Assembly: GCF_006334915.2 (NCBI RefSeq)
Contig: NZ_VDMA02000007.1
Span: 1-64,000, forward strand
DNA from: Microbispora catharanthi
GTDB lineage: Bacteria; Actinomycetota; Actinomycetes; Streptosporangiales; Streptosporangiaceae
Reading direction: 5' to 3'
DNA: 64,000 nucleotides
The position numbers and the translations under genes are program-made. The notes beneath the pieces were generated by a model, which searched no databases, was not told where the DNA came from, and saw nothing but the letters and a program-made list of their open reading frames with translations. Each line of letters starts with the position of its first letter. Positions within the stretch are counted from its first letter, which is position 1. Below, in pieces: positions 1-64,000 of this stretch.

Positions 1-267
1 TCAAAGGAATCCGTCACCGACACCACAAGAGTGCCGCTATGACGGGGTCATGCATGATTCATGCACTGGCTTTTAGCACACTGTTGAGTTCTCAAGAAAC
101 GGACGCGACCACCATCACCCGAAACCCCGCGAGGAGTCCCGAGATCCAGAGCGATGACTTCCGTTCGGCCGACTCTACGACGATCGCCGCACCGCAGACC
201 TGGATGGCCATACGATCTCGGCCGATGCTCTTGTTAGAGTGACCACCCCTCTCGGGGCAACCACTCC
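1..267 (-). other. Leader of a ribosomal RNA operon
   Basis: On the minus strand, positions 100-71 read as the GAGAACTCAACAGTGTGC type of box seen in actinobacterial 16S leaders, where boxA-like antitermination and RNase III processing signals lie. The 16S gene itself should start just beyond the left edge and run leftward; it is not in this window. No credible protein gene lies here. The orientation is supported by the two promoters upstream. The assignment as 16S leader rather than 16S-23S spacer rests on those promoters and on tyrS lying directly upstream. Confidence 0.7.
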
Positions 268-296
268 ATACTAAACCCTCGGCCGCTTCGCGTCAA
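268..296 (-). promoter_or_regulatory. Proximal rrn promoter
   Basis: The minus strand shows a -35 TTGACG at 296-291, a 17-base spacer and a -10 TAGTAT at 273-268, a near-consensus housekeeping sigma promoter. It faces the rRNA leader. A GC-rich hairpin (CCCC/GGGG at about 246-257) lies just downstream. Confidence 0.8.
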
Positions 297-427
297 ACCT
301 TTCGGTCTGGCCGCGCCACGAACGACCCGGACTCGACGCGGACGCCTCGTCTGGATGGTTGTCAGAGTGGCTTGCCCGTCGGGACCGGCCGCCTGTCGGC
401 GTCCCGCGCTCCCCGGGGGCGAAGAAA

Positions 428-456
428 ACATTAGGCAACGCCGACCCGGCCGTCAA
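428..456 (-). promoter_or_regulatory. Distal rrn promoter
   Basis: A second minus-strand promoter has -35 TTGACG at 456-451, a 17-base spacer and -10 TAATGT at 433-428. It has the same -35 hexamer and spacing as the proximal one, 160 bases away, so the rRNA operon has at least two tandem promoters. Nothing else is seen between 300 and 560. Confidence 0.75.
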
Positions 457-564
457 ATCACGCTGAGATGGCCGAAACCCTAGGTCAGACGGGCACTTCC
501 GGCGTCGGCCACCCTCCACGCCATGTGATTGTTACCTACGTCACAACAACTCTTGGCCATAAAA

Positions 565-595
565 CAGCCGCCCCGGTCCGGGACCGAGGCGGCTG
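565..595 (-). terminator. Terminator after tyrS
   Basis: An 8-bp CAGCCGCC/GGCGGCTG outer stem with a further GC-rich inner stem is followed on the minus strand by TTTT (564-561). It separates tyrS from the rRNA promoters downstream. Confidence 0.75.
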
Positions 596-637
596 CCCAG
601 TGCCATGGTCAGACAGCGCCGAAGCCAACGTGGCAGG

Positions 638-1942
638 TCAGGCGACCTCGACGCCGCCGACCGTCTTCTTGCCCCTGCGTAGCACGAGGAATCGGCCGTG
701 CAGCAGGTCGTCCGTCGAGGGCACGTACTCCTCGTCGGTGATCTTCGTGTTGTTCAGGTACGCGCCGCCCTCCTTGACGGCCCGGCGCGCCGCGGACTTC
801 GACTCCACCAGGCCGCTCTGCGCGAGCAGTTCGACGTACGGCGCCCCCAGGGCGGGCACGACCGCCTTGGGCACCTCGGCGAGCGCGGACTCCAGCGTGC
901 GGGCGTCGAGTTCGGCCAGCGAACCCTGCCCGAACAGGGCGCGCGAAGCGGCGATCACTCGGGCCAACTCGTCGGAACCGTGGACCAGAGTGGTCAGGTC
1001 CTCGGCCAGGGCGCGCTGCGCCTCGCGAGCCGCCGGCCGCTCGGCCACGGCCTTCTCCAGCTCGTCGATCTCCTCCCGCGTCCGGAAGGTGAAGACCTTG
1101 AGGAACCGCACCACGTCCCGGTCGTCGGCGTTCAGCCAGTACTGGTAGAACGCGTACGGCGAGGTCAGCGCGGGATCGAGCCAGACCGCGCCGCCGGCCG
1201 TCTTTCCGAATTTCGTGCCGTCGGCCTTGGTGATCAGCTTGCCGGTCAGCGCGTGGACATGAGCTCCCTCGACCCGGCGGATCAGGTCGACGCCCGCGGT
1301 GATGTTGCCCCACTGGTCGCTGCCGCCGAGCTGCAACGTGCATCCGTGCCGCCGGTGCAGCTCGAGGTAGTCGTTGGCCTGCAGGATCTGGTAGCTGAAC
1401 TCGGTGTAGCTGAGCCCCTCGCCGGCGAGCCGGGCGGAGACCGACTCCCTTGCCAGCATGCGGTTGACGGGGAAGTGCTTACCGACGTCCCGGAGGAAAT
1501 CGATCGCCGAAAGGTTCGCGGTCCAGTCGAGGTTGCTGACCAGCGTGGCCGCTGTCGGTCCCTCCTCGAAGGACAGGAACTTCTCGACCTGCACCCGAAT
1601 TCGTGCAACCCATTCGGCGACGATGTCGCTGGAGTTCAGCGCCCGCTCGGTGCTGCGGCCGCTCGGGTCGCCGATCAAACCGGTGGCCCCTCCGACCAGG
1701 CCGATGGGCCGGTGACCCGCCCGCTGGAAACGGGTCAAGATCAGCAGCGTGGCCAGGTTGCCCACGTGCAGCGAGGGTGCGGTCGGGTCGAAGCCCGCAT
1801 ATACGGTGATAGGACCGTCCGCCAGCGCCTTGCGCAGCGCGTCGATGTCGGTCGTCTGCGCGATCACGTCGCGCCACTCGAGCTCGTCGAGGATGTCAGC
1901 CATCTCCGACGTCGGCACGAGGTTGCCTGAAGTTGCGGTCAC
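638..1942 (-). CDS. tyrS: Tyrosyl-tRNA synthetase
   Basis: Charges tRNA-Tyr with tyrosine in the cytoplasm (class I aminoacyl-tRNA synthetase). The protein is 434 residues, usual for bacterial TyrS. The Rossmann catalytic domain is N-terminal with HVGN as the HIGH motif near residue 59. KFGKT serves as the KMSKS loop, and a C-terminal S4 RNA-binding domain contains YLNNTKI. The start shown is GTG at 1942, with no clear Shine-Dalgarno; an ATG 13 codons inside (1903) fits other TyrS N-termini equally well. It is a single gene, followed by its own terminator and then the rrn promoters. Confidence 0.95.
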
Positions 1943-1972
1943 GGTCGTGGCTTTCGCTTATCGATGGTGGAT

Positions 1973-1988
1973 GTACGGGCTTCCGTAC
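1973..1988. promoter_or_regulatory. Short inverted repeat between the glycosylase gene and tyrS
   Basis: GTACGG and CCGTAC flank a 4-base loop in the 92-base gap upstream of tyrS. It could be an operator for tyrS or a weak terminator of the gene upstream; the sequence does not decide. Confidence 0.3.
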
Positions 1989-2034
1989 AAGCCTGCCTGA
2001 TCACGGAACCTTATCGCCACTTCTTACCTGCGCG

Positions 2035-2718
2035 TCAGCTCGTGGCACGGCCTCGGCGCCGGGGAACGTGGGCGCGGTATGGCGAGACAGTGGGATCGCC
2101 GTCGATCCAGAACCTCCAGGGCGTCTCGGCGCCCGCCGACACGCCGGTGCGAGGACCTGTCCTGACCTGGCCGGACGGCACGGGCCGGCCCTCGTGCACC
2201 TGGATCGGCCCGCCCACGCAGCAGTCCGTTCCGTTGTGCTCCCGGACCAGGCCGAGCGCCACCGTGAGCCGGGCTGGTCCACGCGCGAGGTCGCGGTCCG
2301 GGACACGCCGCACCAACCCCTCCAGGTCCGGCCCGTCGGCGTGCGGCAGGCGCCGGATGCGCGCCGTGTGCACACCCGCGATCACTTCCCCGGCGCGTAA
2401 CAGGACGGCCGCGCCGGTGCCCGCGGGCATGCACACAAGATTGGCGCAAAAGTGCATGCCGTACGTGAAGTAGACGTAGAGGTGCCCCGGCGGCCCGAAC
2501 ATGACCGAGTTACGCGGCGTGCGCCCCCGGTAGGTGTGGGAGGCCGGGTCCTGCCCCGGTCCGCCGTACGCCTCGACCTCGCTCAGCCGAACCGCCACCG
2601 ACCCGTGCACGACCACGCGCCCGAGCAGGTCGGGCGCGACCACGTCGGAAGGACGGTCGAAGAAGTCGCGGCCGAGCGGGGCGCCCGCGACGTCCTCGAT
2701 CAGCTCTCGTTCGCCCAT
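2035..2718 (-). CDS. Alkyladenine (3-methyladenine) DNA glycosylase, AAG/Mpg family
   Basis: Base excision repair enzyme that removes 3-methyladenine, hypoxanthine and similar damaged purines from DNA. The 227-residue protein carries the AAG-fold signatures: LLGR near the N-terminus, the catalytic-region [18 protein letters not shown] and the YVYFTYGMH block. C-terminal residues match the family's variable end. The ATG at 2718 overlaps the end of argH by 19 bases, so translation is coupled to the arginine genes. This neighbourhood is common in actinobacteria and need not imply a functional link to arginine. Confidence 0.92.
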
Positions 2719-4130
2719 GCCGCCTGACCGTCGACGACGTCCCGGAGGTTCGCGATCTGGTCGCGGACCCGGTCGGGCGCGGTGCCGCCGAAGGCGCTGC
2801 GGGCGGCCAGCGCGCCGTGCACGTTCAGCACGTCACGGACGCTCGCACCGGTCGCGTCGACGGCGAAGTGCGGCGAGACCTTGGCCAGCTCGTCGTCGGT
2901 GAGTTCACCGAGGTCCTTGTCGTTCACCTGGCACCACACCACCAGGTGGCCGACGGCCTCGTGCGCCTCGCGGAACGGCACCCCGCGGCGGACCAGCAGT
3001 TCGGCGAGGTCGGTGGCCAGGGCGAAGCCGTCGGGCGCGCTCGCCTCCAACTTGGCCTTGTTCACACGCATCGTGGAGACCATGCCCGACACGGCGGGAA
3101 GCACCAGGAGCAGGGTGTCGACCGCGTCGAACACCGGCTCCTTGTCCTCCTGCAGGTCGCGGTTGTAGGTGAGCGGCAGGCCCTTGAGGGTCGTCAGAAG
3201 CGACATCAGCGAACCGATCAGCCGGCCGCTCTTGCCCCTGGCCAGCTCGGCCACGTCAGGGTTCTTCTTCTGCGGCATGATCGACGAACCGGTGGAATAG
3301 GCGTCGTCCACCTCGATCCACCGGAACTCCTGCGAAGCCCACAGCACGATCTCCTCGCCGAGCCGCGAGATGTGCACACCGATCAGCGCCGCGCAGAACA
3401 GGAACTCGGCCGCGAAATCGCGGTCGGCGACCGCGTCCATCGAGTTCGGCGCGGGAGCGTCGAACCCGAGTTCGGCGGCGACGGCGGCGGGATCGAGCGG
3501 CAGGGAGGACCCGGCCAGCGCGCCCGAGCCGAGCGGCGAGACCGCCGCGCGCCTGTCCCAGTCCCGGAGGCGGTCCACGTCCCTGGTGAGCGCGTGGACG
3601 TGGGCCAGAAGCTGGTGGCCGAACGACACGGGCTGGGCGTGCTGCAGGTGCGTCATGCCAGGGGCGGCGACGTCGGCGTTCTCCTCGGCCTGGCTGATCA
3701 GCGCCGTCTCCAGCTCGACAAGCCGGGAGACGATCATGCGGACGTGGTCACGCAGGTAGAGGCGCAGGTCGGTGGCGATCTGGTCGTTGCGGCTGCGGCC
3801 GGCGCGGAGTTTGCCGCCCAGCGAGCCGAGCCGTTCGAGCAGGCCGCGCTCCAGCGCCGTGTGCACGTCCTCGTCGGCCACGGTGGGGCGGAACTCCCCC
3901 TTGCGGCACGCCTGGTCGAGGTCGTCGAGCGCGCCCAGCATGCGGTCGAGCTCCTCCTGCGTCAGCAGCCCGGCGCGGTGCAGCACGCGCGCGTGCGCGC
4001 GCGAGGCCAGCAGATCGTACGGCGCGAGCCGCCAGTCGAACTGCACGCTCACCGACAGGCGCGTGAGGGCGTCCGCGGGTCCCCCCTCGAACCTGCCACC
4101 CCAGAGCCGCATCGGCTTGTTGTCCGCCAC
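2700..4130 (-). CDS. argH: Argininosuccinate lyase
   Basis: Last step of arginine synthesis: splits argininosuccinate into arginine and fumarate. The 476-residue protein belongs to the fumarase/aspartase superfamily. It shows the signature [12 protein letters not shown] with the flexible catalytic-serine loop, RSRNDQ near the N-terminus and the [16 protein letters not shown] block. The start chosen is GTG at 4130 because GGAGGGA lies about 8 bases upstream and homologues begin close to MRLWGGRF. The longer open frame to 4262 has no ribosome site. The intact partner gene argG, normally just upstream, is missing (see the remnant at 4349-4524). Weak promoter-like sequence exists in 4131-4300 but nothing decisive. 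Confidence 0.95.
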
Positions 4131-4304
4131 CGTCTTCTCCCTCCGATATTCAAGTCCCTGCAGAAAAGATGACCGTGCGCCGTTCCCGCCCGGGGCCGTC
4201 ATATGGAGATCCTTGCGCCTTCTCCGGTTTTCTCGGATGAACCTTCGGCGCGAATCCTTCACGCGGATCCTTCTGCGGGACTAATCCGCGACCTTAGCCG
4301 ACGG

Positions 4305-4336
4305 ACGCCCCGGTCCCTGCACCGGAACCGGGGCGT
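4305..4336 (-). terminator. Hairpin downstream of the argG remnant
   Basis: ACGCCCCGG and CCGGGGCGT form a strong stem. There is no T-run on the minus strand. It lies between the decayed argG and argH, so argH may be transcribed separately from argCJBDFR. Confidence 0.5.
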
Positions 4337-4348
4337 ATGCCGGGTGGA

Positions 4349-4524
4349 TCAGGCCTGGCGGGCGTCCCGCGCGGCCGCGATTTCCTTGTGGTCCATCGAG
4401 TACGGCGATCTCCTGCTGACGTCGATCGGCAGGGCCTTCTCCGACGGCCTGCGCGCCGGCCCTCCCGATGAGGCAGGAGATGGCCACCGACGTGCCGAGT
4501 CCGCCCGCGAGTGGGCCCGGCACG
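4349..4524 (-). pseudogene. argG: Remnant of argininosuccinate synthase
   Basis: Directly after the argR stop, one minus-strand frame reads AGGLGTSVAIS-L. This resembles the ArgG PP-loop (SGGLDTSVAIS), but with the motif Asp changed to Gly. About 60 bases on, another frame reads EKALPIDVSRRSPYSMD, which matches the internal EEK-LPI...SPYSIDQN segment of ArgG. That frame ends with KEIAAARDARQA and TGA at 4351-4349, like the ArgG C-terminus (KIAARRD...). Three ArgG pieces in order within 176 bases, where argG belongs in the argCJBDFRGH order, indicate large internal deletions plus a frameshift. The 87-codon open frame over it (4281-4544) is not a real gene. Confidence 0.75.
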
Positions 4525-7292
<2,768 letters not shown>

Positions 7293-7296
<4 letters not shown>

Positions 7297-8246
7297 CTGG
7301 CACCCTCCCCGTTCACGGCGCCGTCCGCCGTCGTTCCGATCCCGCCTCGCACCGGCGGGACGGCGTCGTCGGGCTCGACCATCGTCCCGATGCCCTCGTC
7401 GGTGAAGACCTCCAGCAGCAGCGCGTGCGGCACCCGCCCGTCGAGTACGTGGGCCTGTGGGACGCCTCCGCGCACGGCTGCCAGACATGCCTCCATCTTC
7501 GGCACCATGCCACTGGACAGCGAAGGCAGCAACGCGGCGAGCTCGGACGCGCCGATACGGCTGACGACCTCCTCACTGTTGGGCCAGTCGGCGTACAGCC
7601 CCTCGACGTCGGTGAGGACGATGAGCTTCGACGCCTGGAGCGCCACGGCGAGAGCGGCTGCGGCGGTGTCGGCGTTGACGTTGTAGATCCCGCCGTCCTC
7701 CCCACGGGCCACGGACGACACCACCGGGATGCGGCCGTCGTCCAGCAGGGCCCGCACGGCGCCGGCCTCGACCCGGACGATCTCTCCAACCTGGCCGATG
7801 TCGACCTTGACGCCGTCCACGACGACGTGCTTGCGCTCGGCGGTGAACAGGTGGGCGTCCTCGCCGGACATGCCGACAGCGAACGGCCCGTGCCCGTTGA
7901 TCAGTCCGACCACGTCGCGGTTGACCTGGCCGACCAGGACCATCCGGACGACCTGCATCGCCTCGGGTGTGGTCACCCGCAGCCCGGACACGAAGTGGCT
8001 GTCGATCCCGAGCAGATCGAGATGCGACTGGATCTGCGGGCCGCCGCCGTGCACGATCACCGGCCGCAGGCCGGCGTAGCGCAGGAACACCACGTCGGCC
8101 GCGAACTTGGCCCGCAGGTGCTCCTCCGTCATCGCGTTGCCGCCGTACTTGATGACGACGGTCGCGCCGTGGAAGCGCGCGAGCCAGGGCAGCGCCTCGA
8201 TCAGGGTGTGCGCCTTGTCCAGGGCGCCGTTCCGCCTGACGTTCAT
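7293..8246 (-). CDS. argB: Acetylglutamate kinase
   Basis: Phosphorylates N-acetylglutamate, usually the feedback-controlled step of arginine synthesis. The 317-residue protein has the amino-acid kinase fold: KYGGNAM for phosphate binding, VHGGGPQI for substrate, and [12 protein letters not shown] plus LTDVEGLY for ATP. The start ATG at 8246 overlaps the argJ stop (ATGA). The extended C-terminal region is consistent with arginine-sensitive, hexameric enzymes, but sensitivity cannot be read from the sequence. Confidence 0.96.
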
Positions 8247-9397
8247 GACGAGTACGCCGAGTTCTCGTGCACGTAGGCCGCCGTGAGGTCCGTGGTGTGC
8301 ACGGTCGCGGTGTGCGGGCCGGCGGACAGGTCGATGGTGATGGTCACGTCGCGGGGCCGCAGGTCGACCTTGGCGCGGTCGTCTCCCGCCGCGCCGCCGC
8401 GGCAGATCCAGATGCCGTTGACCGCCACGTTGACACGCTCGGCGTCGAACACGGCGTCGGTGGTGCCGACCGCGCTGACCACCCGGCCCCAGTTGGGGTC
8501 CTCGCCGTGGATCGCGCACTTGAGCAGGTTCGAGCGGGCGACCGAACGGCCCACCGCCACCGCGTCCTCCTCCGACGCCGCGCCGACGACCTCGATGGAG
8601 ATCGCCTTCGAGGCGCCCTCGGCGTCGACCAGAAGCTGCCGGGCAAGGTCCGCGCAGACGGCGGTGACGACCTTCTCGAACTCGGCGAGGTCGGGGCGCA
8701 CGCCCGACGCTCCGCTCGCGAGCAGCAGCACGGTGTCGTTGGTCGACATGCAGCCGTCGGTGTCGAGCCGGTCGAACGTCACGGAGGTCGCCCTGCGCAG
8801 CACCGTGTCGAGTTCCTCGGACGTGAGGTCGGCGTCGGTGGTCAGCACGCACAACATCGTGGCGAGCGCGGGCGCGAGCATCCCCGCGCCCTTGGCCATG
8901 CCGCCCACCATGTAGCCGTTCTCGCCGCGGCGGAAGGAGATCTTGCTGACGGTGTCGGTGGTCCGGATCGCGTCGGCCGCCGCCAGGCCGCCGTCACGGC
9001 TGAGCTGGGCGGCCGCGGTCCCCACGCCGCCGAGCAGCGCGTCCATCGGCAGCCGCTCGCCGATCAGTCCGGTGGAGCAGACCGCGATCTCCGCCGCGGA
9101 GTCGTCCAGGACCTCCGCCACCTTCTCGGCGGTGGCGTGGGTGTCCTGGAAGCCCAGCGGGCCGGTGCAGGCGTTGGCGCCGCCGGAGTTGAGGACGACG
9201 GCCCTCACCCGGCCGCCGCCGAGGACCTGAGCCGACCACAGGACGGGCGCGGCCTTGAAGCGGTTGCGGGTGAAGACGCCGGCCGCGGCACGTGAGGGGC
9301 CGTCGTTGACGACCAGGGCCAGGTCGCGGGCGCCGCCGCTCTTGATTCCGGCGGCGACTCCTGCGGCGCGGAAGCCCAGCGGTGCGGTCACGCTCAT
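8243..9397 (-). CDS. argJ: Bifunctional ornithine acetyltransferase / N-acetylglutamate synthase
   Basis: Recycles the acetyl group from N-acetylornithine to glutamate and can use acetyl-CoA. The 384-residue precursor is autocleaved between Ala179 and Thr180 in the conserved [14 protein letters not shown] block; the new N-terminal Thr is the nucleophile. TDTVSK and DPNWGR motifs are also present. The ATG at 9397 lies 28 bases after argC. With argJ present the pathway is the cyclic (acetyl-recycling) type. Confidence 0.96.
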
Positions 9398-9425
9398 GCG
9401 CGCTCCTCACAGGGGACGATCTTGA

Positions 9426-10496
<1,071 letters not shown>

Positions 10497-10518
10497 TCAT
10501 GTTCTTGCTGGTGTAGAG

Positions 10519-10547
10519 AGTATGCATCGCAAAGCATGAGCATGCAA
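10519..10547 (-). promoter_or_regulatory. argC operon promoter
   Basis: On the minus strand, -35 TTGCAT at 10547-10542, a 17-base spacer and -10 CATACT at 10524-10519. The hexamers are embedded in TGCAT repeats, so an ArgR bound there would block polymerase. Confidence 0.55.
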
Positions 10548-10581
10548 GCAGCGTTCCGAAGGATGGACATCTAGCCGACGT

Positions 10582-10595
10582 ACCTACCGGTCGGT
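10582..10595. promoter_or_regulatory. TetR-type operator upstream of the acyl-CoA synthetase gene
   Basis: ACC-T-ACCGGT-C-GGT is an imperfect palindrome of the ACCnACCGGTnGGT form often bound by TetR-family regulators of fatty-acid or CoA-ester genes. It lies 45 bases before the acyl-CoA synthetase start and within the divergent interval with argC. No tetR gene is adjacent. Confidence 0.45.
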
Positions 10596-10640
10596 ATCGT
10601 GAAACCTCCGGTTAACGAACGAATCCGGGAGTGCGCCAGC

Positions 10641-12296
10641 ATGACGATCACGAACGAACAGGTCCAGGCCCAGCTCACGGCGCCCGGGCAGCTCTTCGAG
10701 ATGGAAGAGGTCGAGGTCGGCGGTCACAAGATCCGGGCGTGGAAGCACGCTCCGGCGTCCTTCCGGGCCCTCCTGGAGATCACCCGGTTTCACGGGGACA
10801 AGGTGTTCGTCGTCTACGAGGACGAGCGCATCACATACGAGGAGCACTTCCGGCTGGCCGCGACGCTCGCCAACCGCCTGGTGGACGACTACGGCGTGCG
10901 CAAGGGCGACCGCGTCGCCGTGGCCATGCGCAACTACCCCGAGTGGATCGTCTCCTTCTCCGCCGTGCTCGCCGCCGGGGCGGTGGCCGTGCCGCTCAAC
11001 GCCTGGTGGACCGAGCAGGAGCTGGACTACGGCCTGAGCGACTCCGGCGCCAAGGTCGTGATCGCCGACGGCGAGCGCGCCGCCCGGATGGCCGGCAGCG
11101 GCCTGCCCATGATCGTCACCCGCGGCGAGGGGGCCAACTGGGCCGAGGTCCTCGGCGAGGTCCGCGCCGACGTGACGCTGCCGCAGGTCGAGGTCGGCCC
11201 CGACGACCCTGCCACGATCTTCTACACCTCCGGCACCACGGGCAGGTCCAAGGGCGCCCTCGGCAGCCACCGCAACCTCGGCCAGGCGCCGATGACCGTC
11301 GCGTACGCGATGATGCGCACGGTGGCGATGGCCGGCAGGGACGTGGCCGCGGCGGCGGAAAAGCGCAGGATCACCCTGCTGACCGTGCCCCTCTTCCACG
11401 TCACCGGGTGCTTCGCCGTACTGATGACCACGATGTTCAGCGGCGGCGGGCTCGTGCTGATGTACAAGTGGGACCCCAAGCGGGCCCTGGAGCTCATCGA
11501 GCGCGAGAAGGTCACCGTGATGAGCGGTGTGCCGACCAACGCTTGGCAGCTGCTGTCGCACCCGGACCTGGACAAGCACGACATCTCCTCGCTCGGCTCC
11601 GTCTCGTACGGCGGCGCCCCGGCCCCGCCGAAGCTGCTGGAGCGGATCACCGAGTCGCTCCCCAACCGCACGCCCGCCAACGGCTACGGCATGACCGAGA
11701 CGACGGCGCTCGCGATCTACAACAGCGGCGGGGACTACCTGGCCAAGCCCGACAGCATCGGGCTGCCGCTCGCCGTCGTGGACGTCAAGGTCTGCGACCC
11801 GCTCGGCGCCGAGCTGCCGCCCGGCGAGGTCGGTGAGCTGTGCATGCGCGGGCCCATTGTGATCATGGGCTACTGGAACCGCCCGCAGGCCACGGCGGAG
11901 ACGTTCGTGGACGGCTGGCTGCACACGGGCGACCTGGCCCGCATCGACGAGGACGGCTACGTCTACATCGTCGACCGCGCCAAGGACATGGTCATCAGGG
12001 GCGGCGAGAACGTCTACTGCGCCGAAGTCGAGGCCGCCCTGTTCGAGCACCCCGCGGTGGACGACGCGGCCGTGATCGGCATCCCGGACGACGAGCTGGG
12101 CGAGCAGGTCGGCGCGGTCGTACGGCTCCAGCAGGGCGCCGGCGCCACCGGCGAGGAGCTCCAGGAGTTCCTGCGCGGCCGCATCGCGGCGTTCAAGGTG
12201 CCGGTGCGGTTCTGGTTCAGGGAGGCAGAACTGCCGCGCAACCCCGGCGGCAAGGTGCTCAAGACCCACCTGCGCAAGGAGACGCTGGGCCTCTGA
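10641..12296 (+). CDS. Acyl-CoA synthetase (AMP-forming ligase)
   Basis: Member of the adenylate-forming superfamily that activates a carboxylic acid as acyl-AMP and transfers it to CoA. The 551-residue protein has the P-loop TSGTTGRSKG near residue 195, YGMTETT, the TGDLARIDEDGY hinge region, and the C-terminal catalytic Lys in NPGGKVLK. The start ATG at 10641 has GGGAG 8 bases upstream; the longer frame from 10599 has none. The substrate is unknown; the VPTNAW and VPLFHVTG blocks fit medium or long-chain fatty acyl-CoA ligases. It may be co-transcribed with nothing else, since a hairpin follows. Confidence 0.9.
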   Translation: MTITNEQVQAQLTAPGQLFEMEEVEVGGHKIRAWKHAPASFRALLEITRFHGDKVFVVYEDERITYEEHFRLAATLANRLVDDYGVRKGDRVAVAMRNYPEWIVSFSAVLAAGAVAVPLNAWWTEQELDYGLSDSGAKVVIADGERAARMAGSGLPMIVTRGEGANWAEVLGEVRADVTLPQVEVGPDDPATIFYTSGTTGRSKGALGSHRNLGQAPMTVAYAMMRTVAMAGRDVAAAAEKRRITLLTVPLFHVTGCFAVLMTTMFSGGGLVLMYKWDPKRALELIEREKVTVMSGVPTNAWQLLSHPDLDKHDISSLGSVSYGGAPAPPKLLERITESLPNRTPANGYGMTETTALAIYNSGGDYLAKPDSIGLPLAVVDVKVCDPLGAELPPGEVGELCMRGPIVIMGYWNRPQATAETFVDGWLHTGDLARIDEDGYVYIVDRAKDMVIRGGENVYCAEVEAALFEHPAVDDAAVIGIPDDELGEQVGAVVRLQQGAGATGEELQEFLRGRIAAFKVPVRFWFREAELPRNPGGKVLKTHLRKETLGL

Positions 12297-12301
12297 AAGA
12301 T

Positions 12302-12330
12302 CGCGGGAGGGGCACGGGTTACCTCCCGCG
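12302..12330 (+). terminator. Hairpin after the acyl-CoA synthetase gene
   Basis: CGCGGGAGG and CCTCCCGCG form a 9-bp stem with an 11-base loop just after the stop codon. There is no T-run. Confidence 0.5.
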
Positions 12331-12402
12331 TAATCGCCTCTCCTCGGGGCTCCGTGACACCGTTCACCTGTCACACGGAAGACATCCCCGAAGGAGTGGA
12401 CA

Positions 12403-12768
12403 ATGACCGACTACACCGCCCTGGCCGAGCGTTACATCGCCGCCTGGAACGAGCGCGACGCCGACGCCAGGGCGAAGGCGGTGGCGGAGCTGTGGACCGA
12501 GGACGGCGGCTACACCGACCCGCTGGCCGCCGTCACCGGGCACGAGGGGATCGCCGCGGTGATCGCCGGAGCGCAGGAGATGTTCCCCGGGTTCGTGTTC
12601 GCCTTGGGCGGGCCCGTGGACGGCCACCGCGACATCGCGCGCTTCACCTGGCACCTCGGCCCGGAAGGCGCCGCCGAGCCCGTAGTGATCGGCTTCGACG
12701 TCATGGCGCTCGCCGAGGACGGCCGGATCCGTAACGTGTACGGCTTCCTCGACAAGGTCCCCGCCTGA
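12403..12768 (+). CDS. SnoaL-like / NTF2-fold protein
   Basis: A small 121-residue protein of the NTF2-like fold. ERYIAAWNERD at the start, LWTEDGGYTDPL and the C-terminal VYGFLDKVP are typical of SnoaL-like proteins. These range from polyketide cyclases to small-molecule isomerases and proteins of unknown role. AAGGAGTG precedes the ATG with ideal spacing. Its stop lies 4 bases from the stop of the convergent serine hydrolase. No substrate can be proposed from the neighbourhood. Confidence 0.85.
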   Translation: MTDYTALAERYIAAWNERDADARAKAVAELWTEDGGYTDPLAAVTGHEGIAAVIAGAQEMFPGFVFALGGPVDGHRDIARFTWHLGPEGAAEPVVIGFDVMALAEDGRIRNVYGFLDKVPA

Positions 12769-12772
12769 TCGG

Positions 12773-14002
12773 TCACCCCGGAGCGCGGTGCCCCTCGGAG
12801 CCCGGTACTTGCGGGAGCCCGGTGCCCCTCGGAGCCGACGGCTGCGAGGGGACCGGGGTCGCCGGGCAGAACTCCGCGATGTTCGCCGCCGTGGTGAGCT
12901 CCCCCTGGTTCACCTTGTCGCCGTTCAGGTCGAAGGACAGCGTGTGGCGGCCGTCACGGGTGCCGGCCATCCAGGTGAGCGAGCCGAAGATCGTGCCGCC
13001 GTGCCCGTACACGGTGACGCCGCAGGGCAACGTGACCATCATGACGCCGAGCCCGTAGCGGTAGGGGCCGGGCCCATGGAAGACGTCGGACTTCGGCACC
13101 GGGGTGAGCATCTCCCGCATCAGGGGCGCGGGCAGCAGGCGCCCGGACAGCAACGCCGAGTCGAAGCGGTTCAGGTCGCCGACCGTGGAGACCATCTCAC
13201 CTGCGGCCCAGGCCCAGGACGGGTTGAAACGCGAGAGCCCGTCCTTGCTGTACGCGTGGATGAAGGGGACGCGGACGTCCGGCGAGGTGCCGGGGAAGTA
13301 GGTGGCGCGCAGGCCCAGCGGGCGCAGGACGCGTGTGGTGATCTCGGTGGAGTACGCGCGCCCGGTCACCCGCTTGATGATCATCGCGAGCAGGACGTAG
13401 TTGGTGTTCGAGTACTCCCAGGACGTCCCGGGCCGGAACACCGGAGGGTGGCTGAGCGCGTACCCCACCAGCCGGCGCGGCGTGAAGGTCGTGAGCGGAT
13501 CGCGTTCGAGCCCCTCCGGCACGCGGTCGTCCTTCGTGTAGTTGAACAGCCCGCTGGTGTGGTTGAGCAGCATTCGGACGGTGATGGCCCGTCCGTCGTT
13601 GCCGTTGCCGGTGACCAGCCCCGGCAGCCACCGTTCGACCGTGTCGTCCAGGCGGAGGCGGCCCTCGGCGACCAGTTGCAGGACGACGGTGGCGACGAAC
13701 GTCTTGGTCGTGCTGCCGATCCTGAACCGCATGTCCGCCCGGGGCCTGCGCCGGGTTCCGGTGTCCGCGAATCCGCGCGTGACCGTCGTCGTACGGCCCG
13801 CCCGGGACACCTGGGCCAGCGCGCCCGGAGACCCCTCGCTCACCGCCCGGTCGAGCACGGCGCCCAGCGCCGCCTCCGCGTCACGCGGTCGCCGCCCGGG
13901 GTCGGCCACTCCCGGCGCGGAAGCGACGGGAGCCGCGCCCAGGAGGAGAGCCGACACGGTCAGGAGGCGAAGTGTGATCGTCCGGCACCGGATGACGCCC
14001 AT
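12773..14002 (-). CDS. Secreted serine hydrolase, beta-lactamase / D-Ala-D-Ala carboxypeptidase family
   Basis: A 409-residue protein with a signal peptide of about 30 residues (basic start, hydrophobic core, ASA-type cleavage site). It has the class C beta-lactamase fold: Ser97-x-x-Lys100 (STTK), Tyr197-Ser-Asn199 in EYSNTNY, and a C-terminal HGG box near YGHGG. Family members act as carboxypeptidases, esterases or lactamases; the exact activity cannot be told. The ATG at 14002 has GGAGGGAG upstream. The C-terminal 20-30 residues are low-complexity, with two imperfect copies of a GTGCCCCTCGGAGCC segment in the DNA. Confidence 0.9.
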   Translation of the reverse strand: MGVIRCRTITLRLLTVSALLLGAAPVASAPGVADPGRRPRDAEAALGAVLDRAVSEGSPGALAQVSRAGRTTTVTRGFADTGTRRRPRADMRFRIGSTTKTFVATVVLQLVAEGRLRLDDTVERWLPGLVTGNGNDGRAITVRMLLNHTSGLFNYTKDDRVPEGLERDPLTTFTPRRLVGYALSHPPVFRPGTSWEYSNTNYVLLAMIIKRVTGRAYSTEITTRVLRPLGLRATYFPGTSPDVRVPFIHAYSKDGLSRFNPSWAWAAGEMVSTVGDLNRFDSALLSGRLLPAPLMREMLTPVPKSDVFHGPGPYRYGLGVMMVTLPCGVTVYGHGGTIFGSLTWMAGTRDGRHTLSFDLNGDKVNQGELTTAANIAEFCPATPVPSQPSAPRGTGLPQVPGSEGHRAPG

Positions 14003-14147
14003 GCCGACTCCCTCCGCCGGGGCCGGGCGTCCCTTCGGGCGCGCCGGCCGAGCCGCAGGTCCAGCATTCCCTCCACGCCCGCACCGTCACGCGGCGTGGA
14101 GGGCGGAACGGCCCGGAAAACGGGTTGCCTCTTCCGGGACCGACCGG

Positions 14148-15461
14148 ATGAGATGGCTCGTCGTGCCGGACGCTCCTGCCCGTTCCCTCGTGTCCCTCGC
14201 CCGCCGGCTGAGGCTGGATCTCAGCCCGCTGCGCGAGTTCCGCGACTTCCGCCTCCTGCTCGGTTCCGGGCTGATCACGATGCTCGGCACGGTCGTCACG
14301 ACCGTGGCCGTGCCCTACCAGATGAAGCAGCTCACCGAGTCCTACGTCGCGGTGGGCCTGGTGGGCATGGCCGAGTTCGTACCGATGGTGGCGTGCGGCC
14401 TGTGGGGCGGCGCGATCGCCGACGCGCACGACCGGCGCATGATCGTGATACTCAGCGAGCTGGGGTTGTGCCTCTCCTCAGTGCTCCTGCTCGTCAACGC
14501 GCTGCTGCCCCGGCCGCAGGTGTGGGTGCTGTACGCCGCAGGGGCGCTGGCCGCCGGGCTCGGCAGCATACGCGGGCCAAGCGAGCAGGCCCTGATCAAC
14601 CGGGTGCTGCCGCTGGACCGGATGCCTGCGGCGTTCGCCGTGCAGGGCCTGGTCCGCAACGCCGCCATGATCGCGGGGCCGGCCGCGGGCGGTCTCATCG
14701 TGGCCACGCTCGGTCCGGCCGCCTCCTACGGCGTCGACGTCGCCACGTTCCTGCTGTCCCTCGCGCTGCTGATCAGGCTCGGCACGGTCCCCCGCGCCGA
14801 CGAGCCCACCCCCGCGTCACTGCGTTCCTTGCTGGAAGGCGTACGGTACGCGCTGCGACGGCCGGACCTGATGGGCACCTATCTCGTGGACATCGCCGCG
14901 ATGGCCTTCGCCAGCTCCACGGCGCTGTTCCCCTTCCTGGCCGAGGACCTCGGCGCGTCCAAGGCCGTCGGAGTGCTGTACGCGGCGGGCGGCGTGGGCG
15001 CGGTGATCGCCTCACTCACCTCGGGCTGGACGGCCCACGTCCATCGGCACGGGCTCGCCGTCATCGTCTCGGCCACCCTGTGGGGCGTCGCGGTGGCGCT
15101 GGCGGCCCTGATGCCGGACATCTGGCTGGTCTTCCTGTTCCTCGCCGTCGCCGGCGGCGCCGACATGGTGAGCGGCCTGTTCCGCGGCACCATCTGGAAC
15201 CAGACGATTCCGGACTCCTATCGCGGACGGCTGGCGGGGATCGAGCTGCTGTCCTACTCGACCGGGCCGATGCTGGGCGACGCGCGGGCCGGGTTCATGG
15301 CCCAGTTGGGCGGCACCCGATTCTCCCTGGGGGCGGGCGGACTGCTCTGCCTGGCCGCGGTCGGACTGATGGCCGCCGTGTTGCCCAAATTCCGGCGGTA
15401 CGACGCCAGGACCGACGAGCACGCGCTCGCTCTCCGCCCGCCGGAGTCTGCGACGGCGTGA
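14148..15461 (+). CDS. MFS transporter, MFS_3 (enterobactin-exporter-like) family
   Basis: A 437-residue integral membrane protein with about 12 hydrophobic segments. The N-terminal FRDFRLLLGSGLITMLG and the loop GGAIADAHDRR between helices 2 and 3 are typical of the MFS_3 / transmembrane secretion effector group, which exports small molecules such as siderophores or drugs. The SYRGRLAGIELLSYSTGPMLGDARAG block is the family's C-terminal hallmark. ATG at 14148 is the best in-frame start, but its ribosome site is weak; a GTG 6 codons further is possible. It is divergent from the serine hydrolase gene, and the 145-base gap holds no clear operator. Confidence 0.9.
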   Translation: MRWLVVPDAPARSLVSLARRLRLDLSPLREFRDFRLLLGSGLITMLGTVVTTVAVPYQMKQLTESYVAVGLVGMAEFVPMVACGLWGGAIADAHDRRMIVILSELGLCLSSVLLLVNALLPRPQVWVLYAAGALAAGLGSIRGPSEQALINRVLPLDRMPAAFAVQGLVRNAAMIAGPAAGGLIVATLGPAASYGVDVATFLLSLALLIRLGTVPRADEPTPASLRSLLEGVRYALRRPDLMGTYLVDIAAMAFASSTALFPFLAEDLGASKAVGVLYAAGGVGAVIASLTSGWTAHVHRHGLAVIVSATLWGVAVALAALMPDIWLVFLFLAVAGGADMVSGLFRGTIWNQTIPDSYRGRLAGIELLSYSTGPMLGDARAGFMAQLGGTRFSLGAGGLLCLAAVGLMAAVLPKFRRYDARTDEHALALRPPESATA

Positions 15462-15511
15462 AAGGTTCATCGGCGTTCCGGCAGCGCGACCCACGCTTGG
15501 CCGATCCTCGC

Positions 15512-15562
15512 TGAAATATTTCTTACAGATCTTTGACATGTTTCAACGGCGCTTCCCAGAAT
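15512..15562 (+). promoter_or_regulatory. Promoter and operator of the first CE4 deacetylase gene
   Basis: TTGACA at 15534-15539, a 17-base spacer and CAGAAT at 15557-15562 form the promoter. An inverted pair TGAAATAT (15512-15519) and ATGTTTCA (15538-15545) straddles the -35 box, and GAAATATTTC (15513-15522) is itself a 10-bp palindrome. The same layout is found before the second copy, suggesting one repressor for both. The GAAA...TTTC form resembles LacI-family sites of actinobacterial polysaccharide-degradation genes, but the regulator is not in this window. Confidence 0.6.
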
Positions 15563-15658
15563 GATCCCCCCGGCGAACCTCCGGGCCGGGCGGCGCCATG
15601 ATGTGCCACCAGGCCTGTTCCCGGTGTCCGATCAGAGTCCCTGACAGGAGGAACAGAC

Positions 15659-16762
15659 ATGGCCGACAACGCCGTGCCCATCGGAAGACGTACAGGCTTA
15701 CGCAAGGCGGTCGCCACGGCGCTCGCGGGCGTCGTCACCGCGGCGCTCGCGACCGTGGCCCTGTCCGCCACGGTCGCGCGGGCGGCCGACTGCAGCGGCG
15801 GCTACGTCGGCCTGACCTACGACGACGGCCCCAACCCCAGCAACACCACCACGCTGCTGAACACGTTGAAGGCCAACGGCCTGCGCGCCACCATGTTCAA
15901 CATCGGACAGAACGCCCAGAACAACCCCTCCCTGGTCCGGGCCCAGGTGGACGCGGGCATGTGGGTCGGCAACCACAGCTACACCCATCCACACCTGACC
16001 CAGATGAGCAGCTCGCAGATCCAGTCCGAACTCCAGCGGACCCAGCAGGCCATCCAGCAGGCCACCGGCTCCGCACCGAAACTCTTCCGCCCGCCGTACG
16101 GCGAGACCAACTCGACCCTCAAGTCGGTCGAGCAGCAGCTCGGCCTCAGGGAGATCATCTGGGACGTCGACTCCCAGGACTGGAACGGCGCCAGCACCGC
16201 CCAGATCGTCCAAGCCGCCGGCCGGCTGCAGAACGGCCAGATCATCCTCATGCACGACCAGTACTCGACGACGGTCCAGGCCATCCCGCAGATCGCGGCC
16301 AACCTCCGCAGCCGCAACATGTGCGCCGGCATGATCTCCCCGAGCACCGGCCGCGCGGTCGCCCCCGACGGCGGCGGCCCGGTCTCCCCGTCCCCGTCCC
16401 CGTCCCCGTCGAGCCCGCAGTCCCCCAGTCCCAGCCCCACTCCCACGGTCACTCCCACGGCGGGAACCGGCGCATGCACGGCGACCATGCAAACCGTCAA
16501 CTCCTGGGGCGGCGGATTCCAGTCCAATGTGACGGTACGCGCGGGCAGTTCGGCGATCAGCGGCTGGACGGTCACCTGGAGCTGGCCCGGCTCCCAGTCC
16601 ATCAGCCAGCTGTGGGGAGGCCTGCAGTCCGGTTCCGGCTCCTCCGTGAGCGTGCGCAACGAATCGTGGAACGGCAGCCTGGGCGCGAGCGCCTCCACCA
16701 CCTTCGGCTTCGTCGCCAACGGCACCGCCGCCACGCCGACATTGACCTGCAGCGCGTCCTGA
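15659..16762 (+). CDS. Secreted polysaccharide deacetylase (CE4/NodB) with C-terminal CBM2
   Basis: Removes acetyl groups from an extracellular polymer such as acetyl-xylan or chitin. The 367-residue protein has a signal peptide (residues 1-42). Its NodB domain shows all five CE4 motifs: TYDDGP (53-58), HSYTH with metal ligands His106 and His110, RPPYG (144-148), DVDSQDW and LMHD (197-200). A Ser-Pro-Thr linker (about 240-268), encoded by CCGTCC-like repeats, joins a family 2 carbohydrate-binding module (about 271-367, with Trp-rich WTVTWSWPG and a Cys pair at the ends). The catalytic half is nearly identical at DNA level to the next gene. Confidence 0.93.
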   Translation: MADNAVPIGRRTGLRKAVATALAGVVTAALATVALSATVARAADCSGGYVGLTYDDGPNPSNTTTLLNTLKANGLRATMFNIGQNAQNNPSLVRAQVDAGMWVGNHSYTHPHLTQMSSSQIQSELQRTQQAIQQATGSAPKLFRPPYGETNSTLKSVEQQLGLREIIWDVDSQDWNGASTAQIVQAAGRLQNGQIILMHDQYSTTVQAIPQIAANLRSRNMCAGMISPSTGRAVAPDGGGPVSPSPSPSPSSPQSPSPSPTPTVTPTAGTGACTATMQTVNSWGGGFQSNVTVRAGSSAISGWTVTWSWPGSQSISQLWGGLQSGSGSSVSVRNESWNGSLGASASTTFGFVANGTAATPTLTCSAS

Positions 16763-16959
16763 CACGCACAACCGCGGCGGCAACCGCCCGACACCCCGGT
16801 CGTACGGCGGGGAGAGCTCGCGTCACCGCTGTACGACCGTCGCGTCTCGAGGTGCGGCCCTGCCCGGAAGCATGCGGATCGCCCCTACCGAACACTCCCG
16901 CCATGAAATCTTCATCCGATATTTCGGCAGTTCAACGAGCACATCGGCGGATCAATCTC

Positions 16960-17009
16960 TGAAACATTTCTGCGATTCTTTGACATGTTTCAGCGTCGTT
17001 CCTCAGAAT
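16960..17009 (+). promoter_or_regulatory. Promoter and operator of the second CE4 deacetylase gene
   Basis: TTGACA at 16980-16985, an 18-base spacer and CAGAAT at 17004-17009. The inverted pair TGAAACAT (16960-16967) and ATGTTTCA (16985-16992) is a perfect 8-bp match with a 17-base gap, covering the -35 box. The layout copies that upstream of the first gene. The remainder of the 335-base gap (16763-17097) shows no gene. Confidence 0.6.
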
Positions 17010-17097
17010 GATGCCCGGCGAACCCCTGGGCCGGGCGGCGCTCACCTACCGGTGAACGGCGCCGTCCGGCCCTCCCCCCCGATCGAAGGAGCGAGAG

Positions 17098-18132
17098 ATG
17101 GCCGACAGCGCCGTGCCCCTCGGACGACGTCCCCGCTTACGCAAGACCCTCGCCGCCGCGATCGCGAGCGTCGTCACCGCGGCGCTCGCGGCCGTGGCCC
17201 TGTCGGCCGCGCCCGCGCAGGCGGCGGACTGCAGTGCCGGATACGTCGGCCTGACCTACGACGACGGCCCCAACCCCAGCAACACCACCACGCTGCTGAA
17301 CACGTTGAAGGCCAACGGCCTGCGCGCCACCATGTTCAACATCGGACAGAACGCCCAGAACAACCCCTCCCTGGTCAGAGCCCAGATCGACGCGGGCATG
17401 TGGGTCGGCAACCACAGCTACACCCACCCCCACCTCACCCAGATGAGCAGCTCACAGATCCAGTCCGAACTCCAGCGGACCCAGCAGGCCATCCAGCAGG
17501 CCACCGGCTCCGCACCGAAACTCTTCCGCCCGCCGTACGGCGAGACCAACTCGACCCTCAAGTCGGTCGAGCAGCAACTCGGCCTCAGAGAGATCATCTG
17601 GGACGTCGACTCCCAGGACTGGAACGGCGCCAGCACCGCCCAGATCGTGCAGGCCGCGAGCCGGCTCCAGAACGGCCAGATCATCCTCATGCACGACCAG
17701 TACTCGACGACGGTCCAGGCCATTTCGCAGATCGCGGCGAACCTCCGCAGCCGCAACCTGTGCGCCGGCATGATCTCACCGTCCACCGGCCGGGCCGTGG
17801 CCCCCGACGGCGGCAGCGGCGGCCCGACCAGCCAGCCGACCGTCACGCCCACGAACCCCGGCGGCGGCAGCTGCACCGCGACGCTGTCCGCGGGTCAGCA
17901 GTGGAGCGACCGGTACAACCTCAACGTCTCGGTCAGCGGCTCCAGCAACTGGACCGTGACGATGACCGTCCCTTCTCCGGCCAAGATCATCGCAACCTGG
18001 AACATCAGCGCCAGCTATCCCAGCGCCCAAGTGCTGACCGCGAAGCCTAACGGCAGCGGCAACAACTGGGGCGTGACCATCCAGCACAACGGCAACTGGA
18101 CCTGGCCGTCCGTCTCCTGCCAGGCCGGCTGA
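17098..18132 (+). CDS. Secreted polysaccharide deacetylase (CE4/NodB), second tandem copy
   Basis: A 344-residue paralogue of the preceding enzyme with a signal peptide ending near Ala42 and the same CE4 motifs (TYDDGP, HSYTH, RPPYG, DVDSQDW, LMHD). The catalytic region repeats the first copy almost base for base for about 580 bases, including synonymous positions. The linker is shorter and the C-terminal domain (about 258-344, [18 protein letters not shown]) differs. It resembles a CBM2-like beta-sandwich bounded by cysteines but is not the same module. GGAGCGAGAG precedes the ATG. The pair probably arose by duplication with later domain exchange or gene conversion. Confidence 0.92.
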
Positions 18133-18142
18133 CCTCCGCCTA

Positions 18143-18178
18143 GGGGTGCGGCGCTCTTCCGGGGGAGCGCCGCACCCC
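18143..18178 (+). terminator. Terminator after the second CE4 gene
   Basis: A 14-bp perfect stem (GGGGTGCGGCGCTC / GAGCGCCGCACCCC) with an 8-base loop, 11 bases after the stop codon. There is no T-run, as is common in actinobacteria. Confidence 0.75.
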
Positions 18179-18276
18179 CTTGGGCCGCTCGCCGCTCTGC
18201 GAGCGCAGGAGTGTTCGGGCACCGGGCCGGCGGGGAAACACATCGCAAGACGCTTATGCGTTGCTACGGTGAGCGC

Positions 18277-18888
18277 ATGACGGCAGAGGCATGGAGCGAA
18301 GCGCCATTGAGTGACACGCACGGTCTCCCCAGTTGGATCTTCCCTCCGGCGGAAGGCTTCAGGGCGGCCGACCTCGATCACATGCCGCAACTTCCTGCGC
18401 ACACAGAGTTGATTGATGGAAGCTTGGTCTTCGTGAGCCCCCAAGCCTCCTTTCACAGCCTGATGCTGTTCCTGCTGGAGCGGGAACTGCGCCGGTTCTG
18501 CCCGGCCCACCTGCGCGTGCGCCGTGAGATGAGTGTCGTCCTCGGGCTTCGCCAAAGGCCCGAGCCCGATCTAGTGATCCTTCGCGCCGAGGCGGTGCAG
18601 GGGACGAGTGAGACCGCGTACGAGGCGAGTGACGTGCTCTTGGTCGTCGAGGTCGTCTCGCCGGACTCGGAGGAGCGGGACCGCAAGCGCAAGCCGCAAC
18701 TCTACGCGGAGGCGGGGATCGCCCACTTCTGGCGGATCGAGAACCAGTCCGACCGGCCCACGGTCTACGTCTACGAACTCGACCCGGCAACCACGTCGTA
18801 CGCGCTGACCGGGATCTACCACGACCGGCTCAAGCTGTCGGTGCCCTTCGAGATCGACATCGACCTCACCGAGATCGACGCTCTCTGA
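18277..18888 (+). CDS. Uma2-family (DUF820) PD-(D/E)XK nuclease-fold protein
   Basis: A 203-residue protein of the Uma2 family. LPAHTELIDGSLVFVSP and the core EPDLVIL...LLVVEVVSPDSEERDRKRKPQLYAEAGI with IAHFWRIE are typical. The family has a restriction-endonuclease-like fold (acidic Asp of PDL, Glu of VEV, and a following Lys) and is abundant in actinobacteria and cyanobacteria, but its biological role is unresolved. ATG at 18277 was chosen because homologues begin near here. There is no partner methylase or toxin-antitoxin mate beside it. Confidence 0.88.
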   Translation: MTAEAWSEAPLSDTHGLPSWIFPPAEGFRAADLDHMPQLPAHTELIDGSLVFVSPQASFHSLMLFLLERELRRFCPAHLRVRREMSVVLGLRQRPEPDLVILRAEAVQGTSETAYEASDVLLVVEVVSPDSEERDRKRKPQLYAEAGIAHFWRIENQSDRPTVYVYELDPATTSYALTGIYHDRLKLSVPFEIDIDLTEIDAL

Positions 18889-18955
18889 CCTTCGCCTTCG
18901 CGAAACCGGCGGCAGAGCGGACGCGGGGCTGCCGCCGCTGCCGGACATTCACCCA

Positions 18956-18984
18956 TTGATCCTCTGGTTACCCGCGCGTATCGT
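18956..18984 (+). promoter_or_regulatory. Promoter of the penicillin-acylase-type gene
   Basis: -35 TTGATC at 18956-18961, a 17-base spacer and -10 TATCGT at 18979-18984. An inverted repeat CTCTGG/CCAGAG brackets the -10 element (18962-18990), a possible operator. The start codon is about 90 bases downstream. Confidence 0.5.
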
Positions 18985-19073
18985 CCAGAGTTGAGCATCG
19001 CTCACATTCACGCGCGTGAACAGCACCACCTTCGGTCCCTTCACCCCCCGACACCGCGAAGGGAAGTTCCCCC

Positions 19074-22000
19074 ATGCACGCGCGCCTTCGACGGGCGATC
19101 ACCGCTGCCGCCGCGCTGGCCCTCGTCGCCGTCGGCCTGCCGGCGGCGCCGGCCGCCGCGGCCCCCTACTACCCGCCCGACGACTACTGCCTCGGCCAGT
19201 GCGCGGACGTCCTGCCGCCCGGCCAGAACGGCAACGCCACACTCGTGGACATCCTGGGCAACCAGACCCTCGGCACATACCCGGCCCACAGCAAGGACCA
19301 GCTCGGCAAGTACGCCGACCTCGTCTCGGGCTACACCGGCCTGACCGACGAGCAGATCTCCGCGTTCTTCAACGACAGCGCGTTCGGCGTGCCGGCGAAC
19401 CAGGTCGACAGCACGGTCAGCCCGCGTTCGGACGTCACCATCGTCCGCGACAAGGCCACCGGCGTCCCGCACGTCACCGGCACCACCCGCGAGGGCACCA
19501 TGTTCGGGGCGGGATACGCCGGCGCGCAGGACCGCCTGTGGCTGATGGACCTCATGCGCCACGTCGGCCGGGGCGAGCTGACGCCGTTCGCCGGTGGCGC
19601 CGCCGGCAACAGGGAGCTGGAGCAGAGCGTCTGGCGCAACTCCCCCTACACCGAGGCCGACCTCCAGGCCCAGATCGACCGGTTGAAGACGGCCGGAACC
19701 CGGGGCGCCCAGCTCTACGCGGACGTGCAGAACTACGTCGCCGGGATCAACGCGTACATCGACCACTGCATGGCCAACCGCGACTGCCCGGGTGAGTACG
19801 TGCTCACCGGCCACCTCGACGCGATCACGAACAAGGGCGGCCCGGAGGACTTCCGGATGACCGACCTGATCGCGATCTCCGGCGTGATCGGCGGTCTGTT
19901 CGGCGGTGGCGGCGGCGCCGAGATGCAGTCCGCCCTCGTACGCGTGGCCGCTCGGGCGAAGTACGGCGCCACCGAGGGTGACCGGGTGTGGGCGGCCCTC
20001 CGCTCGCAGAACGACCCGGAGACCGTGCTGACCCTGCACAGCGGACAGAGCTTCCCCTTCGGGACGGCCCCGGCCGGCGCGACCGGAGTGGTGCTGCCCG
20101 ACGCGGGCACGACCATGCCGGTCGACATCACGGCCAACGAGACCGGCACCGCGACGTCCGCGACCACGCAGGTCAAGAGCGCACTGACCGGGCTCACCGT
20201 GGACAACTCCAAGCCGGAGATGTCCAACGCCATCGTGGTCTCGGCCGCCAAGGCGACCGGCGGCCACCCGATCGCCGTGTTCGGCCCGCAGACCGGCTAT
20301 TTCGCGCCGCAGCTGCTCATGCTGGAGGAGCTGTCCGGGCCCGGCATCCGGGCGCGCGGCGCGGCCTTCGCCGGGCTCAACCTCTACGTGCTGCTCGGAC
20401 GCGGCACCGACTACGCCTGGAGCGCCACCTCCGCCGCCGAGGACATCACCGACACGTACGCCGTGACGCTGTGCGACCCGAACGGCGGCACGCCCACGAT
20501 CTCCAGCGACCACTACCTCTACCACGGCGTCTGCACGCCGATGGAGACGCTGAAGAAGACCAACTCCTGGAAACCCAACACGGCCGACTCCACCGCCGCC
20601 GGGTCGTACGACCTGGTCGTCAAGCGGACCAAGTATGGCCTGGTCACCTGGCGGGGCACGGTCGGCGGCGTGCCGACGGCGTTCACCGCGCTGCGCTCGA
20701 CCTATCAGCACGAGGCGGACTCCGCCATCGGCTTCCAGATGTTCAACGACCCGGCAGAGATGGGCTCGGCGGCGGCCTTCCGCAACTCGGCCTCCACCAT
20801 CGGCTTCGCGTTCAACTGGTTCTACGTGAACTCCGCCGACGCGGCGTACTTCATGTCCGGCAACGTCCCCGTGCGGTCGGCGCTGTCCGACCCGAACCTG
20901 CCCATGACGGGCAACGCCGCCCACGAGTGGAGCGGCTTCGACCCGGCGGCCAACACGGCGTCCTACGTCCCGCCCTCGGCGCACCCCCAGGCGGTCAACC
21001 AGGACTACTTCGTGAGCTGGAACAACAAGCAGGCCAAGGACTTCGGCGCGGCCGACGGCAACTTCAGCTTCGGCGCGGTCCACCGGGCCGACCTGCTCGA
21101 CGCGCCGGTCAAGGCGGCCCTGTCCTCGGGCACCCTCGACCGCGCCGGGGTCGTGAAGATCATGGCGTCGGCCGCGACGACCGACCTGCGCGGGTGGAAG
21201 GTGCTGCCCAAGCTGCTGCGCGTGATCGACAGCGCGTCCGTCTCCGATCCCGCACTGGCCTCGGCCGTCTCCAAGCTGTCCGCCTGGGCCGCCGCGGGCG
21301 CCAAGCGGGAGGAGACCGCCAAGGGCAGCAAGACCTACGCGCACGCCGACGCCATCCGGATCTTCGACGCGTGGTGGCCGAAGCTGGTGCGGGCGCAGTT
21401 CCGGCCCGGGCTGGGCGACGGGCTCTACCAGGCGCTGGTCAACGCGCTGCAGATCAACGAGTCGCCGTCCGGGCACCAGCAGGGCGACGTCTCCTCACTG
21501 CCCGGATCGGCCAACGAGGCCCAGGCCCACAAGGGGTCGTCGTTCCAGTACGGGTGGTGGGGCTACGTGGACAAGGACATCCGGGCCGTGCTGGGCGACC
21601 CGGTGGCCGCTCCCCTGGCGGCGAAGTACTGCGGGGCGACCGTGGCGGCCTGCCGTACGGTCCTGCTGGACAGCCTGTCGGCGGCGCTGGCAGAACCGGC
21701 GGCGACGACCTACCCGGGTGACGACTCCTGCTCGGCGGGCGACCAGTGGTGCGCCGACGCCGTCCGGCAGTCGCCGCTCGGAGGCGTCAAGCACTCGCTG
21801 ATCTCCTGGCAGAACCGGCCGACCTACCAGCAGGTCGTCTCGTTCCCCGCGCACCGCGGAGACGACGTGACCGATCTCGCCCTGGGCCGTACGGCGAGCG
21901 CGTCCAGCACCCAGGGCTCCAACAGCGCGGCGAAGGCCGTCGACGGGGACCCGGCCAGCCGGTGGGCCAGCGGGTGGAGCGACAACCAGTATGTCCAGGT

Positions 22001-22253
22001 CGATCTCGGCTCGGCGAAGACCGTGGGACGGGTGATCCTGCGCTGGGAGACGGCCTACGGCTCGTCGTACCGGATCCAGACCTCGCAGGACGGCGCCGCG
22101 TGGACCACCGTCGCCCAGACGACCACGGGCGACGGCGGCGTGGACAACGTCACGTTCGCGCCGGCCGGCGCACGGTACGTGCGGATGCAGGGCGTCAAGC
22201 GTGCCACCGGCTACGGCTACTCGCTGTACTCCTTCGAGGTGTACGGCACGTAG
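19074..22253 (+). CDS. Secreted penicillin acylase family (Ntn) hydrolase with C-terminal discoidin domain
   Basis: An extracellular amidase of the Ntn-hydrolase superfamily, 1059 residues with a signal peptide of about 29 residues. An alpha-subunit region (VTIVRDKATGVPHV, YAGAQDRLWLMDLMRHVGRG) is followed by the beta-subunit start at Ser384 in MSNAIVV, the expected autocleavage nucleophile. GLNLYVLLGRGTDYAWS and the later blocks fit the family; acyl-homoserine-lactone and penicillin acylases are members. Residues about 930-1059 form an F5/8 type C (discoidin) carbohydrate-binding domain ending RATGYGYSLYSFEVYG, which is not part of the classical enzyme. The substrate is unknown. Confidence 0.9.
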   Translation: MHARLRRAITAAAALALVAVGLPAAPAAAAPYYPPDDYCLGQCADVLPPGQNGNATLVDILGNQTLGTYPAHSKDQLGKYADLVSGYTGLTDEQISAFFNDSAFGVPANQVDSTVSPRSDVTIVRDKATGVPHVTGTTREGTMFGAGYAGAQDRLWLMDLMRHVGRGELTPFAGGAAGNRELEQSVWRNSPYTEADLQAQIDRLKTAGTRGAQLYADVQNYVAGINAYIDHCMANRDCPGEYVLTGHLDAITNKGGPEDFRMTDLIAISGVIGGLFGGGGGAEMQSALVRVAARAKYGATEGDRVWAALRSQNDPETVLTLHSGQSFPFGTAPAGATGVVLPDAGTTMPVDITANETGTATSATTQVKSALTGLTVDNSKPEMSNAIVVSAAKATGGHPIAVFGPQTGYFAPQLLMLEELSGPGIRARGAAFAGLNLYVLLGRGTDYAWSATSAAEDITDTYAVTLCDPNGGTPTISSDHYLYHGVCTPMETLKKTNSWKPNTADSTAAGSYDLVVKRTKYGLVTWRGTVGGVPTAFTALRSTYQHEADSAIGFQMFNDPAEMGSAAAFRNSASTIGFAFNWFYVNSADAAYFMSGNVPVRSALSDPNLPMTGNAAHEWSGFDPAANTASYVPPSAHPQAVNQDYFVSWNNKQAKDFGAADGNFSFGAVHRADLLDAPVKAALSSGTLDRAGVVKIMASAATTDLRGWKVLPKLLRVIDSASVSDPALASAVSKLSAWAAAGAKREETAKGSKTYAHADAIRIFDAWWPKLVRAQFRPGLGDGLYQALVNALQINESPSGHQQGDVSSLPGSANEAQAHKGSSFQYGWWGYVDKDIRAVLGDPVAAPLAAKYCGATVAACRTVLLDSLSAALAEPAATTYPGDDSCSAGDQWCADAVRQSPLGGVKHSLISWQNRPTYQQVVSFPAHRGDDVTDLALGRTASASSTQGSNSAAKAVDGDPASRWASGWSDNQYVQVDLGSAKTVGRVILRWETAYGSSYRIQTSQDGAAWTTVAQTTTGDGGVDNVTFAPAGARYVRMQGVKRATGYGYSLYSFEVYGT

Positions 22254-22261
22254 GACGACGG

Positions 22262-22507
22262 TCAGCCCGGCTCGCGCCAGCCCTCGCCCTCCTCGGCGAG
22301 GGCGTCGAGCCGGGCGAGGTCGGCCGGGCCGAGGGCGCCGTCCGGGTCGTCCACGACGACCACCCACTGGGCGTCCTCGGCGTCGTCCTCGCCCGCGAGC
22401 AACTCGCGGACGATGCCGGGAACGCCGAGTGCCGGGAACAGCTCGGCCACGCTTTCGGCGGACTCCTCCGCGCTGTCCCGCTCGGGGAACACCAGCAGGT
22501 GACGCAC
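22262..22507 (-). CDS. Small acidic hypothetical protein
   Basis: An 81-residue protein starting at GTG 22507 and ending 8 bases from the stop of the convergent penicillin-acylase-type gene. It is very acidic, begins MRHLLVFPERDSAEESAESVAE and contains the strand VVVVDDPDG. The pattern of a short beta strand, helix and paired strands recalls small RraB-like or ferredoxin-like folds, but I cannot assign a family. Codon use is like its neighbours and the frame is clean. Confidence 0.55.
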   Translation of the reverse strand: MRHLLVFPERDSAEESAESVAELFPALGVPGIVRELLAGEDDAEDAQWVVVVDDPDGALGPADLARLDALAEEGEGWREPG

Positions 22508-22730
22508 CGCTCCTCCGCAAACAGACAGGTCGCCCCGTCACCCACCGGTCGACACCGCCCAGCGGATCCCGAGCCGGCCGGGCGTGAACACCGCAGTCGG
22601 CCCGCGCCGTCTCTCCACGGCGCCGGGCGCACAAGTCCAGAATCCCCGAGAACACGGCGAGCCGCAAAGTAGCGAGGTGTCGGCGGCCCGGGACAGGACA
22701 GGCGTGCTGGTGGTGACCGGGGTTCGGTTT

Positions 22731-22749
22731 CCCGAACTCCGAGTTCGGG
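22731..22749. promoter_or_regulatory. Palindromic operator candidate before the ABC exporter operon
   Basis: CCCGAACTC and GAGTTCGGG form perfect 9-bp arms around a single C, 46 bases before the ATPase start. This is the size and symmetry of a TetR- or MarR-type site. The gap upstream (22508-22795) holds no other feature I can support. Confidence 0.5.
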
Positions 22750-22795
22750 GGCGGGCACGATCGATCGCCGTTTGCCGCTCGCCGAGGATGAGGGC

Positions 22796-23549
22796 ATGGC
22801 GGAGATCACGAGAGATATCGAGGTGGGAACAGCCGCCCGCGCGGAGAACCTGCATCGTGAATACGGGCGCGGGGCTGCCGGGGTGCGGGCGTTGCGCGGG
22901 GTGTCGGTGGCCTTCGCACCCGGCACGTTCACGGCGGTGATGGGGCCGTCGGGCTCCGGCAAGACCACCTTGCTGCACTGCCTCGCGGGGATGGACCGGC
23001 CCACTCGGGGCTCGGGTCTGGTGGGGCGCTACAGAGGTGTCCCGGCTGCCGGAGCGCCGGCTGGCGGAGCTGCGGCGCAGCCGGGTCGGGTTCGTGTTCC
23101 AGGCGTTCAACCTGATGCCGGCGATGACGGTCGCGCAGAACGTTGAGCTTCCCGGCCGGCTCGCCGGCGAGCCGCCTGACCGGGGCCGGGTGCTGGACGC
23201 GCTCGACCGGGTGGGGCTGGCCGGGCGAGAGCGGCATCGGCCCGGCCAGCTGTCCGGTGGGCAGCAGCAGCGGGTGGCGATCGCCCGGGCGCTACTCACC
23301 CGCCCTCAGGTGCTTTTCGCCGACGAGCCGACGGGTGCGCTCGACCGGGCCACCGGCCACGAGATCCTCGCCCTGCTGCGGGCCGGTGTGGACCGGGACG
23401 GCCGGACCTGCGTGATGGTGACTCACGATCCGGTGGCCGCCGGTTACGCGGACCGGGTGCTGCTGCTCGCCGACGGCGTGGTGGTAAACGAGCTTGACCG
23501 GCCCACCGCCGCCCAGGTCGGCGAACGCCTGAGCCGGTTGGGTGGGTGA
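22796..23549 (+). pseudogene. ABC transporter ATP-binding protein, frameshifted
   Basis: Two overlapping frames together encode one MacB/LolD-type ATPase. Frame one from ATG 22796 carries Walker A GPSGSGKTT and runs to MDRPTRG. Frame two resumes at RVWWGATEVSRLPE (about 23013) and carries the Q-loop FQAFNL, signature LSGGQQQRVAIARAL, Walker B VLFADEPTGALD and the His switch VTHD. One extra base near 23012 explains the break. All motifs are intact, so it is either a recent mutation or a sequencing error. The stop overlaps the permease start as GTGA. If real, the exporter would lack a functional ATPase unless the second part is combined with another. Confidence 0.75.
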
Positions 23550-24925
23550 GCGTGATGGCCGCGATCGCCCTCGGGCAGATGCGTCGGCGTCCGGCGGCCT
23601 TCATCGGCCTGGCGGTCGCGCTCTTCCTCGCCGTCGCCACCATGACGCTGTTCGGCTCGCTGTTCGCCACCGATGTCATGGCCTCGGCGGCCACCCCCGG
23701 GGCGACCGCCGGGCCCGGATTGGTGGTGATCGCCGGAGTCTTCGGTGAGATCGCCGTGCTCGTCGCGTTCTTCGTGGTGGTCAACGCGCTGGGCTTCGCG
23801 GTGCGTCAGCAGCATCGTGAGCTGGCCCTGCTGCGCACGATCGCGGCGACACCCCGTCAGACACGGCGGCTGGTCCGCGGCCAGGTCATCGCGACGACGT
23901 TGCTGGTGACCGCGCCGGGATGGGGCGCCGGCGCGGCGGCGGCCCGTCGCCTCCTCACCGAGTTGCAGCGGCGGGGAATGGCGGCGCCGGGCGTGCGGGT
24001 GCCGGGGACACCGGTGCCGATGCTGGTCGCGCTGGCCGCCGCGCTCGCCGTCGGCCTGGCGGCGTCGGCTGTCGCCGCCAGGCGGATCACCGCGATCGCG
24101 CCCGCGGCCGCCCTCACCGCGAGCTCGGCCGAACAGGGGCGGACGGGTGAGCCACGCCTGCTCGCCGGAATCGGCGCCCTGGTCGGCGGCGTCCTACTGC
24201 TGCGACTGGCCGCGACGCGGCCGCCGGAGCAGTCGGACAAAGCGGGGCAGGCGGCGTTACTCGGTGCTCTGGTGCTGCTGATCGCGGTCGCCCTGGCGGG
24301 GCCGCTCGCGGCGCGCGTCCTGGCGGCCGCGCTGGGCGCGCCGGTACGACCTCTGGCGCCGGGTGCGGGGTGGCTGGCCGACGCCAACCTGCGGGGATAC
24401 GCGCGGCGGTTGTCGTCCGCCGTGGTGCCGGTCGCACTGCTCGTGGGACTCTCGGGCACCATGGTGATCATGACGCGTACCGCCGAGCACAGCGCGAGTG
24501 GGACGGCGACCAGTGTCGCCTCCGCCACGGACGTCTGGCTGCGCCAGGCCGAGTTGGCGCTGCTGGCCTGCTTCGCCGCCGTCTCCACCGTCAACACCTT
24601 GGTCGCCGTGACCGCCGACCGGCGCCGCGAGTTCGCGCTGCTGCGGCTGGTCGGCGCCACCCGGTCGCAGCTGCTGCGCATGCTGACCACGGAGGCGGTG
24701 CTGACCGCGGCGGTGGGTGTGCTGCTCGGCACGGCGGTCGCGGGCGCGGCGTCGGCGGCGTTCAGCACCGCGGTGACCGGCTCGGTGGTGCCGTCCGTCC
24801 CGATGGCCGCCTGCGGGTGGATCGCCGCGGGCGCGGCGGCGCTGACCGTTCCGTGCATCCTGGCCACGGGCCTGGCGGCGATTCACGGCCCGGCGGCGGA
24901 GCTGGTGAGAGGTGGCCGTGGCTGA
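23546..24925 (+). CDS. ABC transporter permease, FtsX-like
   Basis: A 459-residue membrane protein of the FtsX/MacB permease group, with a first transmembrane helix at residues about 15-35. Its first FtsX block contains VNALGFAVRQQHRELALLRTIAATPRQTRRLV. The second, C-terminal FtsX block (TLVAVTADRRREFALLRLVGATRSQLLRML) has three helices. The start GTG at 23546 overlaps the ATPase stop. Together with the ATPase it would form an exporter or mechanotransmission complex in the inner membrane. Such ABC pairs linked to a kinase and regulator often sense and relieve envelope stress or antimicrobial peptides; that role is inferred. Confidence 0.88.
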   Translation: MSVMAAIALGQMRRRPAAFIGLAVALFLAVATMTLFGSLFATDVMASAATPGATAGPGLVVIAGVFGEIAVLVAFFVVVNALGFAVRQQHRELALLRTIAATPRQTRRLVRGQVIATTLLVTAPGWGAGAAAARRLLTELQRRGMAAPGVRVPGTPVPMLVALAAALAVGLAASAVAARRITAIAPAAALTASSAEQGRTGEPRLLAGIGALVGGVLLLRLAATRPPEQSDKAGQAALLGALVLLIAVALAGPLAARVLAAALGAPVRPLAPGAGWLADANLRGYARRLSSAVVPVALLVGLSGTMVIMTRTAEHSASGTATSVASATDVWLRQAELALLACFAAVSTVNTLVAVTADRRREFALLRLVGATRSQLLRMLTTEAVLTAAVGVLLGTAVAGAASAAFSTAVTGSVVPSVPMAACGWIAAGAAALTVPCILATGLAAIHGPAAELVRGGRG

Positions 24926-26144
24926 CCGGCGCCGGTACTTCTCCGTGCGGGGTGGCGAATGGGCCTTCGCCGTCGTCGGGCTGCCGCTCGCGGTGCTCGG
25001 CGCCGTCTACGCACTCGCCGTTGTGTACGCGGGAGCGCTGCTCTCGCTCACGGTGCTCGGCCTGCCGTTCGTGACCGCCGCGCTGCTGGGCGCGCGTGGG
25101 CTCGGCGCACTGCACCGGTGGCTGCTCCAGCAGTTGCTCGGCGAGCGCGTCGAAGCCCCGGACGGGCTGCCCCGCCCGGTGGGCCTGGTCGCCCGCGGCC
25201 GTGTCGTGCTCACCGATCCGGTCGCCTGGCGGACGCTGCTGTATCTGGTGCTACGGTTGCCGCTCGGCGTGCTCGGGTTCGCCGCCGCCGCGGCGCTTCC
25301 CCCGGGTTGCGGTTGGCTGATCGGCTTTCCCCTCTGGGGCCGCCTGCTGGAACCGGGCCCGCGATCGATCACCTGGATGGATGCCGCCTCCGTCGCGCTG
25401 GGCCTGCTTCTGCTGTCCGCGGTGCCCGGCGTGGTCCGGGCGCTGACCGGGGTCGACCGGCGGCTCGCCCGGTCGCTGCTCGGCCCGGCCCGTGCCCAGC
25501 GGCGCGTCCGGGAGTTGGAGACCGCCCGCGCCACCCTCCTGGCGGAGAACACCGACCGGCTTCGCCGTCTTGAGCGCGACCTGCACGACGGCACCCAGGC
25601 GCGGCTGGTCGCCCTGGCCATCACCCTCTCGCTGGCCGAGGACGCCCTCGTTCCCGCCGAGGGCCCGGACCTCGGGCGGCTGCGCACCCTGGTGGACCGT
25701 GCCCGAGGCCAGACCGACGACACCATCGCCGAGCTGCGACGGCTCGTGCGGGGCATTCATCCGGCGGCGCTGGACAATGGCCTCGGCGAGGCGTTGCCGG
25801 AGCTCACCGCCACTACGCCCTTGCCGGTTACCGTCAGCCTTGACCTGCGGGAACGCCCGGACGAGGCAGTCGAACGCGCGGTCTATTTCTGCGCCGCCGA
25901 GCTGCTTACCAACGTCGCCAAGCACAGCGACGCCCGCTCGGCCGAACTCGCGGTCAGTGCGGCCGACGGCCGGGTCAGCCTGACCGTGCGCGACGACGGC
26001 TGCGGCGGCGCGGCGCTCGGCGCCGGCACAGGCCTGACCGGTCTGGCCGGGCGGCTCGCGGCGGTGGACGGCGTCCTGCGGATCGACAGCCCGCCCGGCG
26101 GGCCCACAGTGGTCACCGCCGAGCTGCCGGCTCGTCTGTGCTGA
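24912..26144 (+). CDS. Sensor histidine kinase, NarL-type (HisKA_3)
   Basis: A 410-residue kinase with a putative sensor domain of four hydrophobic segments (about 18-60 and 105-175). The HisKA_3 dimerisation helix contains the phospho-acceptor His225 in ERDLHDGTQARLVAL. The HATPase domain has NVAKHSDA as N-box and DDGCGG as G-box, ending LTGLAGRLAAVDG. The start GTG at 24912 overlaps the permease end by 14 bases (a second GTG at 24918 would also do). It is translationally coupled to the exporter, but its likely response regulator is on the opposite strand. Confidence 0.92.
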   Translation: MAVADRRRYFSVRGGEWAFAVVGLPLAVLGAVYALAVVYAGALLSLTVLGLPFVTAALLGARGLGALHRWLLQQLLGERVEAPDGLPRPVGLVARGRVVLTDPVAWRTLLYLVLRLPLGVLGFAAAAALPPGCGWLIGFPLWGRLLEPGPRSITWMDAASVALGLLLLSAVPGVVRALTGVDRRLARSLLGPARAQRRVRELETARATLLAENTDRLRRLERDLHDGTQARLVALAITLSLAEDALVPAEGPDLGRLRTLVDRARGQTDDTIAELRRLVRGIHPAALDNGLGEALPELTATTPLPVTVSLDLRERPDEAVERAVYFCAAELLTNVAKHSDARSAELAVSAADGRVSLTVRDDGCGGAALGAGTGLTGLAGRLAAVDGVLRIDSPPGGPTVVTAELPARLC

Positions 26145-26148
26145 GAGA

Positions 26149-26811
26149 TCAGCTTCCGCTCTCCGCCAGGTAGGTGAGGACGGCCTTCACCCGCCGGTTG
26201 TCGGCGTCTGTCGCCGGCAGGCCGAACTTGGTGAAGACCGCGGCGACGTGCTTCTCCACCGCCCGCTCCGACACGACCAGCAGCGTGGCGATGGAACGGT
26301 TGGAGTGGCCCTGCGCCATCAGCTCCAGCACCTCGCGCTCGCGTGGCGTCAAAGTGTCCACCCGGCTGCGCCCTCCACCGCGCACCAACCGGGTGACCAC
26401 CTCCGGATCGAGCGCCGTGCCCCCGTCGGCGACCCGGTGCAGCGCGTCCACGAACTCGGAGGTGCGGGCGACGCGTTCCTTCAGCAGATACCCGATGCCC
26501 GCCGCGCCGTCCGCCAGCAGCCGGGAGGCCGCGGCGATCTCGACGTGCTGGGAGAACACCAGGATGCCGACCTCGGGCATCCGCGCACGGATCTCCACGG
26601 CCGCACGGATGCCCTCGTCGGTTTGCGTCGGCGGCATCCGGATGTCCACCACGGCCACGCTGGGCCGGTGCTCGACCACCGCGGCGAGCAACTCGGGCGC
26701 CGTCCCGGCGGTGGCCACCACCTCGCATCCCCGGACGCCGAGCAACTCGGCCATCCCGTCACGGAGCACGACGGAATCCTCGGCCAGTACCACGCGCAGC
26801 CGCCTGTCCAT
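26149..26811 (-). CDS. Response regulator, NarL/FixJ family
   Basis: A 220-residue regulator. The receiver domain has acidic residues near Asp12, phospho-acceptor Asp56 in VAVVDIRMP and Lys111 in LLKERV. The LuxR-type helix-turn-helix (about 155-205) contains LTPREREVLELMAQGHSNRSIA and VEKHV. The start ATG at 26811 matches the family N-terminus; the longer frame to 26988 is not supported. It converges on the histidine kinase gene with only 4 bases between the stops, so the pair is probably cognate but transcribed in opposition. DNA targets are unknown; the exporter promoter is the obvious candidate. Confidence 0.92.
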   Translation of the reverse strand: MDRRLRVVLAEDSVVLRDGMAELLGVRGCEVVATAGTAPELLAAVVEHRPSVAVVDIRMPPTQTDEGIRAAVEIRARMPEVGILVFSQHVEIAAASRLLADGAAGIGYLLKERVARTSEFVDALHRVADGGTALDPEVVTRLVRGGGRSRVDTLTPREREVLELMAQGHSNRSIATLLVVSERAVEKHVAAVFTKFGLPATDADNRRVKAVLTYLAESGS

Positions 26812-26948
26812 CACGACGCCATTATCGGACCCGGCCGACGGCCGGCGCTGCTCGGTGCTGTGGCCGCGAAGCGCGGGAGAACTCCCCCGGGCGCAACCGG
26901 CCGTCTGTTCGCGACTCGTCATACCAGTAGACCTGGGCGCATACAGCG

Positions 26949-26992
26949 GCGGGTGCCGGCACCGTGTCGATTCACACCGTGCCGGCACCCGC
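26949..26992 (-). terminator. Terminator after pheT
   Basis: A 14-bp stem (GCGGGTGCCGGCAC / GTGCCGGCACCCGC) with a 16-base loop, next to the pheT stop. It may also insulate the response regulator gene's promoter from pheT. Confidence 0.75.
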
Positions 26993-27006
26993 TCAGGCGA
27001 TCATGC

Positions 27007-29576
27007 TCAGGCGCCGCGGAGCTGGGCTCCGGTGCGCTCGGCGGCGAGGGCGACGGCGGCGTCGCGCGCCGCCGTGGTCTCCTCGACCGTGAGCGTGCGG
27101 TCGGGCGCCCGGAATCGCAGCGTGTACGCCAGGGACTTGTTGCCCTCGCCCACCTGCGGGCCGGTGTAGACGTCGAACAGCCGGATCGACTCCAGCAGCT
27201 CGCCCGCCCCGGCCCGGAGGGCGGCCTCGACCTCGGCGACCGGGGTGGAGGCGGCGACGGTCAGCGCGACGTCCTGCGTGGCCACCGGGTAGGCGGACAC
27301 GGCGGGCGTCTGCGCCGGCCCGTCGGGGCTGAGCAGCGACAGCTCCAGCTCCATCGCGCAGGTGCGCGGCGGCAGCCCGTAGGCCTCGACGACCCGGGGG
27401 TGCAGCTCGCCGGCGTGACCGACCAGCACCGGCTCGCCGGTCTCCGCGTCGGTGACGGTCAGCGCGGCGCACCGCCCGGGATGCCACGGCTCGTGCTGAT
27501 CGGCCCGGACGCCGAGCTCCACGCCCGCCGCCCGCGCGACCGTGCGGGCCGCCTCGATGGCGTCCGCCCAGGACGCCTGCCGGCCCTCGCCCCACCAGCC
27601 GGAGCGCTCGAACTCACCCGCCAGCACCACGGCCACCCGGAGCGGCTGCCTCGGCAGCGCCGTCTCGATCGCCGCCAGCTCCTCCTCCGTGGGCCTGCGG
27701 TCGACCGGGAGGACCGGAGCCGTCGCCGGGGCCTGCGGCTCGGGCCGGTAGACCAGCCCGGACTCGAACAGCGCCACGTCGGCGAAGCCGCGGCCCACGT
27801 TGCGCACCAGGATCTTCAGCAGGCCCGGCAGCAGCGTGGTCCGCATGTACGGCTCGTCCTCGCTGAGCGGGTTGACCAGCCGGGTCGCCCGCCTGCGTGG
27901 GTCTTGCTCGGGCAGCAGCAGATTGTCGAGGTCGCGCGGCCCCATGAACGGGTAGGCGAGCACCTCCACGTATCCCGCGTGGGCCAGGGCGCCGCCCACC
28001 CGGCGGCGCAGCCGCTGCGCCTCGGTCAGCCCGCCCCCGGCCGGAGCGGGCGGCAGCACCGACGGGATGAGGTCGTACCCCTCAAGCCGGATGACCTCCT
28101 CCGCGAGGTCGTTCGGGTCGGTCAGGTCGGGGCGCCACGTCGGCGGCGTGACCGTGATCAGGTCGTCGCCGTGGACGGCCAGCCGGTCGGCGAGGTCGCC
28201 GGAGGCGAGCACGCCGGTGGCCGCGACGCCGTGCCCGGCCGTCGCGGCGGGGGCGGCGCCCTCCGTCACCACGCAGCCGATCTGCTCCAGCCTGCGGATC
28301 ACGCTCTCCCGCTCGTACGTCACGCCCGCCACCCTGCTGGGGTGGTCGGCCGGGATGGTGATCCGCACCGGCGAGACCTCCACCTGGGCGTGGGTCACTC
28401 CGGGACCGGCGACGGCCCCGCCCAACTCGACCAGGAGCTGGACGGCACGCCACGACGCGGCCAGGGGCAGCTCGCGGTCGACCCCGCGCTCGAACCGCTT
28501 GGACGCCTCGCTCACGAGGTTGTGCCGCCGCGACTCGCGGGCGATGCCGGTGGCGGAGAAGTGCGCCGCCTCGATGACGATGTCGGTCGAGGTCTCGGAG
28601 ATCTCCGTGTGCAGGCCGCCCATCGTGCCGGCCATCGAGATCGGGCCCGAGTCGTCGGTGATGAGGATGTCCTCGTCGTGGAGCGTGCGCACCACGTGGT
28701 CGAGCGTCTCCAGCGTCTCCCCCGGCCGGGCCCGCCGTACGACGATCGGGCCGGACAGGCGCGACCGGTCGAATGCGTGCAGGGGCTGGCCGAGCTCCAG
28801 CATCACGTAGTTGGTGATGTCGACGGCCAGCGAGACCGAGCGCATGCCGGCGCGGGCCAGCCGCACCCGCATCCACAGCGGAGACTCGGCGGCCGGGTCG
28901 AAGCCGGTGACCGAGCGCAGCACGAACCGGTCGCAGGCGGTGGGGTCGGCGATCGCCGCGGGCCAGGACTCCCCGCCCCCGGACTCCGCCTCGCTCGCGG
29001 CCGGGTCGCGGAACGGCACGCCGAACGCGATGGCCGCCTCACGCGCGACGCCGCGGATCGACAGGGCGTATCCGCGGTCGGTCGCGACCTCCAGTTCGAG
29101 CACGTCGTCACGCAGGCCGAGCAGCTCGACCACGTCGGCGCCGATCGGGGTGTCCTGCGGCAGCAGCAGAATGCCCGGGGAGGACTCGGCGATGCCGAGC
29201 TCGGCCTCCGAGCAGATCATGCCGTCGGAGAGGCGCCCGTAGGTCTTGCGGGAGCCGATCTCGAAACCGCCGGGAAGCACCGCGCCGGGCAGCGCGACCG
29301 GGACCACGGCGCCCTCGGAGAAGTTCGTCGCGCCGCACACGATCTCGCGCGGCGTCGCCTCCCCCACCTCGACCTTGCAGTGCCGGATGGGCTTCTTGAA
29401 CCCGGCCAGCTCCTCGAACTCGAGGACCCGGCCGACCACGACGTTCTTGATCTCGTGGCCGTGCGAGTGGATGGCCTCCAGCTTGAGGCCTGCGGCGGTG
29501 AGCCGGTCGGCCACCTCCTGGGCGGTGACCGGGGGGAGATCGACGTACTCCCGCAGCCATGAAAGCGGGACCTTCA

Positions 29577-29577
<1 letters not shown>
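27007..29577 (-). CDS. pheT: Phenylalanyl-tRNA synthetase beta subunit
   Basis: The large subunit of the (alpha-beta)2 enzyme that charges tRNA-Phe. The 856-residue protein has an N-terminal OB-fold tRNA-binding domain (about 40-150, [13 protein letters not shown]). The B3/B4 editing region follows (about 210-400), then B5 with [17 protein letters not shown], the catalytic-like core ([10 protein letters not shown]), and an FDX-ACB anticodon-binding domain at the C-terminus. The ATG at 29577 overlaps the pheS stop by one base, so translation is coupled. Length is normal for the family. Confidence 0.97.
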
Positions 29578-30731
<1,154 letters not shown>

Positions 30732-30734
30732 TTA

Positions 30735-30893
30735 GTGCCCATCCCGTCAATCTTTGCCTCGTCGCGTCGCCCAGAGCGGCACCTCGCGGCGTTGTCGTCG
30801 TCGCCGATAACGCTGTTATCGACTCCTCCTCCGCCTTGCGATACACCACTCTGGACACCGCTCCGTCCGGGCAAATCTTGCCGGTCAGGGCAC
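30735..30893 (+). repeat. Fold-back element, copy 1
   Basis: A 159-bp element. Its first and last about 58 bases are imperfect inverted repeats of each other: GTGCCC...AATCTTTGCC...CCAGAGCGG at the left answers CCACTCTGG...GGGCAAATCTTG...GGGCAC at the right. The centre holds a separate small hairpin, CGATAAC-GCT-GTTATCG. A second copy lies in the opposite orientation at 54307-54519, with conserved arms and a different centre. It codes for nothing convincing and lies between the histidine kinase gene and pheS. Confidence 0.8.
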
Positions 30894-30947
30894 CCGTCCG
30901 ATCAGCCCACCGGGCCGTCCTTCGCGCGATCGGCCTGTGGAAAAGGC

Positions 30948-32042
30948 TCAGGCGAAGTCAGGGGTGCCGGTGGGCAAGGTAAATCGGAACTCCGCGCCGC
31001 CGCCGGGCGCGCGCTGCACGCTGATGGTGCCGCCGTGGGCCTCGACGAGGCCCTTGACGATGAACAGCCCGAGGCCGGTCCCCCCGCGGCGGCGGCCGTT
31101 TCCCCGCCAGAACTGGCGGAAGACGCGGCCGACCAGCTCGGGCGCCACGCCCTCACCCTGGTCCCGCACCGACACCGCCACACCCCATTCGACCGGCTCC
31201 ACCACTATGGTCACCGTACCGCGTCCGTGGCGCACCGCGTTTTCCACCAGATTCGCGAGAATCTGGTCAATCTTGTCCTGGTCGAGCCACATCTCCGGCA
31301 GCTCGCCGAGGACCTCCAGCCGGAAGCGGTCCTCCGGCTCCCCCGCCGCCACCCGGCCCGCGATGATCTTACGGGCCCGGGCCGGCACGTCCACGATCTG
31401 GCGGTGGATCTCCACCCTGCCCGACTCGATGCGCGAGACGTCGAGCAGCTCGGTGATCAGCCGCGTCACCCGGTCGGCGTCGGCGTTGACCGTCTCCAGC
31501 ATGACGCGCTTCTGGGCGTCGGTGAAGCGCTCCCACTTGGCCAGCAGCGTCGCGGTGAACCCCTTGACGCTGGTCAGCGGCGAGCGCAGCTCATGGGCCA
31601 CGGTCGAGACCAGGTCGGCACGGCTGCGCTCGATCCGGGCGCGCGCCGAGGCGTCGCGCAGCGTGATCACGACGCGCTCCACGCGTCCGCCGCGCGGCGG
31701 CGTGCGGACGAAGCGCGCGGCGACGAGCATCTCCTGGCGGCCGGGCAGGTGCAGCGGCCGTTCCGGCTGGCGGCTGCGGATGGACAGCCCGCCCTGCGGG
31801 TCGAGCCACTTCCACCAGTCACGGCCGTCCTGGTCGCGCATCGGCAGCACGTCGCCGATGAGCCTGCCCACCGCCGCCTCGCGGGTCACCCCGGTCAGCC
31901 GCTCGGCGGCCCGGTTGACCATCAGGATCACGCCGTCGGCGTCGGTGGCGACGAGGCCGTCGGGAAGGTCGTCGACGTCGATGCGCACCCGCCCTCCGGC
32001 GTCCCCCTCAAGGGCGCCGCCGGGGGTGTCGTCACCTCGCAC
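30948..32042 (-). CDS. PAS-domain sensor histidine kinase
   Basis: A 364-residue soluble kinase with no transmembrane segment. The PAS domain (about 20-130) begins at DDLPDGLVATDADGVILMVNRAAERL. HisKA has the phospho-acceptor His150 in VSTVAHELRSPLTSVKGF. The HATPase domain has NLVENAVRHG and DQGEGV, ending GTGLGLFIVKGLVEAHGG. The start is GTG at 32042. There is no response regulator next to it, so it is an orphan kinase. It sits between the rRNA methyltransferase gene and pheS. The signal sensed by the PAS domain is unknown. Confidence 0.9.
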   Translation of the reverse strand: MRGDDTPGGALEGDAGGRVRIDVDDLPDGLVATDADGVILMVNRAAERLTGVTREAAVGRLIGDVLPMRDQDGRDWWKWLDPQGGLSIRSRQPERPLHLPGRQEMLVAARFVRTPPRGGRVERVVITLRDASARARIERSRADLVSTVAHELRSPLTSVKGFTATLLAKWERFTDAQKRVMLETVNADADRVTRLITELLDVSRIESGRVEIHRQIVDVPARARKIIAGRVAAGEPEDRFRLEVLGELPEMWLDQDKIDQILANLVENAVRHGRGTVTIVVEPVEWGVAVSVRDQGEGVAPELVGRVFRQFWRGNGRRRGGTGLGLFIVKGLVEAHGGTISVQRAPGGGAEFRFTLPTGTPDFA

Positions 32043-32138
32043 GAGACCGCCTCCTCGAGCTCCGGAACTGCGCGCGCCGCCGCGTCCTGCGCGACTCCTT
32101 CGCCGACAATAGCGGGTTTCCCGGGCTCGGCAGCAGCC

Positions 32139-32972
32139 TCAGAGCGCGGGGGTAGTGGGATCTTCCACGGAATGTAAGGTCTGCCGCTGAGCGCGCGCGG
32201 AGGCGTACAGGCAGACCGCGGCAGCGGTGGCGAGATTGAGGCTTTCCGCCCGCCCGTAGATCGGGACGCGCACCACCTCGTCGGCCAGCGCGAGGAGCTC
32301 GGGCGGCAGGCCCCACGCCTCGTTGCCGAACAGCCAGGCGGTGGGCACGTCCATGGCGACCTCGTCGAGCGTCCGGGTGCCCGCGCCGTCGGCCGCGAGC
32401 ACGCGCAGCCCCGCCTCCCGCGCGTGCCGTACGGCGTCCGCCACGGGAGTGCCGGTCACGACCGGCAGGTGGAACAGGCTGCCCGCGCTGGCCCGCACGC
32501 ACTTGCCGTTGTACGGGTCCACCGACGCGTCGGTGAACACCACAGAGTCGGCGCCCGCGGCGTCGGCCGTACGCAGGACCGTGCCCGCGTTGCCGGGATC
32601 GCGCACGTGGGCGAGGATCGCCACCAGCCGGGCCCCCCGCGGCACCGCCTCGGCCAGCGGGACGTGCACGAACCTGCACACGGCCAGCAGGCCCTGCGGG
32701 GTGACCGTCTGGGTCAGCTCCGACATGACCTCGCCGCTCGCGCGGTGCACCGGGACGCCCGCCGCGAGGGCGGCGGCCACGATGTCGGCGTGCCGCGTCT
32801 CCGCCTCGACCGTCGTGAACAGTTCGACCGTGACGTCCTTGAGCGCGAGGGCCTCGCGGACCGCCTGCGGCCCCTCCGCCAGGAACGCCCGGTCGCGGTC
32901 CCGGAAAGCCCGCTTGGTCAGCCTGCGGGCCGCCTTGACGCGCGGCGACTTGATGTTGGTGAGCTCCGCCAT
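32139..32972 (-). CDS. TrmH/SpoU family RNA 2'-O-methyltransferase
   Basis: A 277-residue SPOUT methyltransferase. An N-terminal substrate-binding domain (KAARRLTKRAFRDRDRAFLAEGPQAV) leads to the SpoU fold: motif 1 LAHVRDPGNAGTVLRTADAAGAD, motif 2 LFGNEAWGLP and motif 3 VRVPIYGRAESLNLATAAAVCLY, which form the S-adenosylmethionine knot. The typical target is the ribose of a tRNA or 23S rRNA nucleotide. ATG at 32972 was chosen because the following residues match the family. It sits downstream of rplT, as in many actinobacteria. Confidence 0.93.
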   Translation of the reverse strand: MAELTNIKSPRVKAARRLTKRAFRDRDRAFLAEGPQAVREALALKDVTVELFTTVEAETRHADIVAAALAAGVPVHRASGEVMSELTQTVTPQGLLAVCRFVHVPLAEAVPRGARLVAILAHVRDPGNAGTVLRTADAAGADSVVFTDASVDPYNGKCVRASAGSLFHLPVVTGTPVADAVRHAREAGLRVLAADGAGTRTLDEVAMDVPTAWLFGNEAWGLPPELLALADEVVRVPIYGRAESLNLATAAAVCLYASARAQRQTLHSVEDPTTPAL

Positions 32973-33000
32973 GCCCCGCTTGTTCCCCCTCGACGTGAAT

Positions 33001-33028
33001 GAGGGCCCGCCGCAGGCGGCGAGCCCTC
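33001..33028 (-). terminator. Hairpin after rplT
   Basis: GAGGGC and GCCCTC arms enclose a GCCGCC-type inner stem, directly downstream of rplT. There is no T-run, so its strength as a terminator is uncertain. Confidence 0.5.
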
Positions 33029-33043
33029 GTCTTTGCGCAGGTG

Positions 33044-33424
33044 TCAGGCGACCGGCGCGTTCACGTCGGACGGGAGCGCCTTCCTGGCGGACTCGACCAG
33101 CGTGGCGAAGGTCTGCGTGTCGTTCACCGCGAGGTCCGCGAGGATCTTGCGGTCCACCTCGATGCCGGCCAGGCGCAGGCCCTGGATGAACCGGTTGTAG
33201 GTGATGCCGTTCGCGCGGGCGGCGGCGTTGATCCGCTGGATCCACAGCCGGCGGAACGTGCCCTTCTTGTCCTTGCGGTCCCGGTACGCATAGGTCATCG
33301 AGTGGAGCATCTGCTCCTTGGCCTTGCGGTAGAGCCGCGACCGCTGCCCGCGGTAACCGCTCGCCCGCTCGAGGACGACCCGGCGCTTCTTCTTGGCGTT
33401 GAGCGCCCGCTTCACGCGTGCCAT
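33044..33424 (-). CDS. rplT: 50S ribosomal protein L20
   Basis: A large-subunit protein that binds 23S rRNA early in assembly. The 126 residues begin [15 protein letters not shown], with the conserved [18 protein letters not shown] and [22 protein letters not shown] blocks. It is the last gene of infC-rpmI-rplT. In other bacteria L20 can repress this operon; no such site could be identified here. Confidence 0.98.
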
Positions 33425-33446
33425 GTTGTTCTATCTCCCCGGGTCG

Positions 33447-33641
33447 TTACTTCGCGAGCAGCTTCTTGATCTTCTTGGTGTCGGCGTCGGACATGACGAC
33501 GACACCCTCGAGACGGCGCGTGCGAGTGGACGGCTTGTGCTCGAACAGGTGCTGCCGGTTGGCGCGGCGGCGGACAACCTTGCCGGATCCGGTGAGCCGG
33601 AACCGCTTCTTCGCACCGCTGTGCGTCTTCATCTTCGGCAT
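33447..33641 (-). CDS. rpmI: 50S ribosomal protein L35
   Basis: A 64-residue basic protein of the large subunit. [21 protein letters not shown] and the C-terminal KKIKKLL are the family signature. It lies 22 bases before rplT in the canonical operon order. Confidence 0.98.
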
Positions 33642-33782
33642 CTCAGCCGTCTCTCCTCTTTCGTCCGTGCCGACGGCCCAGGCCGGTAACCCGGGCCGGC
33701 GGCCTGCCTTACTCCGCGAGACCGCCCCGGTCTCGGTTTCCGTGTACGTCTTCGGCGCCCCGCCTGGTGGTTCAGGCGGGCG

Positions 33783-34391
33783 TCACTGCGGCTGCGCGGC
33801 CTGCTCCTCGGCGGGCTCCGCCTCCTGCTGGTCGGTGCCGCGGGCCTTTGCGGCGGCCTTCTCGGCCTTCGCCTCGGCCTTCTTCTTGTGCGGCCCGATC
33901 ACCATGATCATGTTGCGACCGTCCTGCTTCGGCTGCGACTCGACGAACCCCAGGTCGGTCACGTCCTCGGCGAGGCGCTGCAGGAGCCGGAAGCCCAGTT
34001 CCGGCCGGGACTGCTCGCGACCCCGGAACATGATCGTGACCTTGACCTTGTCTCCCGCCTTCAGGAAGCGCACGACGTGACCCTTCTTGGTCTCGTAGTC
34101 GTGCGGGTCGATCTTCGGCCGGAGCTTGATCTCCTTGATGATCGTGTGCGCCTGGTTGCGGCGGGCCTCGCGCGCCTTCATGGCCGACTCGTACTTGAAC
34201 TTGCCGTAGTCCATGAGCTTGCAGACGGGCGGGCGGGCCGTGGCCGCAACCTCCACCAGGTCGAGATCGCTCTCCTGCGCCAGCTTCAGTGCGTCGCCGA
34301 TGGAGACGATGCCGACCTGTTCGCCGTTCGGGCCGACGAGGCGCACCTCGGGCACGCGAATACGGTCGTTGATGCGGGGCTCGGTGCTGAT
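33783..34391 (-). CDS. infC: Translation initiation factor IF-3, apparent AUC start
   Basis: Keeps 30S subunits free and proofreads start-codon selection. The 202-residue protein has the N-terminal domain ([21 protein letters not shown]), the linker [10 protein letters not shown] and the C-terminal domain ([22 protein letters not shown]), plus a Lys/Ala/Glu-rich tail of about 30 residues seen in actinobacteria. The start is placed at ATC 34391 (residue sequence x-STEPRIND). GGAGG lies 4 bases upstream, and no ATG, GTG or TTG fits. A rare start fits known infC autoregulation, where IF-3 discriminates against AUU/AUC. The frame stays open upstream to an ATG at 34568 without a ribosome site. Confidence 0.93.
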
Positions 34392-34432
34392 GGGACCTCC
34401 AAAAGACTTCCGCTTGTCTCGACCGCGCGGAG

Positions 34433-34467
34433 CAAAAAACAAAACCCCGCACGTCACGCATGCGGGG
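34433..34467 (-). terminator. Intrinsic terminator (attenuator) in the infC leader
   Basis: The minus strand shows CCCCGCA / TGCGGGG with a 9-base loop followed by TTTTGTTTTTT, a textbook intrinsic terminator and the only one in the window with a strong T-run. It lies 42 bases before the infC start and after the probable transcription start, so it is an attenuator rather than an end-of-operon signal. Confidence 0.75.
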
Positions 34468-34588
34468 TCACTGAGCTCTCCTGCCGAAAACTCCGGTGTG
34501 ATCCTGGACCCGTCCGCCTTTCGGCGAAGCAGGTGGGAGGAGGACCTCCGCTTGCGCGTCCAGCTCATGCCGGACCGATCGAGTTCCT

Positions 34589-34594
34589 ACGTTA
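34589..34594 (-). promoter_or_regulatory. Possible -10 element for the infC operon
   Basis: TAACGT at 34594-34589 (minus strand) is followed after about 200 bases by infC. No good -35 is found at the expected distance, so this is tentative. Directly upstream begins the 12-bp tandem repeat. Confidence 0.3.
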
Positions 34595-34627
34595 CCACAA
34601 ACCCGAAGGCCCACCGACGTATTCCAA

Positions 34628-34759
34628 GGCCACCACGGGGGCCACCACGGGGGCCACCACGGGGGCCACCACGGGGGCCACCACGGGGGCCACCACGGGG
34701 GCCACCACGGGGGCCACCACGGGGGCCACCACGGGGGCCACCACGGGGGCCACCACGGG
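34628..34759. repeat. 12-bp tandem repeat, 11 perfect copies
   Basis: GGCCACCACGGG is repeated 11 times without a mismatch, followed by one degenerate copy (34760-34771). The array starts immediately downstream of aroE and immediately upstream of the infC promoter region. It is not part of either protein. On the minus strand it reads as CCCGTGGTGGCC. Perfect copies mean recent expansion, as in minisatellites. Confidence 0.95.
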
Positions 34760-34776
34760 GGCCGTCACGGTGCCGC

Positions 34777-35616
34777 TCAGGTGGCCGCGCGCCGGGCGAT
34801 CTCGGCCTCGCCGGCGGCGCGCATCGCCTCCACCGGCACGTCCGCGCGGCCGGTCATCAGCTCGGCCTGCCGCACCGCCTGGTGCAGCAGCATCGGGAAG
34901 CCGCCGATCACGGTGCGCCCCCGCGCGCGTACGGCCGCGGCCAGCGCCGTCGGCCAGGGCGCGTAGACCACGTCGAACAGGGCCGCCTTCTCCGGCAGGC
35001 TGGTCGCGACCCGCTCGGCCAGCGCGTCGGCCGCGCCGGACGGCAGCGTGGAGACGACCAGGTCGGCCGCGGGGTCGAAGTCGCCGAAGGAACGCACGGT
35101 CACCGTGGCGCCGAGGCGCTCGGCGACCCTCAGGGTCTCTCCCGCGCGGGCCGGGTCGCGCACGACCAGCGTGACCTCCGCGAGGCCCGTCTCCCGCAGG
35201 GCGGCGACGGCCGAGGCCGCGGTGGCGCCGCCGCCGAGGATCACCGCCGAGGCGGGCGCGGGGACGCCCGCCTCCGCGAGCGCCTGGACGATGCCGTACA
35301 CGTCGGTGTTCTCGCCGTGGCGCGCGCCGTCGCGGAACACCACCGTGTTGGCGCCGCCGACCGCCACGGCGAGCTCGGAGACGGTGTCGAGCAACGGCAG
35401 CACGGCGCGCTTGAGCGGCATCGTGAGCGACAGCCCCGCCCATTCCGGGCCGAGCCCGCCGACCAGGTCGGCCAGCCCGCCCTCGCCGCACTCGATCGCG
35501 TCGTAGCGCCAGTCCGCCAGGCCCATCGCCGCGTACGCCGCCCGGTGCAGCACCGGGGACAGCGAGTGCGCGATCGGGGAGCCCAGCACGGCGGCCCGGC
35601 GGCCGGTCACGGTCAT
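34777..35616 (-). CDS. aroE: Shikimate dehydrogenase
   Basis: NADPH-dependent reduction of 3-dehydroshikimate to shikimate in the aromatic amino-acid pathway. The 279-residue protein has GSPIAHSLSPVLHR at the substrate-binding N-terminus, catalytic Lys in LSLTMPLKRAV, Asp in GENTDVYG, and the dinucleotide loop ILGGGATAASA. VSTLPSG follows. It lies 3 bases... end-to-start after mltG with the ATG at 35616 overlapping the mltG stop. Its stop lies just before the tandem repeat array. The usual neighbour aroC is not present downstream. Confidence 0.95.
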   Translation of the reverse strand: MTVTGRRAAVLGSPIAHSLSPVLHRAAYAAMGLADWRYDAIECGEGGLADLVGGLGPEWAGLSLTMPLKRAVLPLLDTVSELAVAVGGANTVVFRDGARHGENTDVYGIVQALAEAGVPAPASAVILGGGATAASAVAALRETGLAEVTLVVRDPARAGETLRVAERLGATVTVRSFGDFDPAADLVVSTLPSGAADALAERVATSLPEKAALFDVVYAPWPTALAAAVRARGRTVIGGFPMLLHQAVRQAELMTGRADVPVEAMRAAGEAEIARRAAT

Positions 35617-36767
35617 TTGTTGTTCCTGTTGAACTCGTCGCGGAGCTTCCAGAACTCCGTCTCCTTGTCGGTGAACTTGGTGATGCCCCGCTTCGGGTCG
35701 ACCGTCACGAAGTACAGCCAGTTGCCGTCCGCCGGGTGCAGCGCGGCCTCGATCGCGTGGTCGCCGGGGTTGGCGATCGGGCCGGGCGGCAGGCCGAAGT
35801 ACTTGTAGGTGTTGTACCGCGAGGTGCTCTCCAGGTCGGCGTGCGAGGCCGCGATGCCGTACTTGTTCAGGCCGTACATGACCGTGCTGTCCATGCCCAG
35901 CTTCATCTGCGGGTTGGAGGTCAGCCGGTTGTAGACGACCCTGGCGACCTTCGGCATGTCCTCGGCGCTGCCGGACTCCGCCTGCACGATGCTGGCGATG
36001 ATGATGATCTGCCTGGCGCTGAAGCCGAGTTGCTTCGCCTGTGCCTCCAGGTCGACCCGATCCGCGGTCTGGTTGAACCGGTCGACCATCTTGGTGAGGA
36101 TCTGCTGCGGGGTGAGCTTGCTGCTGATCTCGTACGTGGCAGGGAACGCGAAGCCCTCCAGACGGCCCTTGGCGTACGAGGGAAGCCCGATGTCGGTGCG
36201 GGCGGCCTTCTTGAAGTCCTCGACCGGCTTGCCGGTGGCGGTCGACAGCTCCTCGTAGATCTTGCTGAGCCGCAGTCCCTCGCGGATCGTCAGCCGGTTG
36301 AGCACCCGGTTCTTGGGGTCGAGCAGGGCCAGGGCGGACTCGGCGGACATGCCCTTGCGCATCTCGTACTGACCCGGTTGGAGCGAGGAACTCTTGCCCG
36401 CTGCGCCGATGGCGTTGATGAACGCCCGGGCGCTGGCCACGACGCCCTGGTCCTCCAGCATCTGGGCGACGTCGGTGGCGCTCGCGCCCTCCTCGATCTC
36501 GACGACGACCTCCCCGCGCCCCTCCCCGGTGAAGTCCTTGGGGATCATCACGCCGCGCGCCCAGGTGAACCCGAAGTAGCCGAGGCCGCCGAGGACCCCG
36601 ACGATGATCACGACGGCGAACAGCGTGGCGACCCTGCCCTTGCGCCGCTGTTTCTTGCGGCGTCTGCGGCTGCGCCGCTGCTGGGTCCGGCTGCCAGGGG
36701 GCCGGCGCCGGGGAGAACCGTCGTCGTCCTCGGCGCCGAGCAGGAAGTCCATGTCCAGATCATTCAT
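35613..36767 (-). CDS. mltG: Endolytic murein transglycosylase MltG (long paralogue)
   Basis: Cuts nascent peptidoglycan glycan strands at the membrane. The 384-residue protein has a cytoplasmic N-terminus of about 45 residues rich in Arg and Lys, one transmembrane helix (about 47-70) and a LysM-like segment. Its YceG catalytic domain has the catalytic Glu in ASIVQAESGSAEDMPKVARVVYNRL and ends SRYNTYKYFGLPPGPIANPG. ATG at 36767 was chosen; the frame to 36911 lacks a ribosome site. It is followed by aroE with a 4-base overlap, as is common, and preceded by a second mltG paralogue. Confidence 0.93.
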   Translation of the reverse strand: MNDLDMDFLLGAEDDDGSPRRRPPGSRTQQRRSRRRRKKQRRKGRVATLFAVVIIVGVLGGLGYFGFTWARGVMIPKDFTGEGRGEVVVEIEEGASATDVAQMLEDQGVVASARAFINAIGAAGKSSSLQPGQYEMRKGMSAESALALLDPKNRVLNRLTIREGLRLSKIYEELSTATGKPVEDFKKAARTDIGLPSYAKGRLEGFAFPATYEISSKLTPQQILTKMVDRFNQTADRVDLEAQAKQLGFSARQIIIIASIVQAESGSAEDMPKVARVVYNRLTSNPQMKLGMDSTVMYGLNKYGIAASHADLESTSRYNTYKYFGLPPGPIANPGDHAIEAALHPADGNWLYFVTVDPKRGITKFTDKETEFWKLRDEFNRNNK

Positions 36768-36875
36768 AGTGCGCTGGCCAATCTCTCGGTACGAGAGGCC
36801 TCCCGTCAAGCGAGTGTGCCAAACCGAGGGGGTTCGGGACAGGGGGTTCCGCGGGGGGCGTTCCCGATATATGGA

Positions 36876-36898
36876 GCCCCGCCCGGGGGCGGCGGGGC
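36876..36898 (-). terminator. Possible hairpin between the two mltG genes
   Basis: GCCCCGCC and GGCGGGGC surround a 7-base loop in the 198-base gap. There is no T-run. A promoter-like TTGACG with AGAGAT at 17-base spacing lies just before the long mltG (36809-36781) but is weak. The long gene may therefore have its own transcription start. Confidence 0.35.
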
Positions 36899-36965
36899 CG
36901 TGCGGACGCACCGGGCGCGCTCCGGAACCCCGCGGGCGGCGCCGCGCGGATGCCCCGGGGAACGA

Positions 36966-38000
36966 TCAGTTCGTCCCGAGATACCTGTTCAGCTCCTCCC
37001 GATATTTCCTGAACTCAGCCTCTTTGTCAGTGAATTTGGTGATTTTACGCCGAGGATCTGTGGTCACGAACCAGTACCACGCGCCCTCGGCGGGGTGGAG
37101 GGCGGCCGCGAGCGCGCTCTCTCCCGGGTTGCCGATGGGGCCGGGCGGCAGCCCGGGGCGCGCGTAGGTGTTGTACGGCGAGTCGACCCGCGTGTCCTGG
37201 GTGCTGACCTTGAGGGTGTGGCGGTTGAGCGCGTAGTTGACCGTGCTGTCCATCTCCAGCTTCGCGCCGCGCGCGAGACGGTTGTACACCACTCTGGCGA
37301 TCTTGGGGTAGTCGGCCGGGACGCCGCCCTCGGCCTGCACGATGCTGGCGACCGTCACCGCCTGTTTGGGCGTGAGCCGCACGCGCGGAGCCAGCTCCTC
37401 CAGCTTCACCTTCGCGGCGGCGACGCGGAACCGGGCCGTCATCTTCCTGAGCAGATCGACGGCGGTCATCCCCGGCTCGATCTCGTACGTCGCGGGGAAC
37501 AGGAAGCCCTCGGCCGCCCCCTCGGCGTACACGGGCAGGCGCAGGCGCCGGGGCTCGGCGACGGCTTCGGCGAAGTCCTTCAGGGGGATGCCGGTCCGGT
37601 CCGCGAGCGTGCGCAGCACCTCGCTCGTGCGCAGCCCCTCGGGCACGGTGACCGTGCGCACGACCCTGCTCGCGGGCGAGAGCAGCAGATCGAGGGCGCT
37701 GGCGGCGCCCATGCGACGCCGCAGGGTGTAACGGCCCGGGTGCAGGCCGCTCTCCTTGGAGCGCGTGATCACCTGCTCGACGAACGACTGGGCGCTGGCC
37801 ACCACGCCGGCCTGCTCCAGCGTCTCGCCGATCTCGGCGGCGCTCGCCCCCGGCGTGATCTCGACCGTGACCGTGCCCGAGCCGCCGCCGGAGTAGTCGG
37901 GGGCCTTGTCGGACTGCCCGACCACCTGGTGCACGCCGTACGCCACCGCCACCGCGACCAGGGCGAGACCCCCGGCCACGGCGGCCGCGGTCCGCTTCAC
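36966..38000 (-). CDS. Endolytic murein transglycosylase MltG-like (short paralogue)
   Basis: A 344-residue second MltG homologue. It starts directly with a transmembrane helix (residues about 5-28) and lacks the basic cytoplasmic region of the other copy. The YceG domain is complete: FLFPATYEIEPGMTA, catalytic Glu in ASIVQAEGGVPADYPKIARVVYNRL, and SPYNTYARPGLPPGPIGNPG. The start GTG at 38000 overlaps the ruvX stop as GTGA. Two adjacent mltG genes are unusual; the catalytic Glu is kept in both, so both are probably active. Confidence 0.92.
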   Translation of the reverse strand: MKRTAAAVAGGLALVAVAVAYGVHQVVGQSDKAPDYSGGGSGTVTVEITPGASAAEIGETLEQAGVVASAQSFVEQVITRSKESGLHPGRYTLRRRMGAASALDLLLSPASRVVRTVTVPEGLRTSEVLRTLADRTGIPLKDFAEAVAEPRRLRLPVYAEGAAEGFLFPATYEIEPGMTAVDLLRKMTARFRVAAAKVKLEELAPRVRLTPKQAVTVASIVQAEGGVPADYPKIARVVYNRLARGAKLEMDSTVNYALNRHTLKVSTQDTRVDSPYNTYARPGLPPGPIGNPGESALAAALHPAEGAWYWFVTTDPRRKITKFTDKEAEFRKYREELNRYLGTN

Positions 38001-38500
38001 CGTGCGGTCCCGCCGCTCGCTTCCTCACCTGGCCCGGTGCCGGGCCGCGGTGGTTCGAGAGGTCTGCCGGGGGGATTGCCGGTGGCCCGCTCGCCGTCGA
38101 GCGCGGCCTGCAGCAGCACGACGGCCGCCGCCTGGTCGATCACGTCACGCTGGTTGCGGGCCTTCACGCCGCTGGAACGCAGGCCCTGCTGGGCGCTGAC
38201 CGTGGTGAGCCGTTCGTCCACCAGCCGGATCGGGACCGGAGCCACCCGGGCGGCCAGTCGCGCGGCGAACTCGCGCGCGGCCCCGGCGGCGTGGCTCTCC
38301 CTGCCCGACAGCGACGTGGGCAGCCCGACCACGATCTCGATCGCCTCGTGCTCGGTCGCGATCTCCGTGATCCTCGCCAGGTCGCCGCGGCCGCGCCGTA
38401 CGGTCTCCACCGGCGTGGCCAGCAGACCCGACGGGTCGCTGCGGGCCACGCCGATGCGGACGGAGCCGACGTCGACCCCGATCCTGACGCCGTGCCTCAT
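37997..38500 (-). CDS. ruvX: Holliday junction resolvase-like / pre-16S rRNA nuclease
   Basis: YqgF-family RNase H-fold nuclease of 167 residues, thought to mature the 5' end of 16S rRNA. It begins RIGVDVGSVRIGVARSD with the metal-binding Asp. VGLPTSLSG and VDERLTTVSA follow, and the second Asp lies in the ARNQRDVIDQAAAVVLLQ block. The C-terminal 30 residues are Pro/Gly-rich and probably disordered. ATG at 38500 fits the family. Gene order alaS-ruvX-mltG-aroE is standard. Confidence 0.93.
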   Translation of the reverse strand: MRHGVRIGVDVGSVRIGVARSDPSGLLATPVETVRRGRGDLARITEIATEHEAIEIVVGLPTSLSGRESHAAGAAREFAARLAARVAPVPIRLVDERLTTVSAQQGLRSSGVKARNQRDVIDQAAAVVLLQAALDGERATGNPPGRPLEPPRPGTGPGEEASGGTAR

Positions 38501-38507
38501 CGGCCGC

Positions 38508-41180
<2,673 letters not shown>

Positions 41181-41181
41181 T

Positions 41182-41451
41182 TCAGCGGCCGTCCTTTACG
41201 TCGTAGATTCTGTTCTTGCCGGTGGTGGTTCCATCAACCGTGTCGAGCCCGAGCTCGGCACGCAACTCGGTTTCCCTGCTCGCCGCCAGGTGACGCACCT
41301 CGCCGGCGAAGTCCCTGAGCTGGTCGGCGAGGGTCACCGCGCGGTCGGCGGTGCGCCTGGCCACGTGGTCGGGCCGCAACGACTGAAGCTTACGCATGGT
41401 CCAGACCGTGAGGAACGCGCCCAGGGACATGTAGAAGAGCCGCCGGATCAT
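41182..41451 (-). CDS. DUF6167-type small membrane protein
   Basis: An 89-residue protein with an N-terminal hydrophobic stretch (about 3-22, [15 protein letters not shown]) and a charged helical remainder with [21 protein letters not shown]. In actinobacteria such a gene regularly lies between a DUF948 gene and alaS. Its function is unknown. It overlaps the DUF948 gene as ATGA. Confidence 0.8.
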
Positions 41452-41930
41452 CCGCGTCCCCTCCCGATCGCCCGGCGCTCCACGGCGCGCTCGGCCGCGT
41501 GCCGCTCGCTGATCCTGTCTCCGGTTCGAGGGCCGGTGCGGGGGCCGCCGCGGGCGACCCGCCGGGCCGGGACCCTGCGGGCGGCGCGCCGGGCCAGCGC
41601 CAGGCGGAAGCCGTCCCTGAAGGCGGAGATCTTGAGCACCGGACCGGCGAACAGCGTGGACGCCACCCCGGTGATCTTGACCATGTTGCCGCTGACGTCA
41701 CGCATGTTGTCCGTGATCTCCTCGGCCGCCACCAGCCGCCGGTTGGCCTCGGAGACGGTCTGGCTCATGTCGTCGAGGAGCGGGGCGATGCGGTCGCTCA
41801 GCTCGGCCACCGACTTGCGGGTCTCGGTCAGCAGTCTGGCCAGCCTGACCAGCACGACGACCATGAAGCAGACCAGGATCACCCAGAAAATGGCGACCAC
41901 GAGGCCCGCCAGCTCTCCCGCGGTAAGCAT
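41448..41930 (-). CDS. DUF948 domain protein
   Basis: A 160-residue protein with one N-terminal transmembrane helix (residues about 5-28), followed by an amphipathic coiled region (LARLLTETRKSVAELSDRIAPLLDDM...) and a basic Arg/Pro-rich C-terminal tail. DUF948 proteins resemble methyl-accepting-type helical bundles; no function is known. It heads the alaS run in the standard order. Confidence 0.85.
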   Translation of the reverse strand: MLTAGELAGLVVAIFWVILVCFMVVVLVRLARLLTETRKSVAELSDRIAPLLDDMSQTVSEANRRLVAAEEITDNMRDVSGNMVKITGVASTLFAGPVLKISAFRDGFRLALARRAARRVPARRVARGGPRTGPRTGDRISERHAAERAVERRAIGRGRG

Positions 41931-42057
41931 GTGCCGATCTCCCTAGATCAACGGAGCTGGAATGGCAAGACCTTACCGCGAACGACCTGCCCGCCGTTCC
42001 GCACCACACACTTGGGCTGCTCCCCATCACACACACCGGAGCGCAGATCGGCGGTGC

Positions 42058-43377
42058 TCAGCCGCCGCGCAGGAAGCTCCGGATCTTCGCCCAGCGCTCG
42101 GCGAACCGCGCCTCCGCGCCGTGCGTGGTCGGCTCGTAGTAGCGGCGCTCCCGCAACTCCTCGGGCGCGTAGTCCTGGCGGACGAGGCCGTGCTCGAAGT
42201 CATGCGGGTACTGGTAGCCCCTGCCGTGGCCGAGCTTCTTCGCGCCCGGATAGTGGGCGTCGCGCAGGTGGTCGGGGATGCGGCCCACGAGACCGCGCCG
42301 CACGTCGTCGGAGGCCGCCCCGATCGCCTTCACGACGGCGTTCGACTTGGGCGCCAGCGCGCAGTGGATGACCGCTTGAGCGAGGTTGATCCTGCCCTCG
42401 GGCAGGCCGATGAACTCCACGGCCTGAGCGGCGGCCACCGCGACCTGCAGGCACGTGGGATCGGCCATCCCCACGTCCTCGCTCGCGAAGATCACGATCC
42501 GGCGGGCGACGAACCGCGGGTCCTCCCCCGCCTCCACCATCCGGGCGAGGTAGTGCAGCGCCGCGTCGGCGTCCGAGCCGCGCATGCTCTTGATGAACGC
42601 GCTGACCACGTCGTAGTGCTGGTCGCCCTGCCGGTCGTAGCGCACGGCCGCCTTGTCGACGGCCTTCTCCACGACCTCCACCGTGACCTCCGCCGTGACC
42701 TCGTCGGCCAGCATCGCGGCGGCTTCCAGGTAGGTCAGCGAGCGCCGCGCGTCGCCGCCGGCCAGCCGTACGAGCTGGTCGAGGGCGTCGGGGTGCAGCG
42801 TGACGCGCCCGCCGAGGCCGCGCGGGTCGGCCACCGCGCGCTCCAGGACGGCGCGGACGTCGTCTTCTGCCAGCGGCTCCAGCGTGAGCAGCAGCGAACG
42901 GGACAGCAGCGGGGAGATGACGGAGAAGAACGGGTTCTCCGTCGTCGCGCCGATGAACGTGACCCAGCGGTTCTCCACCGCGGGCAGCAGCGCGTCCTGC
43001 TGCGCCTTGTTGAACCGGTGGACCTCGTCCACGAACAGCACGGTCTGCCTGCCGGTCATGCCGAGCTCGCGGCGGGCCTGGTCGATGGCGGCGCGCACGT
43101 CCTTGACCCCGGCGGAGACGGCCGAGATCTCCACGAACCTCCGCTTGGTCGCGCCCGCCACGACGTACGCCAGCGTGGTCTTGCCGGTGCCCGGGGGCCC
43201 CCACAGGAACAGCGACATCGGGGCGTCGCTCTCCACCAGCCGGCGCAGCGGCGTGCCGGGCCCCAGCAGGTGCCGCTGGCCGATCACCTCCTCCAGCGAG
43301 CGCGGCCGCATCCGCACGGCCAGCGGCTCCTGGCCCCGGTGCGCCTCCTCGGCGGCCGAGTCGAACAGGCTCTCCAC
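42058..43377 (-). CDS. rarA: Replication-associated recombination protein A (MgsA/RarA)
   Basis: AAA+ ATPase acting at stalled replication forks, related to clamp-loader subunits and to Werner-interacting protein 1. The 439-residue protein has [16 protein letters not shown] at the start, Walker [10 protein letters not shown], and Walker [15 protein letters not shown]. Sensor 1 GATTENPFF follows, then the C-terminal tetramerisation region with [18 protein letters not shown] and [11 protein letters not shown]. The start is GTG at 43377. Confidence 0.95.
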
Positions 43378-43393
43378 ATCGCCGACACTACCG

Positions 43394-43861
43394 TCACTCG
43401 CTCCACACGGCCGTCGCGCCCGTGTGCCCGGTCCGTACGACGTAGTAGCCCACGGCCAGGGCGAGGATCACGGCGGCGGCCGACACGACCAGGACGAGGG
43501 CCCGCGAGCCGGCGCCCTCGGGGGCGCGGCGGGCCCGGGTGAGCCACACCATCACCAGGGACACGACGGTGAGCACCGCGGTCACCGGCACCAGGATCTC
43601 GGCGAGCCCGCTGTGGACCTCGATCGTGTCAGAGGGGTGGCCCTGGAACATCCGGTGCTCCAGCGCCTCCCCGCTCTCCTTGGCCACGAACACCGAGCCG
43701 AGCGCCACCACGGCGGTCGCCACCAGGGCCCAGTCGAGCTTGTGCCGCAGGCGGGGCAGCGCGGCGTAGGCGATCGACAGCACCGCGAGCAGCGGCGCGA
43801 AGATCACCGCCGCGTGGACGAGGAGGGCATGGGCCGGGAGTCCGAAGACCTGGTCGAACAT
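43394..43861 (-). CDS. DUF2231 membrane protein
   Basis: A 155-residue integral membrane protein with four predicted helices (about 10-28, 43-62, 84-106 and 121-141). The N-terminal [18 protein letters not shown] is the DUF2231 hallmark, with conserved His residues in the first helix and [15 protein letters not shown] in the loop. Some members are proposed to bind heme, which is unproven. It lies 16 bases before rarA and divergent to the lipoprotein isomerase gene. Confidence 0.85.
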
Positions 43862-44076
43862 CGTGCATCGCTCCTGAGACGGCGGCCGGGGCGCGGTTTG
43901 CGGGCCGTCCCCCGGTATACGGATTCGCTGAGCAGGAGGTTCCCAGGCGGATCTGAGAGCAAGATGAGCGCAAACTGTCGTGATACCCCTGGGACGCCTG
44001 CTTTACACGAAGCCGACGGGATCACGGATAGAGTGGCGCCTCAGTCGTAATAAAAGGGGAAAGGGAAGGCATAGCG

Positions 44077-44997
44077 GTGACCGACACTGATCGGCAGAAG
44101 CAACCGGCTTCGCACGTGAGCACGGCCGGGCGCGCGACCACCCCCCGTCGCCGCCTGCGTGGCACCCTCGGCGCCGGGCTGGGGCTCCTCGTGCTGGCGG
44201 GCAGCCTGGCGGCCTGCAGTGACGGCTCGGCCGACAACACAGCCAAGGCCACTCCCTCGGCCTCACCCTCGGCCTCCGATTCCGAGGGTCCTAAGGTGCA
44301 GCACACCGAGCTGGCCGGCCCCACGCCGACGGCCAGGCCCACCGACCTGCGTCAGGTCACCTGCCAGTACCGCAAGGACGACACGGGCGCCCCGTCGAAG
44401 AACGTGGGCTTCCCGCCCAGCAAGCTGACCAGGAGGGTCATCCTGGCCAAGCAGATGATCATCACGACCAACCAGGGTGAGATCGTCATCGACCTGGCCA
44501 CCAAGGACGTGCCGTGCGCGGTGAACTCGCTCGCGTTCCTGGCGAGTAAGAACTTCTACGACAACACCGTCTGCCACCGCCTCGCGACGGTGGAGACCGT
44601 CGGCCTCGGCATGCTGCAGTGCGGCGACCCCCTGGCCACGGGCAACGGCAAGCGCAAGGAAGACGGCTCGGGCGGCCCCGGCTACCTGTTCGACGACGAG
44701 AACCTCGGCGGCATGCCGCTCGTCCGGGGGACCGTCGGGCTGGCGCAGGCCACGGAGGACGCCAACTCCAACGGCAGCCAGTTCTTCATCTCCTTCACCG
44801 ACGAGAACTCCCAGCTGACCGCAGCGGGCGCCGCCTTCACGATGATCGGCGTGGTGAGCAAGGGGATGAACGTCATCGACAAGATCGCCAAGGGCGGGAT
44901 CATCCCGTTCAACGGCGACCCCACGGCCGACGTGCGGGGCGAGGGCTCCAACGCCCCCAAGAAGAAGGTCGTGATCAAGGACGTGGCCATCGTCTGA
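44077..44997 (+). CDS. Cyclophilin-type peptidyl-prolyl isomerase, lipoprotein
   Basis: Predicted to help fold exported proteins at the outer face of the membrane. The 306-residue protein has an unusually long cytoplasmic N-terminus (about 28 residues) before the signal helix. The lipobox LAAC follows near residue 48, then a Ser/Pro/Thr-rich linker. The cyclophilin domain (about 135-305) contains NTVCHRLA, LQCGDPLA and NSNGSQFFISF. The GTG start at 44077 has GGGGAAAGGGAAGG upstream. It is a paralogue of the isomerase at 49013-49861. Confidence 0.9.
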   Translation: MTDTDRQKQPASHVSTAGRATTPRRRLRGTLGAGLGLLVLAGSLAACSDGSADNTAKATPSASPSASDSEGPKVQHTELAGPTPTARPTDLRQVTCQYRKDDTGAPSKNVGFPPSKLTRRVILAKQMIITTNQGEIVIDLATKDVPCAVNSLAFLASKNFYDNTVCHRLATVETVGLGMLQCGDPLATGNGKRKEDGSGGPGYLFDDENLGGMPLVRGTVGLAQATEDANSNGSQFFISFTDENSQLTAAGAAFTMIGVVSKGMNVIDKIAKGGIIPFNGDPTADVRGEGSNAPKKKVVIKDVAIV

Positions 44998-45015
44998 CCG
45001 GCCCCCGGACACAGG

Positions 45016-45047
45016 ACGGCCCCCGCGACCGGTGTCGCGGGGGCCGT
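45016..45047. terminator. Bidirectional terminator between the isomerase gene and aspS
   Basis: A 14-bp perfect stem (ACGGCCCCCGCGAC / GTCGCGGGGGCCGT) with a 4-base loop in the gap between two convergent genes. Confidence 0.75.
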
Positions 45048-45055
45048 CTCGCGTT

Positions 45056-46807
45056 CTACTGCGCGGACTCGGGCTTGTCGGCCTTCGGCGTGGCGTCCAC
45101 GCCGGCCTCCTTGCGCTGCTCCACGCTGATCGGGGTGGGCGCCCCGCTCAGCGGGTCGTAGCCGGACGCCGTCTTCGGGAACGCGATCACGTCCCGGATC
45201 GACTCACCGCCCGCCAGCAGCATGCAGACGCGGTCCCAGCCGTAGGCGATGCCTCCGTGCGGCGGCGGGCCGTACTTGAACGCCTCGAGCAGCCAGCCGA
45301 ACTTGCTCTCGGCCTCCTCCTTGGAGATGCCGAGCACGTCGAACACGCGCTGCTGCATCTCGGCGCGGTGGATACGGATCGAGCCGCCGCCGATCTCCAT
45401 GCCGTTGCAGACCATGTCGTAGGCGTAGGCCAGGGCCTCGCCGGGGTTGTCCTGGAAGGTGTCGGCCCACTCCGGCTTCGGGGAGGTGAACGGGTGGTGG
45501 ACCGGGGTCCAGCCGCCCTCTCCGTCCTCCTCGAACATGGGGGCGTCGACGATCCACAGGAACGACCACTGCGACTCGTCGATCAGGTCGCAGCGGCGGC
45601 CGATCTCCAGGCGGGCCGCGCCGAGCAGGTCGCGGGAGGCCGCGGGCGCGCCGGCCGCGAAGAAGACCGCGTCGCCGGGCTTGGCGCCGGTCGCCCCGGC
45701 GAGGCCGCCCAGCTCGGTCTCCGAGAGGTTCTTGGCCACCGGGCCGCCCAGCGTGCCGTCCTCCTGCACCAGCACGTACGCGAGGCCACGCGCGCCGCGC
45801 GACTTGGCCCAGTCCTGCCAGGCGTCGAGCTCCCTGCGGGTCTGCGAGGCGCCGCCCGGCATCACGACCGCGCCCACGTACGGCGCCTGGAAGACGCGGA
45901 ACGAGGTGCCGGAGAAGTAGTCCGTGAGGTCGGTCAGCTCGACGCCGAAGCGCAGGTCCGGCTTGTCCGAGCCATACCGCGCCATCGCCTCGGCGTACGT
46001 CATCCGGGGCAGCGGCGTGGGCAGCTCGTAGCCGAGCGTCTCCTTCCAGATCCGCCCGATGAGCGCCTCGCCCAGCTCGATCACGTCGTCCTGGTCCACG
46101 AACGACATCTCGATGTCGATCTGGGTGAACTCGGGCTGCCGGTCGGCCCGCAGGTCCTCGTCGCGGAAGCAGCGGGCGAGCTGGTAGTAGCGCTCCAGGC
46201 CGGAGACCATGAGGAGCTGCTTGAACAGCTGCGGCGACTGCGGCAGGGCATACCAGTTGCCCGGCTGGAGCCGTACGGGCACCAGGAAGTCGCGGGCCCC
46301 CTCGGGCGTCGAGCGGGTCAGGTTCGGGGTCTCGACGTAGACGAACCCGCGCTCGCGCATGACCTCGTTGGCGAGGTAGGTCGCCTGCGAGCGCATCCGC
46401 AGCGCGTCGGCGATCCGCTGGCGGCGGATGTCGAGGTAGCGGTACTTCAGCCGCGCCTCCTCCGACACGCCCGCGCTGCCCTCGATCGGGAACGGCAGCG
46501 GCGCCGACTCGCTCAGCACCTCCACCTCGGAGGCGACGACCTCGATCTCACCCGTGGGCAGATCGGGGTTCTCGTTGCCGGCCGGGCGCTGGCGTACCTC
46601 GCCTGTGACCTTCACGCAGTACTCCGCGCGCAGGTCGTGGGCGTGGTCTTCCTCCCGGAAGACCACCTGGGCCGAGCCGGAGGCGTCGCGCAGGTCGATG
46701 AAGACCACGCCGCCGTGGTCGCGCCGGCGCGCCACCCATCCGGCGAGCGTCACCTTCTGGCCCGCGTGCTCCTTGCGGAGCGTGCCTGCCTCGTGGGTGC
46801 GGATCAC
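45056..46807 (-). CDS. aspS: Aspartyl-tRNA synthetase
   Basis: Class II synthetase of 583 residues, in bacterial form with an extra GAD domain. It begins with an anticodon-binding OB-fold ([26 protein letters not shown]). Motif 2 is [19 protein letters not shown] and motif 3 [13 protein letters not shown]. The start is GTG at 46807, overlapping the hisS stop (GTGA). Whether it is Asp-only or Asp/Asn-charging cannot be decided from the sequence. Confidence 0.96.
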
Positions 46808-48060
46808 GAGAGTTTCCCCTTCAAGAACTCGACGACCTCCGCGAGCGGAACCGCGGTCTGGTCGGCTGTGGTCAGGTCCTTCACTTGCACGGCGCCCGCC
46901 TCGATATCTCGGTCGCCGAGGATGAGCGCGTACCGCGCGCCGCTGCGGTCGGCGGCCTTCATCGCGCCCTTGACGCCACGGCCGCCGAAGGCCATGTCGA
47001 CCGCGAGACCGGCCCGGCGCAGCTCGCTCACGAGCGGGAACACGCGCCGCCTGGCCTCCTCGCCGAGCGGCACGGCGAACACCTCGACGCCGCGGGGGCG
47101 CTCGGCCAGCAGGCCCTCGGCCTCCATCGCCAGCACCGTGCGGTCCACCCCGAGGGCCCAGCCCACGCTCGGCAGCGCCGGGCCGCCGATCTGCTCGCTC
47201 AGCCCGTCGTAGCGTCCTCCCCCGCCGACCGCCGACTGGGCGCCCAGGCCGTCGTGCAGGAACTCGAAGGTCGTGCGCGTGTAGTAGTCCAGGCCGCGCA
47301 CGAGCCGGGGGTCGTCCTCGTACGCCACGCCGGCGGCCGTCAGCAGGCCCCTGACCTCCTCGTGGTAGGCCTTGCAGGCCCCGCACAGGTGATCGGTGAC
47401 CAGCGGCGCGTTCTCCAGCTGCGCGCGCACCTCGGGGCGCTTGTCGTCGAGCACCCGCAGCGGGTTGATCTCGATCCGGTTGCGGGTGGGCTCGTCGAGG
47501 TCCAGGCCGCGCAGGAAGTCCTGCAGCGCGGCGCGGTAGGCCGGCCGGCACTCCTTGCAGCCCAGCGAGTTCAGCAGCAGCCGGACGCCGCGCAGGCCCA
47601 GCGAGGCGTAGCCGTCCATCGCCAGCACGATCAGCTCGGCGTCGAGCGCCGGGTCCTCGGCCCCCAGGGCCTCCGCCCCCACCTGGGAGAAGTGGCGGTA
47701 GCGCCCCGCCTGGGCCCGCTCGTAGCGGAAGTAGCTGCCCGAGTACCAGAGCTTGATCGGCAGCGGCCCGCCGTACAGGCCGTGTTCGAGCACGGCCCGC
47801 ATCACGCTCGCGGTGCCCTCGGGGCGCAGTGTCAGCGACTGGCCGCCCCGGCTCGTGAACGTGTACATCTCCTTGGTCACGATGTCGGTCGACTCGCCGA
47901 CGCCGCGCGAGAACAGCGCCGTGTCCTCGAAGGCCGGCGTCTCGATGTAGCCGTAGCCGGCGCGGCGGGCCGGCGCGGCCAGGGCGTCCCGTACGGCGAG
48001 AGCCCACTCCGAACGCGGGGGCATCCAGTCGAAGGTGCCCTTGGGCGCCTGAAAGGTCAT
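46804..48060 (-). CDS. hisS: Histidyl-tRNA synthetase
   Basis: Class II synthetase of 418 residues. It has motif 1 region [18 protein letters not shown], motif 2 [11 protein letters not shown] and [18 protein letters not shown], the His-specific [13 protein letters not shown] and GGGRYDGL, and a C-terminal anticodon-binding domain. The ATG at 48060 overlaps the preceding MBL-hydrolase stop by one base. The order MBL-hydrolase, hisS, aspS is typical of actinobacteria. Confidence 0.96.
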
Positions 48061-48773
48061 CACAATCCCCTGGTCGGGCCGGCGTGCGGCGCGACGTCCC
48101 TGAGGAAGGGGTTGGTCGCGCGCTCGCGGCCGATGGTCGTCTGAGGTCCGTGGCCGGGCAGGACCGTGGTCTCGTCCGGCAGCGTCAGCGTCTTGGCGAG
48201 GCTGCGCAGGATGGCGGCGTAGTCGCCGCCGGGCAGGTCGGTACGGCCGATGGAGCCGGCGAACAGCAGGTCGCCCGCGAACAGGACCTGGGAGTCCTCG
48301 ACGGGCGCCCGGAACGTCACCGACCCCCAGGTATGGCCCGGCCTGTGCTCGACCGTGAACTCGAGCCCGGCCAGCGACAGCACGGCCCCGTCGGCCAGCT
48401 CCCGCACGTCGTCGGGCTCGGAAAGTTTCAGTCCGCCGAACGCCTGGCCCGCCTGCGGCGGGAATCCCTTCGCCGGGTCCGACAGCAGATCGCGGTCCTC
48501 CGGGTGGATCCACGCGGGCACGTCGCGGGCGCCGCACACCGGGGCCACCGACCACACATGATCGATGTGGCCGTGGGTGAGCAGCACCGCGACCGGCTTC
48601 AGCCGGTGCTCGCGCAGCAGCGCGTCGAGATCCTCCACGGCATCCTGACCTGGGTCGATGACCACGCACTCCTCGCCTGCTGCGGGAGCGACGACGTAAC
48701 AGTTGGTCTGGAACGACCCTGCGGGAAACCCGGCGACGAGCACGGAAGCGGCCTCTGCGTCTCTACGGATCAA
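48060..48773 (-). CDS. MBL-fold hydrolase, glyoxalase II-like
   Basis: A 237-residue metallo-beta-lactamase-fold protein. It has the zinc motif LTHGHIDHV (HxHxDH), DPGQD before it, HRPGHTWGS with the next His, [15 protein letters not shown] with Asp, and VLPGHGPQT with the last His. This set is typical of hydroxyacylglutathione-hydrolase-like proteins, often of unknown substrate in actinobacteria, which lack glutathione and use mycothiol instead. It heads the hisS-aspS run. Confidence 0.9.
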
Positions 48774-48879
48774 TCAAGGATTGCGCGAGCGAATGTAACC
48801 GAAGGGTACCGGTGCGGGTCGGCAGGCTGCGAACCAATACCCGTCAGCCGATACGATTCGCCCACCTCAATAGTCATTC

Positions 48880-48907
48880 TTGGAGCAGTCGAGCCGGATG
48901 CTATAGA
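48880..48907 (+). promoter_or_regulatory. Promoter of the second isomerase gene
   Basis: -35 TTGGAG at 48880-48885, a 16-base spacer and -10 TATAGA at 48902-48907, about 106 bases before the chosen start codon. Confidence 0.5.
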
Positions 48908-49012
48908 ACAGGCCGCCGTTCCCGGAGCACCTCCCGGGTGCGGCGGGCACGCGCCGGCGAGATCGCGTCCGGGCGTACGACCATGGGAAACAGGACGAGT
49001 CGGGAGGTCGAA

Positions 49013-49861
49013 GTGGTCACCGGCAAGGACCGGCAGAAGCAGCTGGCCCGGGAGCACTACGAACGGCAGCTGCAGGCACGCGTGGAGCGCGAGCAGAAGT
49101 CGCGGCGCAACGCGATCATAGGCACCACCGCGGCCGTGGTGGTGGTGATCGGCGGCGTGGTGGCGGCGACGACCCTCCTCGGCCGCGACGACAGCGACGC
49201 CACCGCGGCCGCGTCGCCGTCGGCGAGCATCAAGCCCGCGGTGGCCGACCCCAAGCCGTACGACCCGGTCAAGGGCACCTGCGGCTACGTCGCCGACGAG
49301 GGCAGCGGCCAGGTCAAGAACGTCGGCGCGCCGCCGGAGAAGGTGAGCACCGCCCCGGCGACCATGACCATCAGGACCAACCTCGGCGACATCGTCGCGA
49401 GGCTGGACAGCGAGAAGGCGCCCTGCACGGTCAACTCGTTCAAGTTCCTGGCTTCCAAGGACTACTTCGACAACACGAAGTGCCACCGGATGGGCACGGA
49501 CTTCCCGATCCTGCAGTGCGGCGACCCGCTGGCCAAGGCCGACGGCAAGAACCCGACCGACGGCCAGGGCGGCCCGGGCTACCGCTTCGCCAACGAGAAC
49601 CTCGCGGGCGCGAAGTACACCCGGGGCGTGCTCGCGATGGCGAACAGCGGCCCGAACACCAACGGAAGCCAGTTCTTCATCGTGTTCGGGGACACCGGAC
49701 TGACGCCCGACTACACGCCTTTCGGTACGGTGACCAAAGGACTCGAAATCGTGGACAAGGTCGCCAAGAAGGGCGTCATCCCCAGTGCCGGCGGGGACGG
49801 CACTGGTGCCCCGAAGCAGCCCGTGGTCATCAAAGACGTGACAATCACCAGCAAGAGCTGA
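49013..49861 (+). CDS. Cyclophilin-type peptidyl-prolyl isomerase, membrane-anchored
   Basis: A 282-residue protein. A basic cytoplasmic N-terminus (KDRQKQLAREHYERQ) is followed by one transmembrane helix (about 33-54), an Ala/Ser linker and a cyclophilin domain (about 115-280). That domain contains KCHRM, LQCGDPLAKADGK and NTNGSQFFIVFGDT. It has no lipobox, unlike its paralogue. GTG at 49013 was chosen because GGGAGG lies 5 bases upstream; the ATG at 48983 has no ribosome site. The gene lies between hisS and relA as in other actinobacteria. Confidence 0.9.
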   Translation: MVTGKDRQKQLAREHYERQLQARVEREQKSRRNAIIGTTAAVVVVIGGVVAATTLLGRDDSDATAAASPSASIKPAVADPKPYDPVKGTCGYVADEGSGQVKNVGAPPEKVSTAPATMTIRTNLGDIVARLDSEKAPCTVNSFKFLASKDYFDNTKCHRMGTDFPILQCGDPLAKADGKNPTDGQGGPGYRFANENLAGAKYTRGVLAMANSGPNTNGSQFFIVFGDTGLTPDYTPFGTVTKGLEIVDKVAKKGVIPSAGGDGTGAPKQPVVIKDVTITSKS

Positions 49862-49920
49862 CGTAATACAACCAAGGGCACATCGAGCCCTGGAGGCTGA
49901 TTCAAGTGCGGGAGGACACG

Positions 49921-51150
49921 GTGAGCACCGACCCGTGGGGCCGGGTAGACGAGGACGGCACCGTCTACGTGCGTACGGCTGAGGGAGAACGGGCCGTCGG
50001 GTCCTGGCAGGCCGGTGAGCCGGAGGAGGCACTGGCCTACTACCGCCGGAAGTTCGACGAGCTGGCGGGCCAGGTGCAGCTCCTCGAGCAGCGGGTGCGC
50101 GGCACCGACCTCGCGCCGGCCCAGGCCGAGTCGAGCATCGTCAAGCTGCGTGAGTCGGTGGCCGAGGCGCACGCGGTCGGCGACCTCGGCTCGCTGCAGG
50201 ACCGGCTGACGGCGCTGACCGAGCTGGTCGGCAAGCGGCGCGAGGAGCTGCGGGCCGCGCGCGACCAGGCCCGGGCGCACGCGCGTGAAGTGAAGGAGCG
50301 CATCGTCGCCGAGGCCGAGCGCATCGCCGAGGAGACGACGCACTGGAAGTCCGGCGGCGAGCGGCTGCGGCAGCTCGTCGAGGAGTGGAAGGCCGCCGAG
50401 CGGGTCGACCGGGCCACCGAGGCGACGCTGTGGAAGAAGCTGTCCACGGCGCGTACGGCCTTCGCCAAGCGGCGCAAGGCGTACTTCTCCTCGCTCGACC
50501 AGCAGCGCGACGCGGTGCGCGGCACCAAGGAGCGCATCGTGAGCGAGGCGGAGGCGCTGGCGGACTCGACGGACTGGAACGCCACCGCGGCGGCCTACCG
50601 GGAGCTGATGCGCGAGTGGAAGGCCGCCGGGCGCGCCTCCCGTGAGGTCGAGGACGAGCTGTGGGCGCGTTTCAAGGGCGCCCAGGACCAGTTCTTCCAG
50701 GCCCGCTCGGCGGTGTTCGCGGAGCGGGACGCCTCCTTCGCGGCCAACGCGGAGGTGAAGGAGGCCCTGCTGGCCGAGGCCGAGAAGCTGCTGCCGGTCA
50801 CCGACGCGCGTACCGCGCGCTCGGCGCTGCGGGGCATCCTGGAGCGCTGGGAGGCCGCGGGCCCGGTGCCGCGCGACCAGCGCGACCGCCTGGAGGGCGG
50901 GCTGCGCAAGGTCGACGACGCGGTCCGCAGGGCCGAGGACACCGAGTGGAAGCGCTCCAACCCCGAGGCCAGGGCCCGCGCCCAGGACACGGTCAACCAG
51001 CTCCGCAGGTCCATCGACCAGCTGGAGACGCGGCTGGCCAAGGCCCAGACGGCCGGCCGGGACAAGGATGTCAAGGAGGCGGAGGAGGCCCTGTCCGCCC
51101 GCCGCTCCTGGCTCCAGGAGGCGGAGCGGACGCTCGCCGAGTTCTCCTGA
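49921..51150 (+). CDS. DUF349 domain protein
   Basis: A 409-residue protein made almost wholly of long amphipathic helices, with three DUF349 repeats of the form EEWKAAERVDRATEATLWKKLSTAR. A short beta-rich start (WGRVDEDGTVYVRTAEGERAVGSW) precedes them. The molecular role is unknown; DUF349 genes are regularly found beside relA. GTG at 49921 was preferred to GTG 49906 because GGGAGG lies 6 bases before it. Confidence 0.9.
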   Translation: MSTDPWGRVDEDGTVYVRTAEGERAVGSWQAGEPEEALAYYRRKFDELAGQVQLLEQRVRGTDLAPAQAESSIVKLRESVAEAHAVGDLGSLQDRLTALTELVGKRREELRAARDQARAHAREVKERIVAEAERIAEETTHWKSGGERLRQLVEEWKAAERVDRATEATLWKKLSTARTAFAKRRKAYFSSLDQQRDAVRGTKERIVSEAEALADSTDWNATAAAYRELMREWKAAGRASREVEDELWARFKGAQDQFFQARSAVFAERDASFAANAEVKEALLAEAEKLLPVTDARTARSALRGILERWEAAGPVPRDQRDRLEGGLRKVDDAVRRAEDTEWKRSNPEARARAQDTVNQLRRSIDQLETRLAKAQTAGRDKDVKEAEEALSARRSWLQEAERTLAEFS

Positions 51151-51166
51151 CCCGCTTCCAGCGCGT

Positions 51167-51193
51167 CCCGGCGTGACCTCGTGGCACGCCGGG
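51167..51193 (+). terminator. Terminator after the DUF349 gene
   Basis: CCCGGCGTG / CACGCCGGG form a 9-bp stem with a 9-base loop, 17 bases after the stop. It separates the gene from the convergent relA. Confidence 0.6.
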
Positions 51194-51326
51194 ATTCGCA
51201 TGTCCGCCGCCGCTTCGTGAGGACGCGCCCCGCCGCCGGGCAGGGGCCGTCCGGTCATCGGCCCGCCGGGCCGTGGTGCCGGCCTCCGCCATCGGTTCGC
51301 CGGGCCGTGGTTCCGGCCTGAGGCCG

Positions 51327-53696
<2,370 letters not shown>

Positions 53697-53785
53697 ACAG
53701 ACTCCTCACGTCGAGTCCAGATTCCACAGTGTATCCGTGCTGCCACAGCACTCTCGGCCGCGTGCCCCTGACCGGCCCGCGCGGC

Positions 53786-54292
53786 TCAGACGGCGAGCAG
53801 GGTGCGGACGTCCAGGCCCGGCAGCCGGTCGCGGCCGGAGAGGAAGGACAGCTCCATCAGGAAGGACACGGCCACGACCTCCGCGCCCGTCCTTCTGACC
53901 AGCTCCACGGCCGCCCGGGCCGTGCCGCCCGTGGCGAGGACGTCGTCCACGATCAGGACCCGGTCGCCGGGGTCGAAGGCGTCGGCGTGCACCTCGATCG
54001 TCGCGGAGCCGTACTCGAGATCATAGGACGCCTCGTACGTGTCGGCGGGCAATTTGCCCTTTTTGCGCACTGGTACGAACCCGGCGCCGCTGCGGTAGGC
54101 CACCGGCGCGGCGAGGATGAAGCCCCGCGCCTCGATGCCGACCACCTTGTCGAACGCCAGGCCGTCCCCGAGCTCGCCCACGACCTGCGTGAAGGCCGCG
54201 TGGTCCGCCAGCAGCGGGGTGATGTCCTTGAAGAGGATGCCCGGCTTGGGGTAGTCCGGGACATCCCTGATAAGAGCCGTCCAGTCAGTCAC
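53786..54292 (-). CDS. apt: Adenine phosphoribosyltransferase
   Basis: Salvages adenine to AMP with PRPP. The 168-residue protein has DVPDYPKPGILFKDITPLL at the N-terminus, GIEARGFILAAPVA, and the PRPP-binding VLIVDDVLATGGTARAAVEL. GTG at 54292 was chosen because the family begins at this point; the longer frame to 54364 runs into a fold-back repeat. The repeat ends 15 bases before the start codon. Confidence 0.95.
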   Translation of the reverse strand: MTDWTALIRDVPDYPKPGILFKDITPLLADHAAFTQVVGELGDGLAFDKVVGIEARGFILAAPVAYRSGAGFVPVRKKGKLPADTYEASYDLEYGSATIEVHADAFDPGDRVLIVDDVLATGGTARAAVELVRRTGAEVVAVSFLMELSFLSGRDRLPGLDVRTLLAV

Positions 54293-54306
54293 GACGCCCA
54301 AGCCTA

Positions 54307-54519
54307 GTGCCGCGACCGGCGAGATCCGCCCGGACGGAGCGGTGTCCAGAGTGGTGCATCGCAAGGCGGAGGAGGAGCTCGTCGCCGGAGGCTACGGGCG
54401 GTCTTCCCGGGCCCCGCGCAGATTCCGAGCTCGCGAGGAATCTCCGCGGGTGGGGGCGACAACGCGGCGAGGTGCCGCTCTGGGCGACGTGACGGGGCAA
54501 AGATCGGCGGGAGGGGCAC
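54307..54519 (-). repeat. Fold-back element, copy 2
   Basis: A 213-bp element in the opposite orientation to copy 1. Its arms match copy 1 closely over about 58 bases each. On the minus strand the left arm runs GTGCCC...ATCTTTGCC...CCCAGAGCGGCACCTCGC. The right arm contains CCTCCTCCGCCTTGC and ACTCTGGACACCGCTCC. The centre is longer and different, with its own inverted pair AGATTCC/GGAATCT. It fills most of the gap between secF and apt. Confidence 0.8.
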
Positions 54520-54543
54520 CGACAGGGAGACCGGAACACGAAA

Positions 54544-54576
54544 GCGCCCCCGGAACCGGGCGGGTTCCGGGGGCGC
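54544..54576 (-). terminator. Terminator after secF
   Basis: A 14-bp stem (GCGCCCCCGGAACC / GGTTCCGGGGGCGC) with a 5-base loop, followed by TTT on the minus strand, just after the secF stop. Confidence 0.75.
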
Positions 54577-54592
54577 CTGCGACGAGCCGGGA

Positions 54593-55639
54593 TCAGCGCT
54601 TCTTGCGCTTCTCCGTGGCCGTCGTGGCGACGTTCTGCGAGCCGGCGGAGACGGTCTCCTTGGCCGTACGGGCGGCCTTGGCTGCGGCGACCTCCTTGGC
54701 GTGCACCCGCTGGGCCAGGGCCTGCCACTTGGGCTCCCGCTCCTTGAGCGTGACCAGGATCGGCGTCGCCACGCACAGGGACGAGTAGGTGCCGACGATC
54801 ATGCCGACGAACAGGGCCAGCGACAGGTCCTTCAGCGTGCCGGCGCCGAGCAGCGTGGTGCCGATGAACAGGATCGCCGCCACCGGCAGGATCGCCACCA
54901 GCGAGGTGTTGAGCGACCGGATCAGCGTGTGGCTGAGCGCGTTGTTGGCGGCCTGCGTGTAGGTCATCTTCGCGCTCGTGCCGAGCTTGCCCGTGACCTC
55001 CTTGATCATGTCGAAGACGACGACCGCGTCGTACAACGAGTAACCGAGGATCGTGAGGAAGCCCAGCATGGTCGCCGGGGTGACCTCGAAGCCCGACCAG
55101 GCGTAGACGCCCGCGGTGATCACGAGGTCGTGGACGAGGGCGACGATCGCCGCGAGGGCCATCCGCCACTCGAAGGCCACCGACAGGTACAGCATGATCG
55201 CGATCATGAAGACCACGAGACCGATCCAGGCCTTCTGCGAGACCTCGCCACCCCAGGTCGCGCCGATGACCTGCGAGCTGACCTGGTCCTCCGTGACGCC
55301 GTACTTCTTGGCGATCGTGCTCTGGACCTTGGTCACCTCGTCGCCCTTGAGGCTCTCGGTGGTGACCCGCCAGTTCGGGCCGGCCTCCTGCACGATGACC
55401 TGGTGGACCCCGGCGTCCGCGACGGTCTCGCGGACCTGCTCGATGCTGGAGCCGGGCGTGCGCGTGAAGTCGAAGACCGAGCCGCCGCGGAACTCCACGC
55501 CCAGGTTCAGCCCGTTCAGCGCCAGGCCCAGGATGGAGACGGCCAGCAGGAACACCGACAGGCCGTACCAGATCTTGCGCTTGCCGACGAAGTCGATGTT
55601 GATGTCGCCGCGGTAGAGGCGGCTGATCACGCCCGGCAT
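54593..55639 (-). CDS. secF: Protein translocase subunit SecF
   Basis: The second half of the SecDF RND-type motor that pulls exported proteins through SecYEG. The 348-residue protein has six predicted helices, the first near residues 25-45, then the periplasmic P4-like domain (GVEFRGGSVFDFTRTPGSS). The C-terminal membrane bundle contains VTPATMLGFLTILGYSLYDAVVVFD. A Lys/Ala-rich cytoplasmic tail ends the protein. ATG at 55639 overlaps the secD stop by one base. Confidence 0.95.
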   Translation of the reverse strand: MPGVISRLYRGDINIDFVGKRKIWYGLSVFLLAVSILGLALNGLNLGVEFRGGSVFDFTRTPGSSIEQVRETVADAGVHQVIVQEAGPNWRVTTESLKGDEVTKVQSTIAKKYGVTEDQVSSQVIGATWGGEVSQKAWIGLVVFMIAIMLYLSVAFEWRMALAAIVALVHDLVITAGVYAWSGFEVTPATMLGFLTILGYSLYDAVVVFDMIKEVTGKLGTSAKMTYTQAANNALSHTLIRSLNTSLVAILPVAAILFIGTTLLGAGTLKDLSLALFVGMIVGTYSSLCVATPILVTLKEREPKWQALAQRVHAKEVAAAKAARTAKETVSAGSQNVATTATEKRKKR

Positions 55640-57435
55640 CACGCCTCCTGCAGGGTCTGCTCGGCGGGGCTGGTGCGGCCCATGCGCTCCGCGTCGAGTC
55701 CGGACAGCTTGTGGCCCTTCGAGAAGAAGCGCAACCGCGCCATGAGGGACATCAGCGGCTTGGTGAACAGGAACACCACCACGATGTCGATGAGCGTCGT
55801 CAGGCCCATCGCGAACGCGAAGCCGGCCACGTCGCCGACCGCGAGGAAGAAGAGCACCACCGCGGCGATGAACATGACGGCGTCGGCGACCAGGATGGTG
55901 CGCCGGGCGCGCCGCCAGGCAACCTCCACCGCCGACCGCAGCGTGCGGTGGCCCTCCTTGATCTCGTCGCGGATCCGTTCGAAGTAGACGATGAACGAGT
56001 CCGCGGTGATGCCGATCGAGACCACCAGACCGATGATGTGCGGCAGCGAGAGCCGGAAGCCTGCGTTGTGGCTCAGCACGTCCACCGTCAGGTATGTGAA
56101 CACGGTGGCCACGCAGAGGCTGGCTATGCCGATGAGCCCCAGGCCGCGGTAGTAGAGCAGCAGGTAGATCATGACGACGATCAGGCCGAGCGCGCCGGCG
56201 ATGAGGCCGCCGTTGAGCTGGTCCTGGCCGAGGGTCGAGGAGACCGAGACGACCGAGCTCTGCTGGAACTTCAGCGGCAGCGCGCCGTACTTGAGCTGGT
56301 CGGCCAGCTCGGTGGCGGTCGTCTGCGTGAAGCTGCCGGAGATGCGGGCGCTGCCGCCGGGGATGGCCTCCTCGATCGTCGGAGCGACGATGACGACGCC
56401 GTCCAGCACGTTGGCGAGCTGGTTGCGCGGGGCCGGCAGGCTGGTGATGCGCCGGGTGATGTCGGCGAACTGGGTGGCACCCTTCGACTTGAAGTCGACC
56501 TGGACGATCCACTCACCGGTGGTGGGGTCGGTGCCCGACTGCGCGCCGCTGATCTCGGTGCCCTGCACCGCGGCCTTGTCCAGGATGTACCGCGCCGAGC
56601 CGTCGTCGCTGCAGGCGACGATCTGCTTGTTCGGGTCGTCGACGGCGCCCTGGCCGCGGTTCTTCGCGGTGCAGTCGATCGTGCGGAACTCGGCGAGCAG
56701 CGCCGGGTCGATGCCGCTGGTGTCCTGACCGGCCAGTGGGTCGCCCGTGTCCTGCGGAGCGGCCGTCGGCGTGGGGCTGGGAGCCGCCGAGGGCGAGGCC
56801 TTGGCCCTGTGGTTCGCCCGGGCGGTCCCTGCGCCCGCCCTGCGGTGGGTCGTGGCCCTCGTCGAGGTGCTCGGCTCCGGCGACGGCGCGGTCAGCGCCT
56901 TCGACAGGGCACGGCCCGCCGGAGACGCGTTGCCGTTCGGGGCCCCGCTCTCCCTGGCCGGCGTGGACGCCTTCGAAGTGGCCGCGGGCGTCGTCGCCGC
57001 CGCCGACCCGCTGGGCGTGGGAGCCGCGGTGGGCACCTGAGCCGGCTGGTTCGTGGCGGCGGCCACCGCGAGCACCTGCCGCATGCGCAGTTCGGCGGTG
57101 GTCGACACCAGCCGCAGCGCCTCGTCACGGCCCGCGCCCGGGATCTGGATCACGATGTTGTCGTTCGACTTCGCGACCTGGGCGTCGGAGATGCCGGTGC
57201 CGTTGACGCGCTGCCGGATGATCGTCACGGCTCGGTCGAGGCTCTCCTGCGACGGCGTCTTCCCGTTCGCCATGACCGGCGTGAGCGTCACGGTGGTGCC
57301 GCCCGCGAGGTCGAGGCCGAACTTGGGGACGAACGCCTTCTGGAGGGCGACCGTCGCGCCCATGACGAGGATGAGCGCAAGGAGCAACAGGAGTGTGCGT
57401 CCAGGCTTGCTCTGGCTACTGGTCGGTGGGGCCAC
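55639..57435 (-). CDS. secD: Protein translocase subunit SecD
   Basis: Partner of SecF in the proton-driven motor. The 598-residue protein has an N-terminal helix, the P1 domain FGLDLAGGTTVTL and FFGLDLxGG-type motif, and a C-terminal six-helix bundle with GLVVSIGITADSFIVYFERIRDEIKEG. Between P1 subdomains it carries a low-complexity Ala/Pro/Ser/Thr insert of about 100 residues (about 135-240). The start is GTG at 57435 with a weak ribosome site. Confidence 0.95.
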   Translation of the reverse strand: MAPPTSSQSKPGRTLLLLLALILVMGATVALQKAFVPKFGLDLAGGTTVTLTPVMANGKTPSQESLDRAVTIIRQRVNGTGISDAQVAKSNDNIVIQIPGAGRDEALRLVSTTAELRMRQVLAVAAATNQPAQVPTAAPTPSGSAAATTPAATSKASTPARESGAPNGNASPAGRALSKALTAPSPEPSTSTRATTHRRAGAGTARANHRAKASPSAAPSPTPTAAPQDTGDPLAGQDTSGIDPALLAEFRTIDCTAKNRGQGAVDDPNKQIVACSDDGSARYILDKAAVQGTEISGAQSGTDPTTGEWIVQVDFKSKGATQFADITRRITSLPAPRNQLANVLDGVVIVAPTIEEAIPGGSARISGSFTQTTATELADQLKYGALPLKFQQSSVVSVSSTLGQDQLNGGLIAGALGLIVVMIYLLLYYRGLGLIGIASLCVATVFTYLTVDVLSHNAGFRLSLPHIIGLVVSIGITADSFIVYFERIRDEIKEGHRTLRSAVEVAWRRARRTILVADAVMFIAAVVLFFLAVGDVAGFAFAMGLTTLIDIVVVFLFTKPLMSLMARLRFFSKGHKLSGLDAERMGRTSPAEQTLQEA

Positions 57436-57476
57436 TGGAGGTCAGTTCTTTCGTCGAAAGGTTGTGATCAGCCTAC

Positions 57477-57842
57477 TCAGGACTGCTTGGTGCTCGTATC
57501 GTCACCGTTCCCCGTGTCGGAACCGTCCGTCACGGTCTCCTCGGCCTCCTCGTCCGTCACCTCGTCCACGGGAGTGAGCACCCTGCCGATCGCCGCCTTG
57601 GCCCAGCGGGTCTCGACGCCGGGGGCCACCTCCAGCACGACGTCGTCGTCCTGGAGTGCGACGACCGTCGCGAACAGTCCTGTCGTGGTCATGACCCGGA
57701 CGCCCGGGGTGAGGGAGTTCTGCATCTGGACCTGCTCCTGCTGCCGCTTGCGCTGGGGGCGGATCAGGAGGAAGTAGAACACCACTACCAGCAAGATCAG
57801 TGGCAGGAACGTCCCAAGCGGGTTGTTACCCACGGGGGCCAC
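57477..57842 (-). CDS. yajC: Preprotein translocase subunit YajC
   Basis: A 121-residue accessory subunit of the SecDF complex. It has one transmembrane helix (residues 10-30, LPLILLVVVFYFLLIRPQRKRQQEQ) and the conserved VMTTTGLFATVVAL strand pair, then an acidic tail. The start is GTG at 57842. It begins the yajC-secD-secF set. Confidence 0.94.
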   Translation of the reverse strand: MAPVGNNPLGTFLPLILLVVVFYFLLIRPQRKRQQEQVQMQNSLTPGVRVMTTTGLFATVVALQDDDVVLEVAPGVETRWAKAAIGRVLTPVDEVTDEEAEETVTDGSDTGNGDDTSTKQS

Positions 57843-57941
57843 CCTTCCGTAACGTGATGAACCGGCCTGACGCCGGAGGTCTTGTGCGCTTCACACGCGG
57901 GCCACCGCGACTTCTCGCGTGTGCGGCCAGTCAAGCCACGC

Positions 57942-57971
57942 AGTGTATTCGAGCCCGCAGAAGCCCGGCAA
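57942..57971 (-). promoter_or_regulatory. Promoter of the yajC-secD-secF operon
   Basis: -35 TTGCCG at 57971-57966, an 18-base spacer and -10 TACACT at 57947-57942 on the minus strand, 100 bases before the yajC start. No other feature was found in the 254-base gap to ruvB. Confidence 0.5.
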
Positions 57972-58096
57972 CGAACCCACGGCTCGACGGGCAGGAAAGT
58001 TCCCGTTTCATGGGCTTCGCAATCGGTCTGTTACCTCTTTGCCCTGGTTTCCGCTTCCATCCGCCGCGCCGGCGCAAAGCGTGGCGGGAGGGGCGC

Positions 58097-59146
58097 TCAG
58101 GCGTCGTCGAAGAGCGTGGGCACCGCCACGGAACCGACGGCGTCAGGAGGCGGAGTCAGGCCGAGGTGCGCCCAGGCGGTGGCGGTGGCGACGCGGCCCC
58201 TCGGGGTGCGGGCCAGCAGCCCCTGCCGCACCAGGAAGGGCTCGGCCACGACCTCGACGGTCTCCGGCTCCTCCCCCACGGCCACCGCGAGCGTCGACAG
58301 GCCCACCGGGCCGCCGCCGAACTTGCGCAGCAGCGCGTCGAGCACGGCCCGGTCGAGCCGGTCCAGTCCCTCGGCGTCCACCTCGTAGAGGTTGAGCGCC
58401 GCCGCCGCGACCTCCCGGTTGATCACGCCCTCCGCGCGGACCTCGGCGAAGTCGCGCACCCGCCGGAGCAGGCGGTTCGCGATGCGGGGCGTGCCGCGCG
58501 AGCGGCGGGCGATCTCGTGGGCGCCCTCGTCCGGCAGCTCCACCGACAGCAGCCGCGCGGAGCGCCGCAGCACCTGCTCCAGCTCGGCCACCTCGTAGAA
58601 GTCCATGTGGGCGGTGAAGCCGAACCTGTCACGCAGCGGCGCGGGCAGCAGCCCCGCCCGGGTGGTGGCCCCCACCAGCGTGAACGGGGCGATGTCGAGG
58701 GGGATCGAGGTGGCGCCGGGGCCCTTGCCGACGACGATGTCCACCCGGAAGTCCTCCATCGCGAGGTAGAGCATCTCCTCCGCCGGGCGGGCCATGCGGT
58801 GGATCTCGTCGATGAACAGGACCTCGCCCTCGGTCAGCGTGGACAGGATCGCGGCGAGGTCGCCCGCGCGCTCCAGCGCCGGGCCCGAGGTCATCCGCAG
58901 CGGCGCGCCGAGCTCGGAGGCGATGATCATGGCGAGCGTCGTCTTGCCGAGCCCGGGGCCGCCGCTCATCAGGACGTGGTCGGGCGGGCGGTTGCGGCGC
59001 AGGGCACTCTCCAGCACCAGCGACAGCTGCTCGCGCACCCGGCCCTGTCCGATGAACTCGTCCAGGCGCCGGGGGCGCAGCGCGGCCTCGATCGCCCGCT
59101 CGTCGCCCTCCGGTTCCGGCGACACGAGATCCCGCTCGAAGCTCAC
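58097..59146 (-). CDS. ruvB: Holliday junction DNA helicase RuvB
   Basis: AAA+ motor of branch migration. The 349-residue protein has [11 protein letters not shown] at the start, Walker [10 protein letters not shown], Walker B FIDEIHRM and sensor 1 VGATTRAG. The Arg finger lies in the [20 protein letters not shown] block, and a winged-helix C-terminal domain ([17 protein letters not shown]) completes it. It is the last of ruvC-ruvA-ruvB. Confidence 0.96.
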
Positions 59147-59260
59147 TCGACACCATCCGCTCGACCTGCCGGGATCCGTCCGCTTCCCGGTGAAACTTTC
59201 ATCGAACCATCAGCCCGCCACGCGCCCCGCACTGCGGGCGAGGCGCGGCCCTTCACGAGG

Positions 59261-59881
59261 TCACCGCACGCTCAGCGCGCGCAGAGCGGACTTGAGCAGC
59301 GCGGCCACCGGCGGGGTGCGACCGGCGGCGACCTCCGCCTCGGCCTCCGCGGTGACCGCCGCGACCGCCTCGTCGGCGTCCCTGGACGAGTAGCCGAGCC
59401 CGACCAGTCCCGCATGGACCTGATCGCGCCAGACGGGCGCCGCCGCCGCGCCGTTGATCGCGGCGTCGACGGCCGCCGCCGGGGTGCCGAGCTTGTCCTT
59501 GAGTTCGAGCACGATGCGCTGCGCGCCCTTCTGGCCGATGCCGGGCACCATCGTCAGGGCCTTGATGTCGGCGCTCGCCACAGCGACCCGCAGCGCGTTG
59601 GGCGCGTGGACCGCGAGCATGGCCAGGGCCAGTCGCGGCCCTACCCCGCTGGCCGTCTGCAGCAGTTCGAAGACCGTGCGCTCGTCGTCGGAGGCGAAGC
59701 CGTACAACGTGAGCGATTCCTCGCGGACGACGAGCGAGGTCGACAGCCGGGCGGGTTCGCCGACGCGCAGCCCGGCCAGGGTGCCGGGGGTGCAGTGGAC
59801 GAGCATCCCGACGCCGCCCACCTCGACCACGGCGCTGTCGGCTCCGATCGCCGCCACCTGCCCCGCAACGGATGCGATCAC
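59261..59881 (-). CDS. ruvA: Holliday junction branch migration protein RuvA
   Basis: A 206-residue tetramer subunit that binds four-way junctions. It has an N-terminal OB-fold ([21 protein letters not shown]), two helix-hairpin-helix motifs ([15 protein letters not shown] and [16 protein letters not shown]) and a C-terminal domain that contacts RuvB ([14 protein letters not shown]). The GTG start at 59881 overlaps the ruvC stop (GTGA). Confidence 0.95.
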
Positions 59882-60501
59882 CGCGTGCTCCCTCCCCGGT
59901 CCGGACGCCCGGCCGCGACTTCGCCGGGCCTCCCAGTCCTACCAGAGCCCGCGGGGACCGCACCCCCGGAACGGGCCCGGGCCAGGGCGTCGGCCAGGCG
60001 GTGCTGCACGCCGCCGCGCCAGACGTGGCAGATGGCCAGGGCGAGCGCGTCGGCCGCGTCCGCGGGCTTGGGCATGGCGTCGAGCCGCAGCAGCCGGGTG
60101 ACCATCGTGCCGACCTGCTTCTTGTCGGCGTTGCCGTTGCCCGTGATGGCGGCCTTGACCTCACTGGGCGTGTGCAGCGCGACCGGCAGCCCCCGCCGGG
60201 CCGCGCAGACGATCGCGACGGCCGACGCCTGGGCCGTCCCCATGACCGTACGGACGTTGTGCTGGGCGAAGACCCGCTCGACGGCGACCGCGTCGGGCCT
60301 GATCTCGTCGAGCCAGCGCTCGATCTCCGCCTCGATGACGACCAGCCGGGACCCGATGTCGTCGTCGGCCGGGGTGCGGACCACCCCGACCGACAGCAGG
60401 CTCAGCGGCGCGCCGGGACGGCCCTCCACGGCGCCGAGACCGCATCGCGTCAGCCCCGGGTCCACGCCCATCACCCGCAGTTGGGGCAACCGCACCGGCA
60501 C
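59878..60501 (-). CDS. ruvC: Holliday junction resolvase RuvC
   Basis: A 207-residue RNase H-fold endonuclease that cuts junctions. It begins [14 protein letters not shown] with the first catalytic Asp. [11 protein letters not shown] with Glu, [10 protein letters not shown] and the last Asp of [14 protein letters not shown] follow. A Gly/Arg-rich tail of about 40 residues follows the catalytic core. The start shown is GTG at 60501; a later GTG ten codons inside is possible. Confidence 0.95.
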
Positions 60502-60590
60502 GCCTCCCTGATCCCGGCGGCGCGGCCGCCGCTGCGCCGAACATCTGTTCGGTCGGTCACTCTATCGCGATCAGCGGCCGCGCGGGCGCG

Positions 60591-61778
60591 TCAGAAGTAG
60601 TCGATCATGTACGCGGCGCAGCCGAACGCGGCGTCCAGTGCGTCGTCGGCGTCGGGAGAGCCGCCGCTCAGCAGGCCGGCGCGGCGGAGCGTGGCCGTGG
60701 GCACGCCGGCGAACAGCGCCGACATCCCGCCGATCGTGAGCCGCGTCGCGTCCTCGCGTGCCCCCTCACCACGCGCCGCGTCGCGCCTCGTCACGGAGCC
60801 GGCGCCGCCGTCCACTCGCAGGACCCACGTGCCCGCGTTGCCCGGGCGCCGGGAGTCGGTCACCTCGACGGGGGTCTCGACGCGGACCCCTGCGGGGAAG
60901 CCGCGCCCCTCGACCGCGGCGGGCAGGTCGATCAGCCGGAACATCCACCGGGTCTGGGTGACCTCGTCCTTCGACCGCTCCCGCAGCATCCAGAGCACCG
61001 GGTCGGCGGGGTCGACGCAGGCGGTCACCGACTTCGCGACGGTCGAGGCGCTGCCGACCATCGACCACAGGGCCCTGGCCGTCGCCTCCGACCCCGCCAG
61101 CAGGTTGTCGACCTCGATGTCCCCGTCGCTCCACCGGTAGACGACGAACCCGTCCTCGGCCAGGTAGCAGAAGTCGTCGTCGTCCTCCAGCCACAGCCGC
61201 CAGGTCCGCTCGTCGAAGCACAGCGGCCCGCTCGCGCGGGTGGCGGCGTGCACCCCGCCGATCAGGGCCACGAGCTCGGCCGCGTCGGCGGGGCCCATGC
61301 GCCGCAGCTTGACCGCGCCGGCCGCGCCGCCGGGGCCGCCCAGCGTACGCAGCGCCTCGGCGGGCACGGTGATCCGCTGGAGCACGCCGGCGTGCTCGTA
61401 GCCCGCGCTCCGGTACACCGGCGTGGTGGCCGGGTAGAGCGCGGAGACCGCGTGGCCGAGCTCCGCGCAGCGCTCGATGGCCGCATGCGTGAGCGCCCGG
61501 CCCACGCCCCTGCCGCGGTCCTCCGGCGACACCGTCACACCCGCCACGCCGCCCATGGACAGGGGACGGCCGTGCCACCACTGGACGTACGGGTTGATCC
61601 TGGCCGTGCCGACGAGGCGGGCGCCGTCGAAGGCGCCCAGATAACGGCCCTCGGGCAGCATCGGGGAGACGAGCTTGCGCCAGGTCTCGGCGCCGCCGCC
61701 GGACAGCGGGCCGAAGGCGCGCCTGCGGTTGTCGAGGACGGCGTCCAGGTCGTCGCTCGTGAGATGACGGATTTCCAC
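60591..61778 (-). CDS. Eis-like GNAT acetyltransferase
   Basis: A 395-residue protein of the Eis family, acetyl-CoA-dependent N-acetyltransferases that can act on aminoglycosides or amine groups. Two GNAT folds come first: the acetyl-CoA loop VTVSPEDRGRGVGRALT in the first, then a degenerate second. A C-terminal sterol-carrier-like region ends in the free carboxylate YMIDYF, which supplies the catalytic base in Eis. The start was placed at GTG 61778, where homologues begin (VVEIRHLT). It interrupts the usual yebC-ruvC pair. True substrates are unknown. Confidence 0.85.
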   Translation of the reverse strand: MEIRHLTSDDLDAVLDNRRRAFGPLSGGGAETWRKLVSPMLPEGRYLGAFDGARLVGTARINPYVQWWHGRPLSMGGVAGVTVSPEDRGRGVGRALTHAAIERCAELGHAVSALYPATTPVYRSAGYEHAGVLQRITVPAEALRTLGGPGGAAGAVKLRRMGPADAAELVALIGGVHAATRASGPLCFDERTWRLWLEDDDDFCYLAEDGFVVYRWSDGDIEVDNLLAGSEATARALWSMVGSASTVAKSVTACVDPADPVLWMLRERSKDEVTQTRWMFRLIDLPAAVEGRGFPAGVRVETPVEVTDSRRPGNAGTWVLRVDGGAGSVTRRDAARGEGAREDATRLTIGGMSALFAGVPTATLRRAGLLSGGSPDADDALDAAFGCAAYMIDYF

Positions 61779-61895
61779 AACCGGCCAAGCTATGCGGGCT
61801 CCGGCGGCCTCTGCCACCGGTTTTCCGCCCCCTCGCCGAGCCGGGGCCGAGGCTCTCCGCCGACCCGGGGCCGGGGCCCGCGCCCGCCTCCGGCG

Positions 61896-62648
61896 TCAGG
61901 CCTCGACCTTCTCCATGACCTCGTCGCTCACGTCGAAGTTCGCCCAGACGTTCTGCACGTCGTCGCTGTCCTCGAGCGCGTCGATGAGCTTGAAGATCTT
62001 GCGCGCGCCGTCCTCGTCCAGCGGGACGTTGAGCGTCGGGACGAAGCTCATCTCGGCCGACTCGTAGTCGATGCCCGCGTCCTGCAGCGCCTTGCGCACG
62101 GGGATGAGGTCGGAGGCCTCGGAGATCACCTCGAAGTTCTCGCCGAGGTCGTTGACCTCCTCGGCCCCCGCGTCGAGGACGGCCATGAGCACGTCGTCCT
62201 CGGTCAGCGACCCCTTGGGGACGATCACGACGCCCTTGCGGTTGAACATGTACGACACCGAGCCGGGGTCGGCGAGCGAGCCACCGTTGCGGGTCAGCGC
62301 CACGCGCACCTCGGACGCCGCGCGGTTGCGGTTGTCGGTGAGACACTCGATGAGGACCGCGACGCCGCCGGGGGCGTAGCCCTCGTACATGATCGTCTGC
62401 CAGTCGGCGCCGCCGGCCTCGAGGCCGCCGCCGCGCTTGCGGGCCCGCTCGATGTTGTCGATCGGGACCGAGTTCTTCCTGGCCTTGGTGATGGCGTCGA
62501 ACAGCGTGGGGTTGCCGTCCGGGTCGGGCCCGCCGGTCCTGGCCGCGACCTCGATGTTCTTGATGAGCTTGGCGAAAAGCTTGCCGCGCTTGGAGTCCAG
62601 CGCCGCCTTCTTGTGCTTCGTCGTCGCCCATTTGGAGTGGCCGGACAT
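61896..62648 (-). CDS. yebC: YebC/PmpR-family regulator
   Basis: A 250-residue member of the TACO1/YebC family, involved in regulating transcription or in easing ribosome stalling. It has [25 protein letters not shown] at the start, then the [11 protein letters not shown] and [20 protein letters not shown] blocks, and an acidic C-terminal domain. Its position between pdxT and the ruv genes is canonical. Confidence 0.95.
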
Positions 62649-62651
62649 CGC

Positions 62652-63242
62652 CTAGAGCTCCCTCACCATTTCGACAAAATACGAGTGCACTCGCGCGTCG
62701 CCGGTCAGCTCCGGGTGGAAGGACGTCGCGAGCAACGGTCCCTGTCGGACCGCGACGATCCTATCCCCAGCTTCGGTGCGGCCCAGCACCTCCACGTCGG
62801 GCCCCACGGACTCGACCCAGGGCGCGCGGATGAAGACGGCCCTGATCGTCCCGCGCCCGGCGAAGTCGAGATCGGCCTCGAACGAGTCGACCTGGCGGCC
62901 GAAGGCGTTGCGCCTGACCACCATGTCGATGCCGCCGAGCGTCTCCTGGCCCTCGATGCCGCCCTCGATCCGGTCGGCCAGCATGATCATCCCGGCGCAC
63001 GAGCCGTAGGCGGGCATGCCCTCCTTGATCCGCAGCCGTAGCGGTTCGAGCAGCTCGAAGATGGTGGCGAGCTTCCACATCGTGGTCGACTCCCCGCCCG
63101 GGACGACCAGCGCGTCCACCGCGGCGAGCTCCTCCTGCCTGCGCACCGGCGTGGCGGTCGCGCCCGACTCCTCCAGAGCGCGGATGTGCTCGCGCACGTC
63201 GCCCTGCAGGGCGAGCACGCCGATCTTGGGTGCGGACGTCAC
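62652..63242 (-). CDS. pdxT: Pyridoxal 5'-phosphate synthase glutaminase subunit
   Basis: Releases ammonia from glutamine for the PdxS partner, which builds PLP from ribose 5-phosphate and glyceraldehyde 3-phosphate. The 196-residue class I amidotransferase shows [24 protein letters not shown], the nucleophile Cys in [11 protein letters not shown], and the His-Glu pair in SFHPELTGD. The GTG start is at 63242. pdxS, normally just upstream, is absent here; a MarR gene lies there instead. Confidence 0.95.
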
Positions 63243-63308
63243 GTTTTCCCTTCCTGTGGTGACCCTGTTCAGGGTATGGCCACGGTCTTACGCGCCCAAA
63301 ACGATAAA

Positions 63309-63734
63309 TCAGGAGCGGCCCAGCTTGGCCAGGGCGGGGAGGGCGCGGGCGATGGCCGTGCGCTCCTCGGGGGTCAGCGCGCCCAGCCGGCCGGACAGGT
63401 AGGCGATCCTGGCCTGCCGTACGGCCCGGAGGCGGTCGCGGCCCTCACCCGTCAGTTCGACGGTGCGCACCCGCGCGTCGGAGGCGTCGGTGCCCCGCGT
63501 GACGAGACCGGCCTCCTCCAGGCGGTTGACCTGCACGCTCATCGTCGGCAGCTGCACGCCGTGCTCCTCGGCCAGGTCGGTCATCCGGCACGCGCCGTCC
63601 TCAAGGGAGCCGAGCACGGAGTACTGCTGGGCGGTGACCGGCTGCCCCGCCGTCGTACGGCGCAGCAGCATCACGATGTGGCGCAGCTCGCGTGACAGGT
63701 TCTCGGCGAGCCGTCCGGTGTCGTCGGTCGTCAT
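63309..63734 (-). CDS. MarR-family transcriptional regulator
   Basis: A 141-residue winged-helix dimer. QYSVLGSLEDGACRMTDLAEEHGVQLPTMSVQVNRLEEAGLVTRG is the DNA-binding core and DARVRTVELTGEG the wing. LTPEERTAIARALPAL forms the dimer helix. The ligand and targets are unknown. It lies upstream of pdxT in the same direction, 66 bases away. Confidence 0.9.
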   Translation of the reverse strand: MTTDDTGRLAENLSRELRHIVMLLRRTTAGQPVTAQQYSVLGSLEDGACRMTDLAEEHGVQLPTMSVQVNRLEEAGLVTRGTDASDARVRTVELTGEGRDRLRAVRQARIAYLSGRLGALTPEERTAIARALPALAKLGRS

Positions 63735-63773
63735 AGCAGGTCACCATAACGGTGGCCGGTCCGGCGCAGCCGA

Positions 63774-63810
63774 AGCGGGCGGCGCCCCCGTAAAGGGGAC
63801 GCCGCCCGCT
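63774..63810 (-). terminator. Terminator between the last partial gene and the MarR gene
   Basis: AGCGGGCGGCG and CGCCGCCCGCT arms plus an inner CCCC/GGGG pairing form a stem of about 15 bp with a short loop. There is no T-run. It ends the gene that enters from the right edge. Confidence 0.7.
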
Positions 63811-63830
63811 CGGCGCACCTGAGCGCGCCG

Positions 63831-64000
63831 TCAGGGGCGCTCGGTCTCCTGCCGCACGGTCTCCTCCACCATGTCCTCGGCCGTGATCTCCCGTCGCGCC
63901 GCGATCGAGGGGTCGAGCGGGCGCAGGTAGGTCTGCTGCACGCCGGGCACCCTGTCCTCGATCACGAACGTCGCCCTGGTGCGCACCTCGGAACCGGGGG
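63831..64000 (-). CDS. Partial gene of unknown function (C-terminal 56 codons)
   Basis: A minus-strand frame runs from the right edge to TGA at 63833-63831. Its last residues include ATFVIEDRVPGVQQTYLRP and end in an acidic tail with EITAEDMVEETVRQETERP. The codon use fits the window. I do not recognise the family. It lies where pdxS would be expected in the canonical order, but the sequence does not resemble PdxS. Confidence 0.5.
   Translation of the reverse strand, partial: PGSEVRTRATFVIEDRVPGVQQTYLRPLDPSIAARREITAEDMVEETVRQETERP

Follow-up and report, generated by a model that had tools for sequence, protein, structure and literature searches.

The imperfect palindrome near pheS in the window (the whole stretch of 64,000 nucleotides of Microbispora catharanthi DNA analysed here) is a mobile insertion of roughly 160 bases without genes of its own, and by the features tested the element is a MITE. 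MITEs are usually held to need their ends alone, the interior being disposable; here, across many actinomycete genera, it is the interior that stays constant and the ends that can be exchanged. The new aspect is a MITE variant whose core is conserved, covarying and strand-specific and is combined with interchangeable ends. We propose, with a probability of about 0.7, that it is a non-autonomous MITE moved in trans by a DDE transposase and that its core is selected as the single-stranded fold of one strand.

Two copies in the window

The preliminary description had reported an imperfect palindrome with GTGCCC (30735) and GGGCAC (30893) ends, a central CGATAAC/GTTATCG hairpin and arms common to a second stretch in opposite orientation, all of which is borne out (Table 1). 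The palindrome is 159 nt long, and its hairpin reads CGATAAC-GCT-GTTATCG. Copy 1, whose extent may alternatively be drawn as 30735-30895, is intergenic, with a PAS/histidine-kinase gene on one side and pheS on the other. Copy 2 is its inverted relative, both arms being 90-92% identical, and has a longer centre in which a second hairpin is present. Folded as RNA, the minus strand of copy 1 reaches -87.3 kcal/mol (z -8.7; 0 of 200 shuffles equal), and the plus strand -61.7 kcal/mol (z -4.0). A protein-coding reading of the element (MHRKAEEE..) was ruled out, since the centre lengths differ out of frame. A separate strong GC hairpin (54539-54581, CCCCCGGAACC..GGTTCCGGGGGC) adjoins copy 2; it is also kept in congeners without copy 2 and is likely to serve the secF-like gene as terminator.

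Table 1 Features of the two element copies and of their neighbours in the window.
Feature	Position	Strand	Remarks
Copy 1, short form, 159 bp	30735..30893	- (better-folding R strand = minus)	between histidine-kinase gene and pheS
Target-site TA retained, left junction of copy 1 (TTTA^GTCC)	30733..30734	.	empty-site alignment
Left terminal repeat of copy 1, type A 'L end' (GTGCCCATCCCGTCAATCTTTGCCTC)	30735..30760	+	
Right terminal repeat of copy 1, type A 'R end' (GTGCCCTGACCGGCAAGATTTGCCC on minus)	30869..30893	-	
Copy 1 core motif, 5' half, TCGCAAGGCGGAGGAGGAG	30823..30841	-	
Copy 1 core motif, 3' half, CGACGACGACAACGCcGCGA	30784..30803	-	
Copy 1 apical hairpin, CGATAAC-agc-GTTATCG	30805..30821	-	stem covaries between copies
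Copy 2, long form, 213 bp	54307..54519	+ (R strand on plus)	between secF-like gene and apt
Copy 2 core motif, 5' half (TCGCAAGGCGGAGGAGGAG)	54359..54377	+	
Copy 2 extra hairpin of long form (CCCCGCGCAGATTCC / GGAATCTCCGCGGGTGGGG)	54412..54455	+	
Copy 2 core motif, 3' half (CGACAACGCGGCGA)	54457..54470	+	
pheS (phenylalanyl-tRNA synthetase alpha)	29577..30677	-	neighbour outside element; Pfam
apt-like phosphoribosyltransferase	53786..54292	-	neighbour outside element; Pfam; open frame listed to 54364

Insertion and target site

The pheS site is precisely empty in 12 of 14 congeneric genomes (..TTTAGTCCGATC..; TTTA^GTCC vs TTTA[element]GTCC), the source genome reading ..TTTA[GTGCCC..GGGCAC]CCGTCCGATC.. 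at the same place; the remaining two congeners hold one degraded copy and one remnant. At the locus of copy 2, the element is missing or different in other congeneric genomes. In the empty-site alignment, the right junction of copy 1 has CC at 30894-30895, where the second TA is expected.

Ends were identified in 113 of 134 distinct copies, the usual context being C-TA-[element]-TA-G: TA flanks 73 of the 113 on both sides, in 68 cases as CTAG/CTAG. A core-deleted copy (L419 in genome G201) reads TTA[GGG..CCC]TAA, and its flanks therefore fit a duplication of 2 bp (TA), not of 4 bp. The copies have no coding capacity, carry terminal inverted repeats, are smaller than 600 bp and cluster, with almost all end types, in two length groups of 156-169 and ~211-219 bp. 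Genome G071 holds 13 pairs of element ends, of which 10 delimit full-length elements (167-168 bp), several of them identical, at unrelated sites and always as CTAG[..]CTAG. Identical full-length copies at unrelated CTAG sites imply that the family moved recently. The fold-back (MITE-like) reading of the preliminary description is upheld by these further copies, by the exact empty sites, by the constant TA/CTAG target and by the recent burst.

Several Microbispora genomes (L073, L098, L113, L034) have, at a single syntenic site, a second, rearranged partial copy directly after the element. Two ends of the same type were seen in L369 and L409 (G071:C86) and in G041:C5:74167-74379, which fits inversion or arm-to-arm conversion within the palindrome.

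Distribution across actinomycetes

The source genome yields 12 BLAST matches with E below 0.001, so that the element, previously said to be present twice, has about 10-12 clear copies there. Among the matches listed, the nearest named relatives are Microbispora, Microtetraspora, Sphaerimonospora and Planotetraspora, and an exact 22-base core string recurs in Streptosporangiaceae, Pseudonocardia, Kribbella, Sporichthya, Propionibacteriales, Micrococcales, Phytoactinopolyspora and Streptomyces. A covariance model built from 42 cores (cut-off E <= 1e-4) found the element in 71 of 297 sampled genomes of the class, representing 22 of 114 sampled genera; at most 13 candidates were scored per genome, and copy numbers are lower bounds. 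A phage collection gave no match and plasmids gave three weak ones, all in Streptomyces. No Rfam 15 covariance model matched at either gathering or relaxed thresholds, and our search of the open literature (subscription literature and ISfinder were outside its scope) found no description of the family. The covariance model makes the element annotatable, and many intergenic palindromes of Streptosporangiaceae, Kribbella, Pseudonocardia and Streptomyces are accounted for by it.

A conserved core that folds better on one strand

Between clusters, the outer 20-base blocks are 31-34% identical (ungapped, near random) and the inner arms 53-57%, while the motif halves are 93% (TCGCAAGGCGGAGGAGGAG) and 84% (CGACGACGACAACGCnGCGA) identical, the motif figures being somewhat favoured by sampling, as the copies compared were partly gathered by motif search. 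The same motif was recovered by whole-core searches with both the covariance model and BLAST. Covariation, which the preliminary description had named as a check, is present in both of the stems that adjoin the motif. In 22 clusters with dissimilar arms, own arms pair on average at -34.4 kcal/mol compared with -22.1 kcal/mol for swapped arms, and in 30 dissimilar loops the corresponding values for the apical stem are -11.4 and -5.1; neither difference was equalled in 10,000 permutations.

The strand carrying GGAGGAGGAG and GACGACGAC, here called the R strand, has a motif in which three tandem G.A/A.G steps, enclosed by G-C pairs, are able to stack. In L079 and L143 (Kribbella and a relative), GGAGGAGGAG stands opposite CTCCTCCTCC and ordinary pairs replace the tandem G.A steps. 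With RNA parameters the R strand outfolds its complement in all 38 clusters, and with DNA parameters in 38 of 39. Its arm mismatches are mostly G.U rather than A.C (104 vs 9) and G.A rather than C.T (91 vs 3), counts which include conserved columns repeated over clusters and are not independent events; the strand asymmetry of the outer ends is much smaller (66/40 and 62/36). The core has been retained alongside ends of at least ten kinds. A near-constant fold set against widely differing ends across species suggests that the fold itself has some role.

The core-deleted forms of G071 are single copies with differing breakpoints, and it is the full-length form that has multiplied, which is in line with core-aided transposition. 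Near-identical core-less type A forms of ~54 bp, with the two end repeats back to back, were observed at unrelated sites in several genomes (L242, L250, L261, L263, L309). They may have arisen by transposition of a short form or by slippage deletions that recurred, and because of them the core may be dispensable for mobility.

Terminal repeats and candidate transposases

Genomes carrying the element hold IS5-family elements (a DUF4096 ORF plus a DDE ORF) and IS701 elements, also at CTAG. The five IS5 copies of G201, about 1.02 kb long, have the ends CTAGGGAGTGTCTGACGGATC; the type B mini-element ends are CTAGGGAGTGTCTGACAAATG, and the two match partially, their 16 terminal bases being identical (CTAGGGAGTGTCTGAC). 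Two 945-bp Microbispora IS5 elements match type B ends within three mismatches. Among published relatives, mycobacterial IS5 elements such as ISMysh01 carry CTAG repeats (PMC9241763), and 2-bp duplications are common in IS427-group elements (PMC3281130). The shared 16 bases, taken together with the CTAG targets and 2-bp duplications of these relatives, make IS5-type transposases well supported candidates for the trans-mobilisation of type B and similar ends.

The type A ends, i.e. those in the window, read CTAGTGCC.. and the IS5/IS427 terminal sequence reads CTAGGGnnTGTCT.., so that only the CTAG/TA target is common to both; for type A ends, mobilisation by IS5-type enzymes is putative. A search of the genus and of three further genomes (G041-G043) for an autonomous type A element returned mini-element spacings only and no gene-sized copy. 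An autonomous transposon with the same ends, for which the preliminary description had suggested looking, has thus a partial counterpart (the first ~16-20 bases) in another end class and none in type A. IS701 elements were rejected as an end match, their ends being different (CTAGTACTCCAGCC..). They insert at CTAG (L174, L186 and other loci), in L186 exactly at the border of a mini-element; their presence at CTAG in element-carrying genomes indicates that this target is common to several transposon families.

Discussion

We propose that a DDE transposase acting in trans would insert the element at TA, preferably inside CTAG, and that the terminal inverted repeats would have diverged along with the transposase that moves them, one end class apparently copying the ends of IS5-family (IS427-like) transposons. 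The inner part would be selected as a one-strand fold, in which the invariant motif, with its three tandem G.A/A.G steps, lies between covarying stems. As our best guess, the fold has a cis role in mobility, e.g. as a hairpin or cruciform by which the ends of a very short element are brought close to each other. Some details count against the model: the genus and the three further genomes yielded no autonomous type A element, copy 1 lacks an intact TA on its right, and the 16-base IS5 match is partial and concerns type B rather than type A. Were movement to require the fold, otherwise ordinary DDE transposition would here involve a structured element acting in cis. A wider idea, which we hold tentatively and at less than even odds, is that of a selfish, class-wide element which needs a strand-specific folded core in order to move, this core having been combined with many terminal-repeat/transposase systems. 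It would amount to a previously undescribed kind of structured transposition module that is portable, or of mobile structured RNA.

The core could instead be a passenger, a structured RNA working in trans or a transcript protector or insulator that hitch-hikes in the MITE and benefits the MITE or its host in a way that has nothing to do with transposition; as an RNA, the core would represent a mobile structured RNA that is widespread and so far undescribed. An invariant internal motif, covarying stems and one-strand tolerance of G.U and G.A are typical of structured RNAs, and retention of the core with so many kinds of ends suits cargo as well. However, no Rfam family corresponds to it, and tandem neighbouring genes show no orientation bias (15 co-oriented vs 18 opposed, genes being called by a simple GC-frame heuristic); we consider the passenger reading unlikely. 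The same gene-orientation test puts 36 of 83 copies between convergent genes, a preference that would follow if insertions keep clear of promoters and fall into CTAG at stop codons. Of the structured regulatory RNA of the preliminary description, the structured aspect is borne out in part, the inner part covarying strongly and folding strand-specifically; regulation of pheS or apt finds no support. Both genes have the element upstream, with a strong hairpin, yet a cis-acting leader RNA is hardly credible, because the empty sites already largely refute it: most congeners are without the element at both genes. Moreover, the two copies are oppositely oriented relative to these genes, the family has no preferred orientation to neighbouring genes, and dozens of copies lie in unrelated contexts.

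Covariation without function would arise if template-switch correction of quasi-palindromes kept the arms complementary, the likeness of the cores then reflecting recent horizontal spread. Palindromes are prone to such correction, related clusters have a common history, and the copies with both arms of one type described above (L369/L409, G041:C5:74167-74379) would be among its products. The motif mismatches, however, have escaped correction throughout the class even as arms and ends diverged to 31-57%, and the excess of G.U over A.C and of G.A over C.T, even if inflated by repeated conserved columns, is unexpected from a strand-symmetric process. We regard this explanation of the whole pattern as decidedly improbable; palindrome-correcting template switching could nevertheless be the source of part of the covariation. 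Movement as a folded single strand by an HUH transposase (IS200/IS605, RAYT-like), as for REP sequences, would agree with a strand-specific hairpin with conserved mismatches and with the lack of an intact duplication at copy 1. The orientation of ~10 of 12 copies in G201 also fits a replication-strand bias (origin and terminus placed roughly from sampled GC skew), but in a second complete genome, G010, only ~6 of 11 agree, both samples being small and the origin estimated. REP surveys give GTAG or CGTC tags, not CTAG (PMC3733652). Since most copies have TA duplicated on either side, both termini are long inverted repeats, and ends are shared with IS5-family DDE elements, an HUH route appears very improbable, and movement in trans by a DDE transposase is the reading we prefer.

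Among known systems, the attC sites of integrons are imperfect palindromes that work as one folded strand and in which extrahelical or mismatched features are conserved. The element resembles them as an imperfect palindrome with conserved mismatches; unlike them, it has neither an integron integrase context nor attC core sites and is inserted as dispersed repeats. REP sequences mobilised by RAYT/TnpA-REP (PMC3733652, PMC8266576) are likewise hairpins outside genes, in which stem mismatches are conserved and which may be recognised in folded, single-stranded form, but the element is four to eight times longer, has long inverted repeats, and any link to a tyrosine transposase is putative. The REP/BIME definition (a 20-40 bp palindrome with GTAG at one end) does not describe a 160 bp element with CTAG at both ends, and the REP survey names no actinobacterial REPs. 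The element shares with the IS5 family and its IS427 group the CTAG/TA target and, in type B, the first 16 bases of the ends; it differs in having no internal transposase and, in type A, ends that match no IS5 element found. Like those MITEs of bacteria that stem from insertion sequences (review: PMC10969869), it is non-coding, intergenic and multi-copy, with terminal inverted repeats, a short target duplication and a stable stem-loop. Unlike these, it is GC-rich and actinomycete-wide, has a strand-specific fold with covarying stems, and is conserved in its interior and variable at its ends, the reverse of what an element defined by its ends only would lead one to expect.
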